Shown here one piece after another: positions 1 to 64,000 of a stretch of DNA of 64,000 nucleotides (the stretch's first letter is position 1; each line of letters starts with the position of its first letter). Both the position numbers and the translations under genes were made by a program. The notes below the pieces were generated by a model that saw only the letters and a list, made by a program, of their open reading frames with translations, made no database searches and was not told the origin of the DNA. The DNA comes from an uncultured Bacteroidales bacterium (lineage in GTDB: Bacteria > Bacteroidota > Bacteroidia > Bacteroidales > Paludibacteraceae). The stretch covers positions 1 to 64,000 of the forward strand of contig ONND01000002.1 of NCBI GenBank assembly GCA_900319105.1, read 5' to 3'.

Positions 1-87
1 GGAGAGCAGCGGAGCGGGCAGAGGCGGGAGACAGCGGAGCGGAGAGAGGCGAGGGCAGCAGAGAGAGAGCACAGAGCAGAGAGACAG
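1..87. other. Purine-rich low-complexity edge sequence
   Basis: Bases 1-87 are built from GAG, GGC and CAG words with very few T residues, and they replace the 5' half of the 5S gene. No gene or structure is supported here. The most likely explanation is a contig-end assembly or consensus error in an rRNA operon, which is multicopy and hard to assemble. Confidence 0.6.
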
Positions 88-136
88 CATCGCCGATGGT
101 ACTGCACTGCGTTGTGGGAGAGTAGGTAGCCGCCAC
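88..136 (+). rRNA. 5S rRNA, 3' part only
   Basis: The stretch from about 88 to 136 reads as the 3' half of a bacterial 5S rRNA: CGCCGATGGTACTGC, then GTGGGAGAGTAGGT and GCCGCC. A complete 5S would start near position 20-25. Bases 1-87 do not match the expected 5' half, including the CCCATCCCGAACAC loop, and are almost pure purine low-complexity sequence. A transcription terminator follows directly, as expected at the end of an rRNA operon. The 5' half is therefore missing or corrupted at the sequence edge. Confidence 0.8.
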
Positions 137-140
137 TTTC

Positions 141-175
141 AGAGCCCTTCATCAATCCGATGAGGGGCTCTTTGT
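141..175 (+). terminator. Terminator after the 5S rRNA
   Basis: AGAGCCCTTCAT at 141-152 pairs with ATGAGGGGCTCT at 160-171, giving 12 pairs with one G-T wobble around a short loop. TTTG-TTTG follows. It lies a few bases after the 5S 3' end on the same strand. Confidence 0.85.
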
Positions 176-212
176 TTGTGCCGTCTCCCTTACTCTCTCC
201 GCCTTACAATGT

Positions 213-232
213 ATCCGCCAAGTTTGGCGGAT
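213..232. terminator. Hairpin between 5S and the small lipoprotein gene
   Basis: ATCCGCCA and TGGCGGAT-type arms form an 8-9 bp hairpin directly after the stop codon of the small lipoprotein gene on the minus strand. On the plus strand it is followed by ATTTTCT. It could end transcription from either side, but neither T-run is strong. Confidence 0.45.
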
Positions 233-235
233 TTT

Positions 236-397
236 CTACAGCTTCTTCGACGCATCGTAGGTCTCCACCGTTTTGGTCTGGATGATTATCGAGGTGTCGC
301 CTTTCTGCCATGCTTCGCTTCGGGTGGTGATAGTTCTTGTCACGTTGCAGGCCGTGGCGGCTATCGCCACTATGCCGATGATTACTATTTTTCTCAT
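236..397 (-). CDS. Small predicted lipoprotein (53 aa)
   Basis: A 53-residue reading frame starts at 397 behind a good ribosome binding site (AAGGAG about 6 bases upstream). The protein begins MRKIVIIGIVAIAATACN: a basic start, a short hydrophobic stretch and a lipobox-like ATAC, so the mature lipoprotein would begin at Cys17 and be only about 37 residues. The mature part is polar and ends at a TAG followed by a hairpin. I do not recognise a family. The signal, the ribosome binding site and the hairpin make it a credible gene. It is the last member of the minus-strand small-gene array that starts near 2.0 kb. Confidence 0.55.
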   Translation of the reverse strand: MRKIVIIGIVAIAATACNVTRTITTRSEAWQKGDTSIIIQTKTVETYDASKKL

Positions 398-425
398 GTT
401 TCTCCTTTCTTCTTTCTTCTTTTAT

Positions 426-442
426 GTCGGATACTATCCGAC
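426..442. repeat. Short hairpin with GTCGGAT/ATCCGAC arms
   Basis: GTCGGATACTATCCGAC is a 7-bp stem with a 3-base loop. The same arms recur at about 2249-2265 with the loop GGC. It sits in the leader of the small lipoprotein gene. Function unknown. Confidence 0.5.
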
Positions 443-466
443 AATTTTGGTCATTTGGAGCTAATT

Positions 467-541
467 CCGTCTAACAGGCCGCAGGTCGGTCTGACAGTGC
501 AAAAGGTCTGTCTGCAACGCGGTCTGTCAGTCGTTAGACGG
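467..541. repeat. Large stem-loop downstream of the frameshifted small gene
   Basis: CCGTCTAAC (467-475) is the exact complement of GTTAGACGG (533-541). The enclosed 57 bases hold repeated GGTCTGTC/GGTCGGTCTG words that can pair further. On the plus strand the right arm is followed by GTCTTTTTTA, the form of an intrinsic terminator. On the minus strand the structure begins just after the stop codon at 548-550, so it may mark the boundary between the two small genes. Confidence 0.55.
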
Positions 542-547
542 TCTTTT

Positions 548-915
548 TTACCCTACGGTATTCAACCGCTCCGGCATGTTCACTTGTCCCGTGCTCTCGT
601 CGTAGCATTTCCATGCCTTGCCGAATAGCCAACCCTGGTAGGTCGTGTACTTGAACGCCGAGCCTTTCGGCACGCGGTCCTCTTCGTCCAGGTCAGCCTG
701 CTCAGGTCCATCGCACGGCTCCGTGCCGCCAGACGCACCACCTTGAACCGCTCTTGTCGTGCTTTCTCCTCGGCACTCACCGGCGTAGTACGCTCACCGT
801 GTACACTGGTGAAGTTCAGTCCGTTGATGCGTTTGTGGTTGTAGCACGTGCGGTACTTCTTACTGATTTTGCCCGATATATGATGCACTGGGTCTTCAAA
901 TGTTACTTTTCCCAT
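548..915 (-). pseudogene. Small paralogous protein gene with a frameshift
   Basis: The frame from 915 starts MGKVTFEDPVHHISGKISKK and is clearly related to the protein encoded at 1273-1581 (shared pattern: GK near residue 16, NFTS near 33, EExARQxxF near 51). After about 60 residues the frame turns basic and unnatural. In the third frame the sequence continues plausibly: PEQADLDEEDRVPKG, then FKYTTYQGWLFGKAWKCYDE, ending at TAA 548-550. That matches the neighbour's C-terminal YxTLYGFVLAKEY region. A single-base indel near 715-735 would restore a product of about 122 residues. It may be a sequencing error, a true pseudogene, or (less likely) recoding. Function unknown. Confidence 0.65.
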
Positions 916-938
916 TCGCGTTAGTTATTTTAGTTAAT

Positions 939-1099
939 AAAAAACATAGATAAACACCTCAGTTGGTTGTTGCCCCATGGACTTTGTGTCTTTGTATGAA
1001 AGCCAGCCAACATAAACAAGTTTACATGGTTGTTTTCCATACAAATCCACATAACTACGTTATAACAACCACCTAAGGCAATAAACATACAAAACAAAT
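939..1099 (-). ncRNA. Structured element E1 (leader of the 915 gene)
   Basis: First of three related elements. Both borders carry AAACATA...AAAC words, and the right border is CAATAAACATAC. The closing stem pairs CCTCAGTTGGTTGTT (about 957-971) with AACAACCACCTAAGG (about 1064-1078). Read as minus-strand RNA it has 14 pairs of 15, including one G-U, and one mismatch. Inside is a second helix, TTTGTATG with CATACAAA, and an apical TAAACAAGTTTA hairpin. It occupies the 5' leader of the frameshifted small gene. The G-U pair appears only on the minus strand, which favours an RNA on the gene strand. Confidence 0.5.
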
Positions 1100-1272
1100 T
1101 TTCTGATTGCCCATGCATGGTCAATACAAGGATGTGCAAGGCATAGACGCCTCGTCGGAAGTGGCTTGCAACATGTTGAGAAACCATGTTCCTCAAGGGA
1201 GTTGCCGCACTTCCTCCTCTCCCCATAGGAAACAGCCTACGGCTTCGGTTTACTCTGGGGACCCCGATTGGG

Positions 1273-1581
1273 TTATGCGAGTTTGGCATATTCCTTGGCA
1301 AGGACGAAACCATAGAGGGTTTGGTACTTGGTTTGGGATTTGAAATCGGCTTCGTAAGAGGCACGGGTGGTGGGGTCTGCTAAGGCAGTCTTAGTGGCAG
1401 CAGCCGCCTGACGGAACTTGTTCTGGCGTGCCAGTTCGGCTTCCGTGAAGGGTTTGGTGCGCGGATTGCAGATCTGCGAAGTAAAGTTGGTCTGACGCAC
1501 TTTCTTGAAGATGATCTTGGAGTGCTTGCAGACTTTGCCACTGAAGGCGGTGAAGGGAGCTTCCAAATTGTACTTACTCAT
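1273..1581 (-). CDS. Small uncharacterised protein, 102 aa (array member)
   Basis: The start at 1581 (MSKYNLEAPFTAFSGK) is chosen because an upstream in-frame ATG at 1638 lies inside element E2, and because this start aligns with the paralogue starting at 915. The protein is basic at first (KVCKHSKIIFKKVR), then has NFTSQ, an EAELARQNKF helix, an Ala/Thr-rich helix and a C-terminal segment YQTLYGFVLAKEYAKL. There is no signal peptide, transmembrane segment or motif I can assign. Element E2 lies directly upstream. Confidence 0.65.
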   Translation of the reverse strand: MSKYNLEAPFTAFSGKVCKHSKIIFKKVRQTNFTSQICNPRTKPFTEAELARQNKFRQAAAATKTALADPTTRASYEADFKSQTKYQTLYGFVLAKEYAKLA

Positions 1582-1599
1582 AACTTTATTTTTTTTAAA

Positions 1600-1758
1600 A
1601 TTAAACAAAAACATATAAAACACTGTTTGACAGTCCATAGCATGAATGCTATTATATATTTATACAGCCAAACTATTGTAAACAAGTTTCCTATAGTCCG
1701 TCTGTATAAAAATCTATATTCTTCTAACGGAACGGACTGTCAAACAGCAATAAACATA
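1600..1758 (-). ncRNA. Structured element E2 (leader of the 1581 gene)
   Basis: The closing stem is a perfect 14-bp complement: CTGTTTGACAGTCC (1623-1636) with GGACTGTCAAACAG (1734-1747). It is flanked on the left by AAACAAAAACATATAAAAC and on the right by CAATAAACATA. Inside, TTTATACAG (1659-1667) pairs with CTGTATAAA (1702-1710), enclosing ACTAT/ATAGT and an AAACAAGTTT apex. The stem sequences are unrelated to those of E1 and E3, but the pairing and the order of helices are kept. Confidence 0.55.
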
Positions 1759-1765
1759 AAAAATC

Positions 1766-2029
1766 TCAACTTTCAGTATGGAGTGTGCACGTCCAATCGT
1801 GGATGAAGGTGAGGGACTGGGCGAGAGTCTGACGGATGATAGAACAGGCTTCGTCCGGAAGGAAGAGTTTCGGGTCCAACGGTGGAACTGAGACGGTTAA
1901 GGTGTTGTTGGTTGCTTGAAACTCAGGATTGAGGGTCTCCAAGTGATAGAGAACAGCCTCTTTGGCTTTCTGCATCTCTTCTGCTGATTGGCAGCGGATG
2001 GTGATTTTGACAAAATTCTTATTCTTCAT
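1766..2029 (-). CDS. Small uncharacterised protein, 87 aa (array member)
   Basis: Starts MKNKNFVKITIRCQSAEEMQ at 2029, an acidic-basic protein with a predicted beta-alpha-beta beginning (VKITIRC, then the helix SAEEMQKAKEAVLYHLETL). It then has short strands (TLTVSVPP) and a helix (DEACSIIRQTLAQSL). This resembles small ferredoxin-like folds but no family is recognised. It is not obviously related to the two array neighbours. Element E3 occupies its leader, and E2 begins about 10 bases after its stop, so genes and elements alternate. Confidence 0.6.
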   Translation of the reverse strand: MKNKNFVKITIRCQSAEEMQKAKEAVLYHLETLNPEFQATNNTLTVSVPPLDPKLFLPDEACSIIRQTLAQSLTFIHDWTCTLHTES

Positions 2030-2050
2030 ACTTTTAATATTATTTTAGTT

Positions 2051-2213
2051 AAACAAAAACCTATAAAACCCTTTTGTGTGCTTTTGAGCTGCGTTCTGAC
2101 TGTGCTTAGTTGCCAAAATCTCCTTGTGAGTAAACTCCCAGATAGATTTTTGCATCTAATCCCATGTCCCAAGGGACTAAAGCACACAAAAGCAATAAAC
2201 ATATAAAACAAAT
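2051..2213 (-). ncRNA. Structured element E3 (leader of the 2029 gene)
   Basis: The closing stem is a perfect 14-bp complement: CTTTTGTGTGCTTT (2071-2084) with AAAGCACACAAAAG (2179-2192). It is bordered by AAACAAAAACCTATAAAAC on the left and CAATAAACATATAAAAC on the right. Inside, AAAATCT pairs with AGATxGATTTT, and the apex is GAG-TAAA-CTC where E1/E2 have AAA-CAAG-TTT. It has the same layout as E1 and E2 with different stem sequence. Confidence 0.55.
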
Positions 2214-2583
2214 TCGTTTACTATGTCTGGATGGTCTGGTGACCATTGTCGGATGGCATCCGACCTAATTGACAAAGAAGAATCTACTTGTCGGTCTGAT
2301 GACCGATGTCGGAATTCAATTTCGACGCAATAGACGAAGAAAGATTGATTTCTATGTCTGCTCCTTTTTGGGACGCGTTTTCATAAGAAGGGAGAAAAAG
2401 TCTGTTTCTGTTGTCAAATTAGAAAGAAATGACAACAAGAAGGTGAGAGAGGGTAGGAATAAGTATATAGAAAAATCGGAGCGCACTTATTTTAGTACGT
2501 TCCGACTATACAGATAAGATGAAAAAAGTAATAGAAAATTATCTTGTTGACAACACGTGTGACAACAGGGATAGTTTTAGAGG
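2214..2583. other. Gene-poor gap with short hairpins
   Basis: No gene is supported in this 370-base stretch. It holds GGTCTGGTGACC and GGTCTGATGACC hairpins with following TGTCGGA words (a near-direct repeat of about 65 bases period), the GTCGGAT-GGC-ATCCGAC hairpin, and CGGAGCGCACT...AGTACGTTCCG near 2478-2504. There is also a GACAACA direct repeat around ACACGTGT near 2550-2570. A 39-codon frame from 2519 on the plus strand has no support. The end of the long minus-strand operon lies here without a clear T-run terminator. Confidence 0.4.
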
Positions 2584-3252
2584 CTATTTGGTGCGACTAT
2601 TGATGTCTTTTGTAGCATGGAGTCCATCCTCCAGATAGTTCCAATAGGTGTTGCTCATATCGGCTACATCGTTAGTGAAATCCTCTGTTTTAGTAGGGAG
2701 TTGCTTTTGCGGATTGATTATTAGAAGTAGCCGGTTAATGATTCTTTTGTTGTCATCTGTTATGCGCTTCTCATCCGCTCTCGGATTAGAGAAATGAAAT
2801 TGATTCATCATAAGTGAGCGTGCAGAACAGCTTGTGACTTTTTCTATGTAGGGTTGTGCCAACAGTTGCTGGAGAAAGTAATAGACAGTGGCTTGGTTGA
2901 GCGTGTCCGTCCATTTGATATTGCACTCGCGAGGTTTGCCATCGAAGAGGTCTATGAAATCATCTGCACTTTTGGGTTCCTCTATCCATTTCAAGTTTTG
3001 CAGACATCGCATTAAGAGTTGCAAGCGTTGTATTCGCGATTGGTCATTCGCGTTAATATAGCGGATAGTATATGGGATAGAAGTATCGTGCTTTCTCGTA
3101 GAGGAGGCGAACGGTTTTATGGTTGTCTGTTTGCCGTTGACGAACTGGATGCCAATGCCGCCGGCTTCGACATTGTTAATCTCGTAGTCTACGTGCTTTG
3201 ATTGCACGTAGTCACCGGCGACATTGATGATGGTTTTAGCGTTGTCTTCCAT
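2584..3252 (-). CDS. Defence-island protein with N-terminal GDY-motif tag (222 aa)
   Basis: The start at 3252 (MEDNAKTIINVAGDYVQSKH) sits 4 bases after the RhuM stop. The longer frame from 3351 would run inside RhuM. Residues 8-36 carry the tag INVAGDYVQSKHVDYEINNV...GGIGIQ, which resembles the C-terminal ends of the proteins encoded at 4320-5396 and 5389-6234. The rest is a polar, mostly helical domain with no catalytic motif I can name. It is the last gene of the operon. I infer that the tag lets this protein assemble with the other two; the tag resembles GD-rich beta-repeat segments seen beside bacterial conflict ATPases. Function unknown. Confidence 0.7.
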   Translation of the reverse strand: MEDNAKTIINVAGDYVQSKHVDYEINNVEAGGIGIQFVNGKQTTIKPFASSTRKHDTSIPYTIRYINANDQSRIQRLQLLMRCLQNLKWIEEPKSADDFIDLFDGKPRECNIKWTDTLNQATVYYFLQQLLAQPYIEKVTSCSARSLMMNQFHFSNPRADEKRITDDNKRIINRLLLIINPQKQLPTKTEDFTNDVADMSNTYWNYLEDGLHATKDINSRTK

Positions 3253-3256
3253 AATA

Positions 3257-4315
3257 TTATTGCTTGTTATCCTCAAAAGGTATTGTAGGCAGGACGAAAC
3301 GATCGAAGTCTGATTGGTAGAGTGCGTCTTGTACGACACGGTATTTTTCAAATTCTGTTTCCGCTTTCATTTGTGCCAGTTCAGCTGAAATCTTTCCTGA
3401 GTCTTGCAGGATCTCTCTATCCCATAGTTTCAGGAAACTATTCAGTCTTTCTTCCCAATCTGCCATTGTCATGGGGATGTGTCTCATTGCTTGTAATTCT
3501 GCAAAGTCCAGATATGCAGATACAATACGTTCCAATTGTTGGAGTTCATCCTCGGTAAGATAATTTTTGGCGATAGAAACATCGTATTTATGAATTTTAC
3601 CGTTAGGAGCACCTTCCCAAGATGTCAAGCCCATGTGTTCTTTTTCCGCATCAGCCCTCTCGTAGATCAGTTCCGCAGCCGTGTGTTGGTGAATGGAATA
3701 ATGCATTTTGTTTTGCACCGCAGCGAAGAAGCGTTGTGTAGCTGTTGCTATAGGGTCATAGTCAATGCTTGTAGCGTATATGTCTGTGATTTTTTGGTAG
3801 AAACGCCGTTCGGAGATGCGTATCTCACGTACCTTCTCCAATTGTTTCTCGAAGTAGTCTTTGGTGAGGATTGTTCCACCATTTTTCAATCGTTCGGAGT
3901 CCATCACCCATCCCTGGATTGTGTAGTCTTTCACAATGGCGTTAGCCCATTTTCGGAATTGTACAGCGCGCTCGTTATTTACCTTAAAGCCCACAGCGAT
4001 AATCATTTGCAGGTTATAGTGCTTAACATCGCGTGCAACCTGCCGATTACCTTCCGTTTGAACTATCCGGAAATTCCGGATGGTTGCCTCTTCGGATAAC
4101 TCATTGTCGCTGTATATCTTTTGAATATGCTCATTTATTGTGCGTACATCTACACTATATAATTCCGCCATTAGGCGTTGTGTAAGCCAGAGGTTTTCAT
4201 CTTGGTAGCGTAATTCCACGCTGTCCGGTTGGTCACCTATAGAGCTGGCGAAAGTGAGATACTCCGCTGCGGAAGAACGGATAGTTATTTCCTGTGTTTT
4301 CTTTTTTGTTGCCAT
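3257..4315 (-). CDS. RhuM family protein
   Basis: The 352-residue protein starts at 4315 (MATKKKTQEITIRSSAAEYL). The ATG at 4363 lies inside the previous gene. It matches the RhuM family (virulence RhuM, PF13310) along its length: VELRYQDENLWLTQRLMAELY with a winged-helix-like N-terminus, then RTINEHIQKIYSDNEL, the NLQMIIAVGFKVNNERAVQFRKWAN block, and the C-terminal LDFAELQA region. The N-terminal part of this family resembles phage antirepressor (KilA/Bro-type) DNA-binding domains. RhuM genes commonly sit inside restriction-modification operons as here. The molecular role is not established. Confidence 0.85.
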   Translation of the reverse strand: MATKKKTQEITIRSSAAEYLTFASSIGDQPDSVELRYQDENLWLTQRLMAELYSVDVRTINEHIQKIYSDNELSEEATIRNFRIVQTEGNRQVARDVKHYNLQMIIAVGFKVNNERAVQFRKWANAIVKDYTIQGWVMDSERLKNGGTILTKDYFEKQLEKVREIRISERRFYQKITDIYATSIDYDPIATATQRFFAAVQNKMHYSIHQHTAAELIYERADAEKEHMGLTSWEGAPNGKIHKYDVSIAKNYLTEDELQQLERIVSAYLDFAELQAMRHIPMTMADWEERLNSFLKLWDREILQDSGKISAELAQMKAETEFEKYRVVQDALYQSDFDRFVLPTIPFEDNKQ

Positions 4316-4319
4316 AGTT

Positions 4320-5396
4320 TTAATCTTGGGTTGTTTGTGCGCCGATGGCTCCGGGGGAGACATTGTCTATATGGGCACCGACATGCTTGTCTCCGGCGAT
4401 GTAATCGCCTTGGACGCTATATGTGGTACTGTTTAATGACGAAGCAGAGGAATGGAGATTGTCCATTTTCCATTTTAAATAATCCATGAAATATTGTATC
4501 ATACGCAGTACTTCAGGTCTGCCTCTGTACCATCGATCATGGTATGCTTGTGAGCCACGAAAATCTTCAAACATAAGTTCCCTATTAACCACGCTACTTT
4601 CTTGATTATACAATTCCTGATATAAGTCATCAATCGTAGGGTCAAGTAGTAGCGAGTTGTCTTCTTCCATCTCTACTTCTATTTGCGCGATGCGCAAGCG
4701 AATATATTCCTCATAGCATGCATTACGCAACTTACGTTTGATATCAGTAAATGCTAATGGAGCAGATGTGTTCATCTTACCAGTGACTAAGTACTGCCGG
4801 AAACTCTCTGCAAGGAATAGGTTGCGGCTAAAATCATAGATGTTATCGAACGGTAGTTGGTTGTAATTGCGGTTGCAATAGAGGAAATACTCAATTACAG
4901 GGTCTTTTTTCCCGTTGCTAACCGTTTTATGGATTTCCGAGGCTAACGCTACAAGATCTTTGCCTTCTACGTATTTATCAGACCAGAGCAGTGCCATTTC
5001 ATTAAGACCTTTTCCTCCATTTACATCATCGTATGTGTGTGGCATCTGTGCGCCCTGCATTAGCACTAATCCGCGCAGATGAATATTGACCATTATGAGG
5101 CACTCTGCGTCTGCATAAAAGGAATCGCTTGCTTCTTTAGTAGGAAAGCATTGCGGCGCAAGGTCTTGCCATTTGCTGAGTATGTCGGCTCGTCTGGAGA
5201 AATCATCTATTTCGTTAAGCAACGCCCACGCGCAGCCAATATAAGAGATAGGTGGATTCATCAGCCCAATCATCTTGACGATGTCGGAGAGATATGGTTT
5301 CCAATCCACCGTTTCTAATCGAGTTTCGTCTCGATTGATTGCACGAAGAATATTCAGTTCTTCAGGAACTTCCCTATGTGCGGTTCGGTTACTCAT
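4320..5396 (-). CDS. Uncharacterised defence-island protein with C-terminal tag (358 aa)
   Basis: The protein is soluble, mainly helical, with Cys and Trp scattered and no catalytic signature that I recognise. Its last 34 residues (about 325-358) are TTYSVQGDYIAGDKHVGAHI followed by DNVSPGAIGAQTTQD: the same motif as the end of the upstream neighbour (5389-6234) and the start of the protein at 2584-3252. It overlaps the upstream gene by 8 bases and is 4 bases from RhuM, so all are co-translated. The repeated tag suggests a shared docking or oligomerisation element. This is inference. Confidence 0.7.
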   Translation of the reverse strand: MSNRTAHREVPEELNILRAINRDETRLETVDWKPYLSDIVKMIGLMNPPISYIGCAWALLNEIDDFSRRADILSKWQDLAPQCFPTKEASDSFYADAECLIMVNIHLRGLVLMQGAQMPHTYDDVNGGKGLNEMALLWSDKYVEGKDLVALASEIHKTVSNGKKDPVIEYFLYCNRNYNQLPFDNIYDFSRNLFLAESFRQYLVTGKMNTSAPLAFTDIKRKLRNACYEEYIRLRIAQIEVEMEEDNSLLLDPTIDDLYQELYNQESSVVNRELMFEDFRGSQAYHDRWYRGRPEVLRMIQYFMDYLKWKMDNLHSSASSLNSTTYSVQGDYIAGDKHVGAHIDNVSPGAIGAQTTQD

Positions 5397-6234
5397 GTAT
5401 TTCTTGCACTCCTATAGCTTTCGACGCGACACTATCAATCTGGGTCCCAACATGTTTGTCTCCATATATAGTATCTCCATTGTGTACAATTTTAGTACCC
5501 ATTGCATCTATCTTCTTCAACGTAGCCGGTGTATTCCATCCTTCTTTGTGTAGCATCATGTCATAGAGCATTGAACGTATTACAGATGCACTTTTCGGGC
5601 TTTTTGTTGTGACATATTCGATAATCTCTTCCAACGAAAGTACGAACTCTATTTTTTCTTTTTTAGCTAACTTCCGTTGTTCAGCCTTCTGCTTGGCTAA
5701 TTCCTTTTTATGGACTTCAATAGCAGCTTTATGCGAGTCACGAAGAAGTTTCAATGTCGGGAGCACTTGTTTTTTACCTCCTCCATAAATATAATCAGCG
5801 TTTTTAATGAGATGTGATAGAATGTCAACTCGCATTTCAGGATCGCTAATACTCTCTATAAAGGTCTTAAGAGCTTTTATATTATAAAATACCTTAAAGT
5901 CAGACCAGTCAACAAAAGCAGGAGACTTAATCCACCCATCGTCAAACATTTTTTCCAGCCCCCAATATGCTATGGTATTTTCAGTATAGCCTTGTTGCTG
6001 CATCCACAACTTGAATTTGTCTTCATAATAGTCGAAAGAGTAGTAGCGGATGCACTTTTCTCTGGTAGCTAGAGAATATTCATTACAATCACAATCTTCG
6101 TGTAACCATTCTTCACGAAGTTCTGTAAAATCTTCTATTATAGGATTCCCCTCATCATCTTCGGAAGGATAATGTTTCCAATCTTTAAGGATATCTTTCC
6201 TTCTTAGTTTTTGTTGCGTTTTTTCTTCATCCAT
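5389..6234 (-). CDS. Uncharacterised defence-island protein with C-terminal tag (281 aa)
   Basis: Starts MDEEKTQQKLRRKDILKDWK. The N-terminal half is acidic with a CDCNEYSLATREKC cluster. The middle (about residues 150-200) is a charged helix rich in Lys, HKKELAKQKAEQRKLAKKEK, likely coiled coil. The last 35 residues carry the tag HNGDTIYGDKHVGTQIDSVA...AIGVQ. It lies 43 bases after the zinc-hook ATPase gene and overlaps the next gene by 8 bases. No enzyme family is recognised. Confidence 0.7.
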   Translation of the reverse strand: MDEEKTQQKLRRKDILKDWKHYPSEDDEGNPIIEDFTELREEWLHEDCDCNEYSLATREKCIRYYSFDYYEDKFKLWMQQQGYTENTIAYWGLEKMFDDGWIKSPAFVDWSDFKVFYNIKALKTFIESISDPEMRVDILSHLIKNADYIYGGGKKQVLPTLKLLRDSHKAAIEVHKKELAKQKAEQRKLAKKEKIEFVLSLEEIIEYVTTKSPKSASVIRSMLYDMMLHKEGWNTPATLKKIDAMGTKIVHNGDTIYGDKHVGTQIDSVASKAIGVQEIHE

Positions 6235-6277
6235 TGCTTTTTTATATTTTTGTCATGCTATTGTTATGCTCTCTTCT

Positions 6278-8878
6278 TTATTCATAGCCATTGGCTTTTT
6301 TCCAATTCTTAGCATTTTGAACAAAATCATCTTTCCACGTTTTATAACTCGTAATATCATTATGTATATCAGTTTCTGTTAAAGTTTTGGAAACCGTTTC
6401 AGGAGAACCATCATGAATTACTTCAGAATATTTGCTATATAAACCTAATAAGTAATCAATATCAGTTTTAGAGACAAGAATCATATTCGCTAAATCACTC
6501 CTTTTGAAACTAATATTTTTGCTAAAACGCGAAATAGCATTATTGACAAGAATATCTTCTACAGTTCGTTCCAGTAATTGTCGCATCTTATCTTTCAAAT
6601 CATTTATGATACTATTCTTTTTGTCTATTTGTGTAATGTTTAGGCTTTTTATTTCATTAAGTCCCGACATTATTGTATCTATCCGTTCTTGCACATTCTT
6701 TACTAAGTAAGGTATTTCATCTGATACAATACCGCAATGATTTTCTACTGAATTTAAACATGTAACATAACATTCGCAAGAGTGTTCTTTCTTATAGGCA
6801 TCCTTTAATATTCTTAAGAAGTATAAATCATGCGTAAAAACAATAACTTGTTGGTTGACGGAGAGGTGTACTATTATTTTTGCGACAGCTTCTCTATAAT
6901 CCATATCAAGTGAATTAATTGGATCGTCAAAAACTATCGTGTTATTAGAATTATCAACATTACTCTCTGCTAAGAAATTTGCAATTGCAACAATCTTCTG
7001 TTCTCCTTCGCTAAACACTTCAGTTATATTTTCTGAAATGGAATTGAAACCGCATTTTTGATAAGTTATCCCAGATGTAGTACGCGTTTTCTTCAATCCC
7101 ATTTTTGTAGCTATTTGAGGGTTCATTATATTCAAATACTGCAAGAATAATGTTTGTTGAGCTTCTATGGCATTTGTTTCCAGTAACTCTCCCATTTTCG
7201 TAGAAATACTACGTGTATTAAGAGCTGATAAACATTCACCATATTTCTTTTTTAACGTATATTCATCATAGTATTTTAGAATCGAATCCCGCTTTTGTAC
7301 TAGAAGATTTAGTGCTTCTAATTCAAGATACTCTTTTTCTATTTTTGAGCGATTCGCTAAAACTTCTTCGTTCGTTTTAATCCGTTGGCTAATTTTTTTT
7401 ATTTCTTCTAGTAACAATGCCGATAAACTAGGAGTAACAGCACATGAAGTAATATCTTCGTCTTTATTATCAATAAGGTTTAAAACATTATCCTTAGCAT
7501 TAATAAGTTGTTCAATATATTCGGAGATGGTTGTACGAAAAATAGGATTATCTTCAACTAACTCATTTATTAATTCTTTTGTAATCAATTCATTCGGAAT
7601 ATTATCATATCTCTTGCGCTCTTGTTCCAACTTCCCTTTTGCCAAATCCAATGCAGTGCTTGTAGTGTCTTGAATGTAAGACTCAAATTTTTGTAATCTA
7701 GTTTTTGCATCAGTGGATAATGGTTGTTGACACAACATACAAAACTCTACGCCATCTTTAGAACCGATAGGGTGATCTGTATGTATTTCGGAAATTGCAT
7801 AATTCCTCGCAGCTTCCCATAAACTCTTCCATGCTTGACTCTCTATAGAGAAAACAAGTCCTTCTTCATATGACTCTCTTGCAATTTTGTTTGCCGCTTC
7901 TTTTGTTAATAAGTCATGAATTAAAGTGGCAATATTTTGGAGATTTTCAATATCGAATAGTTTGTTCCACTCATTAATCTTTACTAATAAAGAGTTATAC
8001 CTATTCAATTTGTGTACCAAATTCTTATTAGTCTCTGCCGGATTAGCGTCTTTTAATGACGTCTCTAATGAAAGCTTATGATTAATTTGTTCTGTAGTAA
8101 GTGAAAGTTTTGCCTCAATGTCAGCCCGGTTGAGTGTTTCTAAATTTTGATACCATCTGTAAGTTTCTGTATTTCTATATTTTTCAGGAAGTTCATCTTT
8201 CTCTTTGACGAGTAATGATGCATCTTTATTTATTAGACATGATAGTTTTTCATAAAGTTGTAATAAACGTTCCAACACTTCTATTCCGGCTGGTTTGTAT
8301 TCGGCGGGATTATCTTGATTTAAATATATACCAGCACACTTTGTATCAAATATATATACTGAATTAAGGTTCTCGTCTGTTGGTTGCCCTTCTTGCCACA
8401 CAAAATTAGTTTCGACATTTCCTTTCGTATATTTAATAGAAACGGATTGAACCTCAGTACTAGCAGTATATACATTTTTCTTCAATACGACTCCATTATC
8501 ACGACTCCAACACAATTTTTTTAATATTTTAGAGAAACTTGATTTTCCTGAGCCGTTTTTTCCATATACAATTGTCAAACTATCCAGCGAGAAATTTAAC
8601 GCGGTTGATTCATAAAGAGCTGATATGTTGTGCGGGGAAGAAATTTGCTTTAATCGAACTTGATTAGTAGATGTTATGATCGGCGGAATATCTGCATTTG
8701 TAGCAGGAGATGGTACTAATGTTATCCCTTCAAATCCGTGTTCTTTCTTCAATAATTCTTTGATCTCTTGAATATCTTGCGCGGTCAATACAGTACAATG
8801 TAAAATGCGCCTAATTGCATCCTTGATAAAAGGAGCTTTATTATTTGACCATGTAATAATATCAGAATATACAGCCAT
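6278..8878 (-). CDS. Zinc-hook SMC/RloC-like ATPase (AAA_13 type)
   Basis: An 866-residue ABC-type ATPase. It has Walker A GKNGSGKSS at 106-114, a coiled-coil region interrupted by a zinc-hook CMLC (Cys380, Cys383), the signature-like FSEGEQKIVAIANF from about 622, Walker B IVFDDPINSLD near 648-658 and an H-loop VFTHD about 20 residues later. This layout is that of the AAA_13/RloC group, in which RloC couples a DNA-damage-sensing ATPase to a tRNA anticodon nuclease. The C-terminal region after 700 is helical with RSDLAN and SEVIHDGSPE. I cannot show that the nuclease residues are present. The gene is very A+T-rich and linked to a restriction operon, a typical setting for this family. Confidence 0.85.
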   Translation of the reverse strand: MAVYSDIITWSNNKAPFIKDAIRRILHCTVLTAQDIQEIKELLKKEHGFEGITLVPSPATNADIPPIITSTNQVRLKQISSPHNISALYESTALNFSLDSLTIVYGKNGSGKSSFSKILKKLCWSRDNGVVLKKNVYTASTEVQSVSIKYTKGNVETNFVWQEGQPTDENLNSVYIFDTKCAGIYLNQDNPAEYKPAGIEVLERLLQLYEKLSCLINKDASLLVKEKDELPEKYRNTETYRWYQNLETLNRADIEAKLSLTTEQINHKLSLETSLKDANPAETNKNLVHKLNRYNSLLVKINEWNKLFDIENLQNIATLIHDLLTKEAANKIARESYEEGLVFSIESQAWKSLWEAARNYAISEIHTDHPIGSKDGVEFCMLCQQPLSTDAKTRLQKFESYIQDTTSTALDLAKGKLEQERKRYDNIPNELITKELINELVEDNPIFRTTISEYIEQLINAKDNVLNLIDNKDEDITSCAVTPSLSALLLEEIKKISQRIKTNEEVLANRSKIEKEYLELEALNLLVQKRDSILKYYDEYTLKKKYGECLSALNTRSISTKMGELLETNAIEAQQTLFLQYLNIMNPQIATKMGLKKTRTTSGITYQKCGFNSISENITEVFSEGEQKIVAIANFLAESNVDNSNNTIVFDDPINSLDMDYREAVAKIIVHLSVNQQVIVFTHDLYFLRILKDAYKKEHSCECYVTCLNSVENHCGIVSDEIPYLVKNVQERIDTIMSGLNEIKSLNITQIDKKNSIINDLKDKMRQLLERTVEDILVNNAISRFSKNISFKRSDLANMILVSKTDIDYLLGLYSKYSEVIHDGSPETVSKTLTETDIHNDITSYKTWKDDFVQNAKNWKKANGYE

Positions 8879-8942
8879 AGTGTTTCGTTAATTTTATTTT
8901 CCAGATTTAATGATAATGTTATTTAGTTGTTAGTCACAATAG

Positions 8943-9980
8943 TTAATGATTATCGTCTTGATTAGCTCGTTTTAATGGGTTATTACTTGTTTTATTTGTC
9001 TTTATGGTGCGCAATTGCATCATCAGTTGCGTTCCTCTTTCTGTTAAATTCCAAAATAAAGCCATATCTCCTTTCGTGGTTTGCGAATAGGTAACATTTA
9101 TTAAGCCAAGAGCCATAAATTGTATTTTTATAGTTTGAAAATCTTGGCTATTCATATATAATGTATCGCTCGTAGGCTTCCCTACATAACTATATGCTAT
9201 ACTTTTTAATAAGGATTCAACCCTTTGATCATTCGGACAGTCTAACAGATAAGGTGCAATGCTCATGAACAACTGTTTCCATGTGACCTCGCATTCCCAA
9301 TTTTGCGATGTCACTTCTTGTCTCCAAATATGAGTTTTTGTCCCTCGAATACGTACTTTTTCGTCAATACCAGCAATATCACTATATGGTTTGTACTCCC
9401 CATGTTTTCTTTTGTATTCTCTTAACTCAGCAACTTCTTTGCGTAATTGGCTTAGTTCAACGAGATTCTCACTGGAAAGAACCTGATTGGCGCGCACCCA
9501 TCCAATTGCAGGGTGTTCACGCATTTCTTTGTTTAGACTTATAATGACTGAAGAAACCAAATCTTGCTTATTGTCCCACTGGCGAACAAGCCTTCCATTT
9601 TGTACCTTAGCTTTGAAGAGAGATAGTTTTTGAAGTTTTGTAAAATCAGTATCTTTATTATTTTCTTCTATTGCATTCTCATTACGAACAAAAGCCAGAA
9701 CCCGAATACCTTTGCTAACGGCATAATCATATTCCTTTTCGGTATAACTAATGCCGTCAGGAGCCAAAGAGCCATATCTGCCCGCTACAATCACAACGTA
9801 ATAATCGCAGTTGTCAATGATGCGTTTAATAAAGTTAAATTGTTCCTCATCCGTAGCAGGAAACATCTCCATTCCTGATGGAATATGTTCAGACTCTTGT
9901 ACTGCAGTTAAAACCGCTTGACGTTCCTCTTTTAAGTCAACAAATGTGGAACTTACAAATATTTGATATTTCTTATCCAT
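8943..9980 (-). CDS. DUF4062 (TIR-like) protein
   Basis: The N-terminal 150 residues match DUF4062: KYQIFVSSTFVDLKEERQAV, PSGMEMFPATDEEQFNFIKR, CDYYVVIVAGRYGS and GISYTEKEYDYA. This is a TIR/SLOG-like Rossmann fold found in conflict systems, often joined to ATPases. After a basic helix (LRKEVAELREYKRKHGEYK) the C-terminal part (about 210-330) looks like a winged-helix module with WKQLFMSIAPYLLD and LGLINVTYSQTTKGDMALFW. It starts 3 bases after the specificity-subunit gene. A sensor or effector role is inferred, and the enzymatic activity is not known. Confidence 0.85.
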   Translation of the reverse strand: MDKKYQIFVSSTFVDLKEERQAVLTAVQESEHIPSGMEMFPATDEEQFNFIKRIIDNCDYYVVIVAGRYGSLAPDGISYTEKEYDYAVSKGIRVLAFVRNENAIEENNKDTDFTKLQKLSLFKAKVQNGRLVRQWDNKQDLVSSVIISLNKEMREHPAIGWVRANQVLSSENLVELSQLRKEVAELREYKRKHGEYKPYSDIAGIDEKVRIRGTKTHIWRQEVTSQNWECEVTWKQLFMSIAPYLLDCPNDQRVESLLKSIAYSYVGKPTSDTLYMNSQDFQTIKIQFMALGLINVTYSQTTKGDMALFWNLTERGTQLMMQLRTIKTNKTSNNPLKRANQDDNH

Positions 9981-9983
9981 CTC

Positions 9984-11678
9984 TTATAACACGCACTTAA
10001 AGATGCCTATTGTTTTGTAGTCGCCAAACTCATCTAATTCGATTGGTTCAAAATCAGGATTGAGAGGAAGAAGTTCTACTTTGGAATGTTGCCAACTGTC
10101 TTCTGTATTTGATTTCTCACTATGGTAGCGTTTGATGGTATAGCGACCACCATAGGCATCATCGTACTCACTACTTTGCGTGAGAACAATCTCACCATTA
10201 CGTGAACCGGCATTGTACCACTCGAAGATACAAATATCGCCATCTTTGATTTTGGGTAGCATGGAATCGCCCTTTGCATGAATCGCAAAATGGCGTTTGG
10301 GGTCAGGAGTAAATCCTAATTCGGAAGCATCTATCCATCCTTCCTCTTCCGGCAGTTGACCATCTTCGAAATATCCACAAGCAGCGCGGAGCGTATAAAG
10401 AGGTATAAATCCGGGTTGGTATTCGGGGTGGATAAGGGTAATCTTTTGCTCAACTTGTTGTTCCTCTTCTGCTTCAATGACTTGTTGGGTAGCTTCGAGA
10501 TTGCGCGCGGTGTATTTGGCGACGTCGGCTATAACAATTTTTTGTACTGCTGCAATAATTTGCTCCATAGAAGCAAGGTCTGGAGTTTTCCCATCAGCAC
10601 AAACGGGAAGCATGATAGTGTCTTTGTTGATCTTTGTTTTGCTGACACTATCTCCCCAGGTGTACTTGTGACCAAGACTTTTCTTTACGCATGTTACAAG
10701 GGATAATAGATTGAGTCTTGTAGGGGTGTAGTCTTTGAGGTATAATGCAATATTGTGGCTATCATTGGAGAAGAAATCATCCTTTTGGTAGCTAACCACG
10801 AATGTTTTACCACCAATAAATACACAATTACCTTGTTCTAGCAAATCTTTGTTATGCGATATATAGCCACAGATACCATTATTCTCTGCACTTGCACAGA
10901 GATATGGAGTGGTTCCCGAACCAAGTTTTATATTGGAAGCCAGGATGTTATGTGTATTGCGTATGGAGAAAACTTCTGTTATAGGGAAAGGCTTCCAATG
11001 AAGGGCAGAGAGTCGATCTAGTGCGGTTTTGTCGGCAGAAGTCAGTTCGTAGTTGTTCAAGCCGGTAGCCACGAGATAAGCCTCGAGTTCGCGCAAGCGC
11101 GCCCTCTCGAGTTCGCGCAAGCGCGCCCTCTCGAGTTCGCGCACTATAAATTCAAAATCTATTTTTCCTTTGGACTTTTCAGGTAATTGAATAATACAAT
11201 CTTTAGCAACTTTCCAATGTCGAGCATATCCAAGGTTTGGTATTTGTTTTTGCCATACAGCAATGAAAAATAGTAAACAATTAACATTGTCTGTACATGG
11301 TAAGAGCACCTTTACATTGTCAAGTACAGAGAAACTTTTTTGAACAACGTTGAAAGTACGCGTATGGTCTCCAAAAGTTATATAAATAGGATGTTGATAG
11401 TCACATATAAAATCTGGGTTGTCTGTATAGCCAATAACGCCTCCATTAGTTGATTCAGAAGAATAAACAGGGAATTCTGCCTTAGTGAAAGTTTGTTCTT
11501 TTGATAACATCCGAGAAATTTTCTGAATCTTAAAAAGGTTCGAAACGCTATACTCGCCCCACTTGACTTTGCGAAGCTGAAGGTCAAGTGGGGCTAAAAT
11601 TTTCCCAGGCTGTCCTCCTCCTTTTTGTGTTTCAGGAGGTTTGAAACTTCCCACGCAAGATAATCTGCTACGGTACAA
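9984..11678 (-). CDS. Restriction specificity subunit fused to an S24 (LexA/UmuD-type) protease
   Basis: Two target-recognition domains (about 38-180 and 225-370) are joined by a conserved helix. The second helix leads into a linker of Glu/Gln (about 393-412) and then a complete S24 domain (about 418-564). That domain has the nucleophile in AKGDSMLPKIKDGD (Ser472), the general base in YTIKRY (Lys516), and ACGYFEDG (Cys434-Gly435) in the place of the UmuD/LexA self-cleavage bond. The first helix is built from the repeat ELERARLR in about 2.5 copies. Specificity subunits normally end after the second helix, so the S24 fusion is unusual. The start is uncertain: the ATG at 11678 overlaps the upstream gene by 85 bases, and no later ATG precedes the first recognition domain. 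Confidence 0.85.
   Translation of the reverse strand: MYRSRLSCVGSFKPPETQKGGGQPGKILAPLDLQLRKVKWGEYSVSNLFKIQKISRMLSKEQTFTKAEFPVYSSESTNGGVIGYTDNPDFICDYQHPIYITFGDHTRTFNVVQKSFSVLDNVKVLLPCTDNVNCLLFFIAVWQKQIPNLGYARHWKVAKDCIIQLPEKSKGKIDFEFIVRELERARLRELERARLRELEAYLVATGLNNYELTSADKTALDRLSALHWKPFPITEVFSIRNTHNILASNIKLGSGTTPYLCASAENNGICGYISHNKDLLEQGNCVFIGGKTFVVSYQKDDFFSNDSHNIALYLKDYTPTRLNLLSLVTCVKKSLGHKYTWGDSVSKTKINKDTIMLPVCADGKTPDLASMEQIIAAVQKIVIADVAKYTARNLEATQQVIEAEEEQQVEQKITLIHPEYQPGFIPLYTLRAACGYFEDGQLPEEEGWIDASELGFTPDPKRHFAIHAKGDSMLPKIKDGDICIFEWYNAGSRNGEIVLTQSSEYDDAYGGRYTIKRYHSEKSNTEDSWQHSKVELLPLNPDFEPIELDEFGDYKTIGIFKCVL
11082..11142. repeat. 24-bp tandem repeat in the specificity gene
   Basis: The unit CTCGAGTTCGCGCAAGCGCG+CCCT occurs twice exactly (11082-11105 and 11106-11129) and then for 13 more bases (11130-11142). 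In the protein it encodes the 8-residue unit ELERARLR between the two recognition domains. The unit is a multiple of 3, so copy-number changes stay in frame. In EcoR124-type enzymes such a change alters the spacing between the two half-sites. Confidence 0.95.
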
Positions 11679-13645
11679 CGGAAATCATCAATAGTAGGGC
11701 AAGTATCTATCTTTTTATGTTTACTGAATGTCCAATCGTCCCCATTCAAAGTGATAGTGTCTTCGATATAATCTTCCGGTTTGAGGTATGATTGTGTTAC
11801 AGCCCGATTAAGAATAAGGTTGACGACTTCGTCATATCTCTCTTTGGCATGGTCATTGTCGCTGAGATTGACACTATTGCTTGCCTTTTTGCGATTGGCT
11901 CTTTTGTATCCATCTTCAGCGAAATTTATAAACTTCACTTTTTGCTGAACATTGTGTGGATGTCCTACTTCGAAAAGGTATATGGCCGTTTGTACCGATG
12001 CTTTACCAATAAATAATTTTTCCGTCATGTGTATAGACGCAAGCAGTGTGCTATGTTTCAGAATACGTTGGGCGTAATCTTTTGCTTGTCCCGCACCTGC
12101 ATTTTCTCGGATAAGCACAGCAGCATATCCAGAACTCATTTTGTCTAGCGCCTTTTCTACAAAGATGAGTCCGCTACCGGGAGCAGAGTATGGCGGATTA
12201 AGGAGGAAAACATTTGCAGGGAAGTCTTTGTCCTTCTCGTCTTTAATGGCTTGGTTATATTTGCCGTTGTATTGGAGTGAATCTTCATTAAGAATGTGCG
12301 AAGAACCATCGCCCATGAGAATCATATTCAGAACAGCCAACATATAGATATCCGGGCGCAATTCGATACCTAATAATTGGAAGAGTTTGATTTGATCTTC
12401 TTTCAGCCTTAATTCTTTCGGACTCTTGATTTGTTCTCTTGCGTCTTGAATCATTAATTTCATAGCCGCAACGAGGAAGCCTCCCGATCCTGCGGTATAG
12501 TCCCAAACGTAAGAGTCCATATTTACGCGGCAAAGACGAGCCATAAACTCTGTGACATATCGAGGCGTTAGCACTACATCGTTCTTATCATCGCCAGGTC
12601 TGAAAGGAAGCCATGAGTAGAATTCATTAAACATGGCACCTGTAAAATCAAGATGTTTCGCAGATTGGAAGATGGGCATAATATCATCCACAACGCACAT
12701 GTACACCGATTTAATGGGGCTTGCACCTTTAATGGGAGTGTACATGTTCTTGTCCCGGATAATCTGCTCAAAGAGTTGATTAATAGTGTGTTTCTTCTCT
12801 TCAGGAAGTTGTTTGTGCTCAAGAAATTCTTTTATCTTATTGAGCATTTTTACTCCGTCATTTGAGTATGTTCCACTATCACCGTTCAATTCTTCTACGC
12901 GGAGAGGGGCAACATTTTCTGCCCCCAACCCTGCCATAATCATACCACATACCAACTGCACACGGTTTTCTGCTTTGATGTTAAGGTTGTCGTGCATTTG
13001 TTGGTTCAGATCTTTGAGAACTTTGACAATCTGATTCTCAAAATCAACCGTTTGCAGTTCCTGCTCCTCTTCGGATAACTGCAAGTTATGGATTGCAGTT
13101 GCAAGTTGAGGCAAATGTTCTTTGGCAAAAAACGAAAGGTCAGAATACTCACCAATCTTTTTAGGAATAAGCATGTTCTCTTGCGATACAAAGTACACGC
13201 CTAATTCAGTATGTAGTTTCCCGTCCGCAGAAGAGTAGCCATTATAACCAATAGCTATTACCTCTTTGTATGATTTGGTATATTTGATTATACTCTCGGC
13301 ATAGTGAAGAGCACCGTTTACAGCAAAATTTTTGATGGAAGCGTAATCTTTGACACCTCTATCAGTATATAGCGACAATGTCCCAGAGTCCGTTCGTTTC
13401 TCCAGTTTGCCTTTTGTGCCTTTCACTTCTATCATTACCGGCATAAAAGAATGATCGGGCATTTGAAGCAGAATCTTTATATCCGGAATATTCTTGCCTT
13501 TTCCTCCAGATTTGGATTCCGCTTTCGAAAGCGCGGCTTCGATCTCGTCATTGACATTATCCGTCTTGAACTTGAAATCAACACCTGCCTGTTGTAGTTG
13601 CTGTTTGGCAGTTAATTCTACTTGCTCTTCTATGCTATGTGCCAT
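11594..13645 (-). CDS. BcgI-like restriction-methylation subunit (nuclease + N6-adenine methyltransferase)
   Basis: The 683-residue protein starts at 13645 (MAHSIEEQVELTAKQQLQQA); the earlier ATG at 13744 would run into the previous gene. The N-terminal domain holds a PD-(D/E)XK nuclease core, PDIKILL (Asp55) and MIEVKGTKG (Glu73, Lys75). It is followed by a gamma-class adenine methyltransferase with motif I DYTAGSGGF (382-390) and motif IV NPPY (483-486), plus the HsdM-type N-terminal helical region. One chain carrying cleavage and methylation next to a separate specificity gene is the layout of BcgI-type (type IIB) systems, and no hsdR gene is present. It would cut DNA outside its site on one or both sides. 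Confidence 0.8.
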   Translation of the reverse strand: MAHSIEEQVELTAKQQLQQAGVDFKFKTDNVNDEIEAALSKAESKSGGKGKNIPDIKILLQMPDHSFMPVMIEVKGTKGKLEKRTDSGTLSLYTDRGVKDYASIKNFAVNGALHYAESIIKYTKSYKEVIAIGYNGYSSADGKLHTELGVYFVSQENMLIPKKIGEYSDLSFFAKEHLPQLATAIHNLQLSEEEQELQTVDFENQIVKVLKDLNQQMHDNLNIKAENRVQLVCGMIMAGLGAENVAPLRVEELNGDSGTYSNDGVKMLNKIKEFLEHKQLPEEKKHTINQLFEQIIRDKNMYTPIKGASPIKSVYMCVVDDIMPIFQSAKHLDFTGAMFNEFYSWLPFRPGDDKNDVVLTPRYVTEFMARLCRVNMDSYVWDYTAGSGGFLVAAMKLMIQDAREQIKSPKELRLKEDQIKLFQLLGIELRPDIYMLAVLNMILMGDGSSHILNEDSLQYNGKYNQAIKDEKDKDFPANVFLLNPPYSAPGSGLIFVEKALDKMSSGYAAVLIRENAGAGQAKDYAQRILKHSTLLASIHMTEKLFIGKASVQTAIYLFEVGHPHNVQQKVKFINFAEDGYKRANRKKASNSVNLSDNDHAKERYDEVVNLILNRAVTQSYLKPEDYIEDTITLNGDDWTFSKHKKIDTCPTIDDFRCTVADYLAWEVSNLLKHKKEEDSLGKF

Positions 13646-13661
13646 AATGGTATATTTTTGC

Positions 13662-14504
13662 TTATTTCTTTCTATATACTTGATCCAAGGTCTTGCCGTC
13701 GGCATCTTTCCATCTTGTCCAACCGTTGGAACTGCCACCGACAATCATTGCTGCGGCTGCGGAAGGAGATGGAAAAGTATAATCTGCTTTGAGAGTAATC
13801 TTACCTTTTGATGTGGAGCAATACGTTTTGATAAAAGATTTTCTTTTCTCCTGTGAATTGGGTTTGAGCGAATTACATTCGCCTAAACGAAGTTCACTAC
13901 CTGCTAATACAACAAACTCTTCACTCTCGCACAGATAACCAACGGCATCGCTTCCGGCTCGCTTGCAATAGAACAGATGCTTCTCTTTTGCTACTCTTGC
14001 TTTTGTTTGCTTTTGACAGAAGATGTCGCAACCGATAAACTGCGCAAGCGTTTCTACATAACGGAAGAACTTATCAGTTTTACCTTTCAACATCACATTC
14101 ATGTGCGGTTGCTTGGGACTTTGCGTGTTCTCAGAGAAATCAAAACGCTGAAGATCCAGTGCTTTATTGTAAGCGAGATATTCCAGATATTGCACTTCCG
14201 TCTTGCTGAGCGTATCCTCGTTGCTACCTAAAAACACGAGCACTTCATCCCAGAAATCTTTCTTGATCATGTGCTGCGCAATGCGTTTTACGAAATCGTC
14301 TGTTTCGCCTATATAAGCCTTGCGTGTATCTCTGTTTAGAAGTATGTACAAAGCAGGTTTCTGTAAATCGCCGTTGAAATCATGCATGAAGGCAGAGTCG
14401 TTGCGCTTGATATTGTATAACTTGCACATACAATCATCCATGCTCACGATACGCGAGCCGTTCAAATCATCATTGTGTAGATAGGTATAGATAGTGGTTG
14501 CCAT
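13662..14504 (-). CDS. GIY-YIG nuclease with DUF4357
   Basis: The GIY-YIG core lies at about residues 50-135: PALYILLNRDTRKAYIGETD, VKRIAQHM, DFWDEVLVFL and a Glu in SKTEVQYLE. The C-terminal 45 residues (ADYTFPSPSAAAAMIVGGSS, NGWTRWKDADGKTLDQVYR) are DUF4357, which is often attached to GIY-YIG proteins in restriction loci. The canonical GIY/YIG triads appear as LYI and YIG. It sits 16 bases upstream of the BcgI-like gene. It may cleave DNA as an accessory nuclease; the target is unknown. Confidence 0.85.
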   Translation of the reverse strand: MATTIYTYLHNDDLNGSRIVSMDDCMCKLYNIKRNDSAFMHDFNGDLQKPALYILLNRDTRKAYIGETDDFVKRIAQHMIKKDFWDEVLVFLGSNEDTLSKTEVQYLEYLAYNKALDLQRFDFSENTQSPKQPHMNVMLKGKTDKFFRYVETLAQFIGCDIFCQKQTKARVAKEKHLFYCKRAGSDAVGYLCESEEFVVLAGSELRLGECNSLKPNSQEKRKSFIKTYCSTSKGKITLKADYTFPSPSAAAAMIVGGSSNGWTRWKDADGKTLDQVYRKK

Positions 14505-14558
14505 ATCTTAGTTATTCATATTGTATTACAATTATGATTGGTGTTTTTGATCAATAAA

Positions 14559-14930
14559 TCATTGTACATATGCAAATGACTGTGGTGCCACCTGGAGATT
14601 ATAATCGCTCAGGCGGCGTGCCTTTGCGTATCGTTTGGTATTCCTAATCTTAATGGCATATGCCTTTTCCTTATTGGCAAAGTATGACAGATAAAAGTCA
14701 CGTGTGATGCCTGCATATCGTGCAGTTTGCTCCCATATCGTATCAACATCATCATTTAAGATGCTATCAATAGTAAATTCGCCAATAACTTGTTGTACAG
14801 GCGAAGAAGCATAGACAATAACCGTTTGCACATCCGTGTTCTTAAAGATACTCTTGCGGAACTCGAACTTCTTAGTTCCATCGAATATCTTTTCGGCAAA
14901 CTCAGGTTTAATAGATAATAAAACTGTCAT
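14559..14930 (-). CDS. ASCH-domain protein
   Basis: At 123 residues it is a single-domain ASCH (PUA-like) protein: VLLSIKPEFAEKIFDGTKKF with the following EFRK, then VQTVIVYASSPVQQVIGEFT. ASCH domains bind or process RNA, and EcYqfB-type members deacetylate modified cytidine. Its start overlaps the end of the PIN gene by 23 bases, so the two are probably translated together. With the PIN partner it could form a toxin-antitoxin-like pair. Confidence 0.8.
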   Translation of the reverse strand: MTVLLSIKPEFAEKIFDGTKKFEFRKSIFKNTDVQTVIVYASSPVQQVIGEFTIDSILNDDVDTIWEQTARYAGITRDFYLSYFANKEKAYAIKIRNTKRYAKARRLSDYNLQVAPQSFAYVQ

Positions 14931-16413
14931 CGCTTTTTGTTTCTTTTATGATTGTTTTAAATTGTTCTGTTGTAATCGGTTTAAAGCCACGAGGCGCGTC
15001 ATTCACCCCTAATAAAACTCCAAGATCAATCAATTCTTTCATGTTGATTCGATGTGGGAAGGAGTAGAGATAGAGGAACTTAACAACAAATGGTTTATCG
15101 CTTCTGTATCTCCACATCTCTTGCAGTTCTTTTTCAGGAAAGACGCTGCCTTTTCTGCAGTATTTGATAAACTCGTCTTCTGTCGCAAAATCTTTTTTAA
15201 GTTCCTCCACTATTCCAATGGTAGTGACAACACTCTTGTAATAGCCTCCCGTGCGGTAGAAAATCAATAAATCTCCTTTGTTCGGATGCGGTTCAAAAGC
15301 ACGCGACACATACACTTTTCCTATTCCGTTTCGATGTGGGAAATCCTCAACAAATTCCTCCGGAGACTCAGTATTAAGAATCGAGTCCGGAAGCAGTTCA
15401 GTATGGTAATCGGGATAGATCGGGACCAAATATGCATTTCGGGAAGCCTCAACGAACGGATAAGTAAATCGCAAATTGCTTCTTATATCTGTATTCGGAT
15501 GAAAATCCCGTACATAAACCATTTCTCCACCTTTCATGCCCCAATACACAAACCCCCATTGTTCCAATAAGGCTATCAAACGGCGTTGTTCATCGCGTTT
15601 ATCAAAGATAGTGACATATATTTCTTCCACATGTTTTTTTAGTGCATTGTCAAATATGATTTTCAAGAAACGCTCTCCCAGACGGAATCCATTGTTGATG
15701 ACCTTAAAAGTTCCGATTTTAAGTCGCTTCTTCGGGGGCAATACAGGCGCGACATTCGAATAGTCTTCTTCTGTTCCTTCTACTTTCAAATACAAGAAGG
15801 ACAACAGCATCCCATTATTGGAGTTAATGGTGATATATGCTTCATCATCATATTTTTTAATAAACCATTTGTCGAATCCGGGGTAATCTTCTTTAAGACT
15901 GTCAAAGAATGGATCGTCAAGATTGATTTTGCCGAATTTAAGCTTTTGAACATTGAGCACTTTATAATCGACCAAATCCGGGTGCTCTGCAAAAACTTTC
16001 TCAAGGAAGGAATCAATGGTATATACTTTATCCGCAATATTTAGTACTTCCGCTTTTTTGTGGATTTTCTTATCTTCCGTTATTAAAATATCTACACGAC
16101 CGACATACACTTCATTCAACAAAATCGTATCATTCCGGTCGTTGTCGTTAGCATCCATTCTCTCAGAAACTTGGAGAACTTCATGTTGCAAGGGAGACGG
16201 GATGTCAATTATCTCATAACTTTGCAATTTTGTCATGAAGGCCGATACTGTTTCTTGGTTCGGGTTCTTCTTGATTTCTTCGATAGTAACAGAATGAACG
16301 CATTTCGTGTATTTTCCTCGATCCAACCAACGGTATAAAATGCCGATATCCTGCGAAACAACTTTATTCGCCTCGCGGTGGATGATAATATTGGTGTCTA
16401 ATAGTGCTTTCAT
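14908..16413 (-). CDS. PIN nuclease - acetyltransferase-like - PUA-like multidomain protein
   Basis: Residues 1-130 form a PIN domain with the acidic set Asp6 (LLDTNIIIH), Glu45, Asp95 and Asp114 (ILITEDKKI), so an active metal-dependent RNase is expected. The middle (about 215-320) looks like a GNAT fold, with GTFKVINNGFRLGERFLKII, KHVEEIYVTIFDK and LLEQWGFVYWG. The C-terminal part (about 330-470) looks like an EVE/ASCH-type PUA fold, with NKGDLLIFYRTGGYYKSVV and TIGIVEEL. Fusions of PIN and GNAT to PUA-like domains are known in prokaryotic conflict systems. It overlaps the upstream membrane-protein gene by 4 bases. Confidence 0.8.
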   Translation of the reverse strand: MKALLDTNIIIHREANKVVSQDIGILYRWLDRGKYTKCVHSVTIEEIKKNPNQETVSAFMTKLQSYEIIDIPSPLQHEVLQVSERMDANDNDRNDTILLNEVYVGRVDILITEDKKIHKKAEVLNIADKVYTIDSFLEKVFAEHPDLVDYKVLNVQKLKFGKINLDDPFFDSLKEDYPGFDKWFIKKYDDEAYITINSNNGMLLSFLYLKVEGTEEDYSNVAPVLPPKKRLKIGTFKVINNGFRLGERFLKIIFDNALKKHVEEIYVTIFDKRDEQRRLIALLEQWGFVYWGMKGGEMVYVRDFHPNTDIRSNLRFTYPFVEASRNAYLVPIYPDYHTELLPDSILNTESPEEFVEDFPHRNGIGKVYVSRAFEPHPNKGDLLIFYRTGGYYKSVVTTIGIVEELKKDFATEDEFIKYCRKGSVFPEKELQEMWRYRSDKPFVVKFLYLYSFPHRINMKELIDLGVLLGVNDAPRGFKPITTEQFKTIIKETKSDDSFIIY

Positions 16414-17426
16414 TTCTTAAATTTATTTTTAATCCTAATAACTATTTCCTGCCGAGGAATAAATAGATAAGCTACAAACGATAAAAGTAGTATAATCGCG
16501 GTCCAAAATTCCCATGGTAATTTGTTATACCACTCAACTCCCATGTGCCAACTCCTTAAAGAAGAGATGCCAAAGAGTAAACTGCAGATTAGATTTGTTG
16601 CGATTGCCAGCATGATTTGTTTATTGCCAATAGTCTCTTCTTCAAATTCGGAGAAGAAAGTATAACTACCATCTGTACTTTTTTCGCTCTTATTAAAAAT
16701 TATCAAAAATTCGTTAGGTCGTATCTTCCGCGTATTTGGCAAATAGTGATTAAATCCCTCAGATTCTAATACTCTTATATTTCTCAGTTTGCTAGTATTC
16801 AAGTATGAGATGCTATATTGACTTGGGATGACATGAAAACAGAAACAAGACTTGACCTCATTGCATAAGAAATAGCCCTTATTTAACAAATCGTATATAT
16901 GGTTAGGAAGGTTTCGATTTTCATTTATTTTAATATTATATATGTATGCCGTTTTGGCAATCCCTTTATTTACAATCGCAAGATTTTTGGCACTAGTTTG
17001 AATGTATAATCTAACATAATTTTTTATGGTCTGGTTAATCCGATTAATTGCAAAAGAACATACACCATCCTCAATCATTATGTTCTTTATCGGCAGTACC
17101 GATAGGTTATCACGAGATTTAAATTCTAATATGGCACCATTTCTTTTATCTCCATTAATCGCTTTATTTGCATTAATTGTATCATTAAAAATAAACTTGC
17201 TATTATCATCATCTCGTATTAATGCGTCCATGAGGCAAGTTACTTTATCGGTTTGTCTCAGAAAAGGTAAAGATAATATGATCTCAATATCTTCGGCATA
17301 AGGATTTGGCATAAATTCAAAACCTAATTCCAATGCTGCATTTTCGCCGATAAAATCCCACGTACAGATATGAAGCCGATCAATCACTATGGCTTTATTT
17401 GACAGTATAAAATATGTGTTATCCAT
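16410..17426 (-). CDS. Uncharacterised protein with two C-terminal membrane helices (338 aa)
   Basis: A soluble N-terminal part of about 260 residues, rich in Asn and Ile, begins MDNTYFILSNKAIVIDRLHI. It is followed by two hydrophobic segments at about 271-289 (IMLAIATNLICSLLFGISS) and 306-323, and a basic tail (RIKNKFKK). A cytosolic domain anchored by a C-terminal helical pair is common in membrane-acting abortive-infection effectors. The sequence itself is not recognised. It begins 6 bases after the HEPN gene and overlaps the PIN gene by 4, so it belongs to the same operon. Confidence 0.75.
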   Translation of the reverse strand: MDNTYFILSNKAIVIDRLHICTWDFIGENAALELGFEFMPNPYAEDIEIILSLPFLRQTDKVTCLMDALIRDDDNSKFIFNDTINANKAINGDKRNGAILEFKSRDNLSVLPIKNIMIEDGVCSFAINRINQTIKNYVRLYIQTSAKNLAIVNKGIAKTAYIYNIKINENRNLPNHIYDLLNKGYFLCNEVKSCFCFHVIPSQYSISYLNTSKLRNIRVLESEGFNHYLPNTRKIRPNEFLIIFNKSEKSTDGSYTFFSEFEEETIGNKQIMLAIATNLICSLLFGISSLRSWHMGVEWYNKLPWEFWTAIILLLSFVAYLFIPRQEIVIRIKNKFKK

Positions 17427-17432
17427 ATGAAA

Positions 17433-17834
17433 TTAGATAAAAGGATAATAGTGAAACACTTCTAACGCTAACCTATAGGAAAATAAGGCCATATTATTAA
17501 GCTCTTCTTCGTTAATAATAAATTCATTATCTTGTTCGTTGATGTGAATCCACTTGTTTCTATAATCTCGAAGTTGGTGAAGTTTCTTTTTCATTTCTAA
17601 GTTATATGAACAATTCTCAATAAGATCGTAAAAACTTCGGCAGGATAATTGTTCATCATCTCGCATAAAGGACTCAATCGCAGCTTGGCACATAATAATA
17701 CATGACAAATTTGCTCCTGCACAATATGAAATATAGGCGTTTTCCAATTGGAAAGTCGTCCAATCTTGTACGCAAATACCGCCTTTCAAGACTTCATCTT
17801 GAATAGTCAGCAATATACGTTCCCTATTGTTCAT
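17433..17834 (-). CDS. HEPN-like protein, first gene of the defence operon (133 aa)
   Basis: The start at 17834 (MNNRERILLTIQDEVLKGGI) is fixed by the promoter: longer frames would begin upstream of it. The protein is all-helical with RDYRNKWIHINE, giving the HEPN ribonuclease signature R-x4-H (Arg92, His97), and an earlier helix with CAGANLSCIIMCQAAIE. HEPN proteins are RNases or nucleotidyltransferase targets in toxin-antitoxin and abortive-infection systems. The partner is unknown; the membrane protein directly downstream is the best candidate. Confidence 0.7.
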   Translation of the reverse strand: MNNRERILLTIQDEVLKGGICVQDWTTFQLENAYISYCAGANLSCIIMCQAAIESFMRDDEQLSCRSFYDLIENCSYNLEMKKKLHQLRDYRNKWIHINEQDNEFIINEEELNNMALFSYRLALEVFHYYPFI

Positions 17835-17882
17835 CTTGTTGATCAGTTGTTTGTAATTTGACCGTTGTATTAAATTTGCGTG

Positions 17883-17913
17883 CAAAGGTACTAAAAATTT
17901 TTGATATATGCAA
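17883..17913 (-). promoter_or_regulatory. Bacteroidota promoter of the defence operon
   Basis: Read on the minus strand: TTGCATATATC...AGTACCTTTG, with TTG at the -33 position and TACCTTTG as the -7 box, 20 bases between. Transcription would start about 7 bases downstream, giving a leader of about 45 bases before the HEPN start. It is the only promoter of this type I see before 2584. Confidence 0.85.
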
Positions 17914-18126
17914 GAAAAAATCGGAGATTTTTGGTCCGGATGGCGGTTTTTGTGTCTCGGTCTTGTCTCGGTTGTGAGTCGGTCATCGGTCGGTGGAAAA
18001 GTGGGAGAATGGGGGAGGGTATAATAACGAGTTAACGAATTCACTAGTGAACGAATTAATGAGCACAAAAAAGACGAGCCGGAGGTCTGCGCCGAAAAGG
18101 GAAGAAGGATATTAGTCGATTAAGAC

Positions 18127-21042
18127 TTATTCAATCAAGCCTAATTTCTTGAGGCGGGCACGGATGGCACCGTACGTGCGGTTGAAATCCCTGGCTAATT
18201 GTGCGATGGGTGTGCCTTCTTGGAACAGTTCACGCAGACGCAAGTCATCTTCTGCCATCCAACGCTCACCGGCTTGAGAGGCAGCAGGCTTGTCCTGCGC
18301 GGGCTTCTTGCGCATCATTTTGATGAAATCCAAGAGATAAGACGAAGGCTTGCCTTCCTTCAACATGTCGTGAATCATGGCTTCCACCGCCATGTCGTCC
18401 AACGCACTGCCTTTGTATTCGTTCTTGGCAGGAGTTTTTGGCTGCTTTGTCCCCTTGTCTTTGGTACTTTGTCCCTTAGTCACTTTCTTCGGCTTTTCCA
18501 TGAGCGGCTGCAAATCGTCCATCGGAGCTACGAACGTATTGCGGGCTTGGAGCAGCGATTCAGAGGAAGGAAGGTCCGTTTGGAGCAGCGATTGCATCAG
18601 ATGCATCTTCTCGTGCAGGACTAAGAACAAGTCACTCAGCAACGGCTCGAAATCCGACACATCGGCTTTGTTCTTGCTTCGGCAGGGATGGCCGGCTATC
18701 TTTTGGGCAACAGGCTCCATCAGCGGCACGAAATATCCGCACGCGGCATGAAGACGCTCGCGCAAACGCGTCTTGTCGGCGGAAAGCAGCAGTTTGGTCA
18801 ACTGCGGCCGGAACTTATCGGCGATGCCCTGCCATTCGGTGAAAACGGGTTGCAGACCCTCCAAGAACGGCAGCGTCTCGGCGTTGAACGATACTTTGGA
18901 TGCCGCCATCTTGCGCATCTGGTCTATCAAAGAGAGCGTCCGATGGAAATCAAAAAGCGCGCTGAACAACTGTATCTCGTATTCCTTGCGCGCCGTCGGA
19001 AGTGCCTGATTGATAGTCTCTACGGACGGCTGGCTGTCGGTATAACGCAGCACGGAAGGGTCGTTGTCCAGCTCCACATAATCGAGCGGCGAAGAGAGCA
19101 CGATGCCTTCGAGCGTCCGGCAACGGGAAAGCGCCACATACACCTGTCCGGCGGCAAAAGCACGTGCCGCGTCGATGATCACTTTGTCGAAGGTCAGACC
19201 CTGGCTTTTGTGGATCGTCACCGCCCACGCGAGCCTGAGCGGATACTGGGTGAAAGTGCCTAAAATCTCCTCGTCGATCTTGCCCGTTTTCTCGTCCTCG
19301 CGGTAGCGGATATTCTCCCACACCATGCGCGTCACCTCGATGTCGCCGTCCTCGCAGCGCACGATGATCTTGTCGCTGTCAATATCCGTGATCACGCCTA
19401 TCTTGCCGTTGTAGAACCGCCGCGGCTTCTGGTCGTCGTTGCGCACGAACATCACCCGCGCACCGGTTTTGAGCGTCAGTTCTTCGTCCGTCGGGTAGAT
19501 GTTGACCGGAAAATCTTTCTTGATTTCTGCGGTGAAAACACGCGGCGCGTCCGGCAGTTTGGCTAACTCGCGCTCGTTCAGTTCGTCCGCCAAGCGGTTG
19601 TGGGTCGTGAGGGTGATATGGAAGTCCTCGTTCGTGTTCCTGAACCGCGGATTGTACCGTGCACTGAGTAACGCACGGCCTTGCGCAGTCAGCTGATTCT
19701 CACGCACTTCGTTCAGCAGTTGCACGAAAGTCCGGTCCTGTTGCCGGAACACATGATCGAGCTCCACGTAAACCGGTTGCAGCTCCTGCATCACTTTCGC
19801 TTGGAAGAAATACGGTCCGTCGTAGTACTTCTTCATCGCCTCTTCGTCCTCTCCGCGCGTCACCACCGGCGAGAGCTGAAAGAGGTCGCCGATCATCACC
19901 ACTTGCACGCCTCCGAACGGCTGGTCTTTGCGGTATTTGTACCGCCGCAGCACGGCGTCAATCGCGTCCAGCACGTCCGCACGAACCATACTGATCTCGT
20001 CAATCACCAGCATCTCCAGATGATAAATGAGGTTGCGTTTGCGCTGTGTAAGTCGCTGTTCTGCAAACAGTTGCTTGTACGACTGCGGGGTGGGAATGAG
20101 TGTCCGGACGGGCAACTGAAAGAACGAATGAATGGTCATTCCGCCGGCATTGATGGCTGCCACACCGGTTGGTGCCACGACTGCCATGTGCTTCGGCGTC
20201 TGTTCGCGCAGTTTCCGCAGGAACGTCGTCTTTCCCGTTCCCGCCTTGCCGGTGATGAACAGTGGCCGGTTGGTATGCATCGCGAACTCCTCCGCCAGAT
20301 AGTACGGCAAGGATTCATTTCGTGCATCTTGCTGCGCATCTGCCTCTATCGAACGAGTGTCAATGATTCCGGCTAAGAGTTTGTAATGCTTGTCATTCCA
20401 TGGTTCTGCAGTCATGGAAATCGTGAAAAAGAACGTACCGGTATCAAACTTGCCCACTAACGGGACATTCGAGAACCCTTCCATGCGCTCTAAATACCGC
20501 GGATCCGTTACCGGCAACAAATACTCCGTGCCCTTGTACAAAAAACGTGTTTTATATTTGGGTACACGCCTCCCTTCATCAGTGATTTTTAATTCACGAA
20601 TAATCTCCGGTTCCTCCGGTTCAATCAACATCAGCGAGCCACGATTTACGCGATATTCATCGCGCGTAAGAAACCGTTCATCTGAATGCAGAACGGTCTC
20701 GCGTTTGGACAATAAAGCTTGTAAAACTTTAGGAGAAAATGGCAGACTTTTAACAATCCGCATACGATTGAAATAGACGTTCTCGCATTGACAATCAGCC
20801 CCACAAGAATCCATCGTATCCAACTCAATCACATCCAAAATACGTATATTACGAGCCGTTTCTTCGGCAATCTCCTCATGTTCCGCACCTCGCTGAACCG
20901 GGCGAATCCATTTCGGCTCACCTTTCTCTGTCACTACACGAAAAGACTTCTCATCTGCGCTCAACTGAATCTCTACTCCGGCAATACATCTACCTCCGTA
21001 CTTGTACGAGTTTGCCAAACAGATAAAGAGGTGCTTTCCCAT
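18127..21042 (-). CDS. Pif1-like helicase with OB-type N-terminus and C-terminal HTH (971 aa)
   Basis: Residues 1-225 form an N-terminal module (GKHLFICLANSYKYGGRCIA, WIRPV and paired beta-strand blocks) seen in Bacteroidota Pif1-like proteins. A superfamily 1 helicase follows, with Walker A GKAGTGKT at 265-272, APTGVAAINAGGMTIHSFF, Walker B VIDEISM and HKSQGLTFDKVIID motif VI-like region. The C-terminus (about 925-971) is a helix-turn-helix, WMAEDDLRLRELFQEGTPIA. The linker at about 855-865 contains KVTKGQSTKDKGTKQPKT, which arose from an inserted short repeat. It is 23 bases from the DUF488 gene and co-transcribed with it. Role: 5'-3' DNA unwinding in replication and repair. Confidence 0.85.
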   Translation of the reverse strand: MGKHLFICLANSYKYGGRCIAGVEIQLSADEKSFRVVTEKGEPKWIRPVQRGAEHEEIAEETARNIRILDVIELDTMDSCGADCQCENVYFNRMRIVKSLPFSPKVLQALLSKRETVLHSDERFLTRDEYRVNRGSLMLIEPEEPEIIRELKITDEGRRVPKYKTRFLYKGTEYLLPVTDPRYLERMEGFSNVPLVGKFDTGTFFFTISMTAEPWNDKHYKLLAGIIDTRSIEADAQQDARNESLPYYLAEEFAMHTNRPLFITGKAGTGKTTFLRKLREQTPKHMAVVAPTGVAAINAGGMTIHSFFQLPVRTLIPTPQSYKQLFAEQRLTQRKRNLIYHLEMLVIDEISMVRADVLDAIDAVLRRYKYRKDQPFGGVQVVMIGDLFQLSPVVTRGEDEEAMKKYYDGPYFFQAKVMQELQPVYVELDHVFRQQDRTFVQLLNEVRENQLTAQGRALLSARYNPRFRNTNEDFHITLTTHNRLADELNERELAKLPDAPRVFTAEIKKDFPVNIYPTDEELTLKTGARVMFVRNDDQKPRRFYNGKIGVITDIDSDKIIVRCEDGDIEVTRMVWENIRYREDEKTGKIDEEILGTFTQYPLRLAWAVTIHKSQGLTFDKVIIDAARAFAAGQVYVALSRCRTLEGIVLSSPLDYVELDNDPSVLRYTDSQPSVETINQALPTARKEYEIQLFSALFDFHRTLSLIDQMRKMAASKVSFNAETLPFLEGLQPVFTEWQGIADKFRPQLTKLLLSADKTRLRERLHAACGYFVPLMEPVAQKIAGHPCRSKNKADVSDFEPLLSDLFLVLHEKMHLMQSLLQTDLPSSESLLQARNTFVAPMDDLQPLMEKPKKVTKGQSTKDKGTKQPKTPAKNEYKGSALDDMAVEAMIHDMLKEGKPSSYLLDFIKMMRKKPAQDKPAASQAGERWMAEDDLRLRELFQEGTPIAQLARDFNRTYGAIRARLKKLGLIE

Positions 21043-21065
21043 GTTATTCAGCGTTGATCGTTAGG

Positions 21066-21509
21066 TTAAATCAAATGCACAATCCTTACATTGTCAGGAT
21101 CTTGTTGACGAAGATGTTCGGCTAAAAGGCGGCGATGACATTGTTCTGGTGTCTCTTCGGAGCAAAGAAAACAGCAGTTGTCAAAATCAGCTACTTTGTA
21201 TCGCTGGTTGATGCGACGCTTGGTCATTAGGTCTGCAAAAACACGTTCATACTCCGGCCAATCCACCTTTCCGGCACGGTAATCGCTCAGCAGTTCTTTC
21301 GTAGGGGCAAAATCCGTCACATGGCGATAACCAATATTTCCTATCTGCTTGAGAAAATAGATCAGGTCGCTACCCTTTGCAAATCCTGCCAACTGGCTAC
21401 TATTGTTAATCCTTACATCCACAAGCGTTTGCACATGGCTCTTCTTGAGCAATTCAAAAAAATGCTCGGCAGATTTCTTAGTAAAACCGATGGTATAAAG
21501 TGTGATCAT
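21066..21509 (-). CDS. DUF488 family protein (second copy, 147 aa)
   Basis: The start at 21509 (MITLYTIGFTKKSAEHFFEL) overlaps the stop of the other DUF488 gene by 4 bases; longer frames run inside that gene. Family motifs: YTIGFTKKSAEHFFELL, VDVRINNSSQLAGFAKG and the C-terminal CFLCSEETPEQCHRRLLAEH with the conserved CxE...CHR. DUF488 proteins are small and of unknown function, often near DNA-repair or stress genes. It shares only the family signature with its neighbour, so the duplication is old. Confidence 0.85.
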   Translation of the reverse strand: MITLYTIGFTKKSAEHFFELLKKSHVQTLVDVRINNSSQLAGFAKGSDLIYFLKQIGNIGYRHVTDFAPTKELLSDYRAGKVDWPEYERVFADLMTKRRINQRYKVADFDNCCFLCSEETPEQCHRRLLAEHLRQQDPDNVRIVHLI

Positions 21510-22153
21510 ACGTAATATTCCTCTATCTCTTGTTGGTATGCTATCTCTTTGTTTTTCTGACGATAAGCAAGCACAACTTGCTGCTCTTTGGTACATTCGT
21601 TTTCGCCAAACATATCCGGTGGCTGCACTTCGGGAATCTTCTTTTTGCGCACATATTCCTTCACCATTTCGTCTTGTAATTGTTGGTGAGGAATGGTTAT
21701 CACTGCTCCATTCTCGTCATGCACGATATGCTGCACATCCATGCCGTGTTCGAAGAAATACCGCGACACCATCGCGAAACGATGACATTCCAACGGATTC
21801 GCTTCTGAACACATGAGCGATATGTGATAGCCTTTATGCAATCCGTCCATCAGCCGTTTGACGCCCTCTTGAAAAGCCGGAGTCTGAACCGCTTTTTCAA
21901 AATCCACCTTGTTGTCTGCATCCAAAGCATCTGTGCGCCGTGCTCCAAATTCATTACCAAAATGCAGATAATGAACACCTTCTCGCTGCAAAGCTGCTTT
22001 TAATGGTTTTTGATTGAACTGCGGCGTATACTTACTGGCAGGAACGCTCCTCACATCCACAATCACGTTGATGTGTTGCGCTTGCAACATCCCGAGCAAA
22101 TCCTCAAATGTTTGATTCGAGTGCCCTACAGTATAAAGTGTCGGTTGTTCCAT
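21506..22153 (-). CDS. DUF488 family protein (first copy, 215 aa)
   Basis: The start at 22153 (MEQPTLYTVGHSNQTFEDLL) is required because an upstream in-frame ATG at 22171 lies inside the promoter. It shows the DUF488 pattern YTVGHSNQTFEDLL, VDVRSVPASKYTPQFNQ, LHFGNEFGARR and SLMCSEANPLECHRF, with a C-terminal extension of about 65 residues rich in Lys, Gln and Glu. It is the first gene of a three-gene operon with the other DUF488 gene and the Pif1-like helicase. Function unknown; the context suggests nucleic-acid maintenance. Confidence 0.88.
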   Translation of the reverse strand: MEQPTLYTVGHSNQTFEDLLGMLQAQHINVIVDVRSVPASKYTPQFNQKPLKAALQREGVHYLHFGNEFGARRTDALDADNKVDFEKAVQTPAFQEGVKRLMDGLHKGYHISLMCSEANPLECHRFAMVSRYFFEHGMDVQHIVHDENGAVITIPHQQLQDEMVKEYVRKKKIPEVQPPDMFGENECTKEQQVVLAYRQKNKEIAYQQEIEEYYV

Positions 22154-22168
22154 TATAGTAATTTGACG

Positions 22169-22199
22169 CAAAGGTACAACTTTTTTTCAATATATGCAA
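22169..22199 (-). promoter_or_regulatory. Promoter of the DUF488-DUF488-helicase operon
   Basis: On the minus strand, TTGCATATAT at -33 and TACCTTTG at -7 with a 20-base spacer. The leader is only about 10 bases, so translation begins almost at the transcript end. Confidence 0.85.
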
Positions 22200-22242
22200 A
22201 TTTTTTATAAAGAAACTGGAGTGAGTGGCATTATTTGACGTT

Positions 22243-22410
22243 TTATTTGTCGAAATAATAATACGCCGCTGCCATGATTGCTGCTATTTGTAGGATCAGA
22301 ATAGTCGGTCGTCCGAAGCGGAATTTGGCGCGCCTTCCATTTGTCAATACCGTACAGGAAAAACGCGACGATATTGATTGCCGCGAGGTAAATCTGAATG
22401 GCATATAAAG
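22243..22410 (-). pseudogene. DUF1294 relic with internal deletion
   Basis: Translating the minus strand gives LYAIQIYLAAINIVAFFLYG and IDKWKAR in one frame, then KFRFGRPTILILQIAAIMAA and AYYYFDK* in another. Both halves match the intact DUF1294 gene at 23874-24167, but about 35 central residues (the HDKWRVTEARLL...HHKT part) are deleted and the frame shifts at the junction. No ATG lies in frame at the start. It is a decayed duplicate about 1.6 kb from the intact copy. Confidence 0.85.
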
Positions 22411-22439
22411 GTATTTGCCCATTTATTTATTTTTACACT

Positions 22440-22751
22440 TTACCCCAATACATCTTGGTATTCGTCGGTGCGGGTCAGCACTTTCTGCGCGTAGGAGCAG
22501 ACAGGGATAATCTTGCGGCTGTAGGCGCGTGCGAAGTCCACGGCGGCAAGAACCATCTGGCGGGCTATCCCTTTGCCCTCAAAGCCCTCAAACACCCGCG
22601 TATGGTCAATAATCATCCGTTCGGGCGTGGGGCGTACGTAGGTCATCTCGCCGACCTGTACCGGTTCCGTGCATGCACCTTCTTCGGTGGCTTGCAGCCA
22701 CGCCTCGAAAATGCCGTTCTTCTCGGTCTCGTTGTGTTGAATGGTTATCAT
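22440..22751 (-). CDS. Small GNAT-type N-acetyltransferase (103 aa)
   Basis: The start at 22751 (MITIQHNETEKNGIFEAWLQ) overlaps the ogt stop by 4 bases. The sequence matches the short YjdJ/COG2388-type acetyltransferases: EKNGIFEAWL, GEMTYVRPTPERMIIDHTRV, and the acetyl-CoA loop FEGKGIARQMVLAAVDFAR, then IIPVCSYAQKVL. A full GNAT is about 150 residues; this subfamily is about 90-100. The substrate is unknown. It is the last gene of the ogt cluster. Confidence 0.88.
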   Translation of the reverse strand: MITIQHNETEKNGIFEAWLQATEEGACTEPVQVGEMTYVRPTPERMIIDHTRVFEGFEGKGIARQMVLAAVDFARAYSRKIIPVCSYAQKVLTRTDEYQDVLG

Positions 22752-23221
22752 GGTTGCTCTATATTTAACAGTTGTTTTTTTATCTCTTGTCCGTATGCGT
22801 AGCCGCCTAATTTGCCGTGCGCGGCGATGACACGGTGGCAAGGGATGAGCAATGCAATGGGGTTGGCTCCGACGGCTTGTCCGACCGCTTGTGCGGATTT
22901 GCAACCGACCATCCGGGCTAACTCTCCGTAACTGACCGTCTCGCCGTACGGAATGCTCAAAAGAGCCTGCCAGACGCGTTGTTGAAATGCTGTGCCTTTC
23001 GGTTTTGCTGTAATCCGACCATCTGTCTTTCCGTCCATAACGGCATTCTCCGTCTGCCTGCCCGCAAAATAATCGTCCAGCCATCGGATTACTTCATCGA
23101 AGACGGGAAGGGTTGCAGGCGTTTTCTCTTCCCCGAACCGCAGGCCGGTTAGTGCTTCTCCGTCGCTCTCTATGACGATAGGTCCCACGGGCGAGTTATA
23201 TGCGGCGGTATAGTGATTCAT
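22748..23221 (-). CDS. ogt: Methylated-DNA-protein cysteine methyltransferase
   Basis: At 157 residues it has the family length. It repairs O6-alkylguanine by moving the alkyl group to its own Cys128 in IPCHRVIAAHGKLGGYAYG. The DNA-binding helix-turn-helix is seen in VSYGELARMVGCKSAQAVGQ and the conserved FQQRVWQALLSIPYGET block precedes it. It overlaps both neighbours by 4 bases, so it is translated in a repair cluster with a uracil-DNA-glycosylase-fold gene upstream and an acetyltransferase downstream. Confidence 0.95.
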   Translation of the reverse strand: MNHYTAAYNSPVGPIVIESDGEALTGLRFGEEKTPATLPVFDEVIRWLDDYFAGRQTENAVMDGKTDGRITAKPKGTAFQQRVWQALLSIPYGETVSYGELARMVGCKSAQAVGQAVGANPIALLIPCHRVIAAHGKLGGYAYGQEIKKQLLNIEQP

Positions 23222-23865
23222 AGTAGGTTGATAGCTTCAAACATACGGCGGTAGGATGCGGTTTTCTTGTCAAGGGATAGCGGGTAGGCGCGTGAGGAAG
23301 AAGGCATCCGCCAGAAACGGATGGTTCTGCCGGCAAAGTGTGTCTCGATATATTCGCCGACTTTGGGAATGGCGCAATGCAGTATCTCCGCCAGTGTCTG
23401 CGCGGCTTTGCCGCCCGTGCAGCAGAGGTTGTGGCAGGACGGTATCTGTTGCAGCAGGGCAGCGATGTCGGTCTGCTCGACTATCTCCAAGTGTTCGTCC
23501 GCCGCATTGCCTTGCAACCGGATGACCGCCTGCGCCGTGTCGAAGATAGCAATGCCTTTCGCTTCGCAGAAAGAGACGATTTCGTCGCGGTTGAAAACCT
23601 TCTTACCTGCCTTTGTACTTTGTACTTGGTTACTTTGTACCTTCAAAAAGTCCCTTTGTACTTCAAAACGCGTCTTGTCGTCAAAGAAAACCAGTCCGAT
23701 GATCCGCCACATGTCGTTCTGCGGGTTGGGGTAGAAGAAATCCATGCACCACCGTTCTTTGGGTGGCGGGAAACTGCCCAGCATCAGTATCTGCGCATTG
23801 GACGGTAGAAACGGCTGCAACGGGTGCCGCTCTATGTCAGAATATGTATATTGTGCTTCTGCCAT
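23218..23865 (-). CDS. Uracil-DNA glycosylase superfamily protein
   Basis: The 215-residue protein has the UDG-fold start ILMLGSFPPPKERWCMDFFY and PNPQNDMWRIIGLVFF, and a C-terminal RFWRMPSSSRAYPLSLDKKT motif that takes the place of the HPSP-type catalytic loop. It resembles mismatch-specific or single-strand-selective members in Bacteroidota. An inserted repeat-derived segment (KVQSNQVQSTKAGK, near residue 78) interrupts an otherwise compact domain. Expected role: removal of uracil or damaged bases. It is co-translated with ogt. Confidence 0.8.
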   Translation of the reverse strand: MAEAQYTYSDIERHPLQPFLPSNAQILMLGSFPPPKERWCMDFFYPNPQNDMWRIIGLVFFDDKTRFEVQRDFLKVQSNQVQSTKAGKKVFNRDEIVSFCEAKGIAIFDTAQAVIRLQGNAADEHLEIVEQTDIAALLQQIPSCHNLCCTGGKAAQTLAEILHCAIPKVGEYIETHFAGRTIRFWRMPSSSRAYPLSLDKKTASYRRMFEAINLL

Positions 23866-23873
23866 AGAATATG

Positions 23874-24167
23874 CTAATTTACAAAGTAATAACAGTATAG
23901 TGCGGCAAGGATGGCGGCTATTTGAAGAATGAGGATGGCAGGGAGACCGAAGCGGAATTTGTTGTGCTTGGTCTTATGGTGCCATATTTTCATACCGAGC
24001 AGAGCACCGATGCTGCCGCCGGCAACGGCTATCCAGAGCAAGCGCGCCTCCGTGACACGCCATTTGTCATGCCGCGCCTTCCATTTGTCAATGCCATAGA
24101 GAAAGAAAGCAATGATATTGATTACCGCGAGATAAATCAGTGCGCCGTAGATGCAATAGGTTCTCAT
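23874..24167 (-). CDS. DUF1294 membrane protein (97 aa)
   Basis: A small protein with hydrophobic segments at about 7-27 (YGALIYLAVINIIAFFLYGI), 45-60 and 75-95. It carries the family pattern DKWKARHDKWRVTEARLL and GGSIGALLGMKIWHHKTKHN before KFRFGLP. Function unknown. It directly follows the histidine phosphatase gene on the same strand and precedes the glycosylase gene. A broken second copy lies at 22243-22410. Confidence 0.92.
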   Translation of the reverse strand: MRTYCIYGALIYLAVINIIAFFLYGIDKWKARHDKWRVTEARLLWIAVAGGSIGALLGMKIWHHKTKHNKFRFGLPAILILQIAAILAALYCYYFVN

Positions 24168-25589
24168 TTATTGCCGGTAAAAAGTTTGTCCGGGGCGGAC
24201 AAGGAGTGTGTGCCTGGTGCCGGGCTGAACGGGTTGCCCCAACACCGTGTATGTGGTTTGAGAGGAAGGCACTGCGGTGTGTTCTGCCTGGATGGATTGG
24301 GTCTCGTTCAGCAGATCATCGTACTGCGCGATGCGATCCTCTATGAGTGCTTCCAGATCAGTCAGTAGATAGAGCCCGTCGGCATTAGGAGTCAGTTCTT
24401 TCAGGAGGATAGGATAGACCATCGGCGGGTTGTCCAGATCGAGAAGCGACTGATAGCGGAGTTGGGCAGGTGTCTGGTAGCAGAGGTTGAGCGAGGCATA
24501 ATAGATTCCGTCGGTACCGAGCCATTTCTCGATGACCAATTTGGAACCGATGGGGGTCTTGTGCTCGATGGTTCCCAGTAGATCGTAATCGTTCGGTCCG
24601 AGTGCCGCCAGGACGCTGCCGATATTCGAATCGTGTCCACAGAGGAACGAGAAGCGTCTGGTGGAGCGCAGTTCGTACAGCATCTCCTGCAGCAGCGGGT
24701 GTGCTACGTTAATCGCCACAAGCGGGGCTGTAAAGAGCACATCTCCGTACCAATCTTTGATAGCGGATAGCCGGCGCCAGTCCTCCATAGTGATCGAATG
24801 CCCGAAAGCAGCGGCGGAGTCGTTAGGTTGCTCGTAGTACTGTAGCACCAAAGCATCGGAGACGGAGCACGCCAGTTTGAGTCCTCCCGTCATTGCGGGT
24901 TCTTCATTGAGTTGAAGCAGTATATTGGTGTCATCCGTGTTAAAACGGCATGTGTCACCCTGCGTGCATGCAACACTCTGCGCGATATCTATCACCCGCT
25001 CTGCCAGCAGGATGTTGGAATCCACTTTCTGACCTATTCCCTCCAACGAACCGCCGCCAAAGAGGTTGGCTATCTGGCTGATAGCGCGTGCAGAATAATC
25101 CGCAGAGAGGGTAGTGATCTGAGGTGTGAAGACCGGATCCATGGTGCCTACCGGGTAATGGTGCTCGACGGGCAGATTCCCTACAGGAAACATACCGGAG
25201 GAGAAATACCGAGCCGTGGCGATGGTACGTTGCATGGAGTTGGCATAGAAGCGCACCTCTGTCTCATCGGGCTGTGCGTTATGCGCGAAGAGTCCTTCGC
25301 GCTCCGCCCAGAGCCGGAAAAACTGGCCCATCATGGTTTCAAGCACACCTCCTCGTAGCGATAACTCGGAAGGCGCCGATGACCATTGGAACCATTTATG
25401 CGGGGTAATCCGTCCTAAGGCAGAGTCCGGTCCGGAGAGAGGCGAGCGGATATTATGCCGGCTGAGAACCACTACTTGCTGCAAAGCATAAGCGTCATGG
25501 AAAGCATCGGTTCGTGTTTGTTGAGCGGAGGATGTGAATGTGATGCTGCACAGCAATACGACTATCATAATGGATAGTATTTTTTTCAT
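24168..25589 (-). CDS. Secreted histidine-type phosphatase (phytase/MINPP-like)
   Basis: The start at 25589 (MKKILSIMIVVLLCSITFTS) gives a clear signal peptide cut after SSA; a longer frame would overlap the Nudix gene. The branch-2 histidine phosphatase active site is VVVLSRHNIRSPLSG, with Asn in place of Gly in the usual RHGxRxP, and the proton donor is in FLCGHDSNIG. These enzymes remove phosphate from inositol phosphates or other phosphoesters in the periplasm. The C-terminus (TYTVLGQPVQPGTRHTLLVR) looks like a short sorting-type tail. Length 473 residues. Confidence 0.85.
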   Translation of the reverse strand: MKKILSIMIVVLLCSITFTSSAQQTRTDAFHDAYALQQVVVLSRHNIRSPLSGPDSALGRITPHKWFQWSSAPSELSLRGGVLETMMGQFFRLWAEREGLFAHNAQPDETEVRFYANSMQRTIATARYFSSGMFPVGNLPVEHHYPVGTMDPVFTPQITTLSADYSARAISQIANLFGGGSLEGIGQKVDSNILLAERVIDIAQSVACTQGDTCRFNTDDTNILLQLNEEPAMTGGLKLACSVSDALVLQYYEQPNDSAAAFGHSITMEDWRRLSAIKDWYGDVLFTAPLVAINVAHPLLQEMLYELRSTRRFSFLCGHDSNIGSVLAALGPNDYDLLGTIEHKTPIGSKLVIEKWLGTDGIYYASLNLCYQTPAQLRYQSLLDLDNPPMVYPILLKELTPNADGLYLLTDLEALIEDRIAQYDDLLNETQSIQAEHTAVPSSQTTYTVLGQPVQPGTRHTLLVRPGQTFYRQ

Positions 25590-25608
25590 AAAATAGCGTT
25601 TGATCCGG

Positions 25609-26007
25609 TTAGTGGTTGTATCCATAAGTACTTAAGATATCAATGATTTGCTCATCAGCGGGAAGCCAGCGGACGGAGTGTAGTTCAGACGGCGCAAGCC
25701 ATTTAGCGGCTTCATGCTCAAGAAGCGTGAGACGGTCTGTAGCGAGGGTGCAGCGGAAACAATGCATCGTCAGGTGGAAATCAGGGTAGTCATAGTCGAT
25801 GGTCCGAAGGAGCGGGCCTATTTCGATTTCGGCATCCAGTTCTTCGTGTATTTCCCGGCGTAGGGCTTGCTGTGGCGTTTCTCCGGCTTCCATCTTACCT
25901 CCCGGAAACTCCCACCAATCCTTCCATTCACCATATCCTCGTTGCGTGGTAAAAATTCGTCCTTGCTCGTCAAAAATGATGGCTGCGACAACTTCAATGG
26001 TTTTCAT
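25609..26007 (-). CDS. Nudix hydrolase, MutT-like
   Basis: A 132-residue protein with the full Nudix box GGKMEAGETPQQALRREIHE + EL and the MutT-like opening KTIEVVAAIIFDEQGRIFTT. Such enzymes hydrolyse 8-oxo-dGTP or related nucleotides to prevent mutation. It overlaps the upstream YqaE-like gene by 14 bases and is followed by the phosphatase gene. Confidence 0.93.
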   Translation of the reverse strand: MKTIEVVAAIIFDEQGRIFTTQRGYGEWKDWWEFPGGKMEAGETPQQALRREIHEELDAEIEIGPLLRTIDYDYPDFHLTMHCFRCTLATDRLTLLEHEAAKWLAPSELHSVRWLPADEQIIDILSTYGYNH

Positions 26008-26155
26008 TCTTATTCAAAATGATTAATGCGCCAATCACTCCCGGCACCCATCCGAGGCAGGTGAGGAGAAAGACAATCAGTACCGATCCGCATCCGCGGT
26101 CAATCACCGCCAACGGCGGAAAGATAACAGCTAATAGAACTTGTAAACAGGACAT
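25994..26155 (-). CDS. YqaE/Pmp3-family small membrane protein (53 aa)
   Basis: The minus-strand frame from 26155 reads MSCLQVLLAVIFPPLAVIDR, GCGSVLIVFLLTCLGWVPGV and IGALIILNKNENH. This is the Pmp3/YqaE pattern: a first membrane helix with FPPLAV, a Cys-Gly turn, then a second helix with TCLGWVPGVIGA. Usual length for the family is 50-60 residues. These hydrophobic peptides sit in the membrane and affect potential or stress tolerance. It overlaps the Nudix start by 14 bases. Confidence 0.92.
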   Translation of the reverse strand: MSCLQVLLAVIFPPLAVIDRGCGSVLIVFLLTCLGWVPGVIGALIILNKNENH

Positions 26156-26192
26156 AAGCTTATGATGTTTTTATATACTTCTCTATTAAAAT

Positions 26193-26208
26193 AGGTCAAA
26201 AAAGACCT
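26193..26208. repeat. Small hairpin in the 26.2 kb gap
   Basis: AGGTC-AAAAAA-GACCT, a 5-bp stem. It may relate to the end of the SEFIR gene transcript (stop at 26301) or to the YqaE leader. Weak. Confidence 0.3.
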
Positions 26209-26300
26209 GCACACGTAGTGATCGTTCCCTTGGGGATAAGAAATCTATCACCTTAAAAGCAACTTTTTTTCATTTTTTTGGTTTCGTGCGGACGGGATGG

Positions 26301-27794
26301 TTAATCCAATTTGGGGATTGCACCTAATTCGGGCTTTTTGTATTTGGGTTTGCCGAAAATGTCTCTTACCAGTTCTTCTATTGCGTCATTATATTTGCTA
26401 TCATTCCTCATGTCTATGTAGTCACGCCCGGCTAAGAAAGTAGGAACATCTTCACCGCTCCTAAATAAAGGAATAAATTTCTCAGTTTGGATATTTTTTT
26501 GAATCTCCGCAGTAATAATTGAATACTCGACACCAACACCGCCATCCAAGTTCTCCGTTTTCTTCTTATAATTAGGAGTCATGACACATATTACTCTATC
26601 TGAATCTGTAACTGCATGAGCCATAAAATGCGTGAGAGGTTTTCCTAATTTCATATCCCACTTATCAAGAATAACATCTATACCATTATTGCTTCTCAAT
26701 TCTTTAGCCAGTTTCAACACCCATTCTTCATGTTCTTTATCATCCCAGGAATAGGAGATAAAGACTTTTGGGCGTTTCTCTATATCTTCTTTTTTATTGG
26801 GTGTGGCGGTTTCTTGCAGCTCCTTTTGTTCCTTCATCGCTTTTTCAATATTGCCCATGTCAAAATCCATCTGGTATTTGCTAAGCGTCAGTATTCCGTC
26901 TATCACGTTCTGGATTTTCTCTTTGCATTTTACTTTAGTAGTGGTCTCCAAATAATCACCAATACCATCTGCAAACTTCTCCTCATACGTGGAACGACGG
27001 TTATCTGGTAATTTCATTAAACAACCTAAGATAAAATAGACTTTATACACCGGTGTGTTGTCCCAAAATAAGTACCGATTGGCGCGCTTTATAATCTGGT
27101 TATATATCTTTTTTTCATGTTCTTTATAGTTCATTATTGGCATATGCAGTACATCCATGCCCTTTTCTTCATACGCTTTTACAGTTGAACGAAAATACTC
27201 AATGAACTCATACGCCACACGTAATAATACATCTTTGGTTATAACATTTCTGCCATGAGGAAATTTAGGGATCGCATTCAATATCGCTGTCTCTAAGATG
27301 GAGAATTCTGCTTGTTGCTGTGGTGGTAATGCAATTTCTTTTAAGTTGGGTATTGGCCACTCTGCAAAATCACCATGATATTCATCACGTTTACTTTCTT
27401 CTATTTCCTTTGAGATCAATCGAGCACATTCTGTTTCAAATTTGCAAATGCAATTATTATCATAATACTCGTTAAACAAACACGTTCTGCAATTATCACG
27501 CAAAAATGTAAGAATCCTCACACGCTCTGTACGAGGAACGATATGGCTAATGAAATCTTCTAATTCGTTATTGACATTGAAACTCCTTGTATTATCAGCC
27601 ATTACAATTCCTTCTCGTCCGTACAAATCTCTTTTAATCCATTGCCAATCAATCTCGCTGTAATCGGTTATCTCCTCTCCATTTAACTCCTGTATCAGCA
27701 AATCTTTTTCCGAAATATGCTGGTAACGCTCAAAGTTCAAACTTTTCAAGCGCAAAAGTACTTTATGGAAATATGTATAATTGTATTTTATCAT
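26301..27794 (-). CDS. SEFIR/TIR-domain protein
   Basis: The C-terminal domain (343-480) is a SEFIR-type TIR: KVFISYSWDDKEHEEWVLKL, DVILDKWDMKLGKPLTHFMA, SDRVICVMTPNY and GVEYSIITAEI, with Glu423 in the position of the NAD-cleaving glutamate. The N-terminal 330 residues are unrecognised, with a Cys cluster (CRTCLFNEYYDNNCICKFET, about 112-131) that could bind a metal. Such proteins are effectors of anti-phage NAD-depletion systems. Its ATG overlaps the TGA of an hsdS relic, so it was once translated with a restriction gene. Confidence 0.85.
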   Translation of the reverse strand: MIKYNYTYFHKVLLRLKSLNFERYQHISEKDLLIQELNGEEITDYSEIDWQWIKRDLYGREGIVMADNTRSFNVNNELEDFISHIVPRTERVRILTFLRDNCRTCLFNEYYDNNCICKFETECARLISKEIEESKRDEYHGDFAEWPIPNLKEIALPPQQQAEFSILETAILNAIPKFPHGRNVITKDVLLRVAYEFIEYFRSTVKAYEEKGMDVLHMPIMNYKEHEKKIYNQIIKRANRYLFWDNTPVYKVYFILGCLMKLPDNRRSTYEEKFADGIGDYLETTTKVKCKEKIQNVIDGILTLSKYQMDFDMGNIEKAMKEQKELQETATPNKKEDIEKRPKVFISYSWDDKEHEEWVLKLAKELRSNNGIDVILDKWDMKLGKPLTHFMAHAVTDSDRVICVMTPNYKKKTENLDGGVGVEYSIITAEIQKNIQTEKFIPLFRSGEDVPTFLAGRDYIDMRNDSKYNDAIEELVRDIFGKPKYKKPELGAIPKLD

Positions 27795-27890
27795 TCTACT
27801 GTAGCTTGACCGTTCATTAATAAAGGCAGCAGTTCGTCGCGCTGCTTGATGAGAGAGACGGTTTCGTGCTCATTGCTTTGGATTTGTCTT
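27791..27890 (-). pseudogene. Relic of the C-terminus of an hsdS gene
   Basis: The minus strand reads KRQIQSNEHETVSLIKQRDE then LLPLLMNGQATVE and TGA, which is the characteristic end of a type I specificity subunit (helix, then LRDxLLPxLMNGxxxV). Only about 33 codons remain. Upstream, the frame runs into the unrelated coiled-coil gene, whose stop lies at 27870 in another frame. The TGA at 27791-27793 overlaps the SEFIR start codon, so the relic preserves the junction of a former operon. Confidence 0.8.
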
Positions 27891-28343
27891 TTCAAAAAGA
27901 ATAGATGTAGTGGATATATCTAATTTCTGCAGTAGTTTTTTGTAATTACCATTTGTAATTTCTCTGTTTTTTATTCTGGTTGATAATAATTGTTCATGCA
28001 TACGTAACTCATCCATTTCCAATTTAGAATGAGTGCCTGCCTTTTCAAATTCGTGTATCTTTTTTTGTAAAAAATTCAGTCTGTTTTGTTCGTCCGTTTG
28101 CTCAAATAGGTTCATCATATAGTAATGCTGAAGATGTCCCCATTCGATATTTCCTTGGTGTGCAATAATATCTTTAAGAGCATTTATTTGCTGCGTGGTG
28201 GATTTCCTGATTTCATCTATTTGCTTTTGAGCATCTTGAGATGAAAAATGCGATACCCACAACGCCACTATGATTGCAATGGCCCCTATAATAGGGCTTG
28301 CAACTGTAGCCAAAAACATTAGTTGTTCATAACACATATACAA
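27870..28343 (-). CDS. Membrane-anchored coiled-coil protein (157 aa)
   Basis: An N-terminal membrane segment at about 10-30 (LATVASPIIGAIAIIVALWV) is followed by a long charged helix (HFSSQDAQKQIDEIRKSTTQ and onward), likely coiled coil. No catalytic motif is visible. It lies between the deoxyribosyltransferase-like gene and the hsdS relic/SEFIR gene. Membrane-tethered helical proteins often accompany TIR-type effectors, but a link here is inference only. Function unknown. Confidence 0.65.
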   Translation of the reverse strand: MYMCYEQLMFLATVASPIIGAIAIIVALWVSHFSSQDAQKQIDEIRKSTTQQINALKDIIAHQGNIEWGHLQHYYMMNLFEQTDEQNRLNFLQKKIHEFEKAGTHSKLEMDELRMHEQLLSTRIKNREITNGNYKKLLQKLDISTTSILFEKTNPKQ

Positions 28344-28375
28344 TCAAAAATATAGAGGATTCTGCTAATCTTAAT

Positions 28376-28810
28376 CTATTTATACCTTAAAACTCCTACT
28401 ATCTCTTCCAAAGAAATGCATACCTTGGTGAAGAGTTTGTACATCAGCTCGGGTTCAAAACTGTCTTTGTCGGGGATGTAAGCATATACTTTCTTTCCTT
28501 GCCCTGCAAACCACCCGGCTTCAGTGTGTGCAGATCTCCCACACGGCAACACCAACACGCACGCGTCACAAGCAGTCATGGCATCTATATCGTTCTTGAA
28601 TTGACGCTCTGCCAATGGATGTGATAAGTTGGCTTGATACTCCGTTGGACTCCACTCCATATAGTTCGGATCGACATCGGTCCAATGGAAGCCGGGATCA
28701 CCGGTTGGGGGATTGCGAAAGTCATACACCTCATACCCCGCCTCTCGCAAGGCAGCAACCACTTCGGGATAAAATGTGTTCCTCCACGAGGATGCGATGT
28801 ATAGGTGCAT
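28376..28810 (-). CDS. Nucleoside 2-deoxyribosyltransferase-like protein
   Basis: 144 residues with the family start LYIASSWRNTFYPEVVAALR, DFRNPP, and the catalytic region LPCGRSAHTEAGWFAGQGK, where the Glu after SAHT is the usual nucleophile and GxAxxE-like loop. Members exchange or cleave the base of deoxynucleosides, or act in conflict systems as N-glycosidases. It sits between a lipoprotein gene and the membrane coiled-coil gene. Substrate unknown. Confidence 0.85.
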   Translation of the reverse strand: MHLYIASSWRNTFYPEVVAALREAGYEVYDFRNPPTGDPGFHWTDVDPNYMEWSPTEYQANLSHPLAERQFKNDIDAMTACDACVLVLPCGRSAHTEAGWFAGQGKKVYAYIPDKDSFEPELMYKLFTKVCISLEEIVGVLRYK

Positions 28811-28819
28811 GACTATTCC

Positions 28820-29311
28820 TTATTGATTTGTCACAAAGATATTATCCAACGCTCTATAAATTGCCCGCTTGACAGCATATGTTTCGTCCTCTAACGAAGT
28901 GCCTTCTGCTTCGCTCGTTGCAATCAATTGATGAGTTTTAGCATCTCTAACTTGAATGATAACACCACTTTTTGCAACTAAAACAGACGAAGTTCCAGTA
29001 TTTCCATATGTCACAACTATAGTATGCTCGGCTAAATCTGGAACTATTGAAGGCAATGCAGAATATCCCAATTTCATGAGGTAGCCAGTTATCAATTCAG
29101 AAGGATTAACAGTGTGTGTGTCTCCTCCATAAACACCATATCCCGTGGAATATACTCCGCCACCTGAAGTTACTCCACTGGTCGGAACGACAAATACATA
29201 TTGATAACGGCTCAAATCTCCTGAAATTTTCGCGGTCGGTACTGTGTTTGTCGTAGTTCCGCACCCTATTAGCATTAAAGCCGTAGCCAAAAAGATAAAT
29301 AGTTTTTTCAT
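28820..29311 (-). CDS. Predicted lipoprotein (163 aa)
   Basis: A clear lipoprotein signal: MKKLFIFLATALMLIGCGTT with Cys17. The mature part has a Gly/Tyr/Ser-rich stretch (GVTSGGGVYSTGYGVYGGDT), then a DUF4136-like fold of strands (HTIVVTYGNTGTSSVLVA, VIIQVRDAKTHQLIATSEAE) and a final helix (AVKRAIYRALDNIF). It is probably attached to the outer membrane. Whether it belongs with the SEFIR group or is an envelope gene is not clear. Confidence 0.75.
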   Translation of the reverse strand: MKKLFIFLATALMLIGCGTTTNTVPTAKISGDLSRYQYVFVVPTSGVTSGGGVYSTGYGVYGGDTHTVNPSELITGYLMKLGYSALPSIVPDLAEHTIVVTYGNTGTSSVLVAKSGVIIQVRDAKTHQLIATSEAEGTSLEDETYAVKRAIYRALDNIFVTNQ

Positions 29312-29356
29312 ATGTATTTATTTTATAATCCGAATGGGTATATTTACAACTTTTTT

Positions 29357-31408
29357 TCAAATTTCTTCAATCCCTAAACTCTTAAGATAGTTGTATGTGC
29401 TGTCGTAATATTCTGGAAGGCGGGTGTGGTCGTCGGGTGAGCCTTCGGGGACACAGATTATCATTCCTTGACGGGCGCGAGTGAGAAGGACACGGTATGC
29501 GTTAATAAGGTATGCTTGACGGTCAGATTTCTTGATATTATTCCACTTATTACCACCGTTGAATTCGAAGAAATTCCATCCGTTTGGCGTATAGCGCAAA
29601 TCACCATCCCAAACCACGCAAGTCCAATCTAACTCTAAGCCTTGTACATCAAACTCCGAGGCGGCATCTTCCAAGAAAAGCGACGAACGAACATCGTTGA
29701 TATCATCCAAGAACCAATGCACCGTGTCCGGCTTGCAGCGGACATCAATAGCAAGCGGTTTGAGGCGATATGCTTTAGAGGAAACTAACAGACCGTAGCG
29801 CTCGTTTCCTCGCGCATGGGAATGCAGCCATTCTTTGGCCTTGTTCAGATCACGCGTCAAAGCAATTGGGTAGCGGTCGGCGATGTCTGTATATATCTTG
29901 CGGACGTTTTCTGCGTCTCCGTCGAGTAGATAATGCACCATATTGGACAAACTCTCTGCACGGAACGAACGCATCGAAACCGCCAAATGCAGGTCGTCAG
30001 AAAAAGTCTTATTGGGGTTGTTTTCCAGAAGTTCAGAAACTTTCCCCTCAGCGTATTCTTTAGCGGTGAGTTGCGAGGATATATAAACTTTCCAATTGGG
30101 AAAGGTCTCATTGAGGGCGCGTATCCACTCGCCGATGCCGGCTTCGCCTGTGTTAATCTCCTGACCGCCACCAACGAGGCAAACAATAACCGCCCAATCG
30201 GGTCGCTGATCCAAAGACCAAATAAGGAACTCACCTTCCGACATGGGGAAGTTTGCGAAACCTTTCTTACGGCTCAGCCAATTCGCGATGTGTTCTTTGT
30301 CCCATGAACGCTGTGCTTCATCGAAAATAGCGATATTCTCAACCTCACCATAGCCGGCTTCTTGGTCTTTTAATTCCTTTGTGGGGTCAATCTCCAGAGT
30401 ACCATTCACTACTTTTACCTTGTTGAGCATATTATCGCGATAGCGGTGGATGATTTGTATAAAACGCTTTACTTCGCGTTCTGCTTCTTTCTTGGTGATC
30501 TTCTTTCCATTCTCCTTCTCCTGTGCCTGTTTGTCGCGCGTCAGGGCTTCTGTCAGCACTTGCACCAAAGGTCCGTTTCCGGAGAGATAAACAGCTAAGT
30601 CTTGTTTCTCCTGTTGTACGGCTACATTCAACCCCACTAAAGTCTTACCTGCGCCCGGAACGCCTGTGACGAAACAGATACTTTTGCCTCCACAGGCTTT
30701 GGTGTCGCGGATGACTTGGCGTACATAGCGCGTGGTGGTCTCTAACTGGGCGCCTTCCGCTTCGCTTTTGGTGATGTTCTCTACGCTATGATTGAGATAA
30801 AGCGACCGTGCTGCTTCAATGATAGTGGGTGTCGGGGCATAACGGCTACGAGACCAATTTTCCAAGGAAACGGCATAGTGTTTCGGTTCTAATGGTTGCG
30901 ATAATACCAACTCAAAGACATCTTTTAGATGAGCTGCATTGGTTAATAGAGGCTCGTAGATACCATCGTCATAATGCGAGGGTCGGCAGAGAGTCGAAAA
31001 GGCTGTTTCTTCGGTCGCAACCAAAATAGGGATGATCCATCGGTCGGCGCTTCCTTGATGGAAATTCTTGAGGTCTAAGGCATAGTCGAGTACCTGATCT
31101 ACGTCTTGGTGCTTGAATTCTTCTTCACCGGCTTTGAATTCCACTACAAAAACACGTTCACGAAGAAGAACCACCACATCAATGCGTTTGCCTAAACGCG
31201 GAATGGTATATTCGAAGATGATTTGTGCGGGCTCGTTGGAATAGGGCGCAAGCAAGTTCTTCATAATCGTTATTTCTTGCTCCCAAGCGAACTTCTGAGT
31301 GGATGCAGTATCCATCTCATCGGCACGAGACATCTTGCCGAAGATAGTGTCTGTATCTTCCGCGAGGAATGTGGCTATATCTTCTTGGTAGAAATAACGG
31401 TTTGTCAT
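29357..31408 (-). CDS. Nuclease-helicase (PD-(D/E)XK + DUF2075 ATPase, 683 aa)
   Basis: Residues 60-95 show a PD-(D/E)XK nuclease core: RIDVVVLLRERVFVVEFKAG with Asp77, Glu90 and Lys92. A DUF2075 helicase/ATPase follows from about 230 (ICFVTGVPGAGKTLVGLNVA as Walker A, NIAIFDEAQR as Walker B, SMRSFRAESLS, and a C-terminal LTRARQGMIICVP). This pair is found in standalone bacterial defence or repair proteins related to Schlafen/UvrD-like helicases. It has its own promoter at 31474-31504 and is the first gene of the second defence-like group. Confidence 0.85.
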   Translation of the reverse strand: MTNRYFYQEDIATFLAEDTDTIFGKMSRADEMDTASTQKFAWEQEITIMKNLLAPYSNEPAQIIFEYTIPRLGKRIDVVVLLRERVFVVEFKAGEEEFKHQDVDQVLDYALDLKNFHQGSADRWIIPILVATEETAFSTLCRPSHYDDGIYEPLLTNAAHLKDVFELVLSQPLEPKHYAVSLENWSRSRYAPTPTIIEAARSLYLNHSVENITKSEAEGAQLETTTRYVRQVIRDTKACGGKSICFVTGVPGAGKTLVGLNVAVQQEKQDLAVYLSGNGPLVQVLTEALTRDKQAQEKENGKKITKKEAEREVKRFIQIIHRYRDNMLNKVKVVNGTLEIDPTKELKDQEAGYGEVENIAIFDEAQRSWDKEHIANWLSRKKGFANFPMSEGEFLIWSLDQRPDWAVIVCLVGGGQEINTGEAGIGEWIRALNETFPNWKVYISSQLTAKEYAEGKVSELLENNPNKTFSDDLHLAVSMRSFRAESLSNMVHYLLDGDAENVRKIYTDIADRYPIALTRDLNKAKEWLHSHARGNERYGLLVSSKAYRLKPLAIDVRCKPDTVHWFLDDINDVRSSLFLEDAASEFDVQGLELDWTCVVWDGDLRYTPNGWNFFEFNGGNKWNNIKKSDRQAYLINAYRVLLTRARQGMIICVPEGSPDDHTRLPEYYDSTYNYLKSLGIEEI

Positions 31409-31473
31409 AAGTATATGCCTGTTGCGCTATGCGCTGTATTTATGTTAGGTTTGATAAAAAACCTTTGCGGGTG

Positions 31474-31504
31474 CAAAGGTACAATTTTTTTTTGATATAT
31501 GCAA
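31474..31504 (-). promoter_or_regulatory. Promoter of the nuclease-helicase gene
   Basis: On the minus strand: TTGCATATATC with a T/A-rich spacer of 20 bases and TACCTTTG at -7. The leader to the ATG at 31408 is about 60 bases. Confidence 0.85.
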
Positions 31505-31559
31505 GAGAAAGATGGACATTTTGGCACGAAAGTGGACAATTTGGCAGGGATGGAGGGGG

Positions 31560-31575
31560 TGGCACGGAGATTGCA
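31560..31575 (+). promoter_or_regulatory. Sigma-54 promoter of hsp20
   Basis: TGGCACGGAGATTGCA is an exact match to the -24/-12 consensus TGGCAC-N5-TTGCA. GG at 31561-31562 and GC at 31573-31574 are 10 bases apart, as required. Transcription would start near 31585, leaving a leader of about 150 bases with two short CTGC/GCAG hairpins. No TAnnTTTG promoter is visible for this gene. Confidence 0.8.
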
Positions 31576-31734
31576 GTATTCAAGGTGAAAACGTTTAAAA
31601 GCGACCTGCTAAAACAAGCAGACTACTGCAAAGCAGCAACTACTCCTACAGATCGCAAACAACGAAAGATTGTTTAACTTGGGTTTTCGGAATCAAACAA
31701 GATGACGAAGCCCGCAAATTTAGGAGATTGAATT

Positions 31735-32163
31735 ATGACACCTGCAATGTATCGTAGAAACAGTTGGTTCCCAACAGTATTTGATGAGTTTCTGAACTCG
31801 GATCTGATGAACACCGTAAGTACAACCGCTCCGTCGGTTAATGTCAAAGAAACCGAGAAAGCGTATATCGTTGAACTGGCAGCGCCGGGCGTAAAGAAAG
31901 AGTACTGTCGCATTCATGTCGATGAGGATCACAACCTCTGCGTCGCCATCGAGAACAAGTTCGAACACAAAGAGGAAGACAAACACTCGCACTATCTGCG
32001 CCGCGAGTTCTCGTACACCAACTACGAGCAGAAATACAGTCTGCCGGATGATGTGAACGAAGAAGAAATCAATGCCAGGGTAGAAGACGGTATTCTGACT
32101 ATCGAACTGCCGAAACTACAGAAAGTAGTAGGCAAGGCGACGAAACAGATTGAGATCAAATAA
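31735..32163 (+). CDS. Small heat-shock protein (Hsp20/alpha-crystallin)
   Basis: 142 residues. An N-terminal arm (MYRRNSWFPTVFDEFLNSDL) leads into the alpha-crystallin domain from about 33 to 132 (SVNVKETEKAYIVELAAPGV, HYLRREFSYTNYEQKYSLPD, INARVEDGILTIELPK), and the C-terminus ends in KQIEIK. It is an ATP-independent holdase that binds unfolding proteins. AGGAGATTG is the ribosome binding site about 7 bases before the ATG. Expression from a sigma-54 promoter is unusual for a heat-shock gene and points to control by an enhancer-binding activator. Confidence 0.95.
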   Translation: MTPAMYRRNSWFPTVFDEFLNSDLMNTVSTTAPSVNVKETEKAYIVELAAPGVKKEYCRIHVDEDHNLCVAIENKFEHKEEDKHSHYLRREFSYTNYEQKYSLPDDVNEEEINARVEDGILTIELPKLQKVVGKATKQIEIK

Positions 32164-32217
32164 AGTTGAGAGTTCTTATCTCGCTTTGCTTGAACGATTA
32201 TTTTCGACAAGCGAAAA

Positions 32218-32280
32218 TCTTGAAAGTTTAGAGTTTAGAGAAGTTTAAAGTTCTAAAGTTTCAAAGTAGAAAGTAGAAAG
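32218..32280. repeat. A-rich heptad-like repeat (AAAGTTT/AGAG/TAGAAAG)
   Basis: Repeated words AAAGTTTAGAG, AAGTTTAAAG, AAAGTTTCAAAG, TAGAAAGTAGAAAG fill the gap between hsp20 and its terminator. Similar words (GTCGAAAGTCGAAAGACAAAAG) occur at 37740-37770, 38290-38340 and 63775-63800. Confidence 0.7.
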
Positions 32281-32310
32281 AACGGCAACCGGAAGGCTGC
32301 CGTTTTTTAT
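32280..32310. terminator. Bidirectional terminator between hsp20 and the peptidase gene
   Basis: AACGGCA-ACCGGAAGGC-TGCCGTT followed by TTTTTATT on the plus strand. On the minus strand it is preceded by the peptidase stop codon. The convergent genes make a shared terminator likely. Confidence 0.8.
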
Positions 32311-34004
32311 TGCAGGCGGGTTCCGCGGACATCGTAGAGATGCCCGTTATAGTTCAGATAGAGTTGTCCATTGCGCAGCACTTTCCTTGTTCCGGTGCGG
32401 TTCTGCTCCGGTTGATTGCAGACAGGCGCTATCCCTTGGGGCGAACCCAAGACCTTGTCCAGAATATCACGAATGGCATTGCATTGCGTGAGATCCGTAT
32501 TTGAGCTGAACCGCAGCCAGTGGTTTTGCTCCGGCAGAATGAATTTCCGTACATTCGTGCCGTTGACGAACTCATCCTTAACGGCAGCGCCCGTCCAAGT
32601 GTCATCCTGTCCGTACAACAAAACAATAGGTTTGGAGGCATTCCGGGTAGTTTCCATCGCGCTGTTATACAGGTTCGGCGAGAAGGGCAGATCGGCAAAA
32701 TAAGGCTCGGAGAGATTCCGCGCACAACCTACTTTTTCTTTCCAGTAGGCATTGTATGCGTCTGCCGCCTCCGTAGTGGCGGCTATCAAATCAAAACGGT
32801 GGTCATAATACCCCAACTCGCGTTTGGACTGGTACTCATATGCGCTGCCTACTTCCGGATGCTCCTTGTCCTGTTCCCACCATTCTTTTTCCGTCACCCC
32901 GAACGGCATATGGCTATGTCTCATGGGGGCTTGCGGATGCCGCTTATTGCGCAGCGCGTCCAGCCATTCGTCGATTCCGTCCAACCGAATCCCATCCGCC
33001 CAGTAGATATAGGCTATAGCCGTATCGTTGTAGCCCGTCCAATGGTGGGCACGCAGAATACTATCGTTCTTCACCAGCATCGCCCGGATAGAGGCAGAAT
33101 CTTCGTAGGCATGCTCCATGAAACCGACTTCTGCGACGGTATTCAGATACCTGCCGAAGACAGAATCCATATGCTGCGGCGTATTACGCTTTGCACTCAT
33201 CTTTGCATAGATAGACCAGATGGGATTGGTAGCCTTTGTTTGGTCCGGATTTTCGTCCAAACCGGCTTTCCGCAGTGTCATAAAAAAGTCGTTGTACTCT
33301 TTGGTCAGTCCGGAAGAGTACCAATAGGTCTGCATCGCGGTATCGCGGTCAGAAACGAAGAACGGTGCGGAATACGGGACAAAGATATCTGCATCCTCGG
33401 GGTAGAAGGTGTGCTGCAGCAGGGTAGTAATGCCTCCTTTGCTGACTCCGGAAAGAGCCCATTTGCCTTTCAGCACTTTCTTCATAGCCGTGATCAGGTT
33501 GTGGAAATCCGCAGCGGCTTCCTCCGCCGTCAGCGGGTCCAGATAAGTCCAACATTCATCCGGCGCCGAGTATTGGAAATAGCGGTGCTCCAATTGGATA
33601 AAGTTAGCATTATACCGGTGTGCGATTTCGTTCTTGCGATTTATGACATGGCGGAAGACCGAGTCGGGTTTGGCAAGATATTCGCTGCTCAGCGAGTAGC
33701 CGGAGAAATACACATGATTGACCGCCGTGGTGATATCGTTCTGTATGTTGACGGTGACAAGCGCCCGCATATGGAAGCGGTTGTCCTCCGGATTGGCGTG
33801 CAGCAAAGGCTGGTTGTAATAAATCATGTATGATCGATAGTCCGGCGCTGCCGCATCGGCGGGATAACCGATGACAGAGTCAATCATCCCCACGTTCCGG
33901 TTCTGTAACTCTTGCAGCCACAGCGGAAAACGATGGCTGTTGTCCTCCTGCGCCATGGCAAGAAGTCCGAACAAGCATAGTATGAAGGTAATAAATTTTT
34001 TCAC
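32307..34004 (-). CDS. Secreted S37-type tripeptidyl aminopeptidase (PS-10-like)
   Basis: Signal peptide MKKFITFILCLFGLLAMAQ, then a prolyl-peptidase-like alpha/beta hydrolase with the nucleophile in WALSGVSKGGITTLLQHTFY, and the C-terminal LLYGQDDTWTG (Asp) and PEQNHWLRF (His) completing the triad. Family members trim dipeptides or tripeptides from the N-termini of peptides in the periplasm or outside. The C-terminus (KVLRNGQLYLNYNGHLYDVR) resembles a short sorting tail also present on the 51852 protein. Length 565 residues. Confidence 0.85.
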   Translation of the reverse strand: MKKFITFILCLFGLLAMAQEDNSHRFPLWLQELQNRNVGMIDSVIGYPADAAAPDYRSYMIYYNQPLLHANPEDNRFHMRALVTVNIQNDITTAVNHVYFSGYSLSSEYLAKPDSVFRHVINRKNEIAHRYNANFIQLEHRYFQYSAPDECWTYLDPLTAEEAAADFHNLITAMKKVLKGKWALSGVSKGGITTLLQHTFYPEDADIFVPYSAPFFVSDRDTAMQTYWYSSGLTKEYNDFFMTLRKAGLDENPDQTKATNPIWSIYAKMSAKRNTPQHMDSVFGRYLNTVAEVGFMEHAYEDSASIRAMLVKNDSILRAHHWTGYNDTAIAYIYWADGIRLDGIDEWLDALRNKRHPQAPMRHSHMPFGVTEKEWWEQDKEHPEVGSAYEYQSKRELGYYDHRFDLIAATTEAADAYNAYWKEKVGCARNLSEPYFADLPFSPNLYNSAMETTRNASKPIVLLYGQDDTWTGAAVKDEFVNGTNVRKFILPEQNHWLRFSSNTDLTQCNAIRDILDKVLGSPQGIAPVCNQPEQNRTGTRKVLRNGQLYLNYNGHLYDVRGTRLQ

Positions 34005-34022
34005 TCTTTCAGATTACGGGTG

Positions 34023-35360
34023 TCAAATAGCTACTAAGTGTGAGTTCTTGCGGAAACTCTTTTGGACGTATCGGAGGATGAAGATGACGAAGAGGACCCA
34101 GACGGTGGGAGTAATCTGTCTGATGCCGGTTTTGCCCTTAGCGAGTTTCATCAGGACATACATGATAACGCCTAACATGATACCATCGCTGATGCTGTAA
34201 CTGAGCGGCGTGAGGAGTATTGTGACGAAAGCCGGAATGGCTTCGGAATGGTCCTCCCAGTTGATGTTTGCAGTGTTGGATATCATCATTACTCCCACGA
34301 TAATGAGCGCGGGTCCGGTAGCAGCAGCCGGTATGGCGAGGAAAAGAGGTCCGAAGAAAAGCGCCAATAGGAAGCATACCGCCACGACGAAAGCCGTGAG
34401 TCCGGTACGTCCTCCGACAGTCACTCCCGCTGCGCTCTCGACATATGTAGTGGTAGTAGAAGCACCAAGACAGGCACCTGCCGTAGTAGCAATAGCGTCC
34501 GCCATCATCATTCGTCCGATGCCCTCAATCTTGCCGTCTTTATCGACCATTTTCGCCTTCATGCAGACCGCAATCACGGTTCCGATAGTGTCAAAGATAT
34601 CAATAAAGAGGAATGTGAAGACCACAATGAGCATGTCCCAAGAGAGAATTTCCCTCCATTGGAATTGCATAAAGATAGGCCCTATTGACGGCGGCGTAGA
34701 GACGAGTTTTTCCCATTGTGTGACCCCCATCGGGATGCCGATGAGCGCAGTAAGCAGAATGCCCCAAAGCAGTCCGCCCGGAATCCCTCGTACCGTCATC
34801 AGTCCGCAGATGATGATACCGATGATAGAGAGAATGACCGTAGGCGAATTGAAGGTAGTGAGCGTGACCAGGGTGCTCTCATTGGCAATGATGATACCGC
34901 AGTGCTGGAGTCCGATAAACGCGATGAAGAGTCCGATACCGGCACCGATAGCCGATTTGATACTATCGGGTATAGCATGCGCAATCATTTCCCGGATTTT
35001 GAATAACGAGAGGAGAATGAAGATAATACCTTCGATAAAGACAGCGGTGAGTGCAAATTGCCAAGTATGCCCCATGCCGAGACAGACGCCAAAGACGAAA
35101 AAGGCGTTGATACCCATTCCCGGAGCCAGGCCGAATGGTTTTTTAGCATAAAAAGCCATCACCAATGTACCGATAGCGGAAGCCAAGATAGTAGCGGTAA
35201 AGACCGCACCGGTAGGCATTCCCTGCGGCTCCAGGGCGCTAAAGATACCGGGGTTCACAGCCAGAATATATGCCATGGTGAAAAAGGTAGTGATACCTGC
35301 AAAAATCTCTGTACGCAGACTATGTTGCGCAGGGTCAAACCCGAATAGTTTCTGTAACAT
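34023..35360 (-). CDS. AzgA/PbuG-type purine (guanine/hypoxanthine) permease
   Basis: The start at 35360 (MLQKLFGFDPAQHSLRTEIF) is fixed by the promoter; the ATG at 35384 lies in the -7 box. The NCS2 pattern is clear: RTEIFAGITTFFTMAYILAVNP, GLAPGMGINAFFVFGVC, GAGIGLFIAFIGLQ and TTTYVESAAGVTVGGRTGLT. About 12-14 membrane helices. It imports purine bases with protons for salvage. Length 445 residues. Confidence 0.93.
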   Translation of the reverse strand: MLQKLFGFDPAQHSLRTEIFAGITTFFTMAYILAVNPGIFSALEPQGMPTGAVFTATILASAIGTLVMAFYAKKPFGLAPGMGINAFFVFGVCLGMGHTWQFALTAVFIEGIIFILLSLFKIREMIAHAIPDSIKSAIGAGIGLFIAFIGLQHCGIIIANESTLVTLTTFNSPTVILSIIGIIICGLMTVRGIPGGLLWGILLTALIGIPMGVTQWEKLVSTPPSIGPIFMQFQWREILSWDMLIVVFTFLFIDIFDTIGTVIAVCMKAKMVDKDGKIEGIGRMMMADAIATTAGACLGASTTTTYVESAAGVTVGGRTGLTAFVVAVCFLLALFFGPLFLAIPAAATGPALIIVGVMMISNTANINWEDHSEAIPAFVTILLTPLSYSISDGIMLGVIMYVLMKLAKGKTGIRQITPTVWVLFVIFILRYVQKSFRKNSHLVAI

Positions 35361-35381
35361 ATGTATAAACAATTCTGGGTG

Positions 35382-35412
35382 CAAAGGTAGTAAAAATATC
35401 CGGAATATGCAA
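35382..35412 (-). promoter_or_regulatory. Promoter of the purine permease gene
   Basis: On the minus strand, TTGCATATTCC at -33 and CTACCTTTG at -7 with 20 bases between. The leader is only about 15 bases. Confidence 0.8.
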
Positions 35413-35440
35413 GAAAAGATGCTATTTTCTTACCAAAAAT

Positions 35441-35471
35441 TTGTGTATTTCAATTTTTTTGATTAAATTTG
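35441..35471 (+). promoter_or_regulatory. Promoter of gltS
   Basis: TTGTGTATTTC at -33 and TAAATTTG at -7 with 20 bases between; transcription starts near 35478, about 10 bases before the ATG. It rules out the longer reading frame from 35441. Confidence 0.75.
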
Positions 35472-35488
35472 CCGGCGAAAACGGAATA

Positions 35489-36763
35489 ATGCTTATGACC
35501 ACCATCGAACTGGATATGTTACAAACCGCCGGAATAGGTGCTCTGGCGCTTATGGTAGGCATGGTATTGACACGGCGAGTAGGGTTTCTTCAGAAATTCT
35601 GTGTGCCCTCTCCTGTGACCGGCGGCTTCCTCTTCTCATTACTCGCATTAGCCCTATACGGCTGGGGACATATAGCGCTGTCGTTTGACGACACGCTGAT
35701 GGATATCTTCATGCTGGCTTTCTTCACGTGCGTGGGATTTCAATGTGATCTGAAAGTGCTAAAGAAAGGTGGTAAACCGTTAGCCATCATGCTGGTCTTG
35801 TTGGTACTCATGATCACGCTTCAGAACCTGATGCCGCTGGGTATCACTCGGCTGATGAAAGTAAATCCCTTAATCGGCATCGTAGCCGGCAGTGTATCCA
35901 TGACAGGCGGACACGGGACCGCCGCAGGTTTTGCGGATGTCCTAACGGAAATGGGTCTTCAGGGCGCAGATACCATAGGAATGGCCGCTGCTACGTTTGG
36001 TCTGATTGCCGGTTCGATGGTAGGCGGTCCGTTGGCGGACTGGATTATCCGTATGCGGCTGAAGCAAGAGCATATGCAGCCCCAAAGCGAGGCCATCGAT
36101 CCGGCTATGGCGGGTATCGAGAGCGACGAAGCCTCTCCTGAAGGCCGTACCCAACGCATCAGCACGAACGAGCAGGAATTCCAGCAATACGCGAAAGCGG
36201 TTTATTTGATTCTGCTGGTCATGGGCGGCGGAACTTTGTTGAGTTGGCTATTCGCCAAGACAAACATCAAGTTTCCTCCTTATTTCGGCTCTTTGATATT
36301 AGCCGCCATAGTGCGTAATATCTTAGGAGTGATGCCCTACAAGGAAAACGGCAAGAGGGTAAAAGCCGACACGCTGCTCGATATGGACCGCATCATCAGC
36401 GTAGGCAATATATGCCTGTCTATCTTCCTCGGCATGGCTATGATTTCCCTGAAATTATGGGAGTTACACAGTCTGGCACTTCCGCTGATAATCATATTAG
36501 GATTGCAGGTAGTGATGATGGTAGGGTACGTCTATTTCGTAGCGTTTCCGATGTTGGGACGCAACTACGACGCCGCTGTGCTATGCGCCGGATTATGCGG
36601 ATTCGGGTTAGGCGCTACTCCCAACGCGATGGCGAATATGAGTGCTATTTGCTATAAATACCACTATACCGCGAAGCCTTTCATCATCGTGCCGATCATC
36701 GGCTCCATGTTTACCGACCTCTTCAACGCCGGCATTATATCCTTCTTCCTGAGTCTTCTGTAA
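35489..36763 (+). CDS. gltS: Sodium/glutamate symporter GltS
   Basis: The start at 35489 (MLMTTIELDMLQTAGIGALA) is chosen because the longer frame begins inside the promoter; a second ATG two codons later (35495) is also possible. GltS pattern: RRVGFLQKFCVPSPVTGGFL, GIVAGSVSMTGGHGTAAGFA (re-entrant loop with GGHG), and near the end CGFGLGATPNAMANM. About 10 membrane helices. It takes up glutamate with sodium. It is divergent from the purine permease and convergent with yqeY. Confidence 0.95.
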   Translation: MLMTTIELDMLQTAGIGALALMVGMVLTRRVGFLQKFCVPSPVTGGFLFSLLALALYGWGHIALSFDDTLMDIFMLAFFTCVGFQCDLKVLKKGGKPLAIMLVLLVLMITLQNLMPLGITRLMKVNPLIGIVAGSVSMTGGHGTAAGFADVLTEMGLQGADTIGMAAATFGLIAGSMVGGPLADWIIRMRLKQEHMQPQSEAIDPAMAGIESDEASPEGRTQRISTNEQEFQQYAKAVYLILLVMGGGTLLSWLFAKTNIKFPPYFGSLILAAIVRNILGVMPYKENGKRVKADTLLDMDRIISVGNICLSIFLGMAMISLKLWELHSLALPLIIILGLQVVMMVGYVYFVAFPMLGRNYDAAVLCAGLCGFGLGATPNAMANMSAICYKYHYTAKPFIIVPIIGSMFTDLFNAGIISFFLSLL

Positions 36764-36770
36764 GAGGGTA

Positions 36771-37217
36771 TTACGCCAATTGGCTTTGTACCACTTGTGC
36801 TACCATCTTGCCGTCGGCATTCGGCAGCGCGGCTTTGATGGCTTTCACAAAGAGTCCCATGTTCTTCTTTTCGGCATCCCATCCATTAGCCTCTTTGGCT
36901 TGGTTGAAAGCGCGTACGATATCTTCCTCTGAAGCAGCCTTGGGCAGGAAGGTCTCCAGCACGTTTATCTGCGCCTGTTCGGCATCCGCTAACTCTTGAC
37001 GTCCGGCAGCGACATACTGCTCAACGGACTCCTGACGCTGTTTCACCATCTTTTTGATGATCTGGATTTCGTCCGCTTCGGTCATCTCTTTGCCTGCATT
37101 TTCCTTGCCGGTCTGCCAGTTAAGGAATGCGCTTTTGATAGCGCGCAGTGTCTCTGTGCGCACGGCATCATGGTTTTTCATTGCCTCCATGATCAAGGCA
37201 TTGATTTCATTTTTCAT
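36771..37217 (-). CDS. GatB/YqeY domain protein
   Basis: 148 residues, the standard YqeY length: ALIMEAMKNHDAVRTETLRA, MTEADEIQIIKKMVKQRQES, EQAQINVLETFLPKAASEED and NMGLFVKAIKAALPNADGKM. The fold matches the C-terminal domain of the GatB amidotransferase subunit, which binds tRNA. In standalone form its function is not settled. It follows the secG terminator on the same strand. Confidence 0.95.
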   Translation of the reverse strand: MKNEINALIMEAMKNHDAVRTETLRAIKSAFLNWQTGKENAGKEMTEADEIQIIKKMVKQRQESVEQYVAAGRQELADAEQAQINVLETFLPKAASEEDIVRAFNQAKEANGWDAEKKNMGLFVKAIKAALPNADGKMVAQVVQSQLA

Positions 37218-37251
37218 AATCTATGGTGTGTATATATTTTTTTGTCTAAAA

Positions 37252-37284
37252 CAAAGGCAGCCGTATGAGCTGCCTTTATTTTTG
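37252..37284 (-). terminator. Terminator of secG
   Basis: AAAGGCAGC and GCTGCCTTT pair over 9 bp with an 8-base loop. On the minus strand TTTGTTTT follows. It lies 19 bases after the secG stop. Confidence 0.85.
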
Positions 37285-37302
37285 TCCACTGTTGTGCGCT
37301 TT

Positions 37303-37629
37303 TTATTCCGCACTTTCCTCTGCCGGCATTTCAGCAGCAGGCGCAGCAGGAGCGGCAGGAACCTCGTCCACTACGATAGCAGACTGGTCTTCCGTCATGA
37401 CTTGCTGACCTTTGTTGAAACCAACAGCAAAGATACTGAAAAGGACGATGAGCGCAACAAGCGTCCATGTAGCTTTCTCCAGGAAATCCGCGGTACGCGG
37501 AGCACCCATTACCTGGTTGCCGCTTGCAAATCCGGCAGCCAAACCGCCGCCTTTGCTATTTTGCACCAACACGAGAAGCGTCAGAAGGATAGCGGCAATA
37601 AAGATTAAAATTGTTAAAAAGATGTACAT
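37303..37629 (-). CDS. secG: Protein translocase subunit SecG
   Basis: 108 residues with two membrane helices (about 2-20 and 52-72) and the SecG signature VLVQNSKGGGLAAGFASGNQ plus GAPRTADFLEKATW. The C-terminal tail is Ala/Pro/Glu-rich (PAAPAAPAAEMPAEESAE), common in Bacteroidota SecG. It assists SecYE in protein export through the inner membrane. Confidence 0.96.
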   Translation of the reverse strand: MYIFLTILIFIAAILLTLLVLVQNSKGGGLAAGFASGNQVMGAPRTADFLEKATWTLVALIVLFSIFAVGFNKGQQVMTEDQSAIVVDEVPAAPAAPAAEMPAEESAE

Positions 37630-37691
37630 AAAACTATTTACGATTTAAACATTTACGATGTGCAGTTTATTATAAATTGCCAAATCGGCTG

Positions 37692-37722
37692 CAAAGGTAC
37701 TGCTTTTTTTTGAATTATGCAA
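37692..37722 (-). promoter_or_regulatory. Promoter of secG
   Basis: On the minus strand TTGCATAATTC at -33, TACCTTTG at -7 with 20 bases between. The leader is about 60 bases. Confidence 0.85.
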
Positions 37723-37771
37723 GGAAAATCGCAAATTTTTAGTCGAAAGTCGAAAGACAAAAGTCTAAAGA

Positions 37772-38284
37772 CTACCATTTTGCGACGGTATCATTGTAAA
37801 TTGACTCGGCGATATCGGTACAAATGGCATTACATAATTCATCCTGGACGTCGGATAACATAAGGTTGGCGTCGAAGGTTCTCCACGCCGAATAAACCTT
37901 GTCAAATGAGTCTTCGGGATTCACATTATTCGTAAAATGTACCTGTACGCGAATAGTTAGTTTGCTCTCGGACGCATAACTGTCCACGGAGATGGCGCCC
38001 TGTGTGAGATCATAACCGATGATGGCTCCGTCCAACTCCAAATCGCCACCTTTACGCAGGATCTGAAGCCGCGTCTGGCGCTGGAAGAGATCGCGTACCG
38101 CTTCCGTCAGATTATTGGAAAGGGAGGGGTTGACCATCGGCGCATTATTGGGGAAATCGGCGATGGAGATGGAGTGGGTGGTTTGGTAGTTGATGTTCGC
38201 GCCGTTCATCTTGAAACTGACGCTGCACGAGGACGATAGACAAAGGACAACGGACAAAAGACTCAATACAAACAGTCGAGTCAT
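37772..38284 (-). CDS. lptE: LptE-like outer-membrane lipoprotein
   Basis: The start at 38284 (MTRLFVLSLLSVVLCLSSSC) gives a lipoprotein signal with Cys20; the longer frame from 38350 would run through the repeat-rich gap. The sequence FKMNGANINYQTTHSISIAD, the Leu/Thr-rich helix and VQVHFTNN pattern match the Bacteroidota LptE family. LptE plugs LptD and places lipopolysaccharide in the outer leaflet. It is downstream of the sigma-54 activator gene with a 55-base gap of AAAGAC-type repeats. Length 170 residues. Confidence 0.88.
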   Translation of the reverse strand: MTRLFVLSLLSVVLCLSSSCSVSFKMNGANINYQTTHSISIADFPNNAPMVNPSLSNNLTEAVRDLFQRQTRLQILRKGGDLELDGAIIGYDLTQGAISVDSYASESKLTIRVQVHFTNNVNPEDSFDKVYSAWRTFDANLMLSDVQDELCNAICTDIAESIYNDTVAKW

Positions 38285-38339
38285 GTTCGTCTTTCGTCTT
38301 TTAGTGAAACGGTCTTTTAGCATAGCGGTCTTTTGTCTG

Positions 38340-39518
38340 TTATAGTCCATATTCTTTGATTTTGCGATAGAGGGTTCTTTCGGACAGGCCGACTTTCAAA
38401 GCGGCCACTTTGCGGTTGCCGCCGGATAACTCGAGTGCTTTGCGAATACGTTCTTTCTCGCCTTCCTCGATTCGGAGGTTGTCCTCTTCGATCGGCAGAA
38501 TATCTTCCGTTTCGCGTTCGTGTGCTACCTCAAGGTTCTGTACGGGCGCTTCTTCTAGATGACGGGGTGTGGAGATCTCTAAATGGCGATTGTTCTCCAG
38601 ATGCGCTTTGAGTTCCTCGAGATCTTTCTTGTTTTGCATCACCAGATTATACAGGATGCCGATTTCGTGGGAATAATCTTTACCGGTTTGTTGGGAGGGT
38701 GTCCGTAGGACAATCTCCTGCCTGTTCTCTTCTTGCGGCAGGTATTTGCGGAGAGTCTCGGCATTGATCTGATGGTCAATTTCGATGACGGCAATCTGCT
38801 CTGCAAGGTTCTTGAGCTGGCGGATATTTCCCCTCCAATAGGAGTTTTGCAATAGACGCGTAGCCTCATCGTTCAGCGAGAGCGCGGGCATCTGGTAGCG
38901 GTTACAGAAATCAACGGCGAACTTACGGAAGAGCAACGGGATATCCTCTTTGCGTTCGCGCAGAGCTGGAACACGTATCTCAACCGTGTTGAGGCGGTAA
39001 TAGAGGTCCTCGCGGAAACGTCCGTCGTCGATAGCTTGACGCATGTTGAGGTTGGTGGCCGCAACGACGCGTACGTTCGTTTTGCGAACCTGGCTGGAGC
39101 CCATTCGGAGGAACTCACCCGTTTCCAGCACACGGAGCAAACGCACTTGGGTTTGCAGCGGCAGTTCACCGACCTCATCGAGGAAAAGTGTTCCTCCGTC
39201 GGCTATTTCGAAATACCCTTTGTGTTCGTTTTTGGCGTCCGTAAACGCTCCTTTCTCATGTCCGAAGAGCTCGCTGTCAATAGTACCCTCCGGTATGGCA
39301 CCGCAGTTGACGGCGAAATAAGCACCGTGTTTGCGGGCCGAGAAAGCGTGAATGATTTTCGGGAAATGCTCTTTTCCGACACCGGATTCGCCGGTGACCA
39401 GTACGCTCAAATCCGTGCGGGCAACCTGCACGGCTATTTCGATATCGCGATTGAGCAACGGACTTTGGCCGATGATGCCGAATCGCTGTTTGATAGCTAA
39501 TAAATCCTGTTGTGTCAT
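38340..39518 (-). CDS. Sigma-54-dependent transcription activator (no receiver domain)
   Basis: The start at 39518 (MTQQDLLAIKQRFGIIGQSP) is required because the ATG at 39539 lies next to the promoter -7 box. The AAA+ domain begins at once: Walker A GESGVGKE (43-50), the sigma-54 contact loop as GAFTDA (90-95) instead of GAFTGA, and Walker B LFLDEV (111-116). A charged linker and a Fis-type helix-turn-helix (GGNRKVAALKVGLSERTLYR) end the 392-residue protein. It lacks a regulatory domain, so activity is likely set by its level or a partner. Candidate activator of the hsp20 promoter at 31560. Confidence 0.92.
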   Translation of the reverse strand: MTQQDLLAIKQRFGIIGQSPLLNRDIEIAVQVARTDLSVLVTGESGVGKEHFPKIIHAFSARKHGAYFAVNCGAIPEGTIDSELFGHEKGAFTDAKNEHKGYFEIADGGTLFLDEVGELPLQTQVRLLRVLETGEFLRMGSSQVRKTNVRVVAATNLNMRQAIDDGRFREDLYYRLNTVEIRVPALRERKEDIPLLFRKFAVDFCNRYQMPALSLNDEATRLLQNSYWRGNIRQLKNLAEQIAVIEIDHQINAETLRKYLPQEENRQEIVLRTPSQQTGKDYSHEIGILYNLVMQNKKDLEELKAHLENNRHLEISTPRHLEEAPVQNLEVAHERETEDILPIEEDNLRIEEGEKERIRKALELSGGNRKVAALKVGLSERTLYRKIKEYGL

Positions 39519-39540
39519 ACTCAACTGCCAAAATGGCATG

Positions 39541-39571
39541 CAAAAGTACTACAAAATTTGCATATATGCAA
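39541..39571 (-). promoter_or_regulatory. Promoter of the sigma-54 activator gene
   Basis: On the minus strand TTGCATATATGC at -33 and TACTTTTG at -7 with 20 bases between. The -33 part lies in a perfect palindrome (39556-39573). Confidence 0.8.
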
Positions 39572-39573
39572 AT
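39556..39573. promoter_or_regulatory. 18-bp perfect palindrome over the -33 element
   Basis: ATTTGCATATATGCAAAT is its own reverse complement. Half of it is the usual TTGCATATAT of Bacteroidota promoters, so part of the symmetry is expected. The other half is not, and it faces the divergent promoter at 39599. It could be an operator shared by the activator gene and the export genes. Confidence 0.45.
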
Positions 39574-39598
39574 ATTTTTGTTAAAAAAGTAGAAAAAC

Positions 39599-39629
39599 TT
39601 GCGTATTTGATTTTTTTGTAGTATCTTTG
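39599..39629 (+). promoter_or_regulatory. Promoter of the Wza-like gene
   Basis: TTGCGTATTTG at -33 and TATCTTTG at -7 with 20 bases between; transcription starts near 39636, about 25 bases before the ATG at 39661. Confidence 0.85.
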
Positions 39630-39660
39630 CACGCTTATTTTAGAATTAGATGAAAAAAAT

Positions 39661-40452
39661 ATGAATAAGATCCTTCGAAAAATCTTTGCGTTGACGCTGC
39701 TGTCCCTGTTGGCGGTAGGCTGTGTTACGCAAAAACAGATGACGTACTTATCCAATGCGCGTCCGGAGTCAGCGGACTCTATCAATGCCTCCTTTGTTCC
39801 TCAATCGGAGATGGTGATTCGTCCCGGCGATGCGCTGACGATTTTTGTGTCGGCGCTGGATCAGGAGGCAGTGACGCCGTTTAACCTGCCGATGGTAGTC
39901 TATGCCCGTCCCGGTGAGCAGCAGATATCAACCACGCCGTCGTTGCAGTACTATATTGTGGACGAAGAGGGCAACATCGATTTTCCGGTCTTGGGAAAGT
40001 TGCACATCGCGGGAATGCGCCGCAACGAGGTAGAGACTTTCATGAAGAAACAGTTGGAGCCGCAGGTGCTCAATCCGCTGGTGCATGTGAACCTGATAAA
40101 CGCAAAAGTATCGGTTATGGGCGAGGTGGCGAAGCCGGGTCAAGTGCCGTTGACGAGCGGTCGCATGACGATATTGGAGGCATTGGCTGCCGCCGGGGAT
40201 CTGACGCCTTACGGCCGTCGTGACAATGTGCTGCTGACGCGTGAAGTGGATGGTAAGATCGAGATCGCGCGCCTCAACCTGCGCAGCACGGATCTTTTCA
40301 CATCGCCGTATTTCTACGTGCAGCAGAACGATGTTATTTATGTGTCGCCGAACAAAGTGCGTGTGGTGGCCAGTACCAACTCGGGTTTATGGTTGAGTGT
40401 TGTTTCCACGGCGCTGAGTGCAGCTACCGTGATTATAACCGTAGTAAAATAA
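39661..40452 (+). CDS. Polysaccharide export lipoprotein (Wza-like)
   Basis: Lipoprotein signal MNKILRKIFALTLLSLLAVG ending in Cys21. A Poly_export (SLBB-type) region follows: MVIRPGDALTIFVSALDQEA, YYIVDEEGNIDFPVLGKLHI, the SLBB strand VSVMGEVAKPGQVPLTSGRM + TILEALAAAGDLTPYGRRDN. A C-terminal hydrophobic segment (LWLSVVSTALSAATVIITVV) crosses the outer membrane. It forms the export channel for capsule or exopolysaccharide and is paired with the Wzc-like kinase downstream. Confidence 0.93.
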   Translation: MNKILRKIFALTLLSLLAVGCVTQKQMTYLSNARPESADSINASFVPQSEMVIRPGDALTIFVSALDQEAVTPFNLPMVVYARPGEQQISTTPSLQYYIVDEEGNIDFPVLGKLHIAGMRRNEVETFMKKQLEPQVLNPLVHVNLINAKVSVMGEVAKPGQVPLTSGRMTILEALAAAGDLTPYGRRDNVLLTREVDGKIEIARLNLRSTDLFTSPYFYVQQNDVIYVSPNKVRVVASTNSGLWLSVVSTALSAATVIITVVK

Positions 40453-42738
40453 ATGGGTATGGAGCAGAGAAATAATCAAGAGATAGATATACGCAAGGTG
40501 GTACGAATCGTCCTGGAGCACTGGTGGTGGTTCGCTATCGGTATGGTGCTCTTTGTGGCACTGGGTTTGCTGCATTATTTCCGTACGCCGGAGCAGTGGA
40601 CGACGGACGCGAGTGTGGTACTGCGTCTGGAAGAGATGTCGGGAAACAAACTGGACCCGTTAGCCATGCTCGGTATGTCCGACAATTCGGCTACGGACGA
40701 TGAAGTGGTGGTGATGTCCTCGCGCGGACTGATGGCGCAAGCGTTGGAAGCGCAGGGTTTGTACGAGACTTCTTATGTCAGGAAAGGTCTGCGCTGGCAG
40801 GAGGAGTTCCGCGCACACGCGTTCTCTATCGAGTGCATTGAACTCACCCGTAAGGCGAAGAATGCAACCTTTTTCGTAACGGTAAAGCCGACGCGGTCGG
40901 GGTATAAAGTGAAGACGCAGATGGGACGATGGAGAAGATCCACGACGCGCGTGAAGACTCTGGATGAACCGATTCAGACTATAGTGGGTACGCTTCGCCT
41001 GCACCCGAACCGGGAGCTGAGTCGTGACTCCGTTTACCGTGCACAAAGGATGCTTCCGGAATTGAAAGTGGCGGAGTACTGCCGGATGGTGAAGATTACG
41101 CAGCATAAAAAAGAATCGAACATCATCAATATGGTGATCACTTCTGCGGTGCCCGAACGCGACAAAGCGCTGCTGAACCAGTTGATCGAGCAATACAACC
41201 TCAATGCGATTGTGGATCGGAATATGATTGCATCCAATACCGCTACGTTCATCAACGAGCGAATGAATAAGATCGAATCGGAGTTGATTGAATCGGAGAA
41301 GACCGTCGCCTCCTACAAGAAACAGAATAACATAGCGGATATCGAAACGCAGGCACGCATTCTTTTGGAGAAGAATAGCGCAGAGCAGAATGCTATCTTG
41401 GGCATCGAGACACAACTCAGTTTGGTGGATTATGTGGATGCTTTCCTTCGCGACGAATCCAAACGCAACAGCCTAATCCCGTCCAATATAGGTATCACGG
41501 ACGCATCGCTGGGATCCGGCTTGGCGCAGTATAACGCCATCCTGCTGCAAAAAATGCGTATCCAACGCACAGCGACGGAGACGAACCCGGTGATTGAGCA
41601 GATGGATTCGCAGTTGGCTACGATGCGCCAGAATATCATGGCGACCATCAGTTCCGTACGCGAGAGTTTGCAGATCCGCTTGGCGAGTCTGCAAGCGCAG
41701 GATAGTAAATACAATCGCCAACTCAAAGAGGCGCCGGAACTCGAGCGCGAGTATGTGCGCGTCGTACGCGATCAAAAGATAAAAGAGCAACTCTACCTCT
41801 TCCTGTATGAGAAACGCGAAGAGAACGCACTGATGCTTGCGGCTACCTCAATGCCGGCAAAAATCGTCAATGTGCCGCAACGTGATGCCGAAAGCCGCCG
41901 GCCGAAACTGAAATATGTCGTCGTACTGAGCGGTCTGGCAGGAGTGGTGATCCCGGCGATTATTCTGTACCTGCTCATCCTTTTCAATGACAAGATAGAT
42001 GACGAGAAGGAGTTCGAGCGCCGTATCAAGGCGCCGCTGTTAGGGCAACTGGTGGAGAACTCCCGCCACGCGAGAATAGCAATCCGCGAAGGCGAATCGA
42101 CCGTCTCGGCGGAACTGTTCCGGTTGATACGAACCAACTTACGCTTCGTACTGCCGGTAGATGTCCAATCGCCGGTAGTGCTGGTGAGCTCGTGCATCAA
42201 CGGCGAAGGCAAATCGTACGTGTCGAGTAATACGGCGCTGTCACTGGCAATGCTTGGTAAGAAAGTAGCATTGGTGGGTCTGGATATCCGCAAACCGATG
42301 TTGGCCGACTATTTCCAGTTGCCAAGTCGCGGTTGCCTGACGGCTTATCTGTCGGAATCGGATGTGAAGGTAGATGATATCATCATCCCGAGCGGCGAAC
42401 ATGAGAATCTGGATGTGATCCCTTGCGGAGCGATCCCGCCGAACCCGTCGGAACTGCTGCAGACTACGCGTCTGGACGAATTGTTCATGGAATTGCGTAA
42501 ACGCTATGACTATATCATCGTCGATACGGCACCTGTTGCGTTAGTGAGCGATACCTACCTGCTGGATCGTATAGCAGACCTGACTATTTTCGTTTGCCGA
42601 TATAAATACACGCCGTCGGAGATGGTGGATTATATCAACCGGATCATCGAGCAAAAAAGAATGCATAATATCGCTTGCGTGCTGAATGGCGTGAAAGGTG
42701 CCCGCGCAGGATACGGATACGGAGGACAACAACAATGA
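40453..42738 (+). CDS. Wzc-like chain-length regulator and tyrosine autokinase
   Basis: 761 residues. Wzz-type domain with membrane helices near 27-45 and 500-520, long periplasmic coiled coils between (NERMNKIESELIESEKTVAS), and a C-terminal BY-kinase: Walker A VSSCINGEGKSYVSSNTALS, Walker A' VALVGLDIRKPMLADYF, Walker B YDYIIVDTAPVALVSD. The tail AGYGYGGQQQ is a short Tyr cluster for autophosphorylation. It controls polymer length and export with the Wza-like protein. Its TGA overlaps the topB start (ATGA). No glycosyltransferase genes follow, so the polymer genes are elsewhere. Confidence 0.93.
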   Translation: MGMEQRNNQEIDIRKVVRIVLEHWWWFAIGMVLFVALGLLHYFRTPEQWTTDASVVLRLEEMSGNKLDPLAMLGMSDNSATDDEVVVMSSRGLMAQALEAQGLYETSYVRKGLRWQEEFRAHAFSIECIELTRKAKNATFFVTVKPTRSGYKVKTQMGRWRRSTTRVKTLDEPIQTIVGTLRLHPNRELSRDSVYRAQRMLPELKVAEYCRMVKITQHKKESNIINMVITSAVPERDKALLNQLIEQYNLNAIVDRNMIASNTATFINERMNKIESELIESEKTVASYKKQNNIADIETQARILLEKNSAEQNAILGIETQLSLVDYVDAFLRDESKRNSLIPSNIGITDASLGSGLAQYNAILLQKMRIQRTATETNPVIEQMDSQLATMRQNIMATISSVRESLQIRLASLQAQDSKYNRQLKEAPELEREYVRVVRDQKIKEQLYLFLYEKREENALMLAATSMPAKIVNVPQRDAESRRPKLKYVVVLSGLAGVVIPAIILYLLILFNDKIDDEKEFERRIKAPLLGQLVENSRHARIAIREGESTVSAELFRLIRTNLRFVLPVDVQSPVVLVSSCINGEGKSYVSSNTALSLAMLGKKVALVGLDIRKPMLADYFQLPSRGCLTAYLSESDVKVDDIIIPSGEHENLDVIPCGAIPPNPSELLQTTRLDELFMELRKRYDYIIVDTAPVALVSDTYLLDRIADLTIFVCRYKYTPSEMVDYINRIIEQKRMHNIACVLNGVKGARAGYGYGGQQQ

Positions 42739-44675
42739 TCGTTTGTGTAGCAGAGAAACCATCGGTGGGTGAATATATCGCCCGTGTGCTGGGTGCCAAC
42801 CAGCGCAAGAACGGCTATTTCGAAGGCAACGGGTACCAAGTGACCTGGACCTTCGGACATCTCTGCGCGCTATTGGACCCGCAGGAATATACGGATCAGT
42901 GGAAGAGTTGGAACCTGAGTTCGCTGCCGATGATCCCTGCGCGTTTCTCAATTAAGGTATCCGGAGACGAAGGGGTACACAAGCAGTTCAATGTTATTAA
43001 GAGTCTGATTAACCAGGCGGACGAGGTGATTAACTGCGGTGATGCCGGCCAGGAGGGAGAACTCATCCAGCGCTGGGTCTATCAGCAGGCAGGCTGCAAA
43101 TGTCCGGTGAAGCGTCTGTGGGTCAGTTCGCTGACGGAAGAGGCGATACGCGAAGGGTTTGCGGAACTCAAAGATCAATCGGAGTACCAACATCTGTATG
43201 AAGCGGGAATGATGCGTGCGATAGGCGATTGGCTGCTCGGCATGAACGCTACGCGCGCATATACTATAAGGTACGCGCGCGGGACAGGAAAAGATCGTCA
43301 GGTGCTCTCCGTCGGACGCGTCCAGACACCGACACTGGCACTGGTCGTTAAACGCCAGGCGGAGATAGAGAACTTCGTGCCGAAGACCTATTGGGAACTG
43401 AAAACGAACTACCGCGATACCCTGTTCAGCGCACAAATTCCGGTAGAAGAGGGCGAATATGCCATTACGTCGGAAGAGCAAGGACAGGCTTTGGTGGACA
43501 GCATCAAGGATGAACCGCTGGTAATCACTTCCGTCGAGAAAAAGAAAGGTCTCGAGTACGCACCGAAACTATATGACCTGACATCCCTGCAGGTCGATTG
43601 CAATAAGAAATATTCGTTCTCTGCCGAGCAGACACTTCAGCTCATTCAGTCCCTCTACGAGAAACGCGTGACAACCTATCCGCGTGTGGATACTACCTAT
43701 CTGAGCGATGATATCTATCCTAAGATCCCCGCTACGCTGAATGGTATCAAGGATCATTACCCGCAGGCAGCGCCGCTTATTGGCACGAAGCTGCCGAAGT
43801 CCAAGAGAGTCTTCGATAACAAGAAAGTGACCGATCACCATGCCATCATCCCGACCGGACAGCGGCCGGAAGGACTGACGGCGGATGAGAAGAAAGTATT
43901 CGACCTCGTGGCGCTGCATTTCATTGCGGCGTTCTATCCGGAATGTGAGGTAAGCAACACAACGGTGCTCGCAAAAGCCGGAGAGATGGACTTCAAAGTA
44001 ACCGGCCGAGAGGTGATCAAACCGGGCTGGAGAGCCGTATTCGAAAAAGGGCAAGGGGACAATGCGCAAAGCACAAAGGAGAATTCCGATGATGCCGAGA
44101 ACTCCGATAATTCGGAGGAAAACAAGACCTTGCCGTCGTTTACGAAAGGTGAATCCGGACCTCACGAACCGGTATTGAAGGAAAAAACAACCACTCCTCC
44201 GAAATACTATACCGAAGCGACCTTGTTGCGCGCCATGGAAACGGCGGGTAAGACCGTGGAGGACGAGGAACTGCGTGACGCCATGAAGGAGAACGGAATC
44301 GGTCGTCCTTCTACCCGCGCTGCCATCATCGAGAAACTATATCAGCGCAAGTATATCGTCAAACAAGGCAAATCGCTTCGTGCCACCGATACCGGTATCA
44401 ACCTCATTCATTTGATCATCTCCCCGCTGCTGAAATCGGCGGAGTTAACCGGCCTATGGGAGAAAAAACTGCGCGAGATAGAGCGCGGGGAGTATAAGGC
44501 GCAGGATTTTCTGGTAGAACTCAAAGAGATGACGTCCGGCGTAGTTCGGGATGTCAAATCAAACAAAGCCGGTATGCTTTGTCCTGTCTGCCGTCAGGGA
44601 CTCATCATTCGTGGTAATACACGATACGGATGTTCTAGATGGCGGGAAGGATGTACATATGCGGAGCCATTTTAA
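42735..44675 (+). CDS. topB: DNA topoisomerase III-like
   Basis: The start at 42735 (MIVCVAEKPSVGEYIARVLG) overlaps the kinase stop as ATGA. It has the TOPRIM domain (EVINCGDAGQEGELIQRWVY), then the type IA core with the catalytic Tyr in VTTYPRVDTTYLSDDIYPKI and GIGRPSTRAAIIEKLYQRKY, and one C-terminal zinc-finger-like CPVCRQGLIIRGNTRYGCSR. A repeat-derived acidic insert (KGQGDNAQSTKENSDDAENS) lies near residue 438. It relaxes or decatenates single-stranded DNA regions. Length 646 residues. Confidence 0.93.
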   Translation: MIVCVAEKPSVGEYIARVLGANQRKNGYFEGNGYQVTWTFGHLCALLDPQEYTDQWKSWNLSSLPMIPARFSIKVSGDEGVHKQFNVIKSLINQADEVINCGDAGQEGELIQRWVYQQAGCKCPVKRLWVSSLTEEAIREGFAELKDQSEYQHLYEAGMMRAIGDWLLGMNATRAYTIRYARGTGKDRQVLSVGRVQTPTLALVVKRQAEIENFVPKTYWELKTNYRDTLFSAQIPVEEGEYAITSEEQGQALVDSIKDEPLVITSVEKKKGLEYAPKLYDLTSLQVDCNKKYSFSAEQTLQLIQSLYEKRVTTYPRVDTTYLSDDIYPKIPATLNGIKDHYPQAAPLIGTKLPKSKRVFDNKKVTDHHAIIPTGQRPEGLTADEKKVFDLVALHFIAAFYPECEVSNTTVLAKAGEMDFKVTGREVIKPGWRAVFEKGQGDNAQSTKENSDDAENSDNSEENKTLPSFTKGESGPHEPVLKEKTTTPPKYYTEATLLRAMETAGKTVEDEELRDAMKENGIGRPSTRAAIIEKLYQRKYIVKQGKSLRATDTGINLIHLIISPLLKSAELTGLWEKKLREIERGEYKAQDFLVELKEMTSGVVRDVKSNKAGMLCPVCRQGLIIRGNTRYGCSRWREGCTYAEPF

Positions 44676-44769
44676 GAAAAACATTCTTTTTGTTAACTCA
44701 ACTTAGCAAAAAAATGAAAATGTGTATTATTTCCGTCAATTTTTCCACAAAAGATTGACGTTTTTTGTG

Positions 44770-44777
44770 TACTTTTG
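44770..44777 (+). promoter_or_regulatory. -7 element of the SusC operon
   Basis: TACTTTTG followed by CAG, about 85 bases before the ATG. No good TTG lies 20 bases upstream (the region is TTTTTCCACAAAA), so the promoter may need an activator. The rest of the 44676-44861 gap shows nothing more than A/T-rich sequence. Confidence 0.6.
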
Positions 44778-44861
44778 CAGCCGATTTTATCGCGTATATG
44801 CGTAATAATAAGGAAAAATAATAACCAAATCAATTAATATCAACACAAACAAATTCTCTTT

Positions 44862-47800
44862 ATGAAACTGAATTCCAGTTTATTCCGTACCATGATGCTA
44901 TCGGCTCTGCTGTTTGTCGGCTTGGCTGCTGAGGCTCGTGTGATTAGCGGAACAGTTAAGGATCCGACAGGCGAGACCATTATCTCGGCTTCGGTGGTAG
45001 TGAAGGGTACAACGATCGGTACGGTTACTGATTTCGACGGTAACTATACGATTGATGTTCCGGATGACGCTAAAGTGCTTGTTTTCTCCTACATCGGTAT
45101 GAAGACGCAGGAGTTGAACATCACAGGCGATGTGATGAACGTAGTGCTGTCGGAGAACAGTGAGGTGCTGGACGAAGTGGTGGTAACCGGTTACGGTACG
45201 ACCAAGAAACGTGACCTCGTTACCTCGGTTGCTTCTGTAAGTGCCGACCAGATCAAGGATGTGCCTGTTTCCAGTGCAGCTGAGGCGCTCCAAGGTAAAC
45301 TCTCCGGTGTAAGCGTTGTGACTACCGAGGGTAGCCCTGATGCAGATGTGAAAATCCGTGTCCGCGGCGGTACCTCTCTGACCCAGTCGAGCGACCCGCT
45401 CTACATCGTGGATGGATTCCAGGTAAGCAGTATCTCGGATATCTCGCCGAACGATATCGCTTCCATGGATGTATTGAAAGACGCTGCGGCTACCGCAATC
45501 TACGGTGCTCAGGGTGCGAACGGTGTTATTATCATCACCACCAAGGACGCAAGTGTCGGTGAGGAGGATAAATTCCAAATCCATTTTGACTATACCGGTT
45601 ATATTGGTTGGAAAGAGATGGCGAAGAAATACAAAATGTTGGATGTGGATGATTTCGTGCTGATGCAGTATGAGTACGCTCACTTCAAAACAAATGGCAA
45701 TAAGGATAATATCCCGTCCAATTACAACCAGTATTTCGACCCGCGCTATGCTAAAACGCAAGACAAGACGCAGGTGATGACAATTCCCGAAATCCAGGAT
45801 TATTGGCATACCCAGAAAGTGACGGATTGGCAGGATGAGACCTTCGGCCGCCGCGGTTTGAATAGCAATCATAGTTTCACACTCAGCGGTGGTAACAAGT
45901 TGGCTACCTTCTCGCTTTCTTATTCCCGTATTGACGACAAGGGTATCATGTACGGCTCGGATTATGACCGTAACAACCTGTCCTTCAAGTCGAAGTTCAA
46001 ACCCTTGAAAGACCTCACCATCAGCTTCACGGCGCGTTATTCCAATACCGTGGTATGGGGCGCAGGTACCAATACGGCACAGGATGCCGGTTCGAAGACC
46101 GAGAGCCGCGTTCGTAACGCCATCGCTTATTCGCCCATCGAGTTGTTCGCGAAGGATAATGTGGCTGGTTTGGATGATTATGAATCTTTCGGTTCGCTCT
46201 ATGACCCGATCACCACAATCGATCATAACTATCGTAAGAAAACAGATAATAAATATACCTTCCAGGGTTATATCAGTTATAAGTTCGCCAAATGGTTCAC
46301 CATCAAGGCGGAGTTAGGCTACGAAGGACGCGACCAGAGTCAGGATCGTTACTATGGCCCGACGACGTATTACTCGCGTGCCGGTGACGGTTATACATAT
46401 GCAGGTGGAGTAGGCTTCGGTCATACCGTTTGCACGGATGAGAAATCCAGCCGTTTCAAAAATACCAACACGTTTGAGTTCAAGCGCAATTGGAATAACA
46501 ACCACGACCTCAATATCTTGGTTGGTCAGGAGTTGCAGATCATGAAGGGCGAACTCCGTACGACCAACGGTTTTGGCTTCGATCCTTCGCTGACGGGCGA
46601 CAAGGTATTCAACTATATCGGTTCGGCTAAGGCATACACCGCTAAGTCGTATGTCAACCCGACGGATAACATGTTGTCTTTCTTCCTCCGTGCGAACTAT
46701 ATCCTGTTCAACCGCTACTATATCACCGGTACCTTCCGTGCGGATGCTTCGACGCGTTTTACAAAGGGTAACCAGTGGGGCTTCTTCCCCTCTGCTGCTA
46801 TCGCTTGGCGTATCATCGACGAGTCTTGGATGGAGCCGGCTCAGGACGTGATGTCTAACTTCAAACTCCGTGTATCTTATGGCTCGGTTGGTAACAATAA
46901 TGTCGATCTGGGTTACCTCCGTCCGGAGTATCTGCCATCGCCGATTGCCTATAGCGGCTTGTTTGATACCAAGTTGGCAGATGGTGGATCCGATGTTATT
47001 GCTGCGAACAGCAAGCTCAAATGGGAGACTACCATCACCCGTGATCTCGGTCTCGACCTCGGTTTCTTCAACGAGCGTTTGACCGCTACTGTGGATCTCT
47101 ATTGGAATAGCACGAAGGACCTGATCCTCAAGTATGCGTTGGGTGGCTTGGGCGGTTATAACTTCCAGTACCGCAATATCGGTTCTACCGATAACAAGGG
47201 TGTTGAGTTCTCCGTAACCGGTGTTGTTCTCGACAAGCGTTCGAAAGAATTGAGCTATGGCTTGACGCTGAATGCCAATATCTCGCACAACGTGAACAAG
47301 GTTAAGAACCTCGGTGGAATGGAGGAATATCTGGTTTCATCGCAGTGCTTCTCCTCGAACTATAACAACACGGACTATGAGTTCAAACTTCGTCCGGGCG
47401 ACAAGGTAGGTAATATCTGGGGTTATCAGACGGCAGGCTATTATACGCCGGAAGACTTCGCTTCGTTCCAACCGAGCAATAACCGTTGGTACGATGCAAA
47501 CGGCAAGGCTGTCAGCACGATCCTCGGCGAGGCTCGCCCGGGTATGGTGAAGATCGTGGACCAGAACGGTGACGGTAAGATCAACGACGCGGACCGCATG
47601 ATCTTGGGTAATACCCAGGCGGTGGTACAAGGCGGTTTTGGTCTGACCTTCAATATCGGCGGTGACGCTTGGGGTAAATTCGATGTTAGTACCCAGTTCA
47701 CCTATAGCATCGGTAACAAGGTGCTCAACCTCTCGGCGCTGGACTACGGAACGATCTTCGACAAATCGAAACTGCGTAACAACACCGCTGACGTAGCGTA

Positions 47801-48242
47801 CGGTTCCCGTTATACGCTCTTCAATGCCGATGGTACGTTTATTCCGGATGGCTTCTCAGCGGACGCTTCCGGTCGTATTTCGGGCGCGCAGTATGATATG
47901 ATGGCTGCGGCTATCAATAGCCATAACTCCAATGCGAAGACCGCTAACCCGATCAGTACCAATATCGCACTCACGGATAAATATGTAGAGGATGGTTCCT
48001 ACCTGCGTATGTCGTCCCTGACGGTCGGTTACTCGCTCCCGGATCGCTGGCTCAAGAAAGCGTATATCCAGAAGCTGCGTATCTTCTTCTCGGGTTCGAA
48101 CCTCTTCTGCGCAACCAAGTATAGCGGCGCAGACCCGGAAGTGGACACCCGCTCGAAGATCAACCCGCTGGCTACCGGTGTGGACTTCTCCGCATTCCCC
48201 AAGAGCCGCGCGTTTAACTTCGGTATGAACTTGTCGTTCTAA
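44862..48242 (+). CDS. SusC/RagA-type TonB-dependent outer-membrane transporter
   Basis: 1126 residues. Signal peptide, then a carboxypeptidase-regulatory-like domain (ISGTVKDPTGETIISASVVV), a TonB-box-like region (LDEVVVTGYGTTKKRDLVTS), plug domain (AEALQGKLSGVSVVTTEGSP, LYIVDGFQVSSISDISPNDI) and a barrel ending in FPKSRAFNFGMNLSF. It imports oligosaccharides captured by its SusD partner. The pectin-degrading enzymes downstream suggest oligogalacturonides as cargo. Codon use looks more biased than in the defence genes, which suggests high expression. Confidence 0.97.
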   Translation: MKLNSSLFRTMMLSALLFVGLAAEARVISGTVKDPTGETIISASVVVKGTTIGTVTDFDGNYTIDVPDDAKVLVFSYIGMKTQELNITGDVMNVVLSENSEVLDEVVVTGYGTTKKRDLVTSVASVSADQIKDVPVSSAAEALQGKLSGVSVVTTEGSPDADVKIRVRGGTSLTQSSDPLYIVDGFQVSSISDISPNDIASMDVLKDAAATAIYGAQGANGVIIITTKDASVGEEDKFQIHFDYTGYIGWKEMAKKYKMLDVDDFVLMQYEYAHFKTNGNKDNIPSNYNQYFDPRYAKTQDKTQVMTIPEIQDYWHTQKVTDWQDETFGRRGLNSNHSFTLSGGNKLATFSLSYSRIDDKGIMYGSDYDRNNLSFKSKFKPLKDLTISFTARYSNTVVWGAGTNTAQDAGSKTESRVRNAIAYSPIELFAKDNVAGLDDYESFGSLYDPITTIDHNYRKKTDNKYTFQGYISYKFAKWFTIKAELGYEGRDQSQDRYYGPTTYYSRAGDGYTYAGGVGFGHTVCTDEKSSRFKNTNTFEFKRNWNNNHDLNILVGQELQIMKGELRTTNGFGFDPSLTGDKVFNYIGSAKAYTAKSYVNPTDNMLSFFLRANYILFNRYYITGTFRADASTRFTKGNQWGFFPSAAIAWRIIDESWMEPAQDVMSNFKLRVSYGSVGNNNVDLGYLRPEYLPSPIAYSGLFDTKLADGGSDVIAANSKLKWETTITRDLGLDLGFFNERLTATVDLYWNSTKDLILKYALGGLGGYNFQYRNIGSTDNKGVEFSVTGVVLDKRSKELSYGLTLNANISHNVNKVKNLGGMEEYLVSSQCFSSNYNNTDYEFKLRPGDKVGNIWGYQTAGYYTPEDFASFQPSNNRWYDANGKAVSTILGEARPGMVKIVDQNGDGKINDADRMILGNTQAVVQGGFGLTFNIGGDAWGKFDVSTQFTYSIGNKVLNLSALDYGTIFDKSKLRNNTADVAYGSRYTLFNADGTFIPDGFSADASGRISGAQYDMMAAAINSHNSNAKTANPISTNIALTDKYVEDGSYLRMSSLTVGYSLPDRWLKKAYIQKLRIFFSGSNLFCATKYSGADPEVDTRSKINPLATGVDFSAFPKSRAFNFGMNLSF

Positions 48243-48279
48243 GAGTAGAAATCACTAATCACGAAAAATTATCAACATT

Positions 48280-50232
48280 ATGAAAGCATATAAGTTTATA
48301 GTAATTGCAGCAGTGGCTGTAGCATTCGCGGGCTGTGATTTCTTCGATTCGAAATCACCCTCGGCTATGGATGCTGCGTCGGTGTTCTCCAATGAGAATT
48401 CGACAGAGCAAGTGATTGCCGGCGTGTACGAGCAGTTCGGTATGGATAAATCCTACCGTAACCGTTTGGCATGTGGCTATATGGGTATGAATACTGATAT
48501 CGAGTATGGTTCCAAGAACTCCGGTCGTGCGGACTGGAATATCTATGCCATGACTCCGACCAGCGGTGACCTCTCCACCGCTAATGGTAAGGATCCTTGG
48601 GGGTACCTCAACTCGGCTATCGAGAAATGTAACAACATCATTGAGGGTATCGAGGAGTTCGGTAATATGGAAAATGCGAAAATGAAATACCTCCTGGGCG
48701 AGGCGTATTTCCTCCGCTCCTTCTGCTACTTTGAGATGGTAAAACTATGGGGTGATGTTCCCGCACGTTTTGTATCGCTTGCAAAGGACCCGAAAGGTCT
48801 TGATATTAAGAAATCCGATCGTACGGATGTCCTCGTTCAGTTGCGTGAAGACCTCAAGAAAGCGGCGGATCTCATGCCGTGGTCCAAGGATTGTCCGGGT
48901 AATGCGAAGAACTCGACTTGCCGTCCGAGCAAAGGTGCCGCTTATGCGCTGCTCGCACGTCTTGATCTGTACTACGCCGGTAAGGGCGTTCGCCCCGCTA
49001 CCTGGCAGAACGGTCCGGAGTTTCTGGTGGACGCTTCGCTTCGTACGGAACTCAATACAGAGGTAATGTGGGCTTGCGCACAAATCCTTAATAATGGAGA
49101 AGAGGCATCTAAGTTCCAGGAAGATGATACGGATGGATCAGGATACGAGCGTATTTTCAAGAAGATCTGCGCCGACGAGACCAACTACTACAACTCTGAG
49201 GTGTTCTGGGAGATCCCGTTCGCAGATGGTTCACGTGGCCAGGTGCTGCAGTATAACTGTACAAAGATGGATAAAGCTGTTGGCGGTTTGAAGCATAACG
49301 TCGGCGGTTCGAGTAACTCGTCCCTGTGTATTGTTCCAACTCTCTATTACGATTTTGAGACGAGCGATGTACGTCGTGACGTGACGATGGCTCGTTACAT
49401 CTGGGTGTATGATAATGGTACGGAGTTCAACAAAGATCCGGAAAAAGTGAAGGCGGCTTTCCCGGAAGTGGATGTGGACAACAACGAGAAATTCCTCTAT
49501 CAGAAGAATGCCAAGATTGGCAGTTGGTACGGCAATAAGTACCGTGTAGAGTGGATGAACCGCGATCGTACCGGAAGTGACGATGGTATTAACTTCCCGA
49601 TTATCCGTTATGCCGACGTACTCTTGATGGCAGCTGAGGCTTCGATCGGTGGTATCGGAGGCAATATGCCGACGAACACCTATGGTATTGACGGTAACGC
49701 ATGTTACAATAAGGTACGTGCACGTGCACACGCGAGCGCTAAGACCCTGAGTGATATCAAGGATATTCAGGAGGAGCGTAAGTTAGAGTTCGCAGGTGAG
49801 TACCTGCGTAAGTTCGACCTGATGCGTTGGGGTATCCTCAAAGAGACCTTGATCCATGCACATGAACGTCTCGTGAACATGGATAGCCATACGGATGAAT
49901 TCTCGGGTCTTCCTGATACCGTTTATATCAAGTATAAATATATTGGCGATGAATTAAGTCTTTCTTCCGGCATTAAGGGTTATGTAGTTGACTCTGTCTA
50001 TGGATATGATAAGAACCAAGTTGGCCCTCCTCCTACCTACGGATCGGGTTGGCTCAAGGGTAACCTGTATCGTGGTGACTCCGGCGCAGAGTTAGCTCCG
50101 GATAACTATATGCTCTTCGACCGCGATTTCCCGGAGCGCCTTAACGGACGCCAGTTCTGGCCAATCTTCTCTGTGAATATAGGTCAGTCGAACGGAACGC
50201 TCTGGAATGACTACGACTATGTCGCTCATTAA
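48280..50232 (+). CDS. SusD/RagB-type surface glycan-binding lipoprotein
   Basis: 650 residues. Lipoprotein signal with Cys19 (FIVIAAVAVAFAGCDFF). SusD pattern: the helical repeat region with YLLGEAYFLRSFCYFEMVKL, TDVLVQLREDLKKAADLMPW, and a C-terminal half with NFPIIRYADVLLMAAEASIG and EERKLEFAGEYLRKFDLMRW. It forms the lid over the SusC channel and binds glycan at the cell surface. It overlaps the pectate lyase gene by 14 bases, which indicates co-translation. Confidence 0.96.
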   Translation: MKAYKFIVIAAVAVAFAGCDFFDSKSPSAMDAASVFSNENSTEQVIAGVYEQFGMDKSYRNRLACGYMGMNTDIEYGSKNSGRADWNIYAMTPTSGDLSTANGKDPWGYLNSAIEKCNNIIEGIEEFGNMENAKMKYLLGEAYFLRSFCYFEMVKLWGDVPARFVSLAKDPKGLDIKKSDRTDVLVQLREDLKKAADLMPWSKDCPGNAKNSTCRPSKGAAYALLARLDLYYAGKGVRPATWQNGPEFLVDASLRTELNTEVMWACAQILNNGEEASKFQEDDTDGSGYERIFKKICADETNYYNSEVFWEIPFADGSRGQVLQYNCTKMDKAVGGLKHNVGGSSNSSLCIVPTLYYDFETSDVRRDVTMARYIWVYDNGTEFNKDPEKVKAAFPEVDVDNNEKFLYQKNAKIGSWYGNKYRVEWMNRDRTGSDDGINFPIIRYADVLLMAAEASIGGIGGNMPTNTYGIDGNACYNKVRARAHASAKTLSDIKDIQEERKLEFAGEYLRKFDLMRWGILKETLIHAHERLVNMDSHTDEFSGLPDTVYIKYKYIGDELSLSSGIKGYVVDSVYGYDKNQVGPPPTYGSGWLKGNLYRGDSGAELAPDNYMLFDRDFPERLNGRQFWPIFSVNIGQSNGTLWNDYDYVAH

Positions 50233-51715
50233 TAAGACATATCTGCTCTGCCTGCTTGCGCTCGTTGTTACAGCGTGCAAGAAGAGCGAGAATCAACCTG
50301 ACGAACCGACCATCGACTCCCATCCGGAGTTGGTGGCGGCTTGTCAGCATATAGAGGGTGGCGGTGCTGCGGTGACAGGAGGTGACGGCGGTACGGTTTA
50401 CTGGGTAAGCCGCCTGGACGATGCGCTCAATCCCAATACCGGTAAACCGATGAACGGTACGCTCCGTTATGCGGTTTCGCAGTTAGGCGCACGGCGAGTA
50501 CTATTCTCCGTTGCTGGTACGATTCACTTGAATAGCGAACTGCGTATCAAGAATCATAATCTTACGATTGATGGTCAATCGGCTCCCGGAGACGGAATAT
50601 GTATTGCGGACTACCCGCTTATCATCAATGCCAATAATGTCATCGTGCGGTTTATCCGAGTCCGTTTGGGCGATACCTACGTAGGAGATAACGATGCCGT
50701 TTCTGTTAATGAATCGAATGGGGTAGTATTGGATCACCTCTCTTGTTCTTGGTCTATTGACGAGTGCATAAGTTGTTATGGCAATGAGAATTTCACCATG
50801 CAGTATTGCTTAGCAACAGAGGCACTCCGTATTTCCAAACATTCCAAGACAGCTACTCCGGATGACCCGCATGGCTATGGCGGTATTTGGGGTGGTAGAA
50901 ATGCTACCTTCCATCATAACCTGCTCGCCCATAATGACAGCCGCAACCCGCGGTTCGATCATGATTATGTGGATTCGAAATCTGCCGGACCGATTGACTA
51001 CGTCAATAATGTCGTCTATAACTGGGGCGGCAACTCGGCGTATGGAGGCGAGGGAACCAACCAAGGTGCCGGAGGAAGACATATCAATTTTGTCAACAAT
51101 TACTACAAGCCCGGTCCGGCAACGAAATCCGGCGTGAAAACCCGTCTGGTCGGTCCTACTACCAAATGTGGTAATTGTGCAAACAAGCCCGGCGGAACGG
51201 TTGAACCCGGTAAATTCTATCTCACCGGCAACATCATGTACGGCTCCACGGATGTCACCAACAACAACTGGAATGGTGTTTTCCCGGATGATGCATCCAA
51301 AAAAGACCTCTGTAAAGCGGATAACCGTTGGACGGCTGGTCTAACGCCGCTCAAGAACGAACAGCGGGCAGATGAAGCCTATGAGACCGTTCTGGCGAAG
51401 GCCGGTTGTTCGCACGTACGCGACGCCGTGGATACGCGTATTATAAGCGAGGTGCGCGAGGGAAAATATACCTATCAGGGCTCGAATGGCTCAAAAAATG
51501 GACTCATCGATTCGCATACGGATGTGGGCGGATGGCCGGAACTCAAAGAAGGTACTGCTCCTGCCGATTCGGACTACGACGGTATGCCCGATGAATGGGA
51601 AGAGAAATACGGATTAAATCCAAAGGATGCCTCTGACGCCAAGAAAAAAACACTCGTCACGGGACATACCAATCTGGATGTCTATATGTGTCACAAGGTC
51701 TCGCATTTGTACTAA
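50219..51715 (+). CDS. Pectate lyase family 1 lipoprotein (PL1)
   Basis: The start at 50219 (MSLINKTYLLCLLALVVTAC) gives a lipoprotein signal; the ATG at 50207 only adds MTTT. The right-handed beta-helix of PL1 is seen in HNLTIDGQSAPGDGICIADY, VIVRFIRVRLGDTY, the Ca-binding DHLSCSWSIDECISCYGNEN, the catalytic-area ISKHSKTA...GYGGIWGGRN and RNPRFDHDY. A calcium-dependent beta-elimination of polygalacturonate is expected. The C-terminus has a short EF-hand/dockerin-like loop (DSDYDGMPDEWEEKYGLNPK). It starts inside the SusD gene end. Confidence 0.9.
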   Translation: MSLINKTYLLCLLALVVTACKKSENQPDEPTIDSHPELVAACQHIEGGGAAVTGGDGGTVYWVSRLDDALNPNTGKPMNGTLRYAVSQLGARRVLFSVAGTIHLNSELRIKNHNLTIDGQSAPGDGICIADYPLIINANNVIVRFIRVRLGDTYVGDNDAVSVNESNGVVLDHLSCSWSIDECISCYGNENFTMQYCLATEALRISKHSKTATPDDPHGYGGIWGGRNATFHHNLLAHNDSRNPRFDHDYVDSKSAGPIDYVNNVVYNWGGNSAYGGEGTNQGAGGRHINFVNNYYKPGPATKSGVKTRLVGPTTKCGNCANKPGGTVEPGKFYLTGNIMYGSTDVTNNNWNGVFPDDASKKDLCKADNRWTAGLTPLKNEQRADEAYETVLAKAGCSHVRDAVDTRIISEVREGKYTYQGSNGSKNGLIDSHTDVGGWPELKEGTAPADSDYDGMPDEWEEKYGLNPKDASDAKKKTLVTGHTNLDVYMCHKVSHLY

Positions 51716-51760
51716 TTGGTACACAATGACAAAAAATCTACATTTTTTGACAATAAATAC

Positions 51761-51791
51761 TTGTTTATATCCAAAAATTGTAGTAACTTTG
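51761..51791 (+). promoter_or_regulatory. Promoter of the 51852 gene
   Basis: TTGTTTATATCC at -33 and TAACTTTG at -7 with 20 bases between; leader about 55 bases. Confidence 0.85.
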
Positions 51792-51851
51792 CGGCAGATT
51801 TTGAAACACAACCCAATTAACATTTAATATTAACTCTAAAACAAAAACATT

Positions 51852-52514
51852 ATGAAGAAAATTTTCCTTTTTGCAGCTGCTGTTGTTGCAGCTATGACAG
51901 TTAACGCAGCATCGTTCACTGGTTTTGATGGTCGTGGCGGAGATCTGGGTGCTCAGATTGCAAGTGGTTTGCTCGCAGATGAAAACAATGTTACTCTTGT
52001 AGAGACATCGACAGGTAAGTATTCTATCCAGAATACTGACGCAGGTGACATGTCGTTTACACTGGGAGGCGTTCTTTTCTTCGGTTCTGACGCAAATGCA
52101 AAAAAAGACATTTACAAAACCTATAACACCTACATTCAGCCGAATGGTGCTAGACGTTCTGTAACTATTCCGACCGTTGCTGGTGAAAAAGTTCTGATCG
52201 GTGTTCAAGATGCAGTTACTTGTGCTGTAGAAGGTGCATCTGAAGGAGCAAGCATTAGCTTCAATGGATGGGGTACAGACAAAGATGTACTCAATACGCT
52301 GACCGCTACTGGTACTGAGATTGTACTTTGGTCTGATGACCGTGCAGAGACTCCTACTGCAGCTAAGTTCAAACTGGGCGTTATCCTTCCTGCTACAGCT
52401 CAAGGTGTAGAGAACGTTGACGCTGCTGCTAAGGCTGTTAAGACCTTTGAGAACGGTCAACTCGTTATCATCAAGAATGGTGTTAAGTACAACGCTCTCG
52501 GCGCTAAATTCTAA
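51852..52514 (+). CDS. Secreted protein of unknown function with short sorting-type tail (220 aa)
   Basis: Signal peptide MKKIFLFAAAVVAAMTVNAA, then a beta-rich body with no family I recognise (DAGDMSFTLGGVLFFGSDAN, VLIGVQDAVTCAVEGASEGA). The last 25 residues, AAKAVKTFENGQLVIIKNGV + KYNALGAKF, are like the tails of many secreted Bacteroidales proteins and resemble the middle of the type IX secretion sorting domain. It lies between the PL1 lyase and the GH28 gene, with its own promoter and terminator. A role in pectin handling is inferred from position only. Confidence 0.75.
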   Translation: MKKIFLFAAAVVAAMTVNAASFTGFDGRGGDLGAQIASGLLADENNVTLVETSTGKYSIQNTDAGDMSFTLGGVLFFGSDANAKKDIYKTYNTYIQPNGARRSVTIPTVAGEKVLIGVQDAVTCAVEGASEGASISFNGWGTDKDVLNTLTATGTEIVLWSDDRAETPTAAKFKLGVILPATAQGVENVDAAAKAVKTFENGQLVIIKNGVKYNALGAKF

Positions 52515-52527
52515 TTCACATTAGATT

Positions 52528-52570
52528 ATAAAGCAAAAATGGCTCGCACGCGCGAGCCATTTTTGTTTGT
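52528..52570. terminator. Strong bidirectional terminator
   Basis: AAAAATGGCTCGC-ACGC-GCGAGCCATTTTTG: 13 paired bases, A-run on one side and T-run on the other. It serves both the 51852 gene and the convergent GH28 gene. Confidence 0.92.
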
Positions 52571-52585
52571 ATGGTCTTTAGTCTC

Positions 52586-54109
52586 TTAATCGTTCTCTAA
52601 CGAACTACCATTCCACGTGATGTTCTTGCAATGCTTGATCTTGTTCTCACGCTGCGGGGTCATCACGCAATTCATGAAGGTTACTTTTTCGGCATATTCG
52701 ATCTCCATGCCCTCACGCGTGCCATACCAGTTTACGCCGTCGAAGAGCAGGTCATGTACCGGAAGACCCTTCAGACCCGTGATATCTACCGCTTTCTTGG
52801 CGTTTACACTGGTAATGTTGCGGAACGTGAAGTTGCTCCACTCCGGATAGAACTTGCTCTTGTCATCCGTGTCCGTTGCACCACGGCCACCTGCTGCGCG
52901 GTCGGCATAACCCGACTCGAAGAAGAAAGCCGCCTCACGGATATCCTTCATCGTGATGTTATAGCAGTAGATGTCTTGGCACCAACCGCCACGACCCGGA
53001 GCCGATTTGAAACGGCAACCGATATCCGTGCCGTCGAACATGCAATCCTTGACAATCAAACGCTGCATACCGCCGCAGAACTCTGAACCGATCACAAAGC
53101 CGCCGTGCGCACGATAGACGGTATCGTTGGTGATCAGGAAATCGCGTTGTGGACCTGCCTCTACGCCTTTCTGTCCTGCGCCGCCTTTCATACAGATGCC
53201 GTCGTCGCCGCAGTTAATATGACATCCGGCTATCAGAGCCACTTGTACATTACCCGGGTCCATCGCGTCGCCGTTCTGTGCCCACCACGGGCAATCTACC
53301 GTCACGTTTTCTATAATCAGGTTCTGCACGCGAGTAGGTACAATGTGGAATTTCGGACTGTTGCGAACCGTTACGCCCTCAATGATGACGTTCTTCGAAT
53401 CGGTGATATTTATGAGGTTCGGACGCATCTTCTCTTGAATCTCAGGAGTGGCGGCGATATTCGGAATACCCAATTCTTTATTCAGGTTGAACGGATACCA
53501 GAGACGGTAAGTCTTGTCGTCCTGACGAAGGGTGCCTCCTAATGCCTGTGCCTCTTCCCATACCTCCGGCAGTTTGCCGTCGCGAACCACTTTCTTCTCT
53601 TTGATAGGTCGCCAGATAAAGCCCTGACCGTCAATCACACCCTTTCCGGTAATACCGACGTTCTCCAGTTTGGAACCACGGATGAGAGCGTAGCATTTCT
53701 TGCTTCCGTCGCGCAGACTGTCGTCTTTCTGGACATATAGTTCCTTGTTTTCGCTGAAGAGGATAGTAGAGCCTTTGCTCAAATGCAGGTCAATGTTACT
53801 GCGCATCTGGATAGATCCGGTTTTCCAAACGCCTCTCGGCACAATAACGTGTCCGCCGCCTTGTTTGGACAGCTCTTTGATGGCGTTGTTAAACGCCTCC
53901 GTACAATCCGTTTTGCCGTCCGGCACTGCCCCATACTGAGCGATGTTGACCGACGTCGCAGGGAATTTCACTTCCTGTACGCGCTCGATTTGAATAGGTA
54001 GACCCTCATAATAATGGTCATACTTGCTTTGCGCATTCGCCGGAGTACTCATACTCCCGACACTCAGCGCCGCACCCAAAAATAGGGCTGAAAAGAGTTG
54101 TTTTTTCAT
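52586..54109 (-). CDS. GH28 family polygalacturonase-like enzyme
   Basis: 507 residues with signal peptide MKKQLFSALFLGAALSVGSM. GH28 beta-helix with SVNIAQYGAVPDGKTDCTEA, GVIDGQGFIWRPIKEKKVVR, and the catalytic aspartates in GDAMDPGNVQVALIAGCHIN (NGD..D pattern) and CGDDGICMKGG; then RAHGGFVIGSEFCGGM. It hydrolyses galacturonan backbones or removes galacturonic acid from chain ends. It acts with the PL1 lyase and the SusC/D pair in a pectin locus. Confidence 0.93.
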   Translation of the reverse strand: MKKQLFSALFLGAALSVGSMSTPANAQSKYDHYYEGLPIQIERVQEVKFPATSVNIAQYGAVPDGKTDCTEAFNNAIKELSKQGGGHVIVPRGVWKTGSIQMRSNIDLHLSKGSTILFSENKELYVQKDDSLRDGSKKCYALIRGSKLENVGITGKGVIDGQGFIWRPIKEKKVVRDGKLPEVWEEAQALGGTLRQDDKTYRLWYPFNLNKELGIPNIAATPEIQEKMRPNLINITDSKNVIIEGVTVRNSPKFHIVPTRVQNLIIENVTVDCPWWAQNGDAMDPGNVQVALIAGCHINCGDDGICMKGGAGQKGVEAGPQRDFLITNDTVYRAHGGFVIGSEFCGGMQRLIVKDCMFDGTDIGCRFKSAPGRGGWCQDIYCYNITMKDIREAAFFFESGYADRAAGGRGATDTDDKSKFYPEWSNFTFRNITSVNAKKAVDITGLKGLPVHDLLFDGVNWYGTREGMEIEYAEKVTFMNCVMTPQRENKIKHCKNITWNGSSLEND

Positions 54110-54232
54110 ACTGATTACGGTTAAATCTTTAGTTCTTATTTAGTTCTTCTTTGGTTCTTATTTAGTTCATCAACTGTCGTTTATGGTACCTTATTGTTAC
54201 CACTACGCAACGTTCTACCCCGGTCCGTACAA
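54110..54232. other. Upstream region of GH28 with tandem TTAGTTCTTAT words
   Basis: At 54129-54168 the word TAGTTCTTATTTAGTTC recurs with a 20-base offset (AGTTCTTATTTAGTTCTTCT, then GGTTCTTATTTAGTTCATCA). No consensus promoter was identified. It could be a binding site for a regulator of the GH28 gene or another member of the dispersed short-word repeats. Confidence 0.4.
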
Positions 54233-55870
54233 TTATTGTGCCAAATCGGCAATTTTGAGGGCCGCGTTAATGCCGTCAAGGGCGGAGGAGGTAATTCCTC
54301 CGGCATAGCCGGCTCCTTCGCCGCAGGGATAGAGCCCCGGTGTGGAAACGGATTGCAGGGTCTCCGGATCACGGATGATCCGCACGGCGCTACTGCTGCG
54401 GCTCTCCACACCTACGATCACGGCTTCGTTCGTCAGAAATCCCGGATACTTACGGTCAAAATCCCGGAATCCTTGTTGCAGTCTTTTGCCGATATGCGCC
54501 GGTAGCCACTGATCCAAACGGCTCGGTACGATCCCCGGCAAGTAACTGCATGGCGGCAGATCTTTGCTTGCTTTTCCTTCCACAAAATCCTTCATCCGCT
54601 GTGCCGGGGCACTACTTTTTCCCCCCTTCATGGGGGGAAAAAGGGGGGCTGGTTGGGCTTGCACTTGCCTGAATGCTTCGCGTTCGAGGGCTTCCTGGTA
54701 TTCGAGTCCGCGCAGCGGATCATCGCCGGGGATATCCTCCGGATTGATCTGTACAACCATGCCGGAGTTGGCATAGGGCGAGTTCCGATGGCTGGCACTC
54801 ATGCCGTTCACCACGCATGTCCCGGCGCTGCTGCCCGCCGGCACGATATGTCCGCCCGGACACATACAGAACGAATAGACCCCTCGCCCATCGACTTGCG
54901 TCACCATCGAGTAGGAGGCATTGCCGATATATTCAATCAACTGTGCGTTTTTGTCTTTGAGCACGGAGGACTGCCGGTGGCCGTCCGAATCGAGCAAGGT
55001 CTTTTGTCTTTGAGCGGCGCGGTTTTTCTTCTCATCCAGATGGTACATCAGCCTGTTAACCAGCTCCTGTGGATGTTCGGCGCGGACGCCCATTGCAAAA
55101 CCTTTCGTCTCCATCGCTACGCCTTCTGACGCCAACATCCGATAGGTATCATGCGCCGAATGCCCGATAGCCAATATCACAGGTCTGGAGTCCTTTGTAC
55201 CTTGTACATTGTCCCTTTGTACATCCTTGAGACTTGTCACGCAAGTCTCAAAATGGATTTCTCCGCCGTGCTCTATGATGCACTCGCGCATCTTCTTGAT
55301 GATGCCCGGCAGTTTGTCGCTGCCGATATGTGCGTGGGCTTCATAGAGTACCGAGTCCGGCGCTCCGAAATAATGGAAAATCTCCATCACCCGCTGCATG
55401 TTGCCTCTTTTTTTCGAGCGGGAGAAGAGTTTGCCGTCGGAGAACGTACCCGCGCCGCCTTCGCCGAAGCAGTAGTTGGACTCTTCGTTCAAGCCTTCGT
55501 TCCTGTTCAGCAACGCTATATCTTTCTTGCGTTCGCTCACTTCCTTGCCCCGCTCATAGATGATGGGTTTGATGCCGTGCTCCAGTAGAGTCAGCGCGGC
55601 AAACAGTCCCGCCGGCCCTGCTCCGATGATGATAACCTGCCTCTCCGCATTATGCACATCTTGAAAAACCGGTGGCTCATATAGCAAACCTCCCTCTCTT
55701 GAGGAGAGGGTCGGGGAGAGGTTTATAGGCTTCCCTTCGTCGTCCGTCAAGACAGTAAGATGCACCTTCAGCTCTCGCTGACGTGCATCCACTGAACGTT
55801 TCACTACCCGCCATTTCTGTTCGGCTTCGTGTGCCTCCTTCGGAGATAATATGTATTGCTTTGTGTCCAC
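54233..55870 (-). CDS. FAD-dependent oxidoreductase, COG2509 type
   Basis: 545 residues. Rossmann motif VIIIGAGPAGLFAALTLLEH near residue 76, then YERGKEVSERKKDIALLNRN, CFGEGGAGTFSDGKLFSRSK, and a C-terminal GLYPCGEGAGYAGGITSSAL. The substrate of this conserved family is unknown. Two GC-rich palindromic repeats are read in frame, giving NLSPTLSSREGGLLYEPP near residue 55 and PAPLFPPMKGGKSSAPAQ near 418; a third insert is DVQRDNVQGTKDSRP near 218. It lies downstream of recA. Confidence 0.9.
   Translation of the reverse strand: MDTKQYILSPKEAHEAEQKWRVVKRSVDARQRELKVHLTVLTDDEGKPINLSPTLSSREGGLLYEPPVFQDVHNAERQVIIIGAGPAGLFAALTLLEHGIKPIIYERGKEVSERKKDIALLNRNEGLNEESNYCFGEGGAGTFSDGKLFSRSKKRGNMQRVMEIFHYFGAPDSVLYEAHAHIGSDKLPGIIKKMRECIIEHGGEIHFETCVTSLKDVQRDNVQGTKDSRPVILAIGHSAHDTYRMLASEGVAMETKGFAMGVRAEHPQELVNRLMYHLDEKKNRAAQRQKTLLDSDGHRQSSVLKDKNAQLIEYIGNASYSMVTQVDGRGVYSFCMCPGGHIVPAGSSAGTCVVNGMSASHRNSPYANSGMVVQINPEDIPGDDPLRGLEYQEALEREAFRQVQAQPAPLFPPMKGGKSSAPAQRMKDFVEGKASKDLPPCSYLPGIVPSRLDQWLPAHIGKRLQQGFRDFDRKYPGFLTNEAVIVGVESRSSSAVRIIRDPETLQSVSTPGLYPCGEGAGYAGGITSSALDGINAALKIADLAQ
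54616..54657. repeat. GC-rich palindromic repeat, copy 1 (inside the oxidoreductase gene)
   Basis: CCCCCCTTCATGGGGGG followed by AAAAAGGGGGGCTGGTTGGG: a stem with a second G-rich arm, read in frame by the gene. Same plan as the copies at 55690, 55880 and 60342. Confidence 0.75.
55690..55722. repeat. GC-rich palindromic repeat, copy 2 (inside the oxidoreductase gene)
   Basis: CCTCCCTCTCTTGAGGAGAG then GGTCGGGGAGAGG. In frame it encodes LSPTLSSREGGLLY. Confidence 0.8.
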
Positions 55871-55879
55871 TTACTTATT

Positions 55880-55911
55880 CTCTCCCCTGTATGGGAGGGT
55901 TGGGGTGGGGC
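55880..55911. repeat. GC-rich palindromic repeat, copy 3 (recA downstream)
   Basis: CTCTCCCCTGTATGGGAG then GGTTGGGGTGGGG, between the recA stop and the next gene. It may act as the recA terminator hairpin, although no T-run follows. Confidence 0.75.
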
Positions 55912-55912
55912 G

Positions 55913-56953
55913 TCATTTACCCATCTTCGCCATAACGGCTTCCAGACCGAGTTCTTTGATCTTCTCGCCGATCTTAGCCTCGAGTTCTTCGCATAGGTCG
56001 GGGTTGTCATTCAGAACTGCTTTGACATTGTCGCGACCCTGACCCAGTTTGGTATCGCCGTATGAGAAGAACGAACCGCTCTTCTTGATGACATCGGTTG
56101 CTACGGCGAAATCCAGAATCTCACCGATCTTCGAGATGCCCTCGTTGAACATCAGGTCAAACTCGGCTTTCTTGAATGGAGGCGCCACTTTGTTCTTCAC
56201 CACTTTGACGCGCACTTGGTTACCTTTGATCTGCTCGCCGTCCTTGATCTGACCCGTCTTGCGGATGTCGAGACGTACCGAAGCGTAGAACTTGAGGGCG
56301 TTACCGCCGGTGGTCGTCTCGGGGTTGCCGAACATCACGCCGATCTTCTCGCGGAGCTGGTTGATGAAGATGACGGTAGTACCGGTCTTGTTCACCGAGG
56401 CGGTCATCTTACGCAGCGCCTGAGACATCAAACGAGCCTGCAGACCCACTTTGTTATCGCCCATGTCACCGGCAATCTCTGCTTTCGGAGTCAAGGCGGC
56501 TACGGAGTCAATGACAATCAGATCGACCGCTGCTGAACGGATCAGTTCGTCTGCTATATCGAGTGCCTGCTCGCCGCTGTCCGGCTGAGCGATCAGTAAC
56601 TCCGTGATGTTCACGCCGAGTTTCTCTGCGTAGAAACGGTCGAACGCGTGCTCGGCATCAATGATGGCGGCAATGCCACCTGCTTTCTGCACCTCCGCCA
56701 TCGCGTGGATAGCAAGGGTCGTCTTACCGGATGACTCCGGACCGTAAATCTCAATAATCCTGCCTTTCGGATAACCGCCTACCCCTAACGCGTAGTTCAA
56801 TCCCAGACTTCCGGTCGGGATCACCGGCACGTTCTCGATATTCTCGTCGCCTAATTTCATGATGGCACCTTTGCCATATTCTTTGTCAATCTTTGCCATC
56901 GCAGCCTGCAACGCTTTGAGCTTATCCGCCGATGGAGCTTGTTTCTCTGCCAT
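55913..56953 (-). CDS. recA: Recombinase RecA
   Basis: 346 residues. Walker A GPESSGKT (about 73-80), the [20 protein letters not shown] Walker B region, L1/L2 loops ([20 protein letters not shown]) and a short basic C-terminus. It forms filaments on single-stranded DNA and triggers self-cleavage of LexA/UmuD-type S24 proteins. That is relevant to the S24 domain fused to the specificity subunit at 9984. Confidence 0.98.
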
Positions 56954-56986
56954 AATATATTTTTGTTTTTGATTTGTCTGCTTTGC

Positions 56987-58243
56987 TTATCGCATCTCGC
57001 GCACTAACATACCCGGATAGATAGATGACTTGTCGCCGGAGATGATATTAAAGCGCGTAGCGCCCAATTCTGCATTTACCGCTTCTTCTTCAGCCGCCAT
57101 GCAGCGGTTGTCCCATATATTCTTCGGGTCTGCTTTTAGCACGGCCTTGCGGTTATAATGGATCTTGCCTTCTTTGGTGAAGACGCGTTCCAGTACCTCG
57201 TATTTGGATTTCTCGTTCACACCTTCTTTCAACCCGATCTGCACCTCCACTTGTTTGTCCGGCAATATGGCGGATACAACATCCGTCACTTTGAATTGCG
57301 GATATTTGCGTTGCAGTTCTACGATATTTTTGTCCTGCGCACGCGTTAACACTTTACGGAACACATCTTCGGGTTTGTTGATGCCTCGCATCACGGTCTT
57401 GTCGCTTCGGGCGGTGTAGGAACCGAGTAATTCCAATTGGAACAAACTCTTGTCTGCGTCAAACGCTTTCGCCTTTTCCGGAGAAATAGAGGTTGAGTCG
57501 CAATAATACCGCAAGTAGAACTCATTGGCGATATCTTCGTTCCATTTGAGCTGGAATAGGTAGGTTGTGATGTCTACCGTGAAACCGGATACCATATCCG
57601 AGATGGACGAACCTAATTGGGCTATGGAGTTGCCTAAATCGCCCATGTTATTACCGGCACCGGCAATACCTGCTGCACCGCCGGCTATCTGGGCTGCTTG
57701 ACCGATCATGCCGAATACGGCGGTCGCCATTTGTGCTTTTTCTTCCTTGTCGATATACGAGATATCACTGATGAGCACAAATGTATTGGGGATCAACTCC
57801 GTGTCTGCGTCCGGGAGTACCGGCTTGCCGGATAGGGTATAGTTGGCGGCCATCTTTTCTCGGATAGAAACGGAATAGGCGGCGCGGTTAACGATGAGAT
57901 CTGTCATACATTCGCCGGTCTTCTTGTCTCGCTCGAACCATTTGGCTACCATTCGTTTGGCGATTTGGTTCTTCTCTACGAAACTGATAGCCGCCGCACG
58001 TACGTCTTTCTCTTTGGCTTTGGTGGACAAGCCCTGCACGATGCGCACGCTCAGACGGTGGTCGTTGTATTTGTCGGGTACTGGCATCGCAAGGCATGTG
58101 GTATAAATCTCGTCATACATGCGAGCACCCGGGTGCAACATGTAAACAGGATAGATGGATGCCCGGTTATAACGCTCTAAATCCTGTGCGGCGACTGGGC
58201 TGGAGAACCATAGAATCAATAGGAAGTAAAGTAGTTTTTTCAT
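56987..58243 (-). CDS. Secreted or envelope protein of unknown function (418 aa)
   Basis: Signal peptide MKKLLYFLLILWFSSPVAAQ. The middle has a Gly/Ala-rich low-complexity segment (GQAAQIAGGAAGIAGAGNNM, about 178-197) and the C-terminal part has beta-rich SLFQLELLGSYTARSDKTVM and VEVQIGLKEGVNEKSKYEVL, which looks like an SH3-like wall or lipoprotein domain. No family is recognised. It is followed, on the same strand, by recA after 33 bases, and preceded by two further envelope genes. Confidence 0.7.
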   Translation of the reverse strand: MKKLLYFLLILWFSSPVAAQDLERYNRASIYPVYMLHPGARMYDEIYTTCLAMPVPDKYNDHRLSVRIVQGLSTKAKEKDVRAAAISFVEKNQIAKRMVAKWFERDKKTGECMTDLIVNRAAYSVSIREKMAANYTLSGKPVLPDADTELIPNTFVLISDISYIDKEEKAQMATAVFGMIGQAAQIAGGAAGIAGAGNNMGDLGNSIAQLGSSISDMVSGFTVDITTYLFQLKWNEDIANEFYLRYYCDSTSISPEKAKAFDADKSLFQLELLGSYTARSDKTVMRGINKPEDVFRKVLTRAQDKNIVELQRKYPQFKVTDVVSAILPDKQVEVQIGLKEGVNEKSKYEVLERVFTKEGKIHYNRKAVLKADPKNIWDNRCMAAEEEAVNAELGATRFNIISGDKSSIYPGMLVREMR

Positions 58244-58254
58244 AGTGGGTCAGG

Positions 58255-58719
58255 TTAATAATCCCATAGTCCTTCAGGGATCTTGTCGTTAATGGTGAAT
58301 AGCATTTTTGTACCGGTCTGAAGCACTTTGCCATTTTCATCCCACCATGTAGCGCCGCCAAGGTTAGCATGGTATAGACAGCCGGCAAACCACTCTTTCC
58401 CGCGGAAAGAAGGACGGATAGGTGTCTCGCCGAAATGGAGCGGCGCGAAGGTGTATATCGGCTTGGCAATCTCTTTCCCGTTATCCTTCAGCAGCCCGAT
58501 GGTCTCGCCGATCATCACATTCGCGACACCGTGAGAGAACTCATACACTTTGTCGTATCGGTAGTCGGTCAGCGCAACGCCGTCGGGAGACATGAGGCGG
58601 TATTTATTTTGGTCGTTTTGCTCCCAATAGACATTCCCCTTCTGATCGGCGAACACAGGTCCGCCGACCAAAAAGGAAACAATCAGTATCAAAAAGATGG
58701 ATTTTATTGGATGCTCCAT
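58255..58719 (-). CDS. Secreted WG-repeat-like protein (154 aa)
   Basis: Signal peptide (IKSIFLILIVSFLVGGPVFA). The body carries repeats such as NKYRLMSPDGVALTDYRYDK and GLLKDNGKEIAKPIYTFAPL, which match the WG-type beta-hairpin repeat (xLxDxxGkxixxxxYd). Function unknown. It overlaps the upstream gene by 16 bases. Confidence 0.7.
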   Translation of the reverse strand: MEHPIKSIFLILIVSFLVGGPVFADQKGNVYWEQNDQNKYRLMSPDGVALTDYRYDKVYEFSHGVANVMIGETIGLLKDNGKEIAKPIYTFAPLHFGETPIRPSFRGKEWFAGCLYHANLGGATWWDENGKVLQTGTKMLFTINDKIPEGLWDY

Positions 58720-59573
58720 ATAACTTCAGGCATTTGCTTCACGTCGTAATTGACAGCCAAGCCGTTGTTCTTAATAGCTTTCTTGAGGCTCTTAACCAGA
58801 GCGTCTGCTTTGTTCACTACCTTGTAATCATTCGGCAGACTGAAATTAGCTGCATCTACCGGACCTTGTTTGCAATCGGTCAGCGTCTGCTCCATCGTGT
58901 AATACTCGGTGGTGGAGGTCTGTTGTACCAGAATGCCGTAGTACTCTAATTTGTACCCGGGAGCCGGTACTTTTACATAGTCCTTGCCGTCGATGTTGAT
59001 AGCCTCACTCTTGTCGCCTCCTACTTTTGCAAGTTCAGCCAAACCGTAGTTCGGGATGGCGCGGAAACCGTTGATCTCGGTCACCTCTTCGTCTGCAGCA
59101 GGCGCGATATAGGCGCAGGACATACGGAATTGGTTAGTCTTATACGCCGGATCCGTTACCTTCAACGCCGTTTTGAGGTTCATATACGCTACAATCAGAG
59201 TTCCTTCATTGCCGTCCAGAACAACAACACGACCCAACTCCGGGGTGAAAATCATCGCGCGGTTGTTTACGCCGTCCCATTTCTCATACGTCGTAAACTC
59301 GCCTTCCGGAAGCGCAGTGATGTACTTCTGAATCTCCATCATTTTCATTTGATTTTTAGCGATGGTTTTAGCCATCATCTTGGCCATTCCCTTGGTGCCC
59401 GCATCCATCGTAGTATCCTTGTCAATGAAGGCCTTGACATTCTCTACGATAACGTCAAAATTGTTCTCATAATGCATCGTTTGGCGCATAATGGTTGTTC
59501 CTGTGAACATGTTTTGAGCCATCAGCACGATTGAGCAAAGTGCAAGGCCGAGTAATAAAAATGTCTTTTTCAT
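58704..59573 (-). CDS. Secreted protein, DUF4412-like (289 aa)
   Basis: Signal peptide MKKTFLLLGLALCSIVLMAQ. The body FTGTTIMRQTMHYENNFDVI, WDGVNNRAMIFTPELGRVVV and YNKEY-like strands resemble DUF4412, a LolA-type lipid-binding fold of the periplasm. It is the first gene of the 59.6 to 55.9 kb series, with its own promoter at 59660-59690. Function unknown. Confidence 0.75.
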   Translation of the reverse strand: MKKTFLLLGLALCSIVLMAQNMFTGTTIMRQTMHYENNFDVIVENVKAFIDKDTTMDAGTKGMAKMMAKTIAKNQMKMMEIQKYITALPEGEFTTYEKWDGVNNRAMIFTPELGRVVVLDGNEGTLIVAYMNLKTALKVTDPAYKTNQFRMSCAYIAPAADEEVTEINGFRAIPNYGLAELAKVGGDKSEAINIDGKDYVKVPAPGYKLEYYGILVQQTSTTEYYTMEQTLTDCKQGPVDAANFSLPNDYKVVNKADALVKSLKKAIKNNGLAVNYDVKQMPEVIWSIQ

Positions 59574-59659
59574 ACGGCATAGCGGCGGTTATATCCCATC
59601 GCCTCTTCGGGTTTGTGAGTGTTTAAATAAGTAAGTCGATGTCTTCTATAAAGACGCTG

Positions 59660-59690
59660 CAAAGGTATATAAAAAAAACGACATATGCAA
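59660..59690 (-). promoter_or_regulatory. Promoter of the DUF4412-like gene
   Basis: On the minus strand TTGCATATGTC at -33 and TACCTTTG at -7 with 20 bases between; leader about 80 bases. Confidence 0.85.
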
Positions 59691-59698
59691 TAGTTATG

Positions 59699-60334
59699 TC
59701 ATTTTTTTTCGAAAAATCTGCAAAATTCTTTTAATCCGCATTGTTCGCATTTGGGTTTGCGTGCCTGGCAGATGTAGCGGCCATGCAGCAGCAGCCAGTG
59801 ATGGGCTTTGGGGATGACCTCCGCGGGGATGTATCGGACGAGCTGTTTCTCGGTCTGCAGCGGGTTCTTGCTATTCGTGGTCAGCCCGAGGCGTTCGCTG
59901 ACGCGGAAGATATGCGTATCAACTGCCATCGTCGGTTGGTTCCAGATGACGGCGCACACGACGTTCGCGGTCTTGCGTCCTACGCCTTGGAGCGTTTGCA
60001 ACTCCTCTATTGTGTCCGGCACTTCGCCGTGATAGACCTCCGTCAGGCGTTGCGCCATCTGAACGAGGTGTTCGGCTTTGGAGCGGGGGTAACTGACCGA
60101 CTTGACGTATTCGAAGACCTCATCGCTGGTCGCTGCGGCGAGGGATTCCGGCGTGGGGTAGGCGGCAAAAAGAGCCGGCGTGACCATGTTCACCCGTTTG
60201 TCGGTGCATTGCGCCGAGAGCATTACCGCCACCAGGCACTGGAACGGGTTGGCAAAATGCAACTCGCTCTCCGCTACCGGCATGTTAGCTTCAAACCACG
60301 CGAGAATATGTTGGAATCTATCAGCTGTTTTCAT
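59699..60334 (-). CDS. nth: Endonuclease III
   Basis: The start at 60334 (MKTADRFQHILAWFEANMPV) gives the family length of 211; the frame from 60499 would run through the palindromic repeat and the next gene. Helix-hairpin-helix LQGVGRKTANVVCAV with Lys121, catalytic Asp139 in AVDTHIFR, and a 4Fe-4S cluster by Cys189, 196, 199 and 205 (C-x6-C-x2-C-x5-C). It removes oxidised pyrimidines and nicks the abasic site. Confidence 0.97.
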   Translation of the reverse strand: MKTADRFQHILAWFEANMPVAESELHFANPFQCLVAVMLSAQCTDKRVNMVTPALFAAYPTPESLAAATSDEVFEYVKSVSYPRSKAEHLVQMAQRLTEVYHGEVPDTIEELQTLQGVGRKTANVVCAVIWNQPTMAVDTHIFRVSERLGLTTNSKNPLQTEKQLVRYIPAEVIPKAHHWLLLHGRYICQARKPKCEQCGLKEFCRFFEKK

Positions 60335-60341
60335 TTCATAA

Positions 60342-60375
60342 GCCCTTCCTTTTAGGGAAGGGTTTGGGTTAGGCT
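60342..60375. repeat. GC-rich palindromic repeat, copy 4 (nth leader / DUF4924 end)
   Basis: CCCTTCCTTTTAGGGAAGGG then TTTGGGTTAGG. It supplies the last codons and the stop of the DUF4924 gene and lies just before the nth start. Confidence 0.8.
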
Positions 60376-60813
60376 TCGATAAGCTCCGCTTAGGAACTTC
60401 AGTAATTTTGTCGCTTGTTCCTGTACGCTTGCCGTCTCGGGGCTGATCGGGCGTTTCTGGAGGCGAAGGAGCATAATCTGGTATAGGAGAACCAGGCATG
60501 CCTCTATGTCGCTCATCGTCGGGCGATCCGTTTTGGCCTTCAGTACGTTCAGGGACGGCTGCAGACGAATCACAGCGGCGCGGTACATAGCGTCCTCGTC
60601 CAGGAGTTGAGCATGCAGGTCGATCAACTCATTTAGCGCGTTGTTCGCTAACGCCAGGTGTCCGCCCTCCATAATACCCTCGCGGTGCATCATCTCGTTG
60701 AGTTCGTGTAACTCCTCCGTCGCCTCCGCGTTCTGCGGAAAGGCACGCAGGTAATCCTCCATCTGCCATAGATAGAGGATATATTCGGCTATATTATCCT
60801 TTTTACTCTTCAT
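60352..60813 (-). CDS. DUF4924 family protein (153 aa)
   Basis: All-helical, soluble: DNIAEYILYLWQMEDYLRAF, GIMEGGHLALANNALNELID, DIEACLVLLYQIMLLRLQKR. It matches the DUF4924 family of Bacteroidota, function unknown. The last five residues (LTQTLP) are encoded by a palindromic repeat, so the original C-terminus was probably replaced. It overlaps the S4 gene upstream by 11 bases. Confidence 0.8.
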   Translation of the reverse strand: MKSKKDNIAEYILYLWQMEDYLRAFPQNAEATEELHELNEMMHREGIMEGGHLALANNALNELIDLHAQLLDEDAMYRAAVIRLQPSLNVLKAKTDRPTMSDIEACLVLLYQIMLLRLQKRPISPETASVQEQATKLLKFLSGAYRSLTQTLP

Positions 60814-61243
60814 CTTCCCAATCGTCTATTTCATCTAAATAGTTATCGCTCATGAAGGTCTCAATGTCTCGCCGGTCTTTCTTGGTCGGGCGTCCCAAAC
60901 CTCTGTCGCGTACACCGTTGCCCGCCATGCGTGCGAGTTCGAGGATCTCCAATTGTTCCGGCGAGGTACAATCCCGCAGGTACTCGGGTACGAGCTTGGC
61001 GCCCAGGCGGTTCTCGGTCAACTGGAGCACACGATAGGTGTAGGTGATCGGTCCTTTGCGGACGTTAAAAGTGTCGCCTACATGGAACGTACGGCTGGGT
61101 TTGAGCTGCACGCCGTTCTTAGCCCCATCGGGGCACGATTGTACCATGGTGATCCGCCCGTTCTTACAGGCGTCGGCGGCGATAGAACGCGTCTTGTAGA
61201 TGCGCATCGCCCACAGGTATTTATCTACGCGAACTTCACTCAT
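60803..61243 (-). CDS. S4-domain RNA-binding protein (Hsp15-like)
   Basis: 146 residues. N-terminal S4 fold VRVDKYLWAMRIYKTRSIAA, KNGRITM, VQLKPSRTFHVGDTFNVRKG. The C-terminal tail is basic then acidic (GLGRPTKKDRRDIETFMSDN...DEIDDWEDEE). Hsp15-type proteins rescue stalled 50S subunits carrying peptidyl-tRNA. It overlaps the sulfatase-fold gene by 8 bases. Confidence 0.92.
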   Translation of the reverse strand: MSEVRVDKYLWAMRIYKTRSIAADACKNGRITMVQSCPDGAKNGVQLKPSRTFHVGDTFNVRKGPITYTYRVLQLTENRLGAKLVPEYLRDCTSPEQLEILELARMAGNGVRDRGLGRPTKKDRRDIETFMSDNYLDEIDDWEDEE

Positions 61244-63167
61244 GCGTCAGTTGGTTGGTGATCATTCGATGGATATACTGCTGGATATACGCCTTCAGGT
61301 AATCGGTCATCTCGGCTGGCGTTTGTTCCACGGGCAGCGGATGCGCCAGCAATGTGTCCGTCCGGTAGGCATAGAGCGCCGTCACCTCTTTGCCGTCAAA
61401 CTGCATGAGCAGGCTGTCGCTCATGATCTGGAACAGCGGATTATAGTAGCAAACGGCGTAGTTATGTTGCTTATGGGTGGTGAGAGCATCCTCGCCGAAG
61501 GCGAAATAAGGTTTGGGGTAACCCGTGAAACCCAGTACAGACGGCATGATATCTGTCTGACTGACGATGTCGGTGCGTTGCTCCGCCGGTAGGTGAGCCG
61601 GACAGAAGAATGCGATGGGCACACGATACTTACCGAGGGCGTTGGTGTACGCCGGTGTGCAGAGCTGGTTGGTATGGTCGGCGGTGATGACGAACAACGT
61701 GTTCTCATACCAGGGCTGCGTCCGGGCATATTCAAAGAAACGGCGGATGGCATGGTCGCTGTAGCCGATGCACTGATGGAGCGGCTGGCTGCCTTGCGGG
61801 AAGACGCCTTCGTAGCGTTCGGGCACTTTGAAGGGATGATGGCTCGAAGCGGTAAAGACTGCCGTCATGAAGGGTTCGCTCATCTCGCTCATCGTCCGGG
61901 CGTAGAACTGCAGGAACTCCTCGTCCCATATCGCCCAGGTGCCGTCAAAATCACGCTTCGCGTCCGGATATTCGTCCATGCCGTAGTATCGGTCAAAACC
62001 GGCACTGCGGGCGTAGGCCTGGAAGCCCATCGAACCGTTCGGCGCACCGTGGAAGAATGCCGTTGTGTACCCTTCGTTACCCAGGCAGTCCGCGATAGAC
62101 GAGACCGCGTTGGTGGAGTAGGGAGTGACGACGTACGGATCGATCAACATCGGGATCGACGAGAGCACCGAAGGCATCGCGTCGATTGACTTACGGCCGG
62201 AAGCGAACGAGTACGGCCAGGTCACACTCTGCGCTAAGAGTGAATCCAGGAAAGGTGTGTAGCCTACGCCGTCATTGTAGAACCCGATATGCTCCGCCGC
62301 AAACGACTCCAAGATAAAGACCACCACATTCACTTTCTCTCTTGGCTCTTGACTCTCATCCCTTGGCTCTTGCTCATGCCATGGCGTCATGATCTGCGCC
62401 ACCTCGTCCTCGGCGAAATAATGGGGTTCGGTATACGTGCTGCCTTCGGTCGAACGCATAATACTGAACGGCGTATTGAGCACGAGCAGCGTTTCCTGCG
62501 GCCGATCGGTATATTGCAGGGCATTGCTGAGCGTAATAGGGCGTGTGTATTTGCCGAACCCGCCACGGATGCCGATCACAATAAAATAGACACTCACGAC
62601 GAACAGCAAGGTCTCCACGGGGTAATAGCGCCATGGACACTTTGTCCATTGTCCATTGTCCATTGTCCATTGCAATTTTCGATACAACCACACCACCGCG
62701 GCCATGAGCAGTAACGCAAAGAGGGTAACGTACCAGTACTGTGCGGCGCCTTGTAGAAAAACAGAGAGCAGGTTTCCGTCGTTCTGGAACTCATCGAAGA
62801 ACGTGATGGTCGTGCGTCGGTCGGTGAACCGCACATACACGGTGTCGGCGCAGTTGACCGCGAGACCGATCAGGTTGGGCACCAGAAAGAACCATTTGGC
62901 GACGGACTGATACACGCCGTTCTGACGCCATCTCATCGGCAGCGGGAACAGCGCCAAGAGCAGATAGACCGAACTCAGATAGAGGATGGCGGTCAGGTCA
63001 AAGCGCATTCCTCCAAGTAACATCTCCCATAGATGCGCCGCCGTCACGTCGGGAAACAGATCCGGACTGGTGATGAAGAAAAAAAGCCGTGACAGCGTAT
63101 AAGCCGCCATCACGAGCAGCAGGTTACACGCCGCACAAACCCATGGATGATTCCAAAACCATTTCAT
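61236..63167 (-). CDS. Sulfatase-fold phosphoglycerol/phosphoethanolamine transferase (LTA synthase family)
   Basis: The start at 63167 (MKWFWNHPWVCAACNLLLVM) is preferred because the ATG at 63194 lies in a GGACAAT-type repeat. Five membrane helices precede the catalytic domain: VVVFILESFAAEHIGFYNDG, the Thr nucleophile area in SYGFASGRKS-like ASGRKSIDAMPSVLSSIPML, AVFTASSHHPFKVPERYEGV and FVITADHTNQ. It decorates envelope polymers or lipids. An in-frame insert LQWTMDNGQWTKCPW arose from a repeat. Length 643 residues. Confidence 0.9.
   Translation of the reverse strand: MKWFWNHPWVCAACNLLLVMAAYTLSRLFFFITSPDLFPDVTAAHLWEMLLGGMRFDLTAILYLSSVYLLLALFPLPMRWRQNGVYQSVAKWFFLVPNLIGLAVNCADTVYVRFTDRRTTITFFDEFQNDGNLLSVFLQGAAQYWYVTLFALLLMAAVVWLYRKLQWTMDNGQWTKCPWRYYPVETLLFVVSVYFIVIGIRGGFGKYTRPITLSNALQYTDRPQETLLVLNTPFSIMRSTEGSTYTEPHYFAEDEVAQIMTPWHEQEPRDESQEPREKVNVVVFILESFAAEHIGFYNDGVGYTPFLDSLLAQSVTWPYSFASGRKSIDAMPSVLSSIPMLIDPYVVTPYSTNAVSSIADCLGNEGYTTAFFHGAPNGSMGFQAYARSAGFDRYYGMDEYPDAKRDFDGTWAIWDEEFLQFYARTMSEMSEPFMTAVFTASSHHPFKVPERYEGVFPQGSQPLHQCIGYSDHAIRRFFEYARTQPWYENTLFVITADHTNQLCTPAYTNALGKYRVPIAFFCPAHLPAEQRTDIVSQTDIMPSVLGFTGYPKPYFAFGEDALTTHKQHNYAVCYYNPLFQIMSDSLLMQFDGKEVTALYAYRTDTLLAHPLPVEQTPAEMTDYLKAYIQQYIHRMITNQLTHE
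62636..62673. repeat. TGTCCATTG tandem words inside the sulfatase-fold gene
   Basis: TTTGTCCATTGTCCATTGTC continuing to about 62672: a 9-base unit in about four copies, in frame with the gene. It is related to the words at 63168-63201 and to GGACAAWGTACAAAG words in other genes. Confidence 0.85.
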
Positions 63168-63201
63168 GTCTATTGTCCATTGTCTATTGTCCATTGTCTA
63201 C
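63168..63201. repeat. TGTCTATTGTCCATTG words between pth and the sulfatase-fold gene
   Basis: Alternating TGTCTATTG and TGTCCATTG units fill the gap and reach into the pth stop codon. Same family as 62636-62673. Confidence 0.85.
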
Positions 63202-63761
63202 TTATTGTTGAACTGATTCATGGTTCGGTCAATGCCTTGGAGGCAGAAGGAGGGGATGATCTGGGTCGTCACTTTGAGCCGTTCGTCGATCATCTTCTTC
63301 TCCTCGTCCGTCCATTCGCCCAGCACAAAATTGATCTGTGTCCCGCGCGTGTACTCGTTTCCTATACCGAAACGCACGCGTGCGTAGGCGTCGGTACCGA
63401 TGACGGATTGGATGTTCCCCAGTCCGTTGTGGCCGCCGTTCGAGCCTTGTTTGCGGATCCGGATGGTACCGAACGGCAGGTTCAGGTCATCGACCAGCAC
63501 GAGCATGTTCTCCACGGGTATCTTCTCCTGTTGCAGCCAGTAACGCACGGCGTTGCCGGAGAGGTTCATATACGTGGAGGGTTTGAGCAGCACCATTTCG
63601 GCGTTCTTCACGCGACATTTGGCTACGAACCCGTAACGCTTGTCCTCCCACTGGGCGTTAACCGACGCAGCAAACGCATCGATCATCATGAAACCGATGT
63701 TATGCCGTGTACCGGCGTACTCATCGCCGATATTGCCAAGTCCGACTATTAAGTATTTCAT
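63198..63761 (-). CDS. pth: Peptidyl-tRNA hydrolase
   Basis: The start at 63761 ([20 protein letters not shown]) matches the family, with Asn10 and catalytic His20; the ATG at 63794 adds an unusual leader. Then [40 protein letters not shown] and [17 protein letters not shown]. It recycles peptidyl-tRNA released from stalled ribosomes. Length 187 residues. It lies downstream of the L25/Ctc gene, as in many bacteria. Confidence 0.97.
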
Positions 63762-63891
63762 ATTTGGAATAAAGACCGTTTCACTAAAAGACAAAAGACA
63801 ATGGACTGATTTACTATCGGTCGGGGCATTTCTGTCCTTAATCCTTTAGCGCAGCGGTCCATTGTCTTTCAGCGGCTATGCCGCGGTCTCA

Positions 63892-64000
63892 TTAAGCCTG
63901 TTTGCTCTGGCGTGTAGCCTTGACCTCAGCGACGCAAGCGTCAGCCGGGTTAACGAACGTCAGGCCTTCTACCTTCACGTCAGCAACAGCGATCTTCTTA
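63892..64000 (-). CDS. rplY: 50S ribosomal protein L25/Ctc, C-terminal end (partial)
   Basis: The minus strand from the window edge reads KKIAVADVKVEGLTFVNPAD then ACVAEVKATRQSKQA and TAA. This is the last part of the Ctc-form L25 used by Bacteroidota. The gene begins outside the window. The L25-pth order is common. Confidence 0.85.
   Translation of the reverse strand, partial: KKIAVADVKVEGLTFVNPADACVAEVKATRQSKQA

Follow-up and report, generated by a model that had tools for sequence, protein, structure and literature searches.

Why would the target-recognizing subunit of a restriction enzyme carry, at its C-terminus, a domain of the kind that lets a protein cut itself? The question arises from a gene in the window, i.e., the whole 64,000-nucleotide stretch of DNA analysed here, which comes from an uncultured Bacteroidales bacterium of the family Paludibacteraceae. 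RecA filaments make LexA, CI, and UmuD cut their own chains at an Ala-Gly or Cys-Gly bond. For a few type I enzymes of E. coli, it is understood how self-restriction after DNA damage is avoided. A sequence-only reading of the gene had described a specificity subunit fused to an S24 domain, with a cut site at Cys434-Gly435 and catalytic residues Ser472 and Lys516. The gene is indeed one open minus-strand frame that matches both Methylase_S and Peptidase_S24 (Pfam), and the numbering is exact once the codons are located. The features are as follows.

9984 to 11678, minus strand: S subunit with a C-terminal S24 tail, one open frame of 564 aa from a TTG start, the true start being uncertain.
10593 to 10997, minus strand: second target-recognition domain, residues 228-362, the best Methylase_S stretch (Pfam).
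10449 to 10577, minus strand: long helix, residues 368-410; a low-confidence linker (408-414) leads from it to the S24 domain (structure model).
9987 to 10427, minus strand: S24 autoprotease module, the portable tail, residues 418-564 (Pfam, alignment, fold search).
10374 to 10379, minus strand: predicted scissile bond Cys434-Gly435, aligned with the Cys-Gly of UmuD (Cys434 codon 10377-10379, Gly435 codon 10374-10376).
10263 to 10265, minus strand: predicted catalytic Ser472 (GDSM), from the alignment.
10131 to 10133, minus strand: predicted catalytic Lys516 (YTIKRY), from the alignment.
11594 to 13744, minus strand: partner nuclease-methylase subunit, 716 aa from a TTG, the start probably lying further downstream (Pfam, PADLOC).

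Methylase_S matches the fusion frame in two stretches (whole-protein E 4e-14), and Peptidase_S24 matches residues 444-559 of the same frame (E 9.6e-12; 45.1 bits vs a cut-off of 23.3). The N-terminal ~29 residues overlap the M gene, are modelled with a pLDDT of 25-33, and may not be translated. The full-length model has a pTM of 0.45, and a phmmer search of the full-length protein against PDB sequences gave no match. The earlier reading had proposed a search for other S-S24 fusions and had considered a frameshift or an assembly join between the two parts. Such fusions are present in further assemblies (L034, L035/L068, L036/L069, L038/L079, L039/L078, L050/L096, and L067), where the arrangement recurs without a frameshift, and broken tails are few (L047/L095 and L086). 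The dN/dS ratio of the tail is 0.10-0.18 in four of 15 pairs (those with dS < 1), the remaining 11 pairs being saturated or above 1.6, and by these ratios the tail is under purifying selection. The recurrence of the fusion and the selection on its tail, together with the conservation of the catalytic residues, rule out a chance S24 match, an assembly join, or a pseudogene.

The gene had first been labelled an HsdS, and here the partner subunit calls for a different name. The upstream gene encodes an N6-methylase that fits the PADLOC profile REase_MTase_IIG (PDLC03616, E 4.7e-181) as well as the 637-position profile PDLC03602 (E 1.2e-50). Its nuclease part is assigned from the PADLOC IIG profile and from a VRR_NUC match that is sub-threshold (20.9 bits vs 23.8, Pfam); no S24 match is present in this partner. 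The S part fits PADLOC profiles for type II specificity subunits (341 and 405 positions), in which the S24 tail is absent. By profile length, we take PDLC03602 and PDLC03591 to be BcgIA and BcgIB, respectively. A Pfam scan of 10 proteins of the window (3257-16413) found no HSDR_N. A type I HsdS is thus ruled out by the lack of HsdR among the scanned neighbors and by the type IIG profile of the partner. Because the partner fits a type IIG/IIB-like nuclease-methylase, the 'HsdS' is better named a BcgI-B-like S subunit. The system, known here from its genes, resembles the type IIB R-M system BcgI in having two subunits, a nuclease fused to a methylase and a separate S subunit with two recognition domains. 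It differs from BcgI in its tail, as the matching type II S profiles (341-405 positions) have none.

Is the tail still a protease? Residues were counted over 93 non-identical rows (from 111), which include three fragments or partial rows and a few non-fusions (e.g., L064, L065, L127, and L144). The catalytic Ser is found in 91/91 rows with a letter at that position and the catalytic Lys in 91/92, the exception being L065, a 246-aa non-fusion. The residue before the predicted cut (P1) is Cys in 71 and Ala in 19 of 90 rows, i.e., one or the other in 90/90. The residue after it (P1') is Gly in 85 of 90; the other five rows (three Ser, one His, and one Thr) count against the switch-off explanation given below. 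Among the rows with Gly, the distance from P1' to the Ser is 34-39 residues in 84/85 and 42 in one. In the alignment A2, which holds 85 of the 93 rows (left out are the fragments, L064, L065, L112, L126, and L062), a Gly, Ser, Met, Ile, Lys, Tyr, and Leu are shared by 85/85 modules. The claim of an intact UmuD/LexA-type protease is therefore borne out, and a loss of Ser or Lys in most homologues, which would have spoken against it, is not what the alignment contains.

The modelled module (pLDDT 83.5, pTM 0.80) is least certain at its residues 19-22 (pLDDT under 50), immediately after the predicted cut site; a mobile loop would be expected there, and the low confidence fits one. All 13 Foldseek matches of the modelled module at E <= 0.001 are LexA, lambda CI, or UmuD, several of them RecA-bound (E 1.8e-6 to LexA). 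With the sequence profile of the module, the best solved match is RecA-bound UmuD (8gmt_B, 2.7e-9), and the CG of the tail aligns on the CG of UmuD. The fusion protein is not a UmuD as such: it scores 22.6 bits against NF007621, the UmuD family, below the cut-off of 110, and is not free-standing. The sequence and fold marks of peptidase family S24 are present, namely the Ser-Lys dyad (GxSM; Y-T/S-I/V/L-K), an A/C-G bond at a LexA/UmuD-like distance, and the fold, and the module is very probably competent for self-cleavage.

S24 domains are established dimerization domains, and the tail might serve only for dimerization or for docking on RecA, its proteolysis being unused. We regard this as highly improbable because nearly every module retains the Ser, the Lys, and the A/C-G bond, down to ~32-45% identity to the module of the window. 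It is also improbable, if somewhat less so, that the tail is matured constitutively or upon a signal other than RecA, as a processing device and not a damage sensor, since its cut-site class, fold, and spacing are those of the RecA-responsive members. RecA is the likely trigger of tail cleavage.

The tail was followed across genomes by two surveys and a phylum sample. In the first survey, the last 180 residues of the fusion frame served as the query against 300 genomes of the family to which the bacterium belongs, and 59 of these matched at E <= 0.001. Apart from the window, open frames of 514-1,924 aa contain the match at 27 places, distributed over 26 genomes. Weak matches (query residues ~72-176) lie mostly in short frames, and several of these are places where the UmuD model scores over its cut-off. 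Among the proteins that carry the tail in these genomes, one is a type II nuclease (PADLOC PDLC03488, E 4.4e-75; its HNH match is sub-threshold), one is a Schlafen-group-3 helicase, and one has no assigned class; the others are S subunits, type ISP enzymes, and two kinds of HsdR. In the second survey, an alignment of 20 modules (A1) was scanned against species genomes; of at least 375 relatives, the best 79 loci were kept. This set favors fusions because the best relatives were chosen with an alignment itself made of fusions. Record titles of the best 79 are mostly Bacteroidota. All named isolates among them belong to this phylum (e.g., Prevotella aff. ruminicola Tc2-24, Xylanibacter brevis ATCC 19188, Parabacteroides faecalis, Bacteroides oleiciplenus, and Pedobacter suwonensis), and a further locus comes from Bacteroidales F22, whose genome is complete. 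The loci outside Bacteroidota (Acidobacteria, Nitrospira, Planctomycetota, Elusimicrobia, Omnitrophica, Lentisphaerae, Proteobacteria, and a Lachnospiraceae bacterium) are all from metagenome-assembled genomes, and are thus open to binning errors.

A fairer view comes from 395 genomes drawn from the phylum, 27 of which matched at E <= 1e-8. Eighteen of the 27 matches are at E < 1e-30; apart from the window itself, 15 of these lie in frames of 724-1,217 aa and two in frames of 143 and 246 aa. The E values of the other nine range from 4.7e-10 to 8.9e-9, and their frames are 111-282 aa long. Because the matches fall into two sets by E value, the tailed proteins appear to form a distinct and recognizable group in this sample.

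Which proteins carry the tail was determined by BLAST clustering of the host parts (78 locus proteins and the window) and by scanning representatives. Of these 79 hosts, 26 are Schlafen-group-3 helicases (four scanned, with a GIY-YIG match in one, L131), 12 are HsdR, 12 are Res-like (ResIII), six are type ISP, and 13, including the window, are Methylase_S proteins, three of them single-chain enzymes. AlwI, LlaJI, MutH/Sau3AI, DUF4420, and an Eco57I-type IIG enzyme account for one host each. Some of the assignments exceed NCBI cut-offs, for example L136 as Sau3AI (409.9 vs 300 bits) and L089 as HsdR (570.1 vs 284.55 bits); the DUF4420 host is MzaD-like only below the cut-off (40.1 bits vs 420). 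On the tail tree described below, L060 is LlaJI by Pfam, and L061 and L062 are labelled alike by their likeness to it. Non-restriction or unplaced hosts are L127 (an HTH repressor), L144 (free-standing, 151 aa), L082, L112, and L108 (a fragment).

The position of the tail is nearly constant. Among the 79 loci, the best of at least 375 relatives, the module is in an open frame in 78. It ends at most 7 aa from the C-terminus in 76 of 79 module rows and at most 16 aa from it in two, and L112 continues for 90 aa more. Tails are broken in two loci, L086 (two fragments) and L095 (a 76-residue match only), and at L047 an out-of-frame remnant follows the S gene. A search of all frames of at least 80 aa in the 79 loci with the module profile found no locus with two complete modules. 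In the seven scanned type II/III-like loci (L107, L103, L136, L059, L105, L084, and L137), whose nucleases are AlwI, LlaJI, Sau3AI/MutH, a PADLOC type II nuclease, and three Res-like proteins, the tail is on the nuclease and the adjacent methyltransferase has no S24 match. The HsdR, Res-like, type ISP, IIG, AlwI, LlaJI, Sau3AI, and Schlafen hosts rule out the tail as an oddity of specificity subunits. Judged by this distribution, restriction nucleases of many kinds bear the ~145-residue S24 tail as a portable module. The idea that DNA damage controls specificity, put forward when only the window had been read, thus keeps its basis, an intact and conserved S24 domain fused to an S subunit, and proves too narrow in its scope. 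With so wide a range of hosts, a general switch that acts on the restricting polypeptide is more likely than a 'release of specificity'.

The enzyme body does not depend on its tail. Close homologues of the M subunit of the window (E < 1e-100) comprise 13 genes in 12 other genomes. The S genes beside them are tailed in six cases, complete and tailless in five, followed by an out-of-frame remnant in one, and cut by the contig end in one; the genome G139 holds one tailed and one tailless copy. Since close M homologues pair with complete tailless S subunits, a tail required by the enzyme as such is ruled out. Around 10 M genes that are more distant, the fetched stretches gave no S24 match.

Tails and bodies also have different histories. 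Between L034 and L036, the S part is 98-100% identical in DNA (60-nt bins) and the tails 59-85%; between the window and L034, it is the tail that is alike (77-100%, with 6/7 bins at 90% or more) and the S part that differs (60-92%). By these identities, recombination separates the tail from the body. A tree was built from 84 tails, the nine of 93 rows without a host label being left out; it has 145 columns, long branches, and 19/81 inner branches open. On it, 23 changes of host class are needed, against a minimum of 7 and a mean of 51.5 for shuffled labels; 0/200 shuffles gave as low a number. HsdR alone needs eight changes, of which at least six are forced by well-supported branches, and the type ISP tails form one clade. 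For example, the tail of L074 (an S subunit) is 91% identical to that of L072 (a single-chain enzyme), and the tail of L109 (HsdR) is 84% identical to that of L070 (a single-chain enzyme). For a mere processing device, there is no obvious reason why a folded protease tail should keep moving between enzymes.

Free recombination of tails and bodies and frequent changes of host class are also what would be seen if the tail controlled establishment. Cleavage would then occur mainly when single-stranded DNA enters by conjugation or transformation, and the SOS response would hold the cutting subunit off until the chromosome is methylated. The scanned separable systems, with the tail on the nuclease and the methylase untouched, agree with this. 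The sequence gives the same prediction for damage control, however, and control of establishment would be of no help to S subunits, which are also needed for methylation. A search of a plasmid collection with the tail of the window found a single record, from Halomonas (31% identity), which speaks against this reading; the phage collection, searched with the related tail L094, gave no match. We consider control of establishment rather unlikely.

The fusion, the conserved residues, the cut site, the fold, the mobility and dispensability of the tail, and, for the separable systems scanned, its location on the nuclease and not on the methylase are read from sequence, and from them we infer cleavage, a RecA trigger, degradation, and the direction of the effect (off). 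The best explanation, to which we give an even chance, is that RecA-triggered self-cleavage exposes a degron and switches restriction off, as a built-in restriction alleviation. In an undamaged cell, the tail would be intact and restriction would work. When RecA filaments form on single-stranded DNA (through damage, stalled forks, or incoming single strands), the tail would dock on the filament and split the polypeptide at the Cys434-Gly435 bond. Release of the S24 domain would leave a specificity subunit that ends in ...LRAAC, and the exposed small-residue end (-AAC or -AAA across tails) would act as a C-terminal degron. ClpXP or a similar protease would remove the subunit, and restriction would cease at a time when the chromosome contains repaired DNA that is still unmodified. 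Many other restriction nucleases would be controlled by their tails in this way. In separable systems, a tail on the cutting polypeptide would fit a loss of restriction with methylation preserved; S subunits and single-chain enzymes would lose both activities at once. Removal of methylation could itself be dangerous, which counts against a switch-off. That switching off restriction through the exposed end is the main purpose of the tail is a view we hold with half confidence.

The residues before the cut bear on this point. P3 is Ala in 85/91 tail rows and P2 is Ala in 89/91. Twenty-eight UmuD-like proteins of relatives (L216-L243), all 28 matched by a cut-site pattern of A, C, or S before G-F, have Ala at P1, Ile, Leu, or Val at P3, and mostly His, Gln, Lys, or Arg at P2; Ala at P2 or P3 occurs in none of the 28. 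Therefore, the protease fold as such needs no Ala-Ala, and its presence before the cut site of the tail suggests that selection acts on the exposed end, which a degron would require. It is possible that the Ala residues at P3 and P2 instead serve the substrate pocket of the protease itself. Cleavage of LexA leaves an N-terminal fragment with -VAA at its end, a substrate of ClpXP, and the Ala-Ala before the cut in the tail resembles this exposed end. The textbook degron is -LAA, from which a terminal Cys differs, and this counts against the degron reading.

The cut could also work in the opposite direction. UmuD, the closest solved sequence match of the tail, is established to be activated by cleavage. 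The uncut tail might likewise keep the enzyme inactive, e.g., by S24-S24 dimerization, and RecA-triggered cleavage upon single-stranded DNA from phage replication or damage would turn the restriction enzyme or nuclease on. Tailless homologues are complete, so that removal of the tail need not inactivate the body, and for the Schlafen-group-3 helicases, the largest host class, an induced activity is conceivable; with these hosts, 'restriction alleviation' may be the wrong frame. Yet restriction switched on during repair of an unmodified chromosome would be self-harm, and the AA[C/A] end, which is kept in the tails and absent from UmuD-like proteins, would be left unexplained. We consider activation unlikely, though it deserves more weight than control of establishment.

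The genome encodes RecA, inside the window (56132-56917), and ClpX, which speaks for the switch-off reading. No S24 protein other than the tail was found in the assembly (90.8% complete). For this reason, a co-protease role of its own RecA has no support from inside the genome, and the tail would be a stand-alone damage sensor there. UmuD-like proteins score over the family cut-off in 27 of 61 genomes searched; the genome of the window is among the 61 and not among the 27. A working RecA co-protease in the phylum is plausible because, as PMC8565304 reports, S24 repressors run a LexA-like SOS response in Bacteroidetes. These non-canonical LexA proteins share with the tail the S24 domain, an Ala-Gly bond, the Ser-Lys dyad, a DNA-damage response, and the phylum; they differ in being HTH repressors that are not fused to enzymes, and the passages covered mention no S24-tailed restriction enzyme.

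The tail thus stands close to several known systems and coincides with none. With LexA, it shares the fold, the Ser-Lys dyad, and an A/C-G cut site 34-39 residues before the Ser (84/85 rows); in contrast to LexA, it has no DNA-binding HTH, and the N-terminal part of the window protein is Methylase_S, not a transcription repressor. With UmuD, it shares the Cys-Gly cut site with a P-L-Y/F motif before it, whereas UmuD is free-standing and serves a polymerase and the tail is attached to restriction enzymes. For EcoKI in E. coli, restriction alleviation is described as proceeding through the degradation of HsdR by ClpXP (PMC11109961). Proteolytic removal of the restricting subunit, known for EcoKI and EcoA, is also the outcome proposed for the tail. 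In those enzymes, HsdR becomes available during translocation, without LexA-type cleavage, whereas the trigger of the tail would be borne by the enzyme itself. The same paper reports plasmid-induced EcoKI alleviation that is independent of SOS/LexA cleavage (lexA1 strain), which counts against the switch-off reading.

The suspicion that the arrangement had not been described agrees with the literature covered: no description of an S24-tailed restriction enzyme was found in open-licence PMC full text, subscription papers being outside this scope. Papers on the RecA-LexA interface were likewise looked for and not found there. One preprint (PMC13192584) uses a LexA inhibitor and does not contain the term S24.

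The distribution of the tail suggests an undescribed way for DNA damage to turn restriction off. In its widest form, a proposal that we put at a little under an even chance, the portable LexA-type tail would be a general SOS-operated switch, acquired many times by types I, II, III-like, ISP, and other systems, which couples RecA post-translationally to removal of the cutting subunit. It would constitute an undescribed regulatory class and possibly a second route of alleviation besides translocation-coupled ClpXP. If true, this would give a direct answer, with named residues, to how self-restriction after damage is dealt with in several restriction types, and it would mean that LexA/UmuD-type domains control immunity enzymes, beyond transcription and polymerases.

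In two loci of other genomes, L034 and L036, the S parts of the S-S24 genes are 98–100% identical at the DNA level, but the S24 tails (LexA/UmuD-type autoprotease modules) differ. Because near-identical bodies carry different tails, the sequences indicate that recombination has taken place at or near the cut-site block in these loci.

The S gene of the window contains two kinds of repeats:

11082–11143, in the minus-strand S gene: tandem repeats, two exact 24-nt copies and a partial third (14 nt).
11556–11594, where the M gene meets the S gene, within the S frame: inverted repeat of 15 nt, 93% complementary, with a 9-nt loop.

The tandem repeats encode RELERARL repeats located between both recognition domains of the S subunit. 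Slippage in such spacer repeats can alter the recognised spacing, as in EcoR124. In L038 (6026–8082), a tailed system, the M gene is broken into two overlapping frames.

The following genes accompany the S gene in the window:

8943–9980, minus strand, as the S gene: DUF4062 gene, starting 3 nt past the S stop codon.
13662–16413 and 3257–8878: defence-island neighbours, namely GIY-YIG/DUF4357 (PDC-S14), ASCH (PDC-M11B), PIN-EVE (PDC-M11A), AAA_13 ATPase (PDC-S06), and RhuM.
56132–56917, minus strand: recA (PF00154, E 7.7e-138), inside the same window as the S-S24 gene.

A 99% identical copy of the DUF4062 gene adjoins the S-S24 gene of L034, and the 12 other tailed loci in the comparison gave no match to it, though the flanks of some are short. 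L069, another S-tail locus, shares the ASCH protein (100% identity) and the PIN-EVE protein (99.6%) of the window.

The S24 module is also found in these loci of other genomes:

L082, 2731–9438: gene set encoding an SNF2 helicase, a 330-aa protein, a 1018-aa protein that contains regions 2 and 4 of sigma-70, and the protein that bears the S24 tail (395 aa).
L112, 4103–9705: Eco57I/ResIII enzyme (1362 aa), then a 505-aa protein containing the module.
L127 (Deltaproteobacteria MAG), 5017–5799: HTH repressor carrying the same kind of module.

Judged by eye, the first residues of the 395-aa protein resemble the start of the 1018-aa sigma-like protein. In the 505-aa protein the module is internal, with 90 aa beyond it. 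The AAAG cut site is common to the module of the HTH repressor and the tails of Res-like proteins (those with a ResIII match), and it is possible that this repressor represents a source or an offshoot of the tails.
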